34,078 nt of DNA, from IMG/VR virus record IMGVR_UViG_3300034682_000389, positions 1 to 34,078 of that record; one strand, 5' to 3'. The position numbers were made by a program, and so were the translations under genes. The stretch comes from a virus. Below, in pieces: positions 1 through 34,078 of this stretch; the stretch's first letter is position 1; every line of letters begins with the position of its first letter. The notes below the pieces were generated by a model. The model was not told the origin of the DNA. It searched no databases and worked only from the letters and a program-made list of their open reading frames with translations.

Positions 1-1611
1 TCACTCGATGATTGGCGATAGGGTACCGGCCAGCTCACTGGCCTGCTCACTCTGGCCGGTGAAGGTCTCGGCATTGGTCGGCGGCGGGCCGCCGTGGTTG
101 TGGCTGGCTGCGGCTGCAGCCAATTGCTCCACCACGTTCATCAGTTGGTTGAGCAGACGGAATATGTTCACCCCGCTAGTACCCATCCACGACTTGGGTG
201 CCTCGAAGTGCTGCAGCTCGCCGGCAAGTGCCCGGCGAACGAGCGCGATATCCTCCTCCAAATTGCCGCCTGTGGTTGTGCTCATGTGCCCAGCGCTGCC
301 CAGGATCATGTCCTCTGCCGTTAGCAGCTCGATATCCCCGAGCGCCTCGATGCGCTTCATGGCCCCGACCTCTTCCACGCTGTTGGCCAAGATGGTCATC
401 CGGTGCTGGCCGAACTCTCCCAGGTACTCGTCCGCCTCGCGGATCATCTGCAGAGCCTTGTCGTGCTGACGGCGGTCTGTGTAGCGGCTCTGGTTCCCCA
501 CGCTGTCGGTCCTGCTGAACACCTCGGCCCGCTGCTGCTGCAATTGCTCGCCCGGCGCGATGTCTGGCAGCGGCCAGCCAGTGCCCAGTATGGTACGGAT
601 GAACGGTCGATCGGCGCGGCCAAAGGCAAACCCCAGCTCGACCAGCGTCCCCTCGACAGGGAACTGCATCAGCCCCTGCTCAGGCCCGCCTAACATCACA
701 GGAAGCGGCACAGCGCGATAGCGCGGCGTCCCTTCGTCTGGTTCACCATCCTCGCCCAGCAGTTGCACATCCACCGCATAGCGAGGACGAAACGGGTGAT
801 TGAGCTGGCCGGCGCTGGCCTGGTCGCTGATGGCCTTGACCCTGCCGAACTTGGGCAAGTGCATCTTGTCAGCCAGCTCTGGGAACTCCCCCTCCATCTT
901 GCGCCGCTCTGGCGACTTCACCGGTTTACCTGGGGTGGCGGTGGTCAGGGTCATCTCGTCACCCTTGAGCCTGACGCGCTCCACCCGCTTGCCGTTGACG
1001 ATGGCCCCCGGGCGCATGGCCGGGATCGGGGCCAGGGTGAAGGTGTTGCCCGCCTGCTTGACCGAGAACGCCGGATCCAGTTCCACCGCCTTGTCGACCC
1101 AGTGGCTGTGGGCATGGCTGCCCACGAAGATGGCGCCATCCGGCTGTTGATGCCAGATGAAATCCGGCACCGAGAAGGCGCGGCCGGCATGGTCGAGCAG
1201 CTGATAGCCGGTGCCCGCGCTTGTGAAGTTGGGGATTGGGGTGTCGGTGTAGTCCACCCCGTCCGGCAGCAGGAAGGTGAGAGATGTTTGGTCGGTCAGC
1301 CAGGTCATCAGGCTGCGCAGGGTTGCATGCTGGATGCTGACCGGGAAGCGGCTGCCCAGGATCCCGGCCAGCTCGCGGCAGAGTAGCTTGCTGGCACCGT
1401 TGGCGGCTGGCTGCACGTCGTACACGTAGCCGGTGAACCAGCGGCGCAGTTCGCCGTTGTAGCCGGTATCCACGGTCAGGGTCTGCCCCTTGGTAGCCGA
1501 GCCCTCGATAGTCAGTGCCGCTCGGCCGCCGGCGGAGAGGTCGAGCACAATGTCATGGTCAATCAGGTGGGCTGGCTGACCGCTCAGGCTCAGGTTGGTC
1601 GAGAGTTTCAC
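1..1611 (-). CDS. Baseplate hub/spike tail protein (gpV/gpD-like fusion)
   Basis: A 536-residue structural protein of the tail tip, last gene of the late operon. Residues about 1-220 look like a hub domain of the gpD/gp27 type. Residues about 250-350 look like a gpV/gp5-type OB fold: a valine/glycine-rich stretch, then PVEGTLVELGFAFGRADRP, the usual pattern of a spike-tip OB domain. The C-terminus carries the histidine-rich HNHGGPPP motif seen near the end of many phage baseplate proteins. The start is a GTG overlapping the TGA of the preceding gene (GTGA), with GGGAG about ten bases upstream. It would plug the tail tube and puncture the envelope. The family assignment comes from pattern and position, so hub versus spike roles are inferred. 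The stop codon is the first triplet of the window, so what follows downstream is not visible. Confidence 0.72.
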   Translation of the reverse strand: MKLSTNLSLSGQPAHLIDHDIVLDLSAGGRAALTIEGSATKGQTLTVDTGYNGELRRWFTGYVYDVQPAANGASKLLCRELAGILGSRFPVSIQHATLRSLMTWLTDQTSLTFLLPDGVDYTDTPIPNFTSAGTGYQLLDHAGRAFSVPDFIWHQQPDGAIFVGSHAHSHWVDKAVELDPAFSVKQAGNTFTLAPIPAMRPGAIVNGKRVERVRLKGDEMTLTTATPGKPVKSPERRKMEGEFPELADKMHLPKFGRVKAISDQASAGQLNHPFRPRYAVDVQLLGEDGEPDEGTPRYRAVPLPVMLGGPEQGLMQFPVEGTLVELGFAFGRADRPFIRTILGTGWPLPDIAPGEQLQQQRAEVFSRTDSVGNQSRYTDRRQHDKALQMIREADEYLGEFGQHRMTILANSVEEVGAMKRIEALGDIELLTAEDMILGSAGHMSTTTGGNLEEDIALVRRALAGELQHFEAPKSWMGTSGVNIFRLLNQLMNVVEQLAAAAASHNHGGPPPTNAETFTGQSEQASELAGTLSPIIE

Positions 1612-2168
1612 GCTATCAGGTCTCCCAGCTTGTTATCCAGCCCCTTCATAGCCTGCTCCCATGAGCTCAGCTGCTCCTGCTCAGATGCTGCGGTACTGCT
1701 ACCAGCTTTGGCTGGCGTGGCATTGGCTGTGCTCTGCCCCACGGTGGCAGGAGCCTTGGGCAGGCGCTGCTCGCGTTTCTCCGGTACCGAGTTATGCTCG
1801 CGCAGGGTGAACTGCACCTGCCACGCCAGCAGGCCTTCTTGCTCGCTGGCGGTGATGCGGCCGGCAAACTTGGCCTGGCGCACTTTCACCGACTTGGCGA
1901 GCAGCGAGCCGACCCGGTAGATATGGCGCTTGCCGCCGTCACCCTTGGCATCAGCCAACTCAAACAGGCGGCTCAGGGTCTGCTCATCGTTGAACGGCAC
2001 CAAGCCGGAGACATCGAGCTCCTTGGCCTTCTCGCCCTGCTCGGCGCTGCTGGTTGAGCTGGTCTGGCCGCTCTGGTCCTTGTCCTGAAACTGCATCGAT
2101 GCGGAGATCCGCATCGACTTCATCACAATGGGCTCACCGTCCAGGGTGAGCATGGCCGTTCTACTCAT
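1608..2168 (-). CDS. Tail/baseplate-associated protein of unknown function
   Basis: A 186-residue protein in the tail operon. The chosen start (MSRTAMLTLDGEPIVMKS) overlaps the stop of the upstream gene as ATGA; the open frame continues further upstream but only as out-of-frame shadow of that gene. The N-terminal half is a predicted beta-rich domain; residues about 130-165 are a low-complexity Ala/Thr/Ser/Pro/Gln linker; the end is a short amphipathic helix. It sits between the 232-residue gene and the hub/spike gene in a translationally coupled chain, so a baseplate-hub accessory role (equivalent position to P2 gpU/gpX) is a reasonable guess. I do not recognise the family with certainty. Confidence 0.6.
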   Translation of the reverse strand: MSRTAMLTLDGEPIVMKSMRISASMQFQDKDQSGQTSSTSSAEQGEKAKELDVSGLVPFNDEQTLSRLFELADAKGDGGKRHIYRVGSLLAKSVKVRQAKFAGRITASEQEGLLAWQVQFTLREHNSVPEKREQRLPKAPATVGQSTANATPAKAGSSTAASEQEQLSSWEQAMKGLDNKLGDLIA

Positions 2169-2863
2169 TGGGTTAACTCCTGCCAGAAGGTGAGGGGGAA
2201 GTGGGAGAGCAGCAGGGCGCCGACGGTCATGCTGTGGCTGTGGTCTGGATGGGCACTCTCGAGCAGTTGGGCGGCCAGGCTGGCCGGCTCTCCATAGCCA
2301 TGCCAGCTCCACAGCAATCCTGCAAGGCTTGGCTTGTTGGTCAGTACGTTGTCCAGCTCGGCAACCCTGTCGGCCCGCTTGGCGGCCAGTGCGGCCAGTT
2401 TGGCTTTGGTGGTCGCTGGTGACGGCGAGTTGTTCTCGCTTTCCTGCAGAGCATCCCTAGCACCATTGAGCATCAGCTGGCGGCGCAGTGGATCCCAGAT
2501 CAACGGCTCTTCGGCCTTCCAGCGCGGCGCTATGGCCGCAGTGGGCTGAGCCATGATGTCGTTGTTGGCGTTGAGGCGGCGCAGGGCAGCGCACCACTCA
2601 GGCAGCGGCAGGATTGCGCAGACTGTGGCAAGAGCTGCGGCCAGTTCTACCTCACTGCTTCCTGTGACCATCCAGGCTACCGCGTGAAGTTGACCAGCAG
2701 GTAGCAGGGGATCTGCGCCATCCTGCAACTTGGCGGCCATGGCCTTGATGGTGCTGGGGGCCGCGAGGGAGAGCTGGCCTCCATGCTGACTGATGCCTTT
2801 CTGATAAGGCGTGATTGTGAGGTAACGGCCAGAGGCCAAAAGCTGATCTAACATCCGCCTCAT
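2165..2863 (-). CDS. Unrecognised tail-operon protein, 232 aa
   Basis: A 232-residue protein lying immediately downstream of the tailspike gene, where P2 carries its fibre-assembly gene G. The sequence does not show an obvious tail-fibre chaperone pattern. It is helix-rich, with an Ala/Leu-rich middle, a Trp-containing segment (LLWSWHGYGEPASLAAQLL) and a His-rich patch near residue 210. It ends in an ATGA overlap with the next tail gene. The ATG at 2863 is used; a second in-frame ATG lies three codons inside. Its base composition is back to the GC-rich phage average, unlike the tailspike tip beside it. Role in the baseplate or in fibre attachment is inferred only from position. Confidence 0.55.
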   Translation of the reverse strand: MRRMLDQLLASGRYLTITPYQKGISQHGGQLSLAAPSTIKAMAAKLQDGADPLLPAGQLHAVAWMVTGSSEVELAAALATVCAILPLPEWCAALRRLNANNDIMAQPTAAIAPRWKAEEPLIWDPLRRQLMLNGARDALQESENNSPSPATTKAKLAALAAKRADRVAELDNVLTNKPSLAGLLWSWHGYGEPASLAAQLLESAHPDHSHSMTVGALLLSHFPLTFWQELTQ

Positions 2864-2883
2864 AAGTCTGTCTCTATTCTGTT

Positions 2884-5808
2884 TTAATTGGTTATAACAA
2901 CGTTTCCGCCAGCCTCATTCCCATTGGAAATTGACCTTCCAACCGCAAAACAGTTTTTTGCTGTCGAGTCTAGCCTTAGTACCCCTGCATTCAGTGAGTT
3001 TCCAACAGCTGTTATATTTTCTCCTTGTATAGTTAGGGTGTAATCTGAATTGTCAGCTCCAACTATAACGTTAGAGTTACAGGTAGCGTCTTTTCCACCG
3101 AGTCTAACCGGCCTTTTAGATAGTGGTGCTCTTATTGTATTTCCGTCAAAGTGCCCCTGAAGTGGACTGTTACTATTAAAATTGAATTGAAGCGGGAATG
3201 ACTCGCTTACATTCGGAATGTCAAATACTGAATCGACTATATTGTTAACACCATTAATTTTAAACACGGAATCACTAAGCCATTTGACTTTTGAATCTTG
3301 AAGGCGAACAACCCTACCAAATTCCCATGCTCCACCTAGATTCTGACTTGTTATCTCAGTGTCGAATATCTCAATGTTTAGACCACTACTTTCTAATATG
3401 TACTGATACTTTCCACCAAGAATTTTTATCCCATCTGGAGCTGTTGTGAAGTTGATGTATGGGCACTCGGCTCTGATTGTCGCGTTCTTGGTCCCCTGTG
3501 GTGCATTTTCTGCGGATATATTTATGTGTCTACCAGAGAAGAAGCCATCGATCTCAAGGTTGTCTGCACATGCAAAGGAAGACGGCCCCGACCTCAGCAC
3601 TTTACCATCAAGTACTTTCAGGTTTGCTAATACCTGTAGACCCTCTACAGGGGTCCCATCTTTCGGGGCGAAGTATAGAGAACGAATGCCCCACGGAGAA
3701 TCATGGTTATCAATGACTTCATACTCATCTGTCACCAAATCAGCAATATTCGGTTGTAGACAAACACAACCATCGGAGCTAGCGCTTTGGTTGTTTCCAA
3801 TGCCTCTCGGCGCGATGAAAGCGCCAGTCGTGGAATAGACCCCGGTCGGGCTTGGCACACCAAACTCATCAAACAGCGGGAGCGTCTCGCCAGGGTATGC
3901 ATAGTTTCCGTCTGCTTTGGCGCCTACTTTAATTAGGCATTTCTTGGCGCCCTCCACGCGATTTGTTTTGTCCCATGTAAACCCATCACCCTGGAGATAT
4001 GCTCCGTGCTCACCCGGGTTGATGATGGTGTTATTTGAATATCTGGTGAACCGGTGGGATCGGTTTCCCCATATGCCGTCGCAGCCTTGCAACGGATAGC
4101 CTTTATGTTGGCAGTCGCCATGGTTGCCATCAACTATGGCGTGACGTGATTTATTTCCGTTTACTGCAATACGGCAGCATTTATCGAAATTATTTCTCAG
4201 CTGCACATTGTTTTTTCCATTTTCGCTGACTCCTGTACCTCCATTTTCACCATAGCACTCTATTGCTGAATTTGAGTCTCCATCAAGAGCTATACAAGTC
4301 CCCATATATTGTTCACCATCTGCAGATGGGTTGAACTCTGTTAGGAATGTTGACTCTACATTGTCCAGCCTGTTTTTATTTCCTTTGACGGTGATAAGAG
4401 CACCAGCACTTAGCATTGAACCCTGGTGAATAACATGCATTTCCTTGAATTTGTTATTGTTGCCAATGATCCTGAGAACCGTCCCCTCAGTAATCACAGA
4501 CATTGGGAAAATAATACGACCATGCCCCTCCACAGTGGCGTTAGAGACTGAAACAGTAACAGCTGACTCCATTAAATAATCTCGATGAATTGCCAACTTG
4601 CCACCAGATGTAAGCCAAGCTACTACCCGTTCATGATCCGTTCTGCCTGAAAAATCTTCTGGTGTTCTATGGCGAGATAGCACATTGCTTCTGTCAATAA
4701 ATGGAGGTGTCGCTGGGTCTGTACCTTTCTCGATAGCTTGCGGGAATGGGCCAGCAATGCTGTAGGCTTTACCACTTAACTTATGGAGCAGTACGTCATA
4801 TGGAGATGTGAGAATGCCACCATCCTCGAAACTCTCAGTCCTATCTCGGAGTTTCCACCCTGCTTCGTCGTAGGAGCGGCGTAGGGCCTCCCAGTTGTTA
4901 ATGCCCAACATGTCATCCGTCTGCTCTAGGCGAGCTAAGACATCAGGGATGGAAATGACACCGCTTACGGTATTACCCCGGCTATCCACAACATAGTTGT
5001 CAGCCTGCACGGTACCCAGCTTGGCCACATAGTGCTGATAGCCGCTCTCGTCCACATGGTCGGCCAGATCCGCCACGCTGGTGATGATGGTGAAGTGGTT
5101 CTGATGCTCAGAGAGCAGCGAACCTGACCGGTGCACATCTACCCAGACGCCGATCGGTTTGGTACCAGGGTAAATGACCTGTGGCTGTTTCAGCTCGATG
5201 CGCAGGCCTCCAACGATGGCCACGCCCTGGGTAACCTGATGGCCGCCATCCTGTTGCACGACCTTGAAGCCGTCACCGATGAAGGTGTGATGGCCATAGA
5301 GCTGGCTGGCCAGCTGGCGCAGGTCTTCATCCTGCCCGCGCAGGCGGGCTGCATAGTCAATCTGCCAAGTGCCGGCATCCACGTTGGTGAGGGTGGCCTC
5401 TGCTGCCTGGTCGTACCCCATCAGCATCGATTTGACCAGTGAGTTACCGGTCTGGCCGGTGGTCTGGTCGGTCTTGAGCTTGGTCTCGCGGCCCTTGTAG
5501 ACGATCATCCCGATCACGCCGTTCGCCTTGTTGCGCAGGTACATGGCATTGAACGAGAAGTCGCCGACTGTGGTATCCATCACAATGGTGTAGGCCACCG
5601 CGTTGTTGTTGAGGCGGCCGCGCTGGTCCACGTTCTGGCGATGCACGATCTGGCTTTCCGGCGGCAGGCCGGTGTCCTGGTCAATGGGGGAGGTGATATC
5701 CAGGTTGGGAATATCTGCCAGGATGAATTCATCCAGCACGACCGGTTGCTCTGCGGCCAAGCTGGACTGCCAATATTGTTCGAATGCGTTGGTAATGACC
5801 TGGCTCAT
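2884..5808 (-). CDS. Tail fibre / tailspike, gpH-type N-terminus with beta-helix-like C-terminus
   Basis: A 974-residue receptor-binding protein. Residues about 1-160 match the phage tail-collar fibre N-terminal domain (MSQVITNAFEQYWQSSLAAE; TIVMDTTVGDFSFNAMYLRN) that anchors the fibre to gpI and the baseplate. Residues about 160-330 are a linker. From about residue 370 onward the protein changes to short Asn/Gly/Asp-rich turns with repeated strands, as in right-handed beta-helix tailspikes such as pectate-lyase-like polysaccharide depolymerases. The DNA left of about 4900 is clearly AT-richer than the rest of the operon, so the receptor-binding part looks acquired as a module. The start overlaps the gpI stop (TGATG). 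No catalytic residues can be named from sequence alone, so depolymerase activity is inference; a purely binding fibre is the alternative. Confidence 0.8.
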   Translation of the reverse strand: MSQVITNAFEQYWQSSLAAEQPVVLDEFILADIPNLDITSPIDQDTGLPPESQIVHRQNVDQRGRLNNNAVAYTIVMDTTVGDFSFNAMYLRNKANGVIGMIVYKGRETKLKTDQTTGQTGNSLVKSMLMGYDQAAEATLTNVDAGTWQIDYAARLRGQDEDLRQLASQLYGHHTFIGDGFKVVQQDGGHQVTQGVAIVGGLRIELKQPQVIYPGTKPIGVWVDVHRSGSLLSEHQNHFTIITSVADLADHVDESGYQHYVAKLGTVQADNYVVDSRGNTVSGVISIPDVLARLEQTDDMLGINNWEALRRSYDEAGWKLRDRTESFEDGGILTSPYDVLLHKLSGKAYSIAGPFPQAIEKGTDPATPPFIDRSNVLSRHRTPEDFSGRTDHERVVAWLTSGGKLAIHRDYLMESAVTVSVSNATVEGHGRIIFPMSVITEGTVLRIIGNNNKFKEMHVIHQGSMLSAGALITVKGNKNRLDNVESTFLTEFNPSADGEQYMGTCIALDGDSNSAIECYGENGGTGVSENGKNNVQLRNNFDKCCRIAVNGNKSRHAIVDGNHGDCQHKGYPLQGCDGIWGNRSHRFTRYSNNTIINPGEHGAYLQGDGFTWDKTNRVEGAKKCLIKVGAKADGNYAYPGETLPLFDEFGVPSPTGVYSTTGAFIAPRGIGNNQSASSDGCVCLQPNIADLVTDEYEVIDNHDSPWGIRSLYFAPKDGTPVEGLQVLANLKVLDGKVLRSGPSSFACADNLEIDGFFSGRHINISAENAPQGTKNATIRAECPYINFTTAPDGIKILGGKYQYILESSGLNIEIFDTEITSQNLGGAWEFGRVVRLQDSKVKWLSDSVFKINGVNNIVDSVFDIPNVSESFPLQFNFNSNSPLQGHFDGNTIRAPLSKRPVRLGGKDATCNSNVIVGADNSDYTLTIQGENITAVGNSLNAGVLRLDSTAKNCFAVGRSISNGNEAGGNVVITN

Positions 5809-6488
5809 CAGGACTCCTTGCGGGGGAGAGACGCCCCGTAAACGTGTTGAATAAAATGGATTTGACCGGCTTGCAGGTAACCCTTGCAGGCCGGTTTATT
5901 GAGGGATGCTGCGAATACCTGGTGGGCCATGTCGAAATGCCCCGCATGCAGGTATGCCACGGCGGGATAGAGCACCTGGAAGCGGTAGCGGCGGCAGGTG
6001 CGGCCGTAGTGCTGGATAAGGGTTTCCATCAACTGCTGGTTTTCCGCCAGAGCGCTGTCGGCCACCTCGATGGTGATGACATCCCATGGGGTACCTTCCT
6101 GGCGCTCGCGCAGCTCACACCAGCCGATGCCAAGGCGCTCGAATATGCGCTTGAACCCCGCCACCTCTCCCGAATCCTGGGCGTTGATGAAGGCGAACTT
6201 CACCCGCTTGCGGAACAGGGTGAGCGGCTCTCCCTTGAAGCGGGTGATATCTCGCTCCCAGGCGAGCAGGGCCAGCATGCTTTCAGAGCAGGTCATCGGG
6301 TCTTGCTGGGTCAGCGGCTGCAGCAGCCAGCCGCGCACGCGACGCCAGAACGACATGATGCCTTTGGCCAGGAAGGCTGGTTCTTGCACCCCCTCGGCGA
6401 TGGTCTTGCCGTCTTCCCACCATGGGGCGGTGCTGTCTGGCAGCAGAGGAGCCTTGTCCTGGTGATTCAGTTCGGTGGTCTTAGTCAT
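5808..6488 (-). CDS. Tail protein I (baseplate wedge, gpI-like)
   Basis: A 226-residue baseplate protein of the P2 gpI type. The core at residues about 55-160 (TCSESMLALLAWERDITRFK, then RKRVKFAFINAQDSGEVAGF) carries the usual gpI pattern of helix, tryptophan and charged linker, followed by the fibre-adaptor region. It is longer than P2 gpI (about 176 residues) because of extra N- and C-terminal segments. It overlaps the end of the gpJ-type gene by eight bases and touches the tailspike start, which is the J-I-H order of P2. It connects the baseplate ring to the receptor-binding fibre. Confidence 0.8.
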   Translation of the reverse strand: MTKTTELNHQDKAPLLPDSTAPWWEDGKTIAEGVQEPAFLAKGIMSFWRRVRGWLLQPLTQQDPMTCSESMLALLAWERDITRFKGEPLTLFRKRVKFAFINAQDSGEVAGFKRIFERLGIGWCELRERQEGTPWDVITIEVADSALAENQQLMETLIQHYGRTCRRYRFQVLYPAVAYLHAGHFDMAHQVFAASLNKPACKGYLQAGQIHFIQHVYGASLPRKES

Positions 6489-7668
6489 GGAGGAACACCT
6501 CCAAATCGCTCAGGCGCGGGATATCGAGACCTGAAACGATGTCCAGTTCGGTGAAGTGCAGGCTCTTGATCTCGGGGAATGCCTGGTGCAGCTCGCGGCC
6601 AAGCTGGCTCAGTGAGAAGCGGGACTGTGGCCAGGTGCGGGTCACAGTGGGGTAATCGGCAGATTGACGGAATGCCGCCTTCACCAATAGTTCCACATCC
6701 CGTTTGAGTGCCAGCCGCTGCTCTGCGGTCAAGTTATCGATAGGCCACAGGTCCAGGTGAAGAGTGTGATCCGTCTCCGGCATGGCCATCACATGCAGGT
6801 CATCGCCATGGCCATGGTTACCCTGGTTGCTCACGTAGTCGTTGAGCTTGTCGATCAAGCTGGCCGGCGTGGTGCCCACCTCCAGCAGGATGAAGGCATT
6901 GGCGGTCCCCGGGCCCCGCGGTGCGTCATGTTCGAAGAAGATGTGATCGGCACGGATCCCCGCCACGCTGGCGAGCATGGAGCGATAAATCGCGTCGATG
7001 TGGTAGCGCCCCACCGCCGAGAACTGGTTCTGAATGCGAAGCCCCAGCGCATCGTTGCTCTCGGCATCGGCCCCCTGAGTGGTGACCCAATCGCGGTCTG
7101 CGTTACGCGCTGACAGGATGCCGGTCACCGGTTTACTCAGCAGGTTGTAATAACCGGGGGCCAGATTCCAGGCGCTGCCGGCGAACTCAGCCTCACAGAC
7201 CACCTTGGCTACGGCTTCACCGGCAGGGCTCACCATCTCCTGCAGGGGGCGCAGGCGATAGATGGTGCCGTTGATGCGCTCAGTGGTGATCCAGACATCG
7301 GCCGGGATGGTGACGGCCTCTGCCGGATTGACCTTGGTGAAGTTGACCAGGCCCCGGGTTTTCTGGGCAGCTTTACGGGTGAGATCCACATCCCAAGCCT
7401 TGAGGTCGAGATAGGTATCATTGGCGGTCGCGGCAAAGCTGGCTGGCAGCACATGGCCCGCCAGCAGGGTACGGATCAGCCAGAGCGCCGGGGTGGTGAC
7501 CACGCCGCGCACCAGACGCCAGAACGGGGACACATCGCTGTCGTTGGTGATGAGTGAGCCGGCGGCCTCCACCTCTTTCTTGAGCTCGGCCTCCATGGCC
7601 GCCTCGGTTGTCGGCACCCCGCTTTTTGCCAGCAGGGCCATAAAATCCACGGTGGGGCGCAGGTTCAC
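6481..7668 (-). CDS. Baseplate assembly protein J-like
   Basis: A 395-residue baseplate wedge protein of the J family. The conserved centre (residues about 80-260) includes FAATANDTYLDLKAWDVDLT, the AVTIPADVWITTE strand and the ESNDALGLRIQNQ motif typical of gpJ/gp47 proteins. It begins in an ATGA overlap with the preceding short baseplate gene and ends overlapping gpI. It is longer than P2 gpJ (about 300 residues) because of an extra N-terminal helical part, as in the HP1/K139 branch. Assignment by motif and by the J-I-H order is solid. Confidence 0.82.
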   Translation of the reverse strand: MNLRPTVDFMALLAKSGVPTTEAAMEAELKKEVEAAGSLITNDSDVSPFWRLVRGVVTTPALWLIRTLLAGHVLPASFAATANDTYLDLKAWDVDLTRKAAQKTRGLVNFTKVNPAEAVTIPADVWITTERINGTIYRLRPLQEMVSPAGEAVAKVVCEAEFAGSAWNLAPGYYNLLSKPVTGILSARNADRDWVTTQGADAESNDALGLRIQNQFSAVGRYHIDAIYRSMLASVAGIRADHIFFEHDAPRGPGTANAFILLEVGTTPASLIDKLNDYVSNQGNHGHGDDLHVMAMPETDHTLHLDLWPIDNLTAEQRLALKRDVELLVKAAFRQSADYPTVTRTWPQSRFSLSQLGRELHQAFPEIKSLHFTELDIVSGLDIPRLSDLEVFLHD

Positions 7669-7988
7669 AGGGTTACCTCCAGTTCGCCGAATTCATAGGT
7701 GCGGGCCGTGACCAGGATGCGCTCCGGCGATTCTTCGCTGATCAGGATGGTGCCCGGGATCAGGCGCACGTCGTTCTCGACCAGCAGTTCGATCTCGGTC
7801 ATCACATCCGCACGCAGGGTGGGGCTGCGTTCGCCGATGAGCTTGCGAGCCAGCCCCGACTCCATGATCCGGTGCTTGATGTCCTGGCCGATGCTGTGTC
7901 GGTCCTGGGTGAGGCGTGGCTGGCCGCCGGCGTCGAGTTGCCAGGCGCCATCCACCACCAGGATGTCGATGTACTTGGGATCGGTCAT
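7665..7988 (-). CDS. Small baseplate protein, gp25/gpW-like (possibly DUF2590)
   Basis: A 107-residue protein between the tape measure and gpJ, the position of the gpW/gp25 wedge protein in P2-like phages. The start MTDPKYIDI is chosen because its ATG overlaps the tape-measure stop (ATGA); the open frame extends five codons further up. Visible features are a QDRHSIGQDIKHRIMESGL helix, characteristic of gp25-like proteins that take part in wedge assembly, and C-terminal beta strands ending in FGELEVTL. The DUF2590 label is from memory of the HP1/K139 group. Function is inferred from position and short motif. Confidence 0.68.
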   Translation of the reverse strand: MTDPKYIDILVVDGAWQLDAGGQPRLTQDRHSIGQDIKHRIMESGLARKLIGERSPTLRADVMTEIELLVENDVRLIPGTILISEESPERILVTARTYEFGELEVTL

Positions 7989-9754
7989 GGGGTGGTCATC
8001 CACAGTTCTTGCTCCATCTCCCCCGGTGACACCTGGTTCTGGAAGTGGTTGTGCACCTCGCCGATATGCATGGCCTTGGTCGGCTTCTGGTTCGCCGTGG
8101 TTGCTGCTGCGTTGGCCTGGATCAACTGCTGGCCAATGCCACCGGATGGGACGTTGCTTTGACTGCCCTGGCGATAGCGTGCCAGCGGTGCGTTGATGTT
8201 CTCGGGGTTGGGCAGGTTGAGGTCCGGCATGGCGCCAGCCTCAATGTTGACGCCCGGGATCATGTTCAGCTTGTCGATCAGCCAGTCGATGGACTTGCCG
8301 AGCAGTTGGAACACGCCCCAGTCTGAGAATGTTTTTTTCAGGTCATCCCAGTAGTAGATGACCGCTGCAACAGCGCCGATCAGCAGCACTATCCCGGCGA
8401 TGATCAGGCCTATGGGGTTGGCATACATGGCGATATTGACCGCCAGCAGGATGGCACGAAAGGCAACCAGCCCCGCTTTTAGCAGGTTGAGCGGCGCCAT
8501 GATGACGGTCCAGGCGATGCCCATCCCCAGGGTCGCCAACTTGGCCAGACCTGCTACCAACATCCAGGTGCCGGTGATCATGCTCAGACCTACGATGGCG
8601 AGCATGGCATAGCTGATCACCTTGGTCAGGTTCGGGAAAAGGTGAGTCCAGCGCAGCACCACGCCTGCACCATCGGCGAATGTGCCCAGCACGGCATTGA
8701 TAGCGGGCATGATGGCGCTGAACCCGGCAATCCGGATCGCCTCCCAGGACGCGTTCAGCCGTTCCCACGACTTGGCCATGGTCTTGGCCTTGGCATTCGC
8801 AGCATCCAGCCCTCTCACACCGCGCAGGTTGCCCAGGGTCTTGTCCAGAGTGGTGGCGTCGCCGATCAGTTGTTGCAACAACAGGGCGCCATCCCCCAGC
8901 CCGGCATCGTCGAGCAGGGCCCAGGCCTTGGCGCCCCCCATCTTGTCGATCAGCGGTTGGATGTTCTGCAGGATCTTCTGGATAGGCAGCAACTGTCCCT
9001 GGCTGTCCAGCATGGCGACCCCCAGCTTGCTCTGGGCATTGGTGGCGCCTTCGAGCAGGTTGGTGAACTGGGTGACGGCATCCCCATCGCTCATCCTGGT
9101 CTGCAACATGGCCAGGATGGCCAGCTGCTCCTCCATCGCCACCCCCATGGTGGAGGGGAGGGAGTGCATGCCTTCAACGGAGGCCATCAGCTTGTCCATG
9201 CCGACCCCGAACTGGCTGGTGACCATGCTGGTCATTCCGGCCACCTGTTGTGCCCACACATCCGGGCCCATGGCGTCTGCTGCCTGGCGCTGGTTGTTGT
9301 AGAGCATGCGGAAATACTGGCCGACCGTCTCGGCGTCTGACTTGGTTGCGGCCCCCAGGATGGCGGAGGTCTTGGTCACGCTGTCCAGCATGGCTTCTGG
9401 CAGGGCCGGCATGGCGCGGCGCATTTCGGCGGTGTAACCCAGCACCTCGATGGCGGACTTGCCGTAATCCACGCTGAACTTGAGCGCGGTGTGGCTGAGT
9501 TGCTTGAGCGCAGCTTCTCCCACTCCGGCGGCATGCAGGTCTTGCAGCGCCTGATCCATCTGGATGGCAGGCCCCAGGGCAGCCTGGATCGCCATGCCGC
9601 CGGCTGCGACGGTCGTTGCCCCCATGGCCATATTGCTCCAGCCCTGGCGGCCCGCTTTGCTGACCTTGTCCATCTGGGCGTTGATGCCGGCAAGGGGCTT
9701 GGTGACTTGGTCTATCAAGCTCACCTGCATCATCAATTTTTCCATCCAGGCCAT
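7985..9754 (-). CDS. Tail tape measure protein (TP901 family)
   Basis: A 589-residue tape measure that sets tail length and is ejected ahead of DNA. Residues about 1-330 show the TP901 core: N-terminal helix KLMMQVSLIDQVTKPLAGIN, a GATTVAAGGMAIQAALGPA hydrophobic helix, and the family pattern AMLQTRMSDGDAVTQFTNLL. Residues about 375-470 hold several strongly hydrophobic segments (ISYAMLAIVGLSMITGTWML and MYANPIGLIIAGIVLLIGAV) that may insert in the host inner membrane. The C-terminus is Pro/Asn/Gln-rich. It starts six bases after the end of the frameshifted chaperone frame, as in P2, lambda and relatives. It is short for a tape measure, which predicts a short contractile tail. Confidence 0.88.
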   Translation of the reverse strand: MAWMEKLMMQVSLIDQVTKPLAGINAQMDKVSKAGRQGWSNMAMGATTVAAGGMAIQAALGPAIQMDQALQDLHAAGVGEAALKQLSHTALKFSVDYGKSAIEVLGYTAEMRRAMPALPEAMLDSVTKTSAILGAATKSDAETVGQYFRMLYNNQRQAADAMGPDVWAQQVAGMTSMVTSQFGVGMDKLMASVEGMHSLPSTMGVAMEEQLAILAMLQTRMSDGDAVTQFTNLLEGATNAQSKLGVAMLDSQGQLLPIQKILQNIQPLIDKMGGAKAWALLDDAGLGDGALLLQQLIGDATTLDKTLGNLRGVRGLDAANAKAKTMAKSWERLNASWEAIRIAGFSAIMPAINAVLGTFADGAGVVLRWTHLFPNLTKVISYAMLAIVGLSMITGTWMLVAGLAKLATLGMGIAWTVIMAPLNLLKAGLVAFRAILLAVNIAMYANPIGLIIAGIVLLIGAVAAVIYYWDDLKKTFSDWGVFQLLGKSIDWLIDKLNMIPGVNIEAGAMPDLNLPNPENINAPLARYRQGSQSNVPSGGIGQQLIQANAAATTANQKPTKAMHIGEVHNHFQNQVSPGEMEQELWMTTP

Positions 9755-9760
9755 CAGTCG

Positions 9761-10209
9761 TTACCCGTTGAATGCTTTGGCAATGCCCTCGGCCACGGCG
9801 GCGGCGTTGGACTCTCGGTGGTGCTTGTCTATCCACATAGCGCGGGCCAGGCTGTCGAGATCGTCATCCTCATGGGGCAGGTAGTAACGGCGCAGCGCCA
9901 GCACCTGCTCCAGTTGGTTGCGCTCGATGGCCTCGGCACGCGCCGTCAGTTTTTTACGGTGATGTCCAGCTCGGGGGCGAACTCGGCGTTGACTGCGTTT
10001 GCCAACTGCAGTGCGGCGCCTGGCCGCTTGAGCATCTCGTCGAGCTCTGCCTTACTCTCCTGGCAAACGATCTTCTTGAGGTAGTTGTGGGCCGGTGCCA
10101 CCTTGTCGTTGGGCATCATGTCGTTGAGAAAGCCGTTGTAGGCCACCATGGTGGGGGCGAACTTCAGCTCTTTGCCGGCGACTTCCAGGGTGATGATCGG
10201 TGTGCTCAT
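9761..10209 (-). CDS. Tail assembly chaperone, -1 frameshift fusion product (gpE+E'-like)
   Basis: This is the extended product made when ribosomes slip back one base at A AAA AAC (9955-9949 on the minus strand). The first 86 residues are shared with the short chaperone. After slippage the reading continues K-L-T-A-R-A-E for 62 further residues to the TAA at 9763-9761, giving about 149 residues in total. The extension frame has no start codon near its beginning and is fully open through 180 bases immediately before the tape measure gene. P2 gpE+E' is about 142 residues and lambda gpGT works the same way, so length, position and slip site all agree. The extension (ALRRYYLPHEDDDLDSLARA) is charged and probably binds tube subunits, as the T domain of gpGT does. 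Confidence 0.8.
9946..10209 (-). CDS. Putative phage tail assembly chaperone (gpE-like, short form)
   Basis: An 87-residue protein placed just upstream of the tape measure. It is the in-frame product that terminates at the TGA directly after the slip site. The N-terminus (MSTPIITLEVAGKELKFAPT) is a beta-hairpin followed by helices containing NGFLNDMMPNDKVAPAHNYL, matching the small tail-assembly chaperone family of P2-like phages. Its ATG overlaps the Rz1-like stop (ATGA), so it is coupled to the lysis cassette. It would coat the tape measure during tail assembly and be absent from the finished virion. Confidence 0.8.
   Translation of the reverse strand: MSTPIITLEVAGKELKFAPTMVAYNGFLNDMMPNDKVAPAHNYLKKIVCQESKAELDEMLKRPGAALQLANAVNAEFAPELDITVKN
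9949..9955 (-). promoter_or_regulatory. Programmed -1 ribosomal frameshift site
   Basis: On the minus strand the zero-frame codons GTA AAA AAC TGA contain the heptamer A AAA AAC, one of the most slip-prone -1 sequences known in Escherichia coli. The stop codon follows at once, and the -1 frame is open for 62 codons up to the tape measure gene. P2 uses T TTT TTG and lambda G GGA AAG at the equivalent place, so this is a different heptamer doing the same job. I did not find a convincing downstream pseudoknot by eye. Confidence 0.8.
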
Positions 10210-10505
10210 GGGGTGGTTTCCTCTTGTTCAATCCAGTTGGTCAGGGTGGTGATCTGGGTTTGGCAGCGGCGCAGCGCCGTCTGCAAGGTGGGGATAAACC
10301 GCACGGCGTCGCCGTAGGTGCTCCCCGTGAATTCAGGCTCCGGGCAGTTGGGCACCAGCCCCGGCGGTGGCAGCCGCTTGACCACCCGGGTCTGCACCAC
10401 GCTCAACGGCTGGCTGGAGCAGGCGCAAAGCGCCACCAGGCAAAGGCTCGCGAGCGCAATCCGGGCGGCCCGCCGGCGGCGTGGCCAGGGCTTGTTGCAG
10501 TTCAT
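10206..10505 (-). CDS. Rz1-like spanin lipoprotein
   Basis: A 99-residue outer-membrane spanin subunit. The start MNCNKPWPRRRR is chosen because it gives a lipoprotein signal: a positively charged start, a hydrophobic stretch (IALASLCLVALCAC) and a lipobox LCAC about residue 29. The mature part is proline-containing at first (KRLPPPGLVPNCPEPE) and then helical. The gene begins inside the Rz-like gene in another frame and runs past its end, the usual overlapping Rz/Rz1 layout of P2 lysB/lysC. It ends in an ATGA overlap with the tail chaperone. Confidence 0.78.
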   Translation of the reverse strand: MNCNKPWPRRRRAARIALASLCLVALCACSSQPLSVVQTRVVKRLPPPGLVPNCPEPEFTGSTYGDAVRFIPTLQTALRRCQTQITTLTNWIEQEETTP

Positions 10506-10764
10506 CGGCTGTTTTCCTGTTCTGGTTGTCGAGCTTGGCCAAGGCGGCATTCTGGTTGCTGAGCAGCAGGCGCAGGCCCTTCGTTATCAACTGCTGTTCC
10601 TGGAGCTCGGTGGCCTGCTGGTCGTTGGCAGCCTGCAGATGGGTGATCGTGGTTTGCTGCTCGGTCAGGGTGCGCTGCATATCCACCGTGCGGCGATGGC
10701 TGACATAAAGCGCCAGCACCAGGAGCAGGCCCACGATCCCCATCACCTTGCTGAGCGTGCTCAT
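10333..10764 (-). CDS. Rz-like inner-membrane spanin (LysB-like)
   Basis: A 143-residue spanin subunit. Residues about 6-22 (KVMGIVGLLLVLALYVS) form a single N-terminal membrane helix, followed by a long Gln-rich coiled coil (residues about 28-95) typical of Rz proteins that bridge the periplasm. The last third is Ala/Gly/Pro-rich because it is constrained by the overlapping Rz1 frame. Start overlaps the endolysin stop (ATGA). With Rz1 it would fuse inner and outer membranes in the final lysis step. Confidence 0.8.
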   Translation of the reverse strand: MSTLSKVMGIVGLLLVLALYVSHRRTVDMQRTLTEQQTTITHLQAANDQQATELQEQQLITKGLRLLLSNQNAALAKLDNQNRKTADELQQALATPPAGRPDCAREPLPGGALRLLQPAVERGADPGGQAAATAGAGAQLPGA

Positions 10765-11240
10765 GCTTCCCCCATCGACAGCTGGGCCGGAGTACCAACA
10801 GGCAGATCACCCACCGGCAGCGGCTCATTGAGCGGCCAGCGATAACTTGGCTTTCTGCTGAGCGGGAACTCTCTCACGTTCACGGCATCGTCTTGGTTGC
10901 CACCCAGCACCAGCAAGTTGCCAGAGGGTGACTGGCCGACCACGAAGCCCACATGGCCGCCACCTTCACGGCTGAACACCACCACACAGCCCAGCACGGG
11001 GCGGTCCAGTTTCTTGCCCCAGCCCAGATAGCTTTTGGCACTCTCGAAGCGGGTAGACTGGATGCCGACCCGTTCCAGGCAAGCGCCGACAAAAGCGGCA
11101 CACCACGGGGTTTCATCATCACGGATGCCTCCCCGCTTGATCGCCTTCCACATGTCGATAATGGCCTGGGCATGTTTGGGCCCCTTAATCTCTTTCAAGC
11201 CCAAGTGCTTTCGAGCCTCGTCAAGCCAGCGCAGAGCCAT
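10761..11240 (-). CDS. Endolysin, Cys/His peptidase or amidase (TIGR02594/NlpC-P60-like)
   Basis: A 159-residue cell-wall hydrolase. The motif ETPWCAAFVGACLERVG places a catalytic Cys at residue 47; GGGHVGFVVG places the His at residue 96; GGNQDD offers a polar third residue at about 115. This is the Cys-His-polar arrangement of CHAP/NlpC-P60-type peptidoglycan hydrolases and of the TIGR02594 family. No signal peptide is seen, so release would depend on the holin gene just upstream. A strong GGAGGG site precedes the ATG. It is unlike the muramidase-type LysA of P2, so the lysis gene has been exchanged within the group. Confidence 0.82.
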   Translation of the reverse strand: MALRWLDEARKHLGLKEIKGPKHAQAIIDMWKAIKRGGIRDDETPWCAAFVGACLERVGIQSTRFESAKSYLGWGKKLDRPVLGCVVVFSREGGGHVGFVVGQSPSGNLLVLGGNQDDAVNVREFPLSRKPSYRWPLNEPLPVGDLPVGTPAQLSMGEA

Positions 11241-11241
11241 A

Positions 11242-11562
11242 TCAGCCCTCCTTCTTGTTGAAAATCAGGGCCGCCCGGTCCCGGATGATGTCGATCCCAA
11301 GCAACCCCACCACGCCGCCCAGGAACGGGGTGGCCTCCTGGGGGATCCCGAGCAGGTGGGTCCCTGTGGCGGCCGCCAAGGTGATGAGGCCGCACAGCAG
11401 GGATTCGATCAGCCGACGGCGACCCCGTCCGCCTGCGTAGGTGATGCGCAGGAAGGCGATGGCGAGTGCCAGCAGGGCCCCATAGACGGCGGGCCAGTTG
11501 TCCATCAGCCAGGCCAGCAAGGCGGTGGCTAGGGTCGGGTCTTTATGAGGCATGTTGTTCAT
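11242..11562 (-). CDS. Holin, lambda-family type
   Basis: A 106-residue membrane protein with three hydrophobic segments: about 11-41 (AVYGALLALAIAFLRI), 50-72 (LIESLLCGLITLAAATGTHL) and 76-92 (ATPFLGGVVGLLGIDII). The Arg-rich turn between the first two (GGRGRRR) and the LIESLLCGLIT motif are typical of the phage holin family 3 seen in HP1-like phages. There are two nearby in-frame ATGs (codons 1 and 4), which leaves open a dual-start holin/antiholin arrangement. It lies directly before the endolysin. Confidence 0.8.
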   Translation of the reverse strand: MNNMPHKDPTLATALLAWLMDNWPAVYGALLALAIAFLRITYAGGRGRRRLIESLLCGLITLAAATGTHLLGIPQEATPFLGGVVGLLGIDIIRDRAALIFNKKEG

Positions 11563-11576
11563 GTCCGTGGCTCTGA

Positions 11577-11786
11577 TTAGCGGCCCAGCCTCTCAAGGCG
11601 GGTCTTGCAGGGGACGCACAGGCGCACCCCTGGTACATGGCGGCGGCGTTCTTCCGGGATGGGGTCGTCGCACTCTTCGCACAGGTGCCGGCTCTCCCCC
11701 TGGTAACTGCCTTTGCCCACCTGGTTGGCCAGTTGGGCCGCCAGCATGCGGGCGGCGTGACGGGTGGCGCGGTCGATGTCGTCCAA
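11577..11786 (-). CDS. TraR/DksA-type C4 zinc-finger protein
   Basis: A 69-residue protein with C36-x2-C39 and C57-x2-C60, the zinc finger of the TraR/DksA family (HLCEECDDPIPEERRR then LCVPC). Such proteins bind the secondary channel of RNA polymerase and modulate transcription without ppGpp. P2-group phages carry a homologue at this place among tail and lysis genes. The start is a TTG preceded by a strong AAGGGGGGAG; no ATG gives the conserved N-terminal helix. It may tune host or late phage transcription. Confidence 0.78.
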   Translation of the reverse strand: MDDIDRATRHAARMLAAQLANQVGKGSYQGESRHLCEECDDPIPEERRRHVPGVRLCVPCKTRLERLGR

Positions 11787-11795
11787 GCTCCCCCC

Positions 11796-12251
11796 TTAAC
11801 CCAGCAGGTGGCGGGTGTCTTCCTGGGAGAGGTAAGGCACGCCGTTGATGTGAACGAAGTCAGGGGAGGTGACGAACCCCTTGATTTTGTGAACCCCCTT
11901 GCTGCCCCCCTTGGGATCAACGTCGAGCAGGTCAGAGATCTGCAGCTTCACGCCGAAGGCCTCTACCTTCATGGTTTCGTCGCCGGTGTCGGCGTAGAAC
12001 AACACGTCGTCCGGTGCCATGCCGCGCCAGCTACCGGCCCGTTTGGCTGCATCGCTCAGTAGGGTGAAGTTCTTGGCATCGAGCTCGAACTCCACCTCGG
12101 CGGCGACATCGCCATCGACGAAGCCATCCGGGATACCCCGGGTCTGGGCCACGGCGCTGTTGTCGGTGATGGAGAGACTGGCTTTCTCGACATGGACCAT
12201 GGTGCCCATCAGCGTGGTGTCGAAGCTCTGGCCTGAAATGCGTCTGGTCAT
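11796..12251 (-). CDS. Major tail tube protein (DUF2597-like)
   Basis: A 151-residue protein directly after the sheath gene. It begins MTRRISGQSFDTTLMGTMVH and continues with alternating strands (VEKASLSITDNSAV, AAEVEFELDAKNFTLL), the pattern of tail tube proteins in the HP1/K139 branch. Position after the sheath matches the FI-FII order of P2. Four bases separate its ATG from the sheath stop. Function as tube subunit is supported by order and fold pattern rather than by strong motif. Confidence 0.72.
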   Translation of the reverse strand: MTRRISGQSFDTTLMGTMVHVEKASLSITDNSAVAQTRGIPDGFVDGDVAAEVEFELDAKNFTLLSDAAKRAGSWRGMAPDDVLFYADTGDETMKVEAFGVKLQISDLLDVDPKGGSKGVHKIKGFVTSPDFVHINGVPYLSQEDTRHLLG

Positions 12252-12254
12252 GGG

Positions 12255-13379
12255 TTAGCCCTCCCCGTTGTTGAGGCTCAAATCGAGCATGATGTTGACG
12301 GTGATCCCCTTGGGGCAGTCCACGGTGCGCACCACCACGTAGACGGAGACCAGGTTCTTGGCGGTCCACTGGATGCTGATGTCGCCATCCTGGGGGGAGG
12401 CGATGTCGCCCGGGAACGGCTGGCCGTTGATGGTGGTGGCCTTGGCCATCTCGCGCAGGTCTTTGCCGAAATACATGATGGCGGCCGCGGTACTGCCCGG
12501 AGTGGAGTTGAACGAGCGGTCCCCGATGCGGGCGATGGCCCGCAGGCGCATCCGGCGAGCTACCTTGTAGGCCACCCGCAGGTTCTCGATCACCTGGTAG
12601 TCGCCGCCCTCGCCGTCCAGGGTGCGGCCATCGGCCCAATAGATGCCGTCATAGTCCGGGTACCACATCGGCACCGAATAGCGGTTCTGTTCCAGGGTTT
12701 GCAGGGTGGCCAGCGGCAGCTCGGTTCCGTCTTTATCCTTGGGCTTGTTGCCAAGGCCCACCATGGCGCCTGTTTTCACCCTGGCTGGGCTGTCGGCGAT
12801 GCTGACCGCACGGTTGCAGAGGCGACCGGCATAGGCGCCGGCGAGGTTCGGCCATAGCTGCGGCAGCAGGGTGACGGATTCCGCCTTGATTTCATCTTGC
12901 AGCGCGACCAGTTCTGCCTCGTACTCGCTCCAGTCCTGGCCACCTTCGGTAGTGGAGACGATGCCCGCCACGACCAGCAGCATGAACTGCCAGCGCCCCC
13001 ATTTGGCGATCAGCTCCTGGTTGAGGGCGTGGGCGGCGTTGATTTTCGCAGCGTCCCACTCCTGACCCAGCACCACACAGCCCTCGAAGGATTGGGTTTT
13101 CTGGGCCTCACGGACGGCATCTTTCCAGTCCATGTCGGTTGGTAGCACAAAGGCGGCCGCCGTCCAGTTCTGGCCTGCGTTGTCACGGCTGGCCAGCAGG
13201 TTGGTCTTGAGCTCGCTTTCAGCCTCACCCAGCAGGGTGTCAAAGTCCGATTGGGTGTTGAGTGAGAGCAGCTTGCCGGTGTTGCTGGCGGCACTGCCGA
13301 TGAACAACAGGTGGCGCTCGACCTCGGTCACTGGCCCCTGCATCTGGTTCAAGTTGTTGATCTGTACATAAGGCCACAT
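12255..13379 (-). CDS. Contractile tail sheath protein (DUF2586-like)
   Basis: A 374-residue sheath protein of the HP1/K139 type. The N-terminus (MWPYVQINNLNQMQGPVTEV) and the C-terminal block (AIARIGDRSFNSTPGSTAAA, then DISIQWTAKNLVSVYVVVRT) resemble this sheath family, in which the C-terminal strands mesh neighbouring subunits. Its place just before the tube gene supports the call. It starts four bases after the tail-completion gene. It differs from P2 FI in sequence, one of the marks that place this phage nearer HP1, K139 and phiO18P. Confidence 0.8.
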   Translation of the reverse strand: MWPYVQINNLNQMQGPVTEVERHLLFIGSAASNTGKLLSLNTQSDFDTLLGEAESELKTNLLASRDNAGQNWTAAAFVLPTDMDWKDAVREAQKTQSFEGCVVLGQEWDAAKINAAHALNQELIAKWGRWQFMLLVVAGIVSTTEGGQDWSEYEAELVALQDEIKAESVTLLPQLWPNLAGAYAGRLCNRAVSIADSPARVKTGAMVGLGNKPKDKDGTELPLATLQTLEQNRYSVPMWYPDYDGIYWADGRTLDGEGGDYQVIENLRVAYKVARRMRLRAIARIGDRSFNSTPGSTAAAIMYFGKDLREMAKATTINGQPFPGDIASPQDGDISIQWTAKNLVSVYVVVRTVDCPKGITVNIMLDLSLNNGEG

Positions 13380-13383
13380 GCCG

Positions 13384-14070
13384 TTATTTCCCCTTCATGT
13401 CTTGCTTGTTGACGTCCCAGCCGTAATCGATGCTCTGCAAGGCGCGGGCGAAGGCCTGCTGCCGTTGCCTGGTGTTGGCGCCCAGGAACGGGCGGGCTGG
13501 TAGCTGGATCTCCCAGCTCTCTTTCACCGGTTCGTCCTTGAGCTTCTTGATAAGCAACCCCGCCTGGGCGTAGTTGAGATTGGCGGTGATCCAACCCAGC
13601 GATGCCGAGCGGTATGCCCGCTTGCGCTTGCCAGGACGCTTGAACCCAAGCTCGCGCAGCTTGCGGGCCTGTGCCTTACTGGCCTGCTTGTTCTTGCCCA
13701 TATCACTGGGGGCAATGCGGCGCCGGCTGGCGGCCGTCACCTTGTAGGTGTGCCCCTTCTGATGGGTGTTGGCGATGATCCCGGCGTGGGCGCTCATGGT
13801 GCCCTTGGTGAACCCCAGCTCTGCCACGTCCTGACGAGGGGTACGGATCTCCAGCAACTTGGGCAGGCCGCGCAACATCTTGCGCTTGCCCCGTTTGCGC
13901 GGTGCCCAGGCATTGCCATTGGGGTCTTGCTGCTGGCGCACGTTGCGGGTCGCCAACTTCTTCAGTTCGGTGGCGGCACGCCACACCAGTCTTTTGCGCT
14001 TCTTGGGGGGCAAGGCCAGCAGGTTGAGCTGGTCTTTGCCGCGGTGCGCGTCGAGCGTGATGGTGATCAT
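13384..14070 (-). CDS. Tail completion / virion morphogenesis protein (gpS-like)
   Basis: A 228-residue basic protein. The region WRAATELKKLATRNVRQQQDPNGNAWAPRK matches the start of the phage virion morphogenesis family that includes P2 gpS; LPARPFLGANTRQRQ near the end is the other conserved block. It is rich in Lys/Arg. It overlaps the preceding R-like gene by four bases. P2 R and S together complete the tail before it joins the head. Confidence 0.8.
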   Translation of the reverse strand: MITITLDAHRGKDQLNLLALPPKKRKRLVWRAATELKKLATRNVRQQQDPNGNAWAPRKRGKRKMLRGLPKLLEIRTPRQDVAELGFTKGTMSAHAGIIANTHQKGHTYKVTAASRRRIAPSDMGKNKQASKAQARKLRELGFKRPGKRKRAYRSASLGWITANLNYAQAGLLIKKLKDEPVKESWEIQLPARPFLGANTRQRQQAFARALQSIDYGWDVNKQDMKGK

Positions 14071-14591
14071 GCTGGGCCCCCGACCCGGTGCTGACCGGTA
14101 TCACCCACGTTCAGGTCGATGTGCTCGGCCACCCAGATGTCATAGGGGGCCACGTTCCAGCGCTTGCCGAGCCAGTTGATGGGCCCTTGCGGGTGCTCGA
14201 TAAGGCGCAGCGGCTCGGCGAAGGGGAGCTGGATCTCGAGGTCCGCAGTCTTCTCGTCGTTCGGGGTGACGGCGTACTCGGGATCGGGCAGCTCGAACTG
14301 CTCGCGAAAGTCGTCGTGTTCCTGCACCCAGGCCGCGACGGCCGCCAGCAGAATGGCCGGATCCAGCTCTCGAAACGGCAGTTGCTCGATGGTGAACACC
14401 GCCTGGTAGGTGAGCCAGGCTACATCCACCCCGGTGGGCCCCATGTTCTTGGGTTCGAGCTTGATGGTGCCGTTCTCCATCCAGCTATCCAGGCGCTTGT
14501 GGCATTTGCCCGGCAGCACCCGCAGTAACTCGGCGTGGAGTGCCTGCAGGAAGTATCCCTGGGCCTGCTGCTCGTTCATGGCTGCGCTCAT
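14067..14591 (-). CDS. Tail completion protein (gpR-like)
   Basis: A 174-residue protein matching P2 gpR-type proteins in the FTIEQLPFRELDPAILLAAV segment and the following acidic region. It is coupled to both neighbours by ATGA overlaps and lies directly before the S-like gene, the R-S order of P2. Likely needed for head-tail joining. Confidence 0.75.
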   Translation of the reverse strand: MSAAMNEQQAQGYFLQALHAELLRVLPGKCHKRLDSWMENGTIKLEPKNMGPTGVDVAWLTYQAVFTIEQLPFRELDPAILLAAVAAWVQEHDDFREQFELPDPEYAVTPNDEKTADLEIQLPFAEPLRLIEHPQGPINWLGKRWNVAPYDIWVAEHIDLNVGDTGQHRVGGPA

Positions 14592-15049
14592 ATCAGCGAT
14601 ACCCCCGCCCGGTGCTTGCCCTTGATGCTGCGCACCAGCTGCTGGCTCTCGGCCAGCAACTGGGCACGCTGGTCCGAGGATCGCTCCACCTGGTTGTTGG
14701 CGGTGGCCCGTTCGGTGACGCTGGCGAACTCCGGCAGCAAGGCGGCCTTGGCGCGGGCGAAGACGGCGGCCAGGTACTGCTCGGTCAGGGCGTTGTTGCC
14801 ACCTTCCAGGCTGGGCCCAGGTACCTCGGCGGCAGTGGTGTAGCCCTTGCCCTGCAGCGCTGTCTGATGGCTGGCGAGCTGCAGGTTGATTTCAGAGACG
14901 GCGGCCAGCAAGGCGGCGCCTGTGGTTTGCTGGTCCAGATCGGCAGGCATGGCGCGGCGGCGCTCGAAGTCGGCGACGGCCACATCCGGCCAGAACCCGT
15001 CATTGCGGATGGTGGCGGCGCTGTAGTCGATGTCCTTGCCTGCAAACAT
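14588..15049 (-). CDS. Head completion/stabilisation protein (gpL-like)
   Basis: A 153-residue capsid-connector protein. The N-terminus MFAGKDIDYSAATIRNDGFW and the block DVAVADFERRRAMPADLDQQ match the P2 gpL family. An ATGA overlap couples it to the R-like gene. Upstream, 115 bases separate it from the small terminase gene, with only a short GC hairpin around CCCCGGCGGGG and no reading frame I can support. Such a gap is unusual in this otherwise tightly packed operon. Confidence 0.82.
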   Translation of the reverse strand: MFAGKDIDYSAATIRNDGFWPDVAVADFERRRAMPADLDQQTTGAALLAAVSEINLQLASHQTALQGKGYTTAAEVPGPSLEGGNNALTEQYLAAVFARAKAALLPEFASVTERATANNQVERSSDQRAQLLAESQQLVRSIKGKHRAGVSLI

Positions 15050-15164
15050 GGCTTGCCTCGCTGGTTGAAAAGGTGCACCCCTGTAGCCACGGATCGCAGG
15101 ATTCGGCGCGAGCCTTGCGGCTGACCTATCCTCCCCGCCGGGGTGCGACGGCGCGGAGAGTCGG

Positions 15165-15890
15165 TTACTCCGGATTCAGCGCCCGCAGGCGCATGGCAAT
15201 CTTCTGGCGCAAGGTGCCTACGCCCACCTTGCCGTGCAGTTTGTCGGCCTGGGCCAGCCAGTGGTCTGCCTGCTCCAGGGTGGCGCTGTCCCCAACGGCG
15301 CTGGGGCGGGGCTGGCCATCGTGGTCGCGCAGCAGCAAGCAACCCGCCGCTTTGAACCACTTGGCGGTCAGCCGTTCGTTGAGGCGCCACTCGTTGCGCA
15401 CCTTGTCGAACACCCGGGAGAACCAGGGCTCGACGGCGTGCCCCTCGGCCGCCTGTTTCTCGGCCCACTCCAGCACGGTGTCGGCCACGAAGTGGGCCCA
15501 GTCGCGCTTGATGTTGGCCGGGGTGCGTTGGCCCTGGGCGATGGCGAGATCCGCCCAGGCGATGCCGGCGTCGAAGTCGCCCACATCGAAAGCCCAGATG
15601 ATGAGGCGTTGGAACAGCTCGTTCTGATAGGGCTGGCCGGACTCGCTGACGGCGGCCAGGTAGCGCTCCACATAGGGGCGGTACTTGGGCATCAACTCGT
15701 CGCGTTTCATGTTCACCCGGTCGCCGATGCGGGCCAGCTTGCGCAGCCTGACGATGTCCTGCTCCAGGGCAATCAGTTGCAGGTGCAGGCTGTCGGCCAC
15801 CGCGCCGGTGGCCATGCCAGAGCAGGCGGCCTGCTCGGCCCCCTGCATGGCGAGTACACGCTGTTTGTGGCGTTGACCGGGTGAGCTCAT
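15165..15890 (-). CDS. Terminase small subunit (gpM-like)
   Basis: A 241-residue terminase small subunit of the P2 gpM type. It begins MSSPGQRHKQRVLAMQGAEQ, has the basic helix IVRLRKLARIGDRVNMKRDE, and the signature YQNELFQRLIIWAFDVGDFD in the middle. It would bind the cos region and activate the large subunit encoded divergently. P2-group phages cut at cos sites; I could not identify the cos sequence in this window. Confidence 0.85.
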   Translation of the reverse strand: MSSPGQRHKQRVLAMQGAEQAACSGMATGAVADSLHLQLIALEQDIVRLRKLARIGDRVNMKRDELMPKYRPYVERYLAAVSESGQPYQNELFQRLIIWAFDVGDFDAGIAWADLAIAQGQRTPANIKRDWAHFVADTVLEWAEKQAAEGHAVEPWFSRVFDKVRNEWRLNERLTAKWFKAAGCLLLRDHDGQPRPSAVGDSATLEQADHWLAQADKLHGKVGVGTLRQKIAMRLRALNPE

Positions 15891-15893
15891 GGG

Positions 15894-16970
15894 TTAGCCC
15901 TGGGCCGCTTGAGCGGCAGCTTCTGCAGCGACAACAGCCGGATCAGCGCCGATCTCGATGTCGGCCTCTTCAAAGCCGCCGTAGGCCTTGTGCTCGCCGA
16001 GGGCATAGCCCTCCATGCGCCAGTACTGGTTGTCGAAGCTCTTGCTGTCCTGGTTGTCGTCCGCCTTGCGCTTGCGGGTGCCGCGCTGGGTGTAGCAGTG
16101 CAGGTTATCCAGGGTGGTGACCACCATCCGTTTGCCCGGGAAGAAGGGCGGGATATAGGCACGGCGCCCGGCGATGGACTTGGCCAGTTGCTGGGCGGCG
16201 ATCTGCTCGCTCGGCTTGGTGGCTTCGCTGTAGAGCTTGGCCTGGGCGGCGGCCACCAGGTCGGTGCCGACCAGTACCACCAGACGGGGGTCTTGCTGGA
16301 ACAGCGGGTCGATGGTGGTGTTGATGAGGTCGGAGGCCATCTCGTCCAGGGTCTTGTACTCGCCCTTGCCGTCCGGGTCGAAGTAGATCTTCTCGCCAGG
16401 CGCGGCCTTGATGATCTGGCTGCCGTCGTTCCACTCGCGGGCGAGCTGGTGCCAGCCCTTGTTGATGTCTTGACCCAGCGGGTTTGCCGTCGGATCGGTA
16501 TCGTCAGCCACAGACACGCCATTCCAGCCGACTCGCAGCATGTCGAGAGCAAACACCTTGTTGACGAACTCGCCGACCAGCTTGATGAACTCGCCTTCGC
16601 TGCCGGCGTTGGCCCAGGTGCAGAGGGTGGACCAATCCAGCGAGGCGCAGGAGTCGGTCTCGGTCAGTTCGTAGGTGTTGCCATCCACACCGACCTTGCC
16701 CTTGAAGCGACCGCCCTTTTTACGACCGGTGTAGAGCTTACCTACGCCAACCTGCACGACCTGGCCCTTGATCTGATCCACGTCCAGGCAGGTGATGAGG
16801 CCAAGGAACTCGACGGAGGCGAGCAGGGCAGATCGCAGGGTGGTTTCCACCGGGCCGGTGACACTGAACTGCTTGCCCAGCTTGCTGATGTCGATGCCGT
16901 AGGCTTTGGCCAGGGCATCGCAGTATTTGTTCAGGCGCTGTTCGGCCTGAACAGTCAGGGTTTGGCTCAC
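15894..16970 (-). CDS. Major capsid protein (gpN-like)
   Basis: A 358-residue HK97-fold capsid protein of the P2 family. A GTG start (SQTLTVQAEQRLNKYCDALA) is preferred over the ATG thirteen codons upstream because AAGGAG lies six bases before the GTG and the P2 family starts with this helix. Family blocks include the DWSTLCTWANAGSEGEFIKL region and RLVVLVGTDLVAAAQAKLY. It follows the scaffold gene by ten bases. The mature protein is expected to lose about 30 N-terminal residues to the gpO protease. Confidence 0.87.
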   Translation of the reverse strand: MSQTLTVQAEQRLNKYCDALAKAYGIDISKLGKQFSVTGPVETTLRSALLASVEFLGLITCLDVDQIKGQVVQVGVGKLYTGRKKGGRFKGKVGVDGNTYELTETDSCASLDWSTLCTWANAGSEGEFIKLVGEFVNKVFALDMLRVGWNGVSVADDTDPTANPLGQDINKGWHQLAREWNDGSQIIKAAPGEKIYFDPDGKGEYKTLDEMASDLINTTIDPLFQQDPRLVVLVGTDLVAAAQAKLYSEATKPSEQIAAQQLAKSIAGRRAYIPPFFPGKRMVVTTLDNLHCYTQRGTRKRKADDNQDSKSFDNQYWRMEGYALGEHKAYGGFEEADIEIGADPAVVAAEAAAQAAQG

Positions 16971-16980
16971 TGGATGCTCC

Positions 16981-17844
16981 TTAGCAAACTTGGTAGGTGG
17001 TGTCGTCACCGCCGAGCGCGTCCGGGCGTTGGCCCGGTTTCTCAGCGGAGAACTTGTCGATCTGGCCCTGCAGCTCGCCGATCTTATCGGTGAGGCCGGT
17101 CAGGGTCTGCTCCAGCTTGGTGAACTGCTCGGCGGTGATGCCGGCTTTCTCTTCTTTCGCCGGGTCGGTCACCTGGGCGGTGGTTTCCGGTTTGGCTTCC
17201 AGCTTGGCGCTGAAACCATCGATCTTGGTGCCAAGGCCATTGAGGGCCCCCAGCATCTGATCGAACTGTTCTTTGGTCATTTCCTCATCCTCGGGTTGGC
17301 TGGGGGTAGGTTGGACGGCTGGCTCGCCGTGGCTGGCCAGGAAGCTGAAAAACTTGGCGATCAGGCCATCGGCCTTTTCGTGCTTGGGCAGCTTGAACAT
17401 GGAGAGATCCAGCGGTTCGCTGGTACCGATCAGGCGAGACTCGCCCTTCTTCTTGAACTTGAGGTGGGTGGTGCCGGTGCTGGCAGGCTCATCGGTGACG
17501 CCCAGGCCGCGCAGATAGGTGCGGCCCAGATCGGCAAACTGCTCTTGTGGCTCGATGGAACAGAACTGGTACTGGCCAACCTGGTTGTAATAAACCAGAT
17601 CCCGGGTCGGACTCAGGATGGCGAACAGCTTGAGCTTGCCATCTACTACGTCGGTCTTGAGCTCCTGCACATAGCCGAAGTTTGCCCAGCGGTCGTGCTC
17701 GGGCCATATCAGTGCTGTGTAGTATTCCGGGTCGTAGGTCTCGGCCATATCAGTCAGCCAAGCAGCGGTGATCTCCCTGCCATCGACGGTGGTCCCTTCG
17801 GTGGCGATACAGACCCAGCCAGTTCTCAAGGTTGATGTGTTCAT
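16981..17844 (-). CDS. Capsid scaffold and protease (gpO-like)
   Basis: A 287-residue scaffold with an N-terminal serine protease. The start MNTSTLRTGWVCIATEG follows GGGAG by six bases. Candidate catalytic residues are Asp21 (TTVDGREI), His50 (IWPEHDRW) and Ser96 (QFCSIEPQ), the Asp/His/Ser arrangement described for P2 gpO. Residues about 205-285 form the coiled-coil scaffold domain, in segments such as TAEQFTKLEQTLTGLTDKIG. First gene of the late minus-strand operon, divergent from terminase P. Confidence 0.87.
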   Translation of the reverse strand: MNTSTLRTGWVCIATEGTTVDGREITAAWLTDMAETYDPEYYTALIWPEHDRWANFGYVQELKTDVVDGKLKLFAILSPTRDLVYYNQVGQYQFCSIEPQEQFADLGRTYLRGLGVTDEPASTGTTHLKFKKKGESRLIGTSEPLDLSMFKLPKHEKADGLIAKFFSFLASHGEPAVQPTPSQPEDEEMTKEQFDQMLGALNGLGTKIDGFSAKLEAKPETTAQVTDPAKEEKAGITAEQFTKLEQTLTGLTDKIGELQGQIDKFSAEKPGQRPDALGGDDTTYQVC

Positions 17845-18019
17845 GCCTACTCCCAAGTGATGCGGGCTCAGGCTATCGGGTCGGCAAGGGGGTTTCACGC
17901 TATGGCGTTCTGCTGGATTCGGATCCATCAGGAAATCCGAATTGCTCAGAACATCAGTGGGATAAGTGGGTGGAATGGGCTGGCTATGATGGCGCCATCA
18001 TTCACCGGATGGAGGCGCC
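17845..18019. promoter_or_regulatory. Divergent late promoter region with perfect inverted repeat
   Basis: The 175 bases between the O and P starts must carry both divergent late promoters. They contain a perfect inverted repeat, ATTCGGAT at 17917-17924 and ATCCGAAT at 17935-17942, with centres 18 bases apart. I found no clear P2-style TGT-N12-ACA Ogr box. The repeat is therefore the best candidate for the site of the Ogr-type activator encoded at 20910, serving both directions. GGAG sequences stand before both starts. Confidence 0.5.
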
Positions 18020-19834
18020 GTGGCGTACCCCGAAGAGATCCGCAATGCGGCGAAGGGACTCTACCTTAAACGATGGACACCCCAGGAGATCAAGGACGAA
18101 CTGGGGCTCAACTCCTGTCGCATCATCTACTACTGGGCCGAAAAGCTCGGCTGGCGTGACCTGCTGACCGAAGAGGCGGTGGAGGATGCCATCAATCGCC
18201 GGGTGCAGGTGTTGCTGCACCGTGAGAAGAAAACCCCCGGCGAACAGGAGGAGCTTGACCGGCTCATCGGCCACCATGTCAGCCTCAAAGAGAAGGCGCT
18301 CAGGTGGGCCGAGCGTGAGCAGGCCCTCAAGGCCCAGCGGGCCGAGGGGAGTGAACCCGGGCCCAGCCGTGGCAAGCGTGAGCACAACAGCCAGGGAGGG
18401 GGCGGCCGCAAGGGCGGCAAGAAGGCCAAGAACGAGATCGGACACCTGACGGCCGATGACTTTACCGAGTGGCTTGGCACCCTGTTCGGCTATCAGTTGC
18501 GTGTGCGGGAGGCCAAGAACGACCCGGCGCTGCCGCGCACCCGCAACATCCTCAAGTCCCGTCAGATCGGCATGACCTACTACTTCGCCGGCGAAGCGCT
18601 GGAAGATGCGGTGCTGACCGGCGGCAACCAGATTTTCCTGTCTGCCACCCGGGCCCAGGCCGAGGTGTTCCGCTCCTACATCTGCAAGATTGCCCAGACT
18701 TTCCTCGGCGTCACCTTGACCGGCAACCCCATCGTGCTGTCGAACGGGGCCGAGCTGCACTTCTGCTCCACTAATTCCAACAGTGCCCAGTCCCGATCCG
18801 GCAACGTCTACATCGACGAATACTTCTGGATCCCCAACTTCGAGAAACTGTCTGATGTGGCCAGTGCCATGGCGACCCAGAGCCACTGGCGCAAGACCTA
18901 CTTCTCGACCCCGTCGAGCAAGGTGCACGAGGCTTACCGGTTCTGGACCGGGGAGCGCTGGAAAGGGCAGCGCCCGAGCCGGGTGGCCATCGACTTCCCA
19001 GGCGAAGATGACCTACGCGATGGCGGCCGCGTCTGTCCTGACAGGCAATGGCGCTACGTCATCACCATCGAGGACGCCATTCGCCTCGGTTGCCACCTCA
19101 TCGACATCGAGGAGCTCAAGGACGAGTACCCGGAGGAGGTGTTCGACCGTCTCTACATGTGCCGCTTCATCGACGATGCCCTGTCGGTGTTCAAGTTTCA
19201 GGATATGGAGCGGGCAGGGGTGGACCCGACCCGGTGGGAGGACTACAAGCCCGGGCGGCCTGACCCGTTCGGACGTCGCGAGGTGTGGATGGGCTACGAC
19301 CCGAGCCGCACCCGCGACAATGCCACCCTGGTGGTGGTCGCCCCGCCCACCGTCGCCGGCGAGCGCTTCCGAGTGCTGGAAAAGCACTACTGGCGCGGGC
19401 TCAACTTCCAGTTCCAGGCGCAGGAGATAGAGCGCATCGCCAAGAAGTTCCGGGTCACGTATCTGGGGGTCGACGTCTCCGGCATCGGCTCCGGGGTGTT
19501 TGACCTCTTGAAGCCCGTCTTCAAAGGGGTGTGTCACCCCATCAACTACAGCATCGAGAGCAAGTCGCGGCTGGTGCTCAAGATGATCGATGTGGTGGAA
19601 GCGAACCGCATCGAGTGGGACAGCTCGGATCGGGACATCCCGCTCGCCTTCCTCGCTATCAAACGCAGCACCACCGGCGGTGGCCAGATGACCTTCCGGG
19701 CCGCCCGGGACAACGTGACCGGACACGCCGACGTGTTTTTTGCCATCGCCCACGCCGTGGCCAACGAGCCCCTTGATACCCACCGCAAACGCAAATCCAC
19801 CTGGGCAACCAGCCAAGAGAAGAAGGCAGCATGA
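18020..19834 (+). CDS. Terminase large subunit ATPase/nuclease (gpP-like)
   Basis: A 604-residue DNA-packaging motor. Residues 1-50 form a helix-turn-helix (KRWTPQEIKDELGLNSCRII). The Walker A-like motif is SRQIGMT at 180-186, Walker B is VYIDE at 263-267, and the coupling motif follows in the FSTPSS segment near 295-300. The nuclease part begins at WMGYDPSRTRDNATLVVV with Asp427. Length is close to P2 gpP (590). The start is a GTG with GGAGGCGCC just before it. It overlaps the portal start as ATGA. Confidence 0.9.
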   Translation: MAYPEEIRNAAKGLYLKRWTPQEIKDELGLNSCRIIYYWAEKLGWRDLLTEEAVEDAINRRVQVLLHREKKTPGEQEELDRLIGHHVSLKEKALRWAEREQALKAQRAEGSEPGPSRGKREHNSQGGGGRKGGKKAKNEIGHLTADDFTEWLGTLFGYQLRVREAKNDPALPRTRNILKSRQIGMTYYFAGEALEDAVLTGGNQIFLSATRAQAEVFRSYICKIAQTFLGVTLTGNPIVLSNGAELHFCSTNSNSAQSRSGNVYIDEYFWIPNFEKLSDVASAMATQSHWRKTYFSTPSSKVHEAYRFWTGERWKGQRPSRVAIDFPGEDDLRDGGRVCPDRQWRYVITIEDAIRLGCHLIDIEELKDEYPEEVFDRLYMCRFIDDALSVFKFQDMERAGVDPTRWEDYKPGRPDPFGRREVWMGYDPSRTRDNATLVVVAPPTVAGERFRVLEKHYWRGLNFQFQAQEIERIAKKFRVTYLGVDVSGIGSGVFDLLKPVFKGVCHPINYSIESKSRLVLKMIDVVEANRIEWDSSDRDIPLAFLAIKRSTTGGGQMTFRAARDNVTGHADVFFAIAHAVANEPLDTHRKRKSTWATSQEKKAA

Positions 19835-20844
19835 CCAAGCGACAGAAACAACAACCGGCCCAGGCGGCCGCCTCATCCCCTCGGCCCTCGGTGGTGTTCA
19901 GCATGCCGGAGGCCATCGACCCCACGGCCTGGATGACCGATTACACAGGGGTGTTTTACAACCCCTATGGGGAATACTACCAGCCACCTATCGACCGCAA
20001 GGGACTGGCCAAGGTGGCCCGGGCCAATGCCCACCATGGGGCCATCCTGATGGCGAGGCGGAACATGGTGGCGGGGCGCTTCACCAACCAACGCGCCACC
20101 ATCACGGCGTTCGTGCACAACTACCTGCAGTTTGGTGATGGTGGCTTGCTCAAGCTACGCAACAGTTTCGGCCAGGTGGTGGGGCTGCACCCGCTCTCGA
20201 GCGTCTATCTGCGCCGGCGCGAGGATGGCTGCTTTGTCTACCTGCAGCAGGGTAAGCCGAACCTTATTTACCGCCCGGAGGATGTGATTTGGCTGGCCCA
20301 GTATGACCCTGAGCAGCAGGTCTATGGCATGCCCGATTACCTGGGCGGCCTGCAGTCGGCACTGCTCAACCAGGATGCCACCCTGTTCCGACGCCGCTAC
20401 TTCCTCAATGGCGCCCACATGGGGTTCATCTTCTACGCGACCGACCCCAACATGGATGACGACACCGAGGAGGAGATGAAGGAGATGATCGCGAACTCCA
20501 AGGGGGTGGGGAACTTCCGTTCGATGTTCGTGAACATCCCCGATGGCAAGCCCGATGGCATCAAGCTGATCCCGGTGGGGGACATCGCGACCAAGGACGA
20601 GTTCGCGGCCATCAAGGGGATCACTTCCCAGGACGTGCTGACGGCGCACCGGTTCCCGGCGGCACTGGCCGGCATCATCCCGATCAACGGGGGCGGGCTC
20701 GGGGATCCCGAGAAGTACGATGCCACCTATTCCAGGAACGAGGTGCTGCCGTTGTGTGAGCTGGTGCAGGACGCCATCAACAGCGCAGGCCTGCCCCGGG
20801 CGCTGTGGGTCACGTTTCGAGAAGCGATAGGCTCCGCTGTATAA
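19831..20844 (+). CDS. Portal protein (gpQ-like)
   Basis: A 337-residue portal subunit matching the P2 gpQ family (344 residues). Visible family blocks are the VFYNPYGEYYQPPIDRKGLA stretch near residue 40, YLGGLQSALLNQDATLFRRR near residue 170, and the C-terminal segment with ALAGIIPINGGGLGDPEKY. It is translationally coupled to terminase P. It forms the dodecameric ring through which DNA enters and leaves the head. Confidence 0.9.
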   Translation: MTKRQKQQPAQAAASSPRPSVVFSMPEAIDPTAWMTDYTGVFYNPYGEYYQPPIDRKGLAKVARANAHHGAILMARRNMVAGRFTNQRATITAFVHNYLQFGDGGLLKLRNSFGQVVGLHPLSSVYLRRREDGCFVYLQQGKPNLIYRPEDVIWLAQYDPEQQVYGMPDYLGGLQSALLNQDATLFRRRYFLNGAHMGFIFYATDPNMDDDTEEEMKEMIANSKGVGNFRSMFVNIPDGKPDGIKLIPVGDIATKDEFAAIKGITSQDVLTAHRFPAALAGIIPINGGGLGDPEKYDATYSRNEVLPLCELVQDAINSAGLPRALWVTFREAIGSAV

Positions 20845-20909
20845 AAACACAGTCTTATTGATGTAAGATGCAACTTGGTGATTGAGATTTCGATTTATCG
20901 GGAGGGGTG

Positions 20910-21161
20910 ATGCGGGTTTTTTGCAAAGAGTGTGGCCAGCGAGGCCGTATTACCAAGACCAATCGGCTGAGCGATGAGGTCTCCGATCTCTATTGTCAGT
21001 GCACCGATGCTGAGTGTGGTCATAGCTGGGTAGCCACACTGTCGTTCACTCACACGCTGAGTCCGTCAGCCAGGACGACGAACCAGCTGGTGCTGGGGCT
21101 GCTTGGATCACTGACGCCAGAGGGGCGGCAGTTGGTACTGAAAGGACTGGGGGCGCAATAG
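20910..21161 (+). CDS. ogr: Ogr/Delta-like zinc-finger late transcription activator
   Basis: An 83-residue activator with C5-x2-C8-x22-C31-x4-C36, exactly the Cys spacing of the P2 Ogr/P4 Delta family. Such proteins bind upstream of late promoters and contact the RNA polymerase alpha subunit. The ATG at 20910 sits four bases after GGAGG; the upstream GTG is too close to it. The basic segment RGRITKTNRL lies inside the finger. In P2 ogr lies beyond gene D, far from the portal; here it follows portal Q in the same direction, so it may be partly driven by the promoter it activates. A terminator overlaps its end. Confidence 0.85.
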   Translation: MRVFCKECGQRGRITKTNRLSDEVSDLYCQCTDAECGHSWVATLSFTHTLSPSARTTNQLVLGLLGSLTPEGRQLVLKGLGAQ

Positions 21162-21173
21162 CGCCCCTTGTTT
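21150..21173 (+). terminator. Intrinsic terminator after ogr
   Basis: GGGGCGC, loop AATA, GCGCCCC, then TTGTTT. The stem includes the last codons and the stop of ogr. It separates the plus-strand late genes from the convergent DUF3800 gene. Confidence 0.75.
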
Positions 21174-21991
21174 CATCCGGTCGCTGAGAACCTATCAGCC
21201 AGCAGTTGCAATTTGGCGGGGCTGGCAGGCCCGCCAAATGTGCGAATACTGCTTCGTTTATGAACTTGTTTTAACCGTTCACCGAAGTACTTTTCGAAGA
21301 CGTGAAACCCGGCCTTGGCTTCTGGCTCGCAGGTATAGTGACTCAGCCTGCCATACAGGGCGCATAGCCAGTCAGCACACTGAATCGTCTGATACAGATG
21401 GCTTTCTACTTGCGTCGGTGGTTCGATAAGACAACGTCGTCCGTGCTCACCAAACATCTCGATTGACGCTGTTTCGACTATTTTTTTCCGTTCGGTATGC
21501 TGGTCGATGATGATCATCAACTTGCTGTTATCTGTACAGCACTCTTGATCGAGCCGTTTGATCACCTCTCTCATCACATCGAGATAAAGCTTGGTGGAGT
21601 CCAGTTCCAGCCCTGGTTTCTTTTGCTGCCCGACATAGAAGGCGAAGCCCTCATCGTCTCTGATACGATTCAAGATTCGATTGACTGCTGCTCTGGTTTC
21701 ACGATAGCGGGTGACATTCTTCTCGGTCAGCACTGATGTCCCTTTTTTCTCCCACTTTGCGGGATGAAAGGGTTGCTGATCCGCTACCGCCTTGGCTTGA
21801 GTATTGGCAAGATCAGTACTTAGAAGATGGTTTTTGAGCTGGAAGAAGAAGGAAGAAAACGCCCGTACCTTGTAGTACGGCAACACAAAGCCGCCAATAC
21901 CAAACACTGGATGGGTATGGTGTTTGGGGTGGTCATTACCAAGGTAGGGGCCTGCGTGGCCAAACTCGTCAAGATAGGCGATGTATAGCAA
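21173..21991 (-). CDS. DUF3800 family protein
   Basis: A 272-residue protein of the DUF3800 family. Diagnostic parts are the start YIAYLDEFGHAG, the strand LMIIIDQHTE about residue 170, and CADWLCALYGR near residue 225. The acidic residues at these three places are thought to form an RNase H-like metal site. The TTG at 21991 is preferred because GGAGG lies six to seven bases upstream and the family starts at this strand; the longer frame would begin with a second TTG. Composition is lower in GC than the surrounding late genes. It sits beyond the portal, at the locus where P2 carries accessory exclusion genes such as old and tin, so a superinfection-exclusion or defence role is possible but is inference. 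Confidence 0.72.
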   Translation of the reverse strand: MLYIAYLDEFGHAGPYLGNDHPKHHTHPVFGIGGFVLPYYKVRAFSSFFFQLKNHLLSTDLANTQAKAVADQQPFHPAKWEKKGTSVLTEKNVTRYRETRAAVNRILNRIRDDEGFAFYVGQQKKPGLELDSTKLYLDVMREVIKRLDQECCTDNSKLMIIIDQHTERKKIVETASIEMFGEHGRRCLIEPPTQVESHLYQTIQCADWLCALYGRLSHYTCEPEAKAGFHVFEKYFGERLKQVHKRSSIRTFGGPASPAKLQLLADRFSATG

Positions 21992-22021
21992 TGTTAGCCT
22001 CCATGCTCCAGATACACGAAA

Positions 22022-22044
22022 GCCCAACCACAAAATGGCTGGGC
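22022..22044 (-). terminator. Hairpin between rha and the DUF3800 gene
   Basis: On the minus strand: GCCCAGCCA, loop TTTTG, TGGTTGGGC (one G-U pair), then TTTCGTG. The U-tract is short, so termination may be partial. It would insulate the DUF3800 gene from rha transcription or reduce read-through. Confidence 0.45.
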
Positions 22045-22185
22045 CTCGGAATTAGGGCGTCGCTGTCGCAACGCGCCTGACCGTCAATATACGCAATTTT
22101 TTAATTCTTGCAAGTATACATACGCATCTAATAGCTACTAAGAGCCACCAATAGCCGCAAACCAGTACGCGGTGGGCTGATAGTG

Positions 22186-22776
22186 CTACCCGCGGGTCAG
22201 CCAGTGGCCGTGCAGCTGCATATGGCTGACGATATCGCGGTTGCTGCGTTGGCGGGCGTGGTAGGTGCGCATGTCCTGGCGCAGGTTCTCCAGCTCCTGG
22301 GTGAGGCTCATAAAGCGCGACTCCAGCCAGGCCTCGGCCTGAATGGCTTCCCTGTCTCGCTGGCCCAGCATATGGGCGTAGTTGAGCACGGCCAGGGCAT
22401 CGTCTTGTTGCTTGGCGCTGGGGAGGGCGGCCTGCCGGAGCTGGTCGGCCATCCAGTTGAAGGCGTTGATATAGGCCTCCTTGATGGCGGCGGCCTGTTT
22501 GCCGGTGAAGCCCATCACCAGGAACATAAAGCCATCCTTGGTCATCTCCCATACAGTGGTTTGCTTCGATGCACCTTTCGGCATGGCAACGGTTTGGAAC
22601 GTCTCCGCAAAATTGCGGAGACGAAAATCTGAGCTGCATTCGAGGGCCCGAATCTTCTTCAGCACGTCATCGTGACGCTTACCAAAGACTTCAGCCACCT
22701 TGAGCGAGGTAGTCATGGGCTGGCCGTGGTTCAGGCTGATGATATCGGATGGGGTAAAGCTGGTGATGTGGTGCAT
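22186..22776 (-). CDS. Rha-family phage regulatory protein
   Basis: A 196-residue protein. Residues about 15-100 form the Rha domain: GQPMTTSLKVAEVFGKRHDD, then VLKKIRALE, and TVWEMTKDGFMFLVMGFTG. This N-terminal DNA-binding-type domain is shared with phage antirepressors and with phi80 Rha. The C-terminal half is helical and charged. The chosen start MHHITSFTPSD is preceded by AAGGA. The open frame continues 41 codons further upstream through a leader that is better explained as structured RNA. Because that leader includes a C4-like RNA and its targets, Rha is probably an antirepressor-type regulator made only when the RNA control is lifted. Confidence 0.78.
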   Translation of the reverse strand: MHHITSFTPSDIISLNHGQPMTTSLKVAEVFGKRHDDVLKKIRALECSSDFRLRNFAETFQTVAMPKGASKQTTVWEMTKDGFMFLVMGFTGKQAAAIKEAYINAFNWMADQLRQAALPSAKQQDDALAVLNYAHMLGQRDREAIQAEAWLESRFMSLTQELENLRQDMRTYHARQRSNRDIVSHMQLHGHWLTRG

Positions 22777-22919
22777 GGCTTGATTCCTTGGATTTGATGC
22801 AAGTGAATCGCCACCGAGAGGGACCAAACTCTGCACCGTGCCCTCAATTGTGAGGAGACGGCTGGTGACGAACTGGACGAGGTTGGTCCTACCGGGCATC
22901 CAAGGAAACCGGCCAGCCG
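22777..22919 (-). promoter_or_regulatory. Structured rha leader that can mask the ribosome binding site
   Basis: The leader of rha contains nested inverted repeats. TTCCTTGGAT (minus strand, 22907-22898) is perfectly complementary to ATCCAAGGAA (22793-22784), and the latter contains the AAGGA ribosome binding site of rha. Inside lie GGACCAA/TTGGTCC (22889-22883 with 22827-22821) and a small CCTCA-CAAT-TGAGG-type hairpin (22855-22842). A competing pair, ACGGCTGG (22920-22913) with CCAGCCGT (22865-22858), cannot form together with the nested set. This allows two alternative folds, one hiding the start. Confidence 0.6.
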
Positions 22920-23004
22920 TGAGGCTGCCTCGCCCAGCCCGTCATAACAGAGATTGCGGGTACTACTGGGCCGCACATAAAAAAACACGCGGGCGCGTGT
23001 TGTG
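22912..23004 (-). promoter_or_regulatory. Predicted target sites of the C4-like RNA in the rha leader
   Basis: Three segments of the leader are perfectly complementary to hairpin segments of the cloverleaf RNA: CACAACACG (23004-22996) with CGTGTTGTG in the second hairpin, CTGGGCG (22937-22931) with CGCCCAG in the third, and CGGCTGGC (22919-22912) with GCCAGCCG in the first. The first target lies inside the 5' arm of the terminator hairpin at 22984-23001, so pairing would change whether that hairpin forms. The third overlaps the alternative stem of the leader. This is the arrangement expected of the a/b target regions of C4 RNAs. Confidence 0.6.
22979..23001 (-). terminator. Intrinsic terminator in the rha leader
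   Basis: On the minus strand: AACACGC, loop GCCC, GCGTGTT, then a further run of T (A79-A83 on the plus strand). It stands between the C4-like RNA and rha, so it can act as a conditional attenuator and fix the downstream end of a short transcript. Confidence 0.7.
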
Positions 23005-23030
23005 CGCTTGGAATGCTTGCGGGGGACCAA

Positions 23031-23060
23031 CCCCGGCAGCGGATTTTGCCGCTGCCGGGG
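23031..23060. repeat. Perfect 12-bp inverted repeat
   Basis: CCCCGGCAGCGG at 23031-23042 and CCGCTGCCGGGG at 23049-23060, separated by ATTTTG. It has no T-run, so it is not a terminator by itself. It lies between the cloverleaf RNA and the attenuator hairpin and may be a boundary for RNA processing or protection. Confidence 0.8.
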
Positions 23061-23064
23061 CAGT

Positions 23065-23143
23065 ATGTCGCAAACCCTGGGCGGGTTCAACCATCAGCCA
23101 CAACACGAAGGCGATGGTAGCGGCTGGCAGGCCGCTGCGACAT
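23065..23143 (-). ncRNA. C4-type antisense RNA (cloverleaf), candidate
   Basis: A 79-nt element on the minus strand with four perfect stems. The closing stem is ATGTCGCA/TGCGACAT (23143-23136 with 23072-23065). Inside, in order, are AGCGGC/GCCGCT-type hairpin 23136-23119, ACCATC/GATGGT hairpin 23118-23090 with a 17-nt loop, and AACCC/GGGTT hairpin 23087-23073. This is the size and shape of phage P1 C4 RNA (about 77 nt), which lies upstream of icd-ant in the same transcript and pairs with it. Here segments of all three hairpins match the downstream rha leader. It is not a tRNA: the middle loop is 17 nt and there is no TTCGA-type T loop. The C4 class assignment is by architecture, not by a covariance search. 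Confidence 0.68.
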
Positions 23144-23158
23144 GTTTATCTGGGCCGG

Positions 23159-23187
23159 TTTATACAGGGTCAGTATTGGGACAAGGC
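23159..23187 (-). promoter_or_regulatory. Candidate promoter for the C4-like RNA
   Basis: A TATAAA (minus strand, 23164-23159) lies about 16 bases before the cloverleaf. The best -35-like sequences upstream are GCCTTG at 17-base spacing or TTGTCC at 14, neither ideal. It overlaps the end of the secreted-repeat gene, so the RNA may instead be cut from a longer transcript. Confidence 0.35.
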
Positions 23188-23604
23188 CTGTTCTGCCTCG
23201 ATGTCCTGGTCGGCGCAGGCTTTGACCATTACCCACCCCCCGATCTTCCCCATCCGGTCGATGCAAGATTCCAGGGTCTTCGCGTGCTTTGCGTACATTT
23301 CCTTATTGTCCACGATGGACTGCCGCGCTTCTATGTTCTGGTCTGAGCAGGCTTTTACCATGCTCCAGCCATATTCCTTGGTGGTTCTGACACAGAACTT
23401 GACGATCTTCTCGTGGGGCCGGTAGTTGGCCAGCAGCTGTTCAAAGGCCTCCAGATCCTGGTCCACACAGGCCTTGACCATGGCGGCGCCGTACTGGTTC
23501 ATCTGATCTTTGCAGCGCTCGATGACCGCTGTTTTTTCGGTATCACTGATGGCCATGACGGAGGTGGCCAGCAACAACAGGCTGGCCGCGATAACTCGAT
23601 TCAT
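23170..23604 (-). CDS. Secreted cysteine-rich protein with three MVKAC repeats
   Basis: A 144-residue protein with a clear signal peptide (MNRVIAASLLLLATSVMA). The mature part is built of three repeats of 40-44 residues. Each has a Cys, about 15 residues on the block MVKAC-x-DQ(D/N)(L/I)EA: Cys31/46, Cys71/86 and Cys114/130. The six cysteines suggest three disulphides, one per repeat, in the periplasm or outside. I do not recognise a characterised family, though proteins with this repeat occur in marine and aquatic gammaproteobacteria. A GAGAAC precedes the ATG. As a periplasmic protein in an accessory locus it is a good lysogenic-conversion or envelope-exclusion candidate; that is inference. 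Confidence 0.72.
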   Translation of the reverse strand: MNRVIAASLLLLATSVMAISDTEKTAVIERCKDQMNQYGAAMVKACVDQDLEAFEQLLANYRPHEKIVKFCVRTTKEYGWSMVKACSDQNIEARQSIVDNKEMYAKHAKTLESCIDRMGKIGGWVMVKACADQDIEAEQALSQY

Positions 23605-23664
23605 CTTGTTGTTCTCATTTGGGCGTGAATCTGCATGCTATCAAAACCTCCGCCCCCTTGGCGC

Positions 23665-23676
23665 GTGACCGGTCAC
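23665..23676. promoter_or_regulatory. 12-bp palindrome between two minus-strand genes
   Basis: GTGACCGGTCAC is a perfect palindrome four bases after the stop of the 54-codon gene and about 60 bases before the secreted-repeat gene. Its half GTGACC recurs at 23884-23889 in the operator region of the HTH regulator, so it may be a further binding site. Confidence 0.45.
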
Positions 23677-23679
23677 TTT

Positions 23680-23844
23680 TCAGTTAACTGGCCTCTTTTC
23701 TTGTTCCTCCAGCATCATGCCCAATTCGCATAGCGTGGCGATAGCCCGGCACATGCCCTCCCTGTCTTCCAGTTTCAGGTCCGGGGTGATTTTCGCTATC
23801 TCCCTGATTGAACTGTAAATCTCTGTTTGAATCCCCGCCTGCAC
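23680..23844 (-). CDS. Small helical protein, 54 aa
   Basis: A 54-residue reading frame starting at GTG with AGGAGG five bases upstream. The protein is a pair of amphipathic helices (IQTEIYSSIREIAKITPDLK and AIATLCELGMMLEEQEKR) with no low-complexity signs, which speaks for a real gene. A frame in the same DNA at 23684-23875 is longer but has no good start and an unnatural composition. It is the first gene of the minus-strand side of the divergent promoter shared with the HTH regulator. Function unknown; size and helix pattern would suit a small regulator or toxin/antitoxin partner, without proof. Confidence 0.65.
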   Translation of the reverse strand: MQAGIQTEIYSSIREIAKITPDLKLEDREGMCRAIATLCELGMMLEEQEKRPVN

Positions 23845-23865
23845 ATTGCCTCCTACTGCTGGTTA

Positions 23866-23960
23866 GACCTGACAATTTTATCTGTGACCTGATTGCATAT
23901 CTCGACGTTCGCCGACTAGATTTTTCATATCTGTGAATTTTGACCTGTCAGATCTGACAG
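23866..23960. promoter_or_regulatory. Divergent operator region with perfect 16-bp palindrome
   Basis: CTGTCAGATCTGACAG at 23945-23960 is a perfect palindrome 41 bases before the HTH start. The half-site motif GACCTG recurs at 23866-23871, 23886-23891 and 23942-23947; the first two are 20 bases apart, on the same face of the helix. TAAAAT (minus, near 23881-23876) is a candidate -10 for the small gene. The arrangement suits an autoregulating HTH protein that also controls the opposite transcript. Confidence 0.6.
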
Positions 23961-24001
23961 TCATCACGGCCCCGAGCACGGGCACCTGCTGGAGGCGCCC
24001 C

Positions 24002-24367
24002 ATGAAAAAGAAAATCAACCTCGCCCGGGCCTATGTGGTTCGTGCCAAAGGCATCACTCGCGCCGTGCTGAAACGCCATGGCATGACCAACGCTGCCACA
24101 GGCAAGGTCATCCATGTTGCCCCCGCGACGATTGGCCGCTGGCTTGATGACCAGACTCCCACCTTTTTTGACCTGGAACATGCCGCCGCCATCTGTATCC
24201 ATCTCGGGATCCCTCTCTCTCACCTACTGCCGCCCAGTGACTGGCTGGTCGAATACCATTACAAGACCCACCAGAACCAGCGCAGAAATCAACTGATGGC
24301 CCTGAGCGAGGATGAGATCGATTGGCTGCTGGCGGTTCGCGCCGGAGCGATAGCCTGTTATCGCTGA
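24002..24367 (+). CDS. HTH transcriptional regulator (Cro/CI-like)
   Basis: A 121-residue DNA-binding protein. The start MKKKINLARAYVVRAKGITR has GGAGG seven bases upstream; the open frame extends 23 codons above it through the palindromic operator and is not likely coding. Residues about 17-75 hold a helix-turn-helix (ATGKVIHVAPATIGRWLDDQ) and the xenobiotic-response-type continuation FFDLEHAAAICIHLGIPLSH. The C-terminal part ends in EDEIDWLLAVRAG. It is the only plus-strand gene of the accessory region and is divergent from the small 54-residue gene. Probably a local regulator of this locus rather than the lysogeny repressor. Confidence 0.72.
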   Translation: MKKKINLARAYVVRAKGITRAVLKRHGMTNAATGKVIHVAPATIGRWLDDQTPTFFDLEHAAAICIHLGIPLSHLLPPSDWLVEYHYKTHQNQRRNQLMALSEDEIDWLLAVRAGAIACYR

Positions 24368-24792
24368 TGCCCATCATAAGGCCTTGGATCTGACGCACCA
24401 AGGGGGACTCATACCAACCAATTTCAGGGTAATGAAATACCCTCCGATAGCTCCGGAAATTCAGCGTAATGGTGAGTTGGCAGCATGTTATCCATGTTGC
24501 ATCAGAGCGGTCAAATATTTTCTACCCACTACAGCCATCATTGGCAAACGCAGACACCTTTGCTGGCGTCTAATTATTTTAATGAAAAAAAACTCCATAA
24601 CCTCAATGCCTTATCGTCAGTTGCTGACTTTTAATAAATGCCACTTCACAATTATGAAATGCCACTTATAAAATATTTGTGGTTAAGTCAGCATTTCATT
24701 CAATATTTGCTTAGGTCACTTTCAAAATATTGCTAGTAAGTATTAACCCGCACCAGAAATAGCAGTCATTTACTTGCCAGCACCAAGAAGAA
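24368..24792. other. AT-rich gene-free stretch
   Basis: About 425 bases with clearly lower GC than the rest of the phage. I find no reading frame with a ribosome binding site on either strand. It contains CCTTGG/CCAAGG just after the HTH gene (24383-24404 region, a possible weak 3' hairpin without T-run) and the repeat cluster listed separately. It may hold a promoter, a protein-binding region or an origin-like element, or be the remnant of an acquired gene. Confidence 0.6.
24622..24693. repeat. 9-bp inverted repeat enclosing two 11-bp direct repeats
   Basis: TGCTGACTT at 24622-24630 and AAGTCAGCA at 24685-24693 are perfectly complementary. Between them AAATGCCACTT occurs twice, at 24636-24646 and 24657-24667, with a period of 21 bases (two helical turns). 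The spacing fits cooperative binding of a protein on one face of DNA. Confidence 0.7.
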
Positions 24793-24810
24793 AGCCCCTC
24801 AAAAGGGGCT
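24793..24810 (-). terminator. Terminator of the early operon
   Basis: AGCCCCT, loop CAAA, AGGGGCT. On the minus strand it is followed by TTCTTCTT and on the plus strand by CTATTTT, so it can work in both directions. It lies seven bases after the last early gene. Confidence 0.8.
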
Positions 24811-24816
24811 CTATTT

Positions 24817-25149
24817 TCACAGTGCGATTTCTTTTTCTCCTGTAGTCAGCCAGCAAGACGGCTCGCCCTTGAAGGTTCCTCCGCATCCCTCTGGCAATGC
24901 GCAGTCGCAGTTCGGGCAGGTCTGCTGTTTCAGCTCGGCTTCCTGTTCCAGCCAGCGTTCCCAGTCTCGCCGGATCAGGGTGCTGATGTACTCGTCGGCG
25001 GAGTAGGGCTCACCGCTGCCAGCCCGAGCGATGCGAAGGTGATCCAGCTGCTGGCGCTCCCGTTCTGAGAGCGCCACCTCCACCCGCTTGATGCCGAGGG
25101 CGGCCCGCCTGGCCCGCTGTTCCTGCTTGCGTTTAGTGGCTGGGTTCAT
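24817..25149 (-). CDS. Small zinc-ribbon protein, last gene of the early operon
   Basis: A 110-residue protein. The N-terminal part is basic (NPATKRKQEQRARRAALGIK) with a ribbon-helix-helix-like continuation (VEVALSERERQQLDHLRIAR); the C-terminal third has CPNCDC then CGG and C, a candidate zinc ribbon. The start overlaps the stop of the upstream gene (ATGA). A DNA-binding role is likely from the basic RHH-like part; target unknown. Confidence 0.65.
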   Translation of the reverse strand: MNPATKRKQEQRARRAALGIKRVEVALSERERQQLDHLRIARAGSGEPYSADEYISTLIRRDWERWLEQEAELKQQTCPNCDCALPEGCGGTFKGEPSCWLTTGEKEIAL

Positions 25150-25370
25150 GCTGCGCCCTCCCTTACCACCATGGCATCCTCCTTGGCCCACGCCCGCCAA
25201 CTGGAGATAGTTGTCTCCTTCGCCTGCTCGAGATGCGTCTGACCAGGGTGTTCGTATAGCACATGAGTCACCGTGCCGCGCTCGTTGCGCCGGGTGGCGG
25301 TCACTTCCCTGGTGGTACCGAAGCGGGTGATCACATCACCTGGTACCGGATGTTTGCGGGGGTCTCTCAT
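25146..25370 (-). CDS. Small early-operon protein, 74 aa
   Basis: A 74-residue protein with a beta-rich core: PVPGDVITRFGTTREVTATR then GTVTHVLYEHPGQTHLEQAK, resembling a small SH3-like barrel. Coupled by ATGA overlaps to both neighbours. Not recognised; a DNA-replication accessory role is suggested only by its place behind gene A. Confidence 0.6.
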   Translation of the reverse strand: MRDPRKHPVPGDVITRFGTTREVTATRRNERGTVTHVLYEHPGQTHLEQAKETTISSWRAWAKEDAMVVREGAA

Positions 25371-25870
25371 GATTGAGCTCCTGTCTCGATTTGACGGTGG
25401 TCAGCCACTACCTGGTGCAGTGCCGGCCGGTAGGTTGGGTTGAGCTGTTCGGCGGCGCCCGGGTTGGCGCGGTCGATGGCGCTGCCCGGTGCGATAAAGA
25501 GGGTGCGGCCGGTGACGGCGCACCGGATGGTACCGCTCTGGTCGATGGCCACGGGGGTCAGTCCGCCCACGATATGGCGGCGGCCAACCGAGCGGCCATC
25601 AGCTGTCAGCACCGGCACGGTGGGTCGATTGGCCTTGGCCTGAAATGGGTTCGGTATGTCGCCAACGTTGGTCGGCAGGGCCAGCGATGTTGGGCGAGGG
25701 TGGCGCCGGCGCAGGATGGCGCAGGCCACGTCCTGCTGTTTGCCCTGTAGCATCCCCACCCACTGGCTGATTTCCTTGGCTGGCCAGCGCTGCTGGAGAA
25801 TGCAGGTCACCCGATTATCCAGGCGGCGGTATTCCTCGCGGCTGACGGTCTGTTTGCTACTCATGTTCAT
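25367..25870 (-). CDS. Early-operon protein, 167 aa, unknown
   Basis: A 167-residue protein directly after the replicase gene. The start MNMSSKQTVSREEYRRLDNR overlaps the gene A stop (ATGA); a second ATG two codons later is possible. The N-terminal part is helical (VTCILQQRWPAKEISQWVGM), the C-terminal part strand-rich (RTLFIAPGSAIDRANPGAAE). Not recognised. Close coupling to A suggests a role at the replication step. Confidence 0.6.
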   Translation of the reverse strand: MNMSSKQTVSREEYRRLDNRVTCILQQRWPAKEISQWVGMLQGKQQDVACAILRRRHPRPTSLALPTNVGDIPNPFQAKANRPTVPVLTADGRSVGRRHIVGGLTPVAIDQSGTIRCAVTGRTLFIAPGSAIDRANPGAAEQLNPTYRPALHQVVADHRQIETGAQS

Positions 25871-28197
25871 GCCCACTCCTCGCTGTAGTCGTCCTGTTCC
25901 TGCATCCACTCAGGCGCATCCAGCCCTTCCAGCACGCGCCACATTTCTGACTGATAGGGCTCCGGCAGCATCTCGATCCAGCGGTATGTCCCGGCGTGGC
26001 CCTGTGCCTGGTAGACCTTGCCGCAGAGCTCAACCAGCGTCGGCCAGTCCTCATCGCCTTCCGGTACCGCGTACTCATCCGGCTGGCCCTGTTCGACTGG
26101 CTGCTGGCCTTCTGGCTGCCAATTCGGCTCGCTCGGGATCGCCCTGCTCGACTGCACCTGGCCGTTCTCCAGCCTGAGGGTGAAGCCGTCCGCGCTGACG
26201 CTGGATCCTGCCCGTAAACGCCCGATGGAGAAGGGAGATAAACCCCATTGCTCTGCCATCAACTGATCCGCGAACGCCTCAGGATCCGGCTGCGTACAGT
26301 TATTGTCAGAGCTCCAAGGTGCCGGGCTGTCGCCCGACTGAACACCTACACCCCAACCCGAAACCCCGGCGGCCTTGGTGGCCTCATAGGTGCCTGCTGG
26401 CACCACTTCCCACCCTTGCAGACGGGTCTTGATACCCAGTCGGGCTGTGTGCAACCCCATCAGGCGCTTGATGTCTTCGCCGTAAGCGTTGGCCTGCTCC
26501 TCGATGAGGTGGGCCAGTTTGATGGGGTGCTCGGCGCGGGTAGAGAGGGCCCCGCCCATGGCTTCGAGGTAGCAGCGGAAGATGCCGTTATCGGCGGCAT
26601 AGCGGGCTGCCTCAAAGCGCGGGTCTTGCAAGACCGGTTTGGGTGGCCCCACCAGATCGCCGTGCTTCTTGGCGTTGCTGATGCGGCGCAGCTCACGCCA
26701 TACCCCGACCGGGGCGCCGCCGATCTGCTGGAAGGTGCGGATCCCCCACCAACTGGCCCAGGCGCAGGCATGCTGGGCACCCTGGTCTGCCTTGGTGCCA
26801 GCTTCTTCATCACCATCCACATGCTCGCCGTCGATGTTCTTGGCGATATAGGCGGCGATGTAGCCGGTGGCGTCCCCTTTGGACGGGTCGATCTCCTTCC
26901 AGTCGAAGCGCGGGGTAAAGTCGGTGAAGGGAATGCCCAGGTTGTTGCGCTCCAGCTCCTGCCGATCATCTGTCAGGGCATAACGCTGCAGAGTGTCGAT
27001 CACCCCATTCCGGTCGCATTTGCGCATAAACAGCAGCATGTGCCAGTGCGGCGTGCCATCGTGGTGCGGCTCACAAACCCGGAAGCCATAGATAGGCATG
27101 CCCCAGCGCTTCAGGTATGAACGGGCCCGGCTCCATAGCTGGCCCAGATAGGCGCAGGTGTCGCGCGGGGTGGCGCCCTGGTACTTGTCATTTTCGATGG
27201 TCTTGCCGTTGCGGCCCGTCTTCCAGGCATGGAAGCGGCTCGGGGCTGTCCAGGTGAAGAACACCCCCACATGGCCCTGCTCCTCGGCGTAGTCTTCAAA
27301 GCCGCGCATGCGGGTCATCATCTCGGCGCGGCGGTTGACCGGGTTGGCATTGCTCGCTTCCCAGCAGTCCTTCATCGAGACAACCAGGTCGTGCTGCTCG
27401 TTCATCACCTCCGACTCGGCCAGCCAGCGCATCATGGCCCGCTTGCGCTCGCGCACCACCTTCATGGTGGCGTTCGAGACGTAGGCAGAGACCCCCTTGC
27501 GTACCTTGCCCAGCAGAATGGCGATGTGCTCTTGCAGTCGATCCCAGCAGCGGTTGATGCGCCTTTCCCACCACTTGGCAGAGAGCAGGCGCACCATCAC
27601 GCCCAGGATCCAGTTATCCCTGGCCTCTTTGGTTTTGAAGTCCGGCATCCTGCCGATAAAGCCCCACTGGTCGGCAGGCTGCTTGATGGATTCCCATGTC
27701 TCCATCAGATTCAGCTCACCGGCGGCGGCGTTCTGCTCGATGTTCTTCCAGATGGCGGCAGTCTGGTTGGCGAACTGGTGGGCCACCCGCTTGCGCCCGT
27801 CATCATCGCATAGCTGCTGGGCATCGACCGGCAGGGCCATCACCAGGGAGCGGACCCACTTCACCCGTTCCCGCAGCCAGATGTTTGCGCTGCGGCAGTT
27901 GCGGGTGGTGCCATCTTTGCGGCGGCGCACGTACTGCTTGAACAGCACCTGGGTGAACTGCATGGAGAGTCCATCGAGCAGCTGCACCGCCCAGACCAGA
28001 TCGGATTCACCAGGGGCACCGACAAAGGCGGCCTCCAGCTTGGTGCCCGGCATGGCATTGGCGAGGGCATCGATACGGGCCTTGAGGGTCTTCTTGGATA
28101 ACGGCAGCTGGTTGCGTTTTGGCGTCGGCAGGCGGCTGATGGCAAAACCAAGATGGCCAGCCTCGGCGGCTGGCCCTGTGTTGTTCTGGTGGTTCAT
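25867..28197 (-). CDS. Replication endonuclease (gpA-like, rolling circle)
   Basis: A 776-residue replication initiator close in length to P2 gpA (761). The start MNHQNNTGPAAEAGHLGFAI overlaps the previous stop (ATGA); the open frame extends 70 codons further but in a frame overlapping another gene. The HUH metal-binding motif is PHWHMLLF with His384 and His386, and the two active-site tyrosines are Y446 and Y450 in GYIAAYIAKNID, the same YxxxY spacing as P2 gpA. It nicks the origin on one strand and starts rolling-circle replication; in P2 the origin lies inside the A gene. Confidence 0.88.
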   Translation of the reverse strand: MNHQNNTGPAAEAGHLGFAISRLPTPKRNQLPLSKKTLKARIDALANAMPGTKLEAAFVGAPGESDLVWAVQLLDGLSMQFTQVLFKQYVRRRKDGTTRNCRSANIWLRERVKWVRSLVMALPVDAQQLCDDDGRKRVAHQFANQTAAIWKNIEQNAAAGELNLMETWESIKQPADQWGFIGRMPDFKTKEARDNWILGVMVRLLSAKWWERRINRCWDRLQEHIAILLGKVRKGVSAYVSNATMKVVRERKRAMMRWLAESEVMNEQHDLVVSMKDCWEASNANPVNRRAEMMTRMRGFEDYAEEQGHVGVFFTWTAPSRFHAWKTGRNGKTIENDKYQGATPRDTCAYLGQLWSRARSYLKRWGMPIYGFRVCEPHHDGTPHWHMLLFMRKCDRNGVIDTLQRYALTDDRQELERNNLGIPFTDFTPRFDWKEIDPSKGDATGYIAAYIAKNIDGEHVDGDEEAGTKADQGAQHACAWASWWGIRTFQQIGGAPVGVWRELRRISNAKKHGDLVGPPKPVLQDPRFEAARYAADNGIFRCYLEAMGGALSTRAEHPIKLAHLIEEQANAYGEDIKRLMGLHTARLGIKTRLQGWEVVPAGTYEATKAAGVSGWGVGVQSGDSPAPWSSDNNCTQPDPEAFADQLMAEQWGLSPFSIGRLRAGSSVSADGFTLRLENGQVQSSRAIPSEPNWQPEGQQPVEQGQPDEYAVPEGDEDWPTLVELCGKVYQAQGHAGTYRWIEMLPEPYQSEMWRVLEGLDAPEWMQEQDDYSEEWA

Positions 28198-28451
28198 AGG
28201 TGATGGGTACCCGACAGCTCTTTGATGTTGTTCCGGCAGGAGGTCAGCGCATGGCGGGCATGCCTCGCCATCTTTCTGGCTGCGACACACTGGCGCAGGG
28301 TGAGGGAGACTGTGCAGCGTGGGCGAGGGGATAGCTGGCGCATGGCCAGCAGGTCGCGCTGGTAGCTGCGCAGGCGGGCCTCGTCGCCCATCATGGTGTC
28401 GAACCATCTATCCACACGGGTTTGCAGGTCGGTGATCAGGCGGTGGCTCAT
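28194..28451 (-). CDS. Small early protein, 85 aa
   Basis: An 85-residue basic, helical protein (MSHRLITDLQTRVDRWFDTM; RKMARHARHALTSCRNNIKE). Start overlaps the preceding stop as ATGA and its own stop overlaps the gene A start. High Arg content suggests nucleic-acid contact. No recognised family. Confidence 0.58.
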   Translation of the reverse strand: MSHRLITDLQTRVDRWFDTMMGDEARLRSYQRDLLAMRQLSPRPRCTVSLTLRQCVAARKMARHARHALTSCRNNIKELSGTHHL

Positions 28452-28762
28452 TTGATAGTCTCCCCCAGCCCATGGAGTGGTTCGCAGTCTGCCCACCACT
28501 CGGCGATCTCTCTGGCCAGCGCCACCTCACCGCCACCCAGCGCCAGCCAGTACACGGCGCGGATGGCGCCAAGGGCCAGCAGCTCCTGGGTGATATTGCG
28601 GTTGCGCTTGGCGTCGCAGCCCGAGGTGTTGAATTCCTCCTGTGCCGCCTCCCAGTGCTTGGTCAGCGGGCTGACCGGCGCCGGTGGCTGCATATGGGCG
28701 GGGCCCGCCTCTGTGGTGCCTTGGTCATCCTGCGGGGCCTCCAGTTCAAACAGGTCTGTCAT
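28448..28762 (-). CDS. Small early protein, 104 aa
   Basis: A 104-residue protein with an acidic N-terminus (MTDLFELEAPQDDQG), a Pro-rich linker, and a helical C-terminal half (ITQELLALGAIRAVYWLALG). Linked to both neighbours by ATGA overlaps. Unknown function; the acidic start followed by a hydrophobic helix would suit a protein-protein adaptor. Confidence 0.58.
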   Translation of the reverse strand: MTDLFELEAPQDDQGTTEAGPAHMQPPAPVSPLTKHWEAAQEEFNTSGCDAKRNRNITQELLALGAIRAVYWLALGGGEVALAREIAEWWADCEPLHGLGETIK

Positions 28763-28968
28763 GCCTCATCCCCCATCACGGAGTCGTCATCGAGCAGATC
28801 CGCAGGGCAGCTGGTCACGACCAGTTGCACCTGGATGTACTCATCCCCGGAGTAGAGCTCGCCCAGGGCGATGCGGTTTGTCTGCTCAGTGCTGGCCAGC
28901 AGCTCGGTCAGCAGCGGCAGCACGGCCCGCTCTGCCCGCTTGGCGATGTGAATGGCGTCGATGCTCAT
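28759..28968 (-). CDS. Small early protein, 69 aa
   Basis: A 69-residue protein. The start MSIDAIHIAKRAERAVLPLL is fixed by an ATGA overlap with the upstream gene. A helical first half is followed by strands (EYIQVQLVVTSCPADLL) and an acidic tail. Not recognised. Confidence 0.56.
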   Translation of the reverse strand: MSIDAIHIAKRAERAVLPLLTELLASTEQTNRIALGELYSGDEYIQVQLVVTSCPADLLDDDSVMGDEA

Positions 28969-29156
28969 GCCTGGGCCCTCCGGTTCATGGTGTGGAATAG
29001 CTGGTGCCAGCGCAGTTGCAGGCGGGCCTGCTCGCGCAGATTGCGGCCCTCGGGGCCGCGCTTGGTGGTGTAGGTTTTCGCCCTGATGCGGTGCGGCAAA
29101 TCGGCCAAGTCGGCCAGGGCTGCCTGCCGGGTGATGGGGTGGAACAGCTTTTTCAT
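28965..29156 (-). CDS. Small early protein, 63 aa
   Basis: A 63-residue, strongly basic protein (MKKLFHPITRQAALADLADL, then HRIRAKTYTTKRGPEGRNLR). Joined to both neighbours by ATGA overlaps. Arg/Lys content suggests nucleic-acid binding; no family recognised. Confidence 0.56.
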   Translation of the reverse strand: MKKLFHPITRQAALADLADLPHRIRAKTYTTKRGPEGRNLREQARLQLRWHQLFHTMNRRAQA

Positions 29157-29326
29157 GCCACCCCCTCGATGATGCGGATGGCGCCTGAGAGCATGCGCTC
29201 CATGCGGGCGTACCCGTTCTGGCCACGCAGCCAGGTGGTGCCGCAGTTGGTGTAACCCTGTTGCACCAGGTAGGCGCTGGCGGCCTTGATGGTCGGTTCG
29301 GTGTGACGCGTGATAACGGCGGCCAT
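29153..29326 (-). CDS. Small early protein, 57 aa
   Basis: A 57-residue protein. The start MAAVITRHTEPTIKAASAYL is preferred over the ATG ten codons upstream because GGGGGGA lies eight bases before it and it begins two bases after the previous stop. The short motif GYTNCGTTWLRGQNGYARME looks like a small beta-hairpin. Function unknown. Confidence 0.56.
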   Translation of the reverse strand: MAAVITRHTEPTIKAASAYLVQQGYTNCGTTWLRGQNGYARMERMLSGAIRIIEGVA

Positions 29327-29328
29327 GA

Positions 29329-29505
29329 TCAGATCCCCCCACGGCTGTTGACGCATGACCAGACCGCACGCCAGGCCATGGCGGCCGGGCGTTCTATTGC
29401 ATGGATCAGGTCAGGGCTGGCGTTGTAGCGCTGACCCAGGCGGGCCAGCTTGCGGTTTTGCAGGCGCAGGTTGCGCACAGTGTCGAGAATGGCTAGAGTT
29501 GGCAT
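29329..29505 (-). CDS. Small early protein, 58 aa
   Basis: A 58-residue protein beginning MPTLAILDTVRNLRLQNRKL with AGGA eight bases before the ATG. The open frame extends upstream through a hairpin and is unlikely to be coding there. Basic and helical; unknown function. It is the first gene after the intergenic hairpin at 29541-29569. Confidence 0.55.
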   Translation of the reverse strand: MPTLAILDTVRNLRLQNRKLARLGQRYNASPDLIHAIERPAAMAWRAVWSCVNSRGGI

Positions 29506-29540
29506 GTCGATTTTCCTAGTCGATAAGTGACTGATGAAAG

Positions 29541-29575
29541 CCCCGCGGTGTTCCACCACCTTTGCGGGGTTTTTT
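29541..29575. terminator. Strong intergenic hairpin with plus-strand T-run
   Basis: CCCCGC-GGTG, loop TTCCAC, CACC, a three-base bulge, GCGGGG, then TTTTTT on the plus strand. In the plus direction it looks like a good intrinsic terminator although no plus-strand gene ends here. In the minus direction the hairpin is followed only by CTTTCA. It could stop antisense transcription or act as a partial attenuator or processing site in the early operon. Confidence 0.55.
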
Positions 29576-30032
29576 ATTGCCCGATTGCTCGCGGGCCGCT
29601 TTGTGTCATCTGGTTGGCGGCCATGACGGCGCGCTTCATGCGCAGCTTGGCGGCGCGTTCCTTCTTCTCTCTCTCGATATCCCCGATGGGTCTGGTCACT
29701 GGCGCCGGGTGCCACACCTTGGTGTCACCGCCGCCGCGAAACTCCCCCTGATACTCCAGCGCGATCACTGCCATCCTTACCGCCTCGCGTTGTGCGTGGG
29801 GCAGGGCTGACAAGCTGGCCGTCATCAGATCGCCTCTTGGCTGGCGGGCGATGGCACAGATGGCGGCTTTCTTGGCCTGACTCAGGGCCAGCCAGTCGGT
29901 GTCCAGACTGGATCGCGTTTTACCGAACAACTCCCGCAGGATCTGGCAGCCGGCGGTGTTCATGGCCACCTGCTCCAGCGGAGTCAGGCCCGCGAGGTTG
30001 CGTTCTTCGTGGTTGATGGATGTCTGTTGCAT
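29574..30032 (-). CDS. Early-operon protein, 152 aa, unknown
   Basis: A 152-residue helical protein, second gene after CII, with AAGGGG before the ATG. Segments such as GLTPLEQVAMNTAGCQILRE and RGDLMTASLSALPHAQREAV form amphipathic helices; the C-terminus is basic (REKKERAAKLRMKRAVMAAN). Proteins of this size and place occur in P2-like phages of Aeromonas and Vibrio, but I cannot name a family. Confidence 0.65.
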   Translation of the reverse strand: MQQTSINHEERNLAGLTPLEQVAMNTAGCQILRELFGKTRSSLDTDWLALSQAKKAAICAIARQPRGDLMTASLSALPHAQREAVRMAVIALEYQGEFRGGGDTKVWHPAPVTRPIGDIEREKKERAAKLRMKRAVMAANQMTQSGPRAIGQ

Positions 30033-30042
30033 GGGTTTCCCC

Positions 30043-30552
30043 TTACATGGTCATGGTTTGCATCAGGATGTCTGATGCGCAGGCGACGGCCGGCACAGCT
30101 TGAAAGCGGGCCTCGACGTCGTGGATGAGCAGTGCCAGCGACCCCATGGCGGCGGTGGCGACACTGATGATGGTGTTGCGTTCGGTGCGCGACACACGTC
30201 CCCGCTCGGACAGCTCCAGCGCCCGCTGGCCAATGCTGGCCACCTTGGCATTGAGGTCGATCGCTTGATGGGGAAGGGATGGCGCACGTTCTGCTGATGG
30301 AATGGCGATGGCGGTCAGCCCGCATTCCATCAGCATGCCGTCGATCAGGGTTTCGTCCCCGTCGGTGGCGTGATAGAGCGCGATCAGATCAGCCACGGTC
30401 AGCTGGTGCGGCTGGTCAGGGCTGAGCTTGTTCCTCAGCACCTGGGCGTCGATGCCAGCGGACGGGGCGATCTGGCTGATCACGTGGTTGGATTTGAACC
30501 TGCTGCATGCAGATTCGAGGTGCGGGTGTTTGCAATCGCCACTGATAAACAT
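30043..30552 (-). CDS. Phage regulatory protein CII-like
   Basis: A 169-residue protein of the phage CII regulator family found in K139- and HP1-type phages. The start MFISGDCKHPHLESACSRFK is preferred over an ATG eight codons upstream because TGGAGCG precedes it. Key parts are the helix-turn-helix region FKSNHVISQIAPSAGIDAQV, then LRNKLSPDQPHQLTVADLIA, followed by helices to the C-terminus. It is the second early gene, behind cox. In relatives this protein takes part in the lysis-lysogeny choice. Confidence 0.75.
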   Translation of the reverse strand: MFISGDCKHPHLESACSRFKSNHVISQIAPSAGIDAQVLRNKLSPDQPHQLTVADLIALYHATDGDETLIDGMLMECGLTAIAIPSAERAPSLPHQAIDLNAKVASIGQRALELSERGRVSRTERNTIISVATAAMGSLALLIHDVEARFQAVPAVACASDILMQTMTM

Positions 30553-30581
30553 GGTTCTCGCTCCAATGAGTGCCATAGTAA

Positions 30582-30797
30582 TCAGGAGGTTGCAGGGAGG
30601 TAGGCCGCAGCAGCGGCTTTGTGGTAAAGCGCGACCATGTTGATCAGGACGCGATGCTTGGGGCCGGCCTTCGGCATGATCTGCAGTTCTCCGCAGGCAA
30701 TCATTTTTCTGACCGTACCTACAGGAATGCCGGTATCGGCGCTGTAGCGCTCGATGGTTTTGACTGGTGTGTCGATCTGAAGTGCAATCTCTGACAT
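30582..30797 (-). CDS. Cox/Apl-like excisionase and early regulator
   Basis: A 71-residue DNA-binding protein. The start MSEIALQIDTPVKTIERYSA follows AAAGGG at about nine bases; the longer frame runs into the switch region. It has a winged-helix/MerR-like pattern: IERYSADTGIPVGTVRKMIA (recognition helix) and the wing PKAGPKHRVLINMVAL. First gene of the early operon, divergent from the repressor, as Cox in P2, HP1 and K139. Expected to repress the lysogenic promoter and direct excision with the integrase. Confidence 0.78.
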   Translation of the reverse strand: MSEIALQIDTPVKTIERYSADTGIPVGTVRKMIACGELQIMPKAGPKHRVLINMVALYHKAAAAAYLPATS

Positions 30798-30862
30798 GAT
30801 AGAAACCCTTTCACCTATTGCTATTTGCTGTTCTTGGTTACTCATTGCTTTCTGTCGATTGC

Positions 30863-30894
30863 ATGATTGATCCAAAAAAAGCACTGGTCAAGTG
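30863..30894 (-). promoter_or_regulatory. Early lytic promoter with overlapping operator
   Basis: On the minus strand TTGACC (30891-30886) and AATCAT (30868-30863) are spaced by 17 bases, giving five and four consensus matches. CACT-GGTCA-AGTG at 30882-30894 is an inverted repeat covering the -35 box, a natural operator for CI. It would drive cox, CII and the replication genes. Confidence 0.55.
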
Positions 30895-30935
30895 GGTGTC
30901 TCTCTATTCTCACTAAAACTTGATGGTGATGACTA

Positions 30936-31652
30936 ATGAATGGTGCGCGCTTACAGGAGATTGCATTCAACCAGTCTGATTTCGTGAAACGGCTTGAAAG
31001 GATAATCGGCAATGAACCATTGCGGGCTTTCGCACGCAGGGCCGATATGACTGATGGCGGGTTAAGACGTTATCTACATGAGGGGACTATCCCCCCTGTT
31101 GATCGCGCTCTCAATCTGGCGCGTGCAGGAGGCGTCACATTTGAGTGGCTGGTATTTGGCATCGGTGACACTGGAAGCCGCACTGGAACGAATCTACCTA
31201 CTTCGCCAGCCTCTGGTGCTCAGAGCTCCCTTTTAGCCGATGAGTTCACCACGATCCCCGCCTATCAGGTTGAGGCCAGCGCCGGACATGGTTCACAGAT
31301 CACGGATGAGGCGATGGCCGAGCAGATGGCGTTCCGTACCGACTGGCTGCGCCGTGAAGGGTTTGACCCGGCCAAGATGGCTGTCATCCGGGCCAAGGGC
31401 GACTCGATGGAGCCGACCATCAATGATGGCGATGTGATCCTGGTGCGATTGAAGAATGGGGAAGCCCCGCGCGATGGGCTCTATGTGCTGCGCCTCGATG
31501 GCGGCCTGTTCGTCAAGCGCCTGCAGTTCGACCTGGGCGGGGTGCGCATCATCTCCGACAATCCCCTGTATAAATCCCGTGACCTGAGCAAGGCCGAGCT
31601 GGCCGAGCTGGATCTGGTCGGTCGGGTGGTCTGGGCAGGGAAGAAATTCTGA
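30936..31652 (+). CDS. CI-type lysogeny repressor, S24/LexA-like
   Basis: A 238-residue repressor. The N-terminal helix-turn-helix is at about residues 25-75 (LRAFARRADMTDGGLRRYLH). The C-terminal half is a LexA-type autoprotease: probable Ala116-Gly117 cleavage site in EASAGHGS, catalytic Ser157 in AKGDSMEPTINDGD and Lys194 in LFVKRLQF. The prophage should therefore be inducible by RecA. This differs from P2 C (not cleavable) and matches K139/HP1-like repressors. It is divergent from cox. A weak GGTGAT precedes the ATG, which may keep repressor synthesis modest. Confidence 0.88.
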   Translation: MNGARLQEIAFNQSDFVKRLERIIGNEPLRAFARRADMTDGGLRRYLHEGTIPPVDRALNLARAGGVTFEWLVFGIGDTGSRTGTNLPTSPASGAQSSLLADEFTTIPAYQVEASAGHGSQITDEAMAEQMAFRTDWLRREGFDPAKMAVIRAKGDSMEPTINDGDVILVRLKNGEAPRDGLYVLRLDGGLFVKRLQFDLGGVRIISDNPLYKSRDLSKAELAELDLVGRVVWAGKKF

Positions 31653-31732
31653 TGGGTACGTTACTGGCGCTTGTTGCTGTTGTGTGTGCAGTTGGCGGCG
31701 GAAATGGTATTATTTTTGCATTGCGAAAGTGA
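31652..31732 (+). CDS. 26-codon hydrophobic ORF overlapping the cI stop
   Basis: The cI stop and this ATG overlap as TGATG. The 26-residue product (MGTLLALVAVVCAVGGGNGI then IFALRK) is one membrane-spanning helix ending in RK, the positive-inside pattern of small membrane peptides. There is no independent ribosome binding site, so translation would rest on re-initiation after cI and the peptide would be made in lysogens. Without a homologue it remains a candidate. Confidence 0.4.
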   Translation: MGTLLALVAVVCAVGGGNGIIFALRK

Positions 31733-31829
31733 TATCAAAAATTTTAATAAACATGGTTAGATGTGTTTTTATAGAAATCAACGGAAGTATGTTGGCGTAA
31801 TTACAAACAATTAACAAACGGTGTGGTTC

Positions 31830-32900
31830 ATGAGCAAGTTATCTGTTACAAAAAGGTTTGAAGTACTAGATTCTTTTCGAGGAATAGCTGCGCTAATGGT
31901 TGCTATTTTTCATCTGAAGACCAATGGTATTATAACGAACTTGGATTTTGTAAATAACTCATATCTATTTGTTGAGTTCTTCTTTGTTCTCAGTGGTTTT
32001 GTTATTTGTTGTAGCAGCATCAATAAGATTAACAACACAAATGATCTTAAAACTTTTATTCTTAAACGATTTGCAAGGATTTATCCTCTACATCTATTCA
32101 TGACATTGATGTTTATACCTTTTGCTCTGGTCGGTTTGTTTTTATATACAGATACAGGTGGAAGATTTTCAATCTACTCATTTTTTACACACTTAACACT
32201 TATACAGGCTCTAGGTGTAAACACTGAACCAACTTGGAATTTACCATCATGGAGCATTAGTGTTGAGTTTTATACATACATACTTTTTGGTGTTCTCTTG
32301 ATAACTACACAGATCAAGAACAGGCTTTCAATATCATTGCTTATCTCAACTCTGTCATTAATAATTCTATCCAGTTATTCCAATATGGGAGATTGGGGTA
32401 CATTTGCGATATTTAGATGTTTTTATTCATTTTTCCTAGGTGTAATTGCATTCCAGTTGTATGACAAAGTCAATGTAAAGCCTTGGATGGAGATCGCCAT
32501 AATTATTATGCTGATCTGCTATCTGTCATCATATAACCCACCAAACGAAATTAGCGCGTTCCTCAGTCCATATTTATTTTTTGCTGTGATAATAATTTTC
32601 TCGCATGAGTCAGGCGCTGTTTCAATGATATTAAAACAAAAGCCATTCCAAATTCTTGGGTTGTTATCATTTTCAATTTATATGACTCACGCTTGGTTTA
32701 TATCATCACTTAAAGCGATATCGGTTATTACATCTAAATATTTAAATTACAATTTTATGACTGAGAATGACGGCGTAAGAATAATTGATTTTGGTTATAG
32801 TATATTAAATGATTTTGTCTTTATACCTTATGTATTTATTGTTGTTGTATTTTCATGGTTTACATATCATTACATAGAAAAAAATGGCAAGATAAATTAA
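31830..32900 (+). CDS. Membrane O-acyltransferase (acyltransferase 3 / OafA-like)
   Basis: A 356-residue integral membrane protein with about ten hydrophobic segments. The start holds the family motifs FEVLDSFRGIAALMVAIFHL (FRG and the catalytic-type His) and FVNNSYLFVEFFFVLSGFVI; NLPSWSISVEFYTYILFGVL is another conserved block. Enzymes of this family move acetyl groups onto O-antigen or other surface sugars. It lacks the periplasmic SGNH domain of full OafA. A GTG three codons upstream (31821) is an alternative start; neither has a strong ribosome binding site. The DNA is markedly AT-rich compared with cI and int on either side, a sign of recent acquisition. Placed between cI and int it is likely expressed in lysogens: a seroconversion candidate. 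Confidence 0.82.
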   Translation: MSKLSVTKRFEVLDSFRGIAALMVAIFHLKTNGIITNLDFVNNSYLFVEFFFVLSGFVICCSSINKINNTNDLKTFILKRFARIYPLHLFMTLMFIPFALVGLFLYTDTGGRFSIYSFFTHLTLIQALGVNTEPTWNLPSWSISVEFYTYILFGVLLITTQIKNRLSISLLISTLSLIILSSYSNMGDWGTFAIFRCFYSFFLGVIAFQLYDKVNVKPWMEIAIIIMLICYLSSYNPPNEISAFLSPYLFFAVIIIFSHESGAVSMILKQKPFQILGLLSFSIYMTHAWFISSLKAISVITSKYLNYNFMTENDGVRIIDFGYSILNDFVFIPYVFIVVVFSWFTYHYIEKNGKIN

Positions 32901-32971
32901 ATAAGGCGATATACTCGAACAACATAAAGGTGAAGTTGCCAGTATCTGCTAGGTAAACGAAAAATTACCCT

Positions 32972-32989
32972 AAGATTAGGATCTTTTTT
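32972..32989 (+). terminator. Possible weak terminator before int
   Basis: AAGAT, loop TAGG, ATCTT, then TTTT. The stem has only five mostly AT pairs, so it is weak. It would separate the acyltransferase from the integrase. Confidence 0.3.
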
Positions 32990-33016
32990 CGGCGAAATTA
33001 CTTCGTATGGAAAATC

Positions 33017-34078
33017 ATGACCGTTCGCAAACTCGATGACGGCAAGCCTAAGCAGTGGCTTGCCGATGTTCGCCCCGATGGGGTGAGTGGGCCTAGATTG
33101 CGCAAGCGCTTCTTGACAAAAGGGGAAGCACTGGCTTGGGAGCGGCATCAGCTGACCAACAAGCCCTGGCTGAAAGAGGCTGAACCCGAACAGGAGCAAG
33201 CACATAGTGGCCAGCGGTTGTTGGATCTGGTGCATCTCTGGTTTGGGCGGCATGGACAGACGTTGGCTGATGGCGAACGGCGGCGTGACAAGTTGGTGTG
33301 GCTGTGCGAGGCGCTGGATAACCCGCTGGCCAGTGAGTTCACCTCCGAACACTTCTCGGCATATCGAGAGCGTCGGCTGGCTGGCGAACTCTATGTGCCA
33401 GGACAACGGAAGCAGGTAACACCGACCACCATCAACCGGGAGCAGCTCTATTTGCAGGCGTTATTCAATGAGCTTGTTCGCCTTGGGGTGTGGCACGGCG
33501 GTAACCCACTGGCTGATCTGCGACAGTACAAAGTTCAGGAATCTGAGCTGGCCTATCTCTCCCAGGATGAGATCGAGCAGTTGCTCGACGCTTGCAAGGA
33601 GCAGCGGGATCTGTGGCTCGTTGTGATGCTCTGCCTCTCAACCGGGGCGAGGTGGTCAGAGGTCGAGAAGGTCAGCCGCGCCCAGATCGGTATGGGGCGA
33701 ATCACCTTCACCAAGACCAAGGGCAAGCGAAACCGGACTGTTCCGGTGGCCCCTTGGTTGCTGGCCATGTTGCCCCGGCGAACTGGCCGCCTGTTCGATG
33801 ATTGCTATACCGAGTTTGAGAAGGCTATCAGGCGAGCTGGCATCCAGTTGCCAGCAGGCCAGAGTACTCACGTTCTGCGACACAGCTTTGCCAGTCACTT
33901 CATGATGAACGGCGGCAACATCCTGGTGCTACAGCGCATCCTCGGCCACACCGACATCAAGATGACGATGAGGTATGCTCACTTTGCCCCCGACCACTTG
34001 GAAGACGCTGTGCGTTTGAACCCTATCACCGCCCTGAAAAGTGTCCATAAACAGTCCACCGAGCCACCCCATATTTAG
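33017..34078 (+). CDS. int: Tyrosine integrase (HP1-type)
   Basis: A 353-residue site-specific recombinase. Catalytic residues are visible in order: Arg212 (STGARWSEV), Lys235 (TKTKGKRN), His285 and Arg288 (HVLRHSFASHF), His311 (LGHTDIKMTM) and Tyr320 (MRYAHF). The N-terminal 60 residues form the arm-binding domain, residues about 65-165 the core-binding domain. The ATG follows GGA by five to six bases. It is transcribed in the same direction as cI. The window stops at its TAG, so the attachment site expected beyond its 3' end is not included. Confidence 0.92.
   Translation: MTVRKLDDGKPKQWLADVRPDGVSGPRLRKRFLTKGEALAWERHQLTNKPWLKEAEPEQEQAHSGQRLLDLVHLWFGRHGQTLADGERRRDKLVWLCEALDNPLASEFTSEHFSAYRERRLAGELYVPGQRKQVTPTTINREQLYLQALFNELVRLGVWHGGNPLADLRQYKVQESELAYLSQDEIEQLLDACKEQRDLWLVVMLCLSTGARWSEVEKVSRAQIGMGRITFTKTKGKRNRTVPVAPWLLAMLPRRTGRLFDDCYTEFEKAIRRAGIQLPAGQSTHVLRHSFASHFMMNGGNILVLQRILGHTDIKMTMRYAHFAPDHLEDAVRLNPITALKSVHKQSTEPPHI

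Follow-up and report, generated by a model that had tools for sequence, protein, structure and literature searches.

C4 and isrK RNAs upstream of rha in a P2-type Aeromonas phage, and a neighbouring cloverleaf that is not the C4 RNA

Introduction

Is the rha gene of a P2-type phage controlled by an antisense RNA of the C4 type and, if so, which of the elements upstream of the gene is that RNA? The question is raised by the minus strand of a viral sequence of 34,078 nt (IMG/VR record IMGVR_UViG_3300034682_000389, analysed over its whole length and referred to below as the window), in which a preliminary description had noticed a 79-nt cloverleaf upstream of rha, complementary at three places to the leader that follows, and had proposed it as a C4-type RNA controlling Rha. 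C4 antisense RNA (RF01695) is cut by RNase P from a longer transcript to about 77 nt. A limited literature search found no paper treating C4 together with Rha.

Results

The search with the Rfam C4 covariance model gave a divided answer. The cloverleaf gave no C4 match, even when the limit was relaxed from the gathering threshold to E = 1, whereas a C4 RNA was detected at 22861-22949 with 74 bits, some 200 bases further downstream (Table 1). This C4 RNA, with a fold z-score of -3.8, is preceded by an isrK RNA that bears a terminator at its 3' end and has C4 and the antirepressor gene downstream; the c4-a1b1 family (RF03163) overlaps isrK at 23016-23068 with 38.2 bits, under its cut-off of 46.7 bits. 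The intrinsic terminator formerly given as 22979-23001 is real, lies at 22984-23001 and is the terminator of isrK. The preliminary description had missed both Rfam RNAs, the sites that C4 really targets and the putative promoter within the cloverleaf. Since isrK and C4 lie between the cloverleaf and rha, the "leader" on which the cloverleaf was thought to act contains the C4 RNA itself, and two of its three proposed targets sit in stems of that RNA.

Table 1. Coordinates of the features of the rha locus in the window
Feature	Position	Strand	Description
DUF3800 protein	21173..21991	-	PF12686; downstream of rha
rha	22186..22776	-	Regulated gene, 196 aa; Pfam PF09669 Phage_pRha, 93.3 bits (cut-off 29.9)
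a2 site ATCCAAGGAA	22784..22793	-	Spans the rha Shine-Dalgarno sequence AAGGA (22785-22789); 10 nt complementary to loop a'
b2 site TTGGTCC	22821..22827	-	In the rha leader; 7 nt complementary to loop b'
C4 antisense RNA	22861..22949	-	Rfam RF01695, 74 bits (cut-off 45), full length (1-87)
C4 loop b' GGACCAACC	22881..22889	-	Complement of b1 over 9 nt and of b2 over 7 nt
C4 loop a' TTCCTTGGAT	22898..22907	-	10-nt perfect complement of a2
isrK RNA	22980..23055	-	a1/b1 decoy-leader segment; Rfam RF01394, 73.6 bits (cut-off 50), full length
isrK intrinsic terminator	22984..23001	-	Stem-loop followed by a T tract; last hairpin of the isrK model
a1 site TCCAAG	23007..23012	-	6 nt complementary to loop a'; weakest of the four sites
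b1 site GGTTGGTCC	23024..23032	-	9 nt complementary to loop b'
Putative isrK/C4/rha promoter	23062..23090	-	-35 TTGAAC (23085-23090), 17-nt spacer, -10 CATACT (23062-23067)
Cloverleaf	23065..23143	-	Not itself C4; shares sequence with the putative promoter and contains a mosaic junction near 23125

The product of the regulated gene is also a member of the Rha-like and anti-repressor families of PHROG. Its reading frame is open upstream to an ATG at 22899, within loop a' of C4 (22186-22899, minus strand), which would give a possible form of 237 aa; the codon matching this ATG is GTG in L002, and no Shine-Dalgarno sequence was seen. The DUF3800 gene likely belongs to the same inserted stretch as rha; phage phiO18P has a counterpart of 94% identity, preceded there by the remnant of a decayed rha. 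The stretch 21169-23169, comprising DUF3800, rha, C4 and isrK, is absent from the relative L112, in which the flanks are 94-97% identical.

Across 34 C4 loci, with 16 distinct b and 23 distinct a regions, the variable a' and b' loops of each C4 RNA were compared with the leader of their own locus and with those of all the others. The mean longest complement was greater within the own locus at each of the four sites, namely b2 (7.24 versus 5.02), b1 (7.59 versus 5.12), a2 (8.18 versus 5.37) and a1 (6.15 versus 5.10), and none of 10,000 shuffles attained the observed mean at any of them, although the loci are related and the shuffles thus overstate their independence. The predicted duplex energies are in the same direction: among 35 C4 RNAs, the C4 loop region of the window itself gave the best duplex with the rha leader (-37.1 kcal/mol), but one foreign C4 reached -36.4 kcal/mol and the cloverleaf, a longer molecule, -35.2 kcal/mol. 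Energy of this kind separates C4 loops from controls poorly, and the argument therefore rests on the loop-target matching. When the 286-nt leader is folded in silico, the middle segment of isrK pairs with the C4 region (z = -4.55), an arrangement resembling silent structure A of Gifsy-1 (PMC4825925).

Given the Rfam families in their standard layout and the covariation of loops with targets, control of Rha by a C4-type antisense RNA in this P2-type phage is well supported, at coordinates other than those first proposed. The original idea is right in substance and mechanism, and wrong in the element and its place. We consider it very likely that promoter, isrK with its terminator, C4, the b2/a2 sites and rha together form an antirepressor operon of the standard C4 type.

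What, then, is the cloverleaf? Its fold, a closing stem with three hairpins, was reproduced, with a folding energy of -39.3 kcal/mol and a z-score of -4.0 for the 91-nt stretch that contains it; this clean fold, together with three perfect complementarities of 7-9 nt, is what speaks for the cloverleaf itself being a C4-type RNA that acts on the leader and the terminator. Its folding energy, however, is unexceptional in this G+C-rich phage, in which 204 of 22,666 windows of 79 nt (about 1%) fold at least as well. All three complementarities are present, pairing CGTGTTGTG (23099-23107) with CACAACACG (22996-23004) over 9 nt, CGCCCAG (23077-23083) with CTGGGCG (22931-22937) over 7 nt, and GCCAGCCG (23121-23128) with CGGCTGGC (22912-22919) over 8 nt, but they are not clearly above chance, 4-12% of controls doing as well. 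The longest match to the same leader was equalled by 115 of 1000 shuffled cloverleaves and 92 of 1000 random 79-nt segments of the window, and the weighted total by 49 and 41 of 1000, respectively; depending on the measure, this corresponds to 4.9-11.5% of shuffles and 4.1-9.2% of random segments. By the refuting conditions named in the preliminary description, as far as sequence comparison reaches, the cloverleaf is rejected: it has no covariance match, and no homologue was found in which compensatory changes could appear. A covariance model of the cloverleaf, built on its single sequence, matched only the window itself in 53 sources (266 kb, including relatives of both flanks), all remaining rows having E = 1.9 or worse. 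Likewise, no exact copy of the cloverleaf core was found in viral contigs, no plasmid record was retrieved for the upstream segment, and neither tRNA nor tmRNA was detected at the cloverleaf.

The position of the cloverleaf also argues against it. All 28 distinct upstream sequences tabulated, that of the window among them, have a -10-like hexamer ending 6-7 nt upstream of the isrK model start and a -35-like hexamer 16-18 nt further upstream; a simple sigma-70 scan returned no promoter match, because this weak promoter fits only 8/12. With a conserved isrK promoter overlapping the 3' third of the cloverleaf, transcription is predicted in silico to start downstream of it, near 23055. On the other side, the flank of the upstream gene is homologous to L115 and L119, both of them without a C4 cassette, as far as 23125, and the homology resumes at 21174; homology to cassette-bearing relatives begins, in the same kind of comparison, at 23073. 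When the 205-nt segment 23056-23260 was compared with 37 genomes of the genus, the upstream part alone matched, again ending at 23125, and L115 has ATAAAAATGTCGCAGCGGCCAGCC at the place of the window's ATAAACATGTCGCAGCGGCCTGCC. Thus, the first 19 nt at the 5' end, the entire 5' closing arm among them, match the flank of a neighbouring gene in cassette-less phages and derive from elsewhere, and the cloverleaf straddles a mosaic junction. With the real C4 RNA and its targets located elsewhere as well, we regard it as extremely improbable that the cloverleaf is a C4 RNA. Its inverted repeats, ATGTCGCA (23136-23143) and TGCGACAT (23065-23072), might instead be operator half-sites for a repressor of the isrK promoter, given that the window has two copies of the 8-mer, found only there, and that a palindrome TTGCGCGATACTGCGC(AA) stands at the same -10 position in relatives. 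Yet 37 of 100 shuffles yield at least two occurrences of the 8-mer, which is within chance, the upstream half-site is also found in L115, where there is no isrK promoter to control, and a by-eye reading of the cI-cox intergenic sequence gave no clear match, so that we hold this function to be very unlikely. The cloverleaf is most likely a coincidence, a by-product of the DNA junction and the G+C-rich promoter sequence.

The C4/isrK locus itself could be a decayed, functionless relic, as exemplified by the decayed version in phiO18P, where DUF3800 adjoins ogr and only a 3' fragment of rha is left before it. In the window, however, C4, isrK, the four pairing sites, the terminator, the ribosome-binding site and the rha frame are all intact and mutually matched, and decay is accordingly a very unlikely description of this copy. 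In phages LPM4, N15, phiKO2 and PhiR46_1, in two Klebsiella phages and in Aeromonas prophage loci found via Rha, isrK and C4 follow each other in the same order, and in most cases the pair precedes rha or another regulator gene; C4 is present in 16 of the 37 genomes of the genus, nearly always accompanied by isrK.

Some Aeromonas prophages, contigs or genomes contain two C4 loci (L088, L014/L018, L019, L121/L137, L131/L139, L133/L140 and L128/L141); the distance between the two, where it was measured, ranges from 326 nt to 14.6 kb. In 7/7 cases the paired loci have different a' and different b' loops, a plain count from fewer than seven independent cases, since G011 and G013 apparently share one C4 pair. 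Differences of this kind fit a need for the two loci to avoid silencing or relieving one another. In Marinobacterium iners (L092), Rfam sRNA-Xcc1 (RF02221, 66.1 bits) was matched at 2847-2932, in front of a rha homologue, and no C4 was found there.

Several other features of the window were recorded. Upstream of the locus, positions 23170-23604 (minus strand) encode a 144-aa protein that begins like a signal peptide and contains the repeat MVKAC.DQ(D/N)(L/I)EA three times in variant form; it has no Pfam or PHROG family, and relatives occur in four viral contigs and one genome (L119). A palindrome, CTGTCAGATCTGACAG, at 23945-23960, beside the start of a repressor-like ORF (23933-24367, plus strand), is a possible operator. 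An Acyltransferase_3 gene (PF01757; 31821-32900, plus strand) between cI and the integrase gene is likely a lysogenic-conversion gene. PADLOC returned no match for Rha, the DUF3800 protein, the 144-aa protein or the acyltransferase.

Discussion

The C4-type antisense RNA very probably blocks the translation of Rha, a mode of control familiar from phages P1 and N15 and from the isrK locus of Gifsy-1, and the arrangement of the parts of the operon suggests how. Transcripts reading past the isrK terminator would carry C4 followed by rha, and C4 would be excised from them, presumably by RNase P as in P1. Pairing of loop a' with a2, over the Shine-Dalgarno sequence of rha, and of loop b' with b2 would then block rha translation, which may be what keeps the prophage silent; the released RNA could, in addition, work in trans against an infecting phage that shares its specificity. 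By analogy with IsrK in Gifsy-1, we infer that the short isrK RNA, with its decoy sites b1 and a1, can lift the C4 block. Once made, Rha might serve, judging from its family, as an antirepressor or regulator directed against the S24-type CI repressor.

With this locus, the known antirepressor operons under C4 control come to include those of P2-type Aeromonas phages that have Rha, and the pairing sites specify the bases to mutate in testing this control. The matched loops across many loci can also serve to test how superinfection immunity depends on C4 specificity. More speculatively, and in our judgement rather less probably than otherwise, the isrK-C4-antirepressor operons of Aeromonas phages may be movable immunity cassettes with exchangeable loop specificities, several of which could be stacked in one host without cross-reaction, the a' and b' loops defining RNA immunity groups independent of CI. 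The locus also carries a caution, in that a four-stem fold and three short complementarities picked out by eye proved to cover a promoter and a recombination junction, with the real RNA 200 bases off.

Among the closest known systems is Aeromonas phage vB_AsaM_LPM4 (Peduoviridae), which shares isrK, C4 and rha with the window, its DNA being 85% identical over 374 nt. Its C4 RNA has the same b' loop and a different a' loop, no cloverleaf stands upstream, and the isrK-C4-rha block is inserted between the tail genes T and U, whereas that of the window adjoins ogr. The immA regions of N15 and phiKO2 contain isrK and C4 in the order seen here, and in phiKO2 they precede annotated icd/antA/antB-like genes; these are linear-plasmid phages with another antirepressor family.

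The isrK-orf45-anrP region of Gifsy-1 (RF01394) resembles the window in its promoter, its isrK with terminator and the antirepressor gene downstream. The decoy/activator logic has been demonstrated experimentally there, activation of the long transcript by IsrK in trans being an experimental result for Gifsy-1 only (PMC4825925). The antirepressor is AnrP in Gifsy-1 and would be Rha in the window phage, in which no antQ gene was seen upstream; instead of a separate conserved upstream ORF, the window has the in-frame extension of rha from 22899.

In phages P1 and P7, for which C4 pairing and RNase P processing have been summarised (PMC5320573; see also PMC8546580), the controlled genes are icd, ant1 and ant2 rather than rha, and the window phage differs further as a P2-type member of the Peduoviridae that encodes an integrase and a CI of the S24 type. 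The likeness to C4/immI of P1/P7 lies in the RNA fold, its length and the two variable loops a' and b', and in the a2/b2 targets, which stand upstream of the antirepressor gene on the same transcript.
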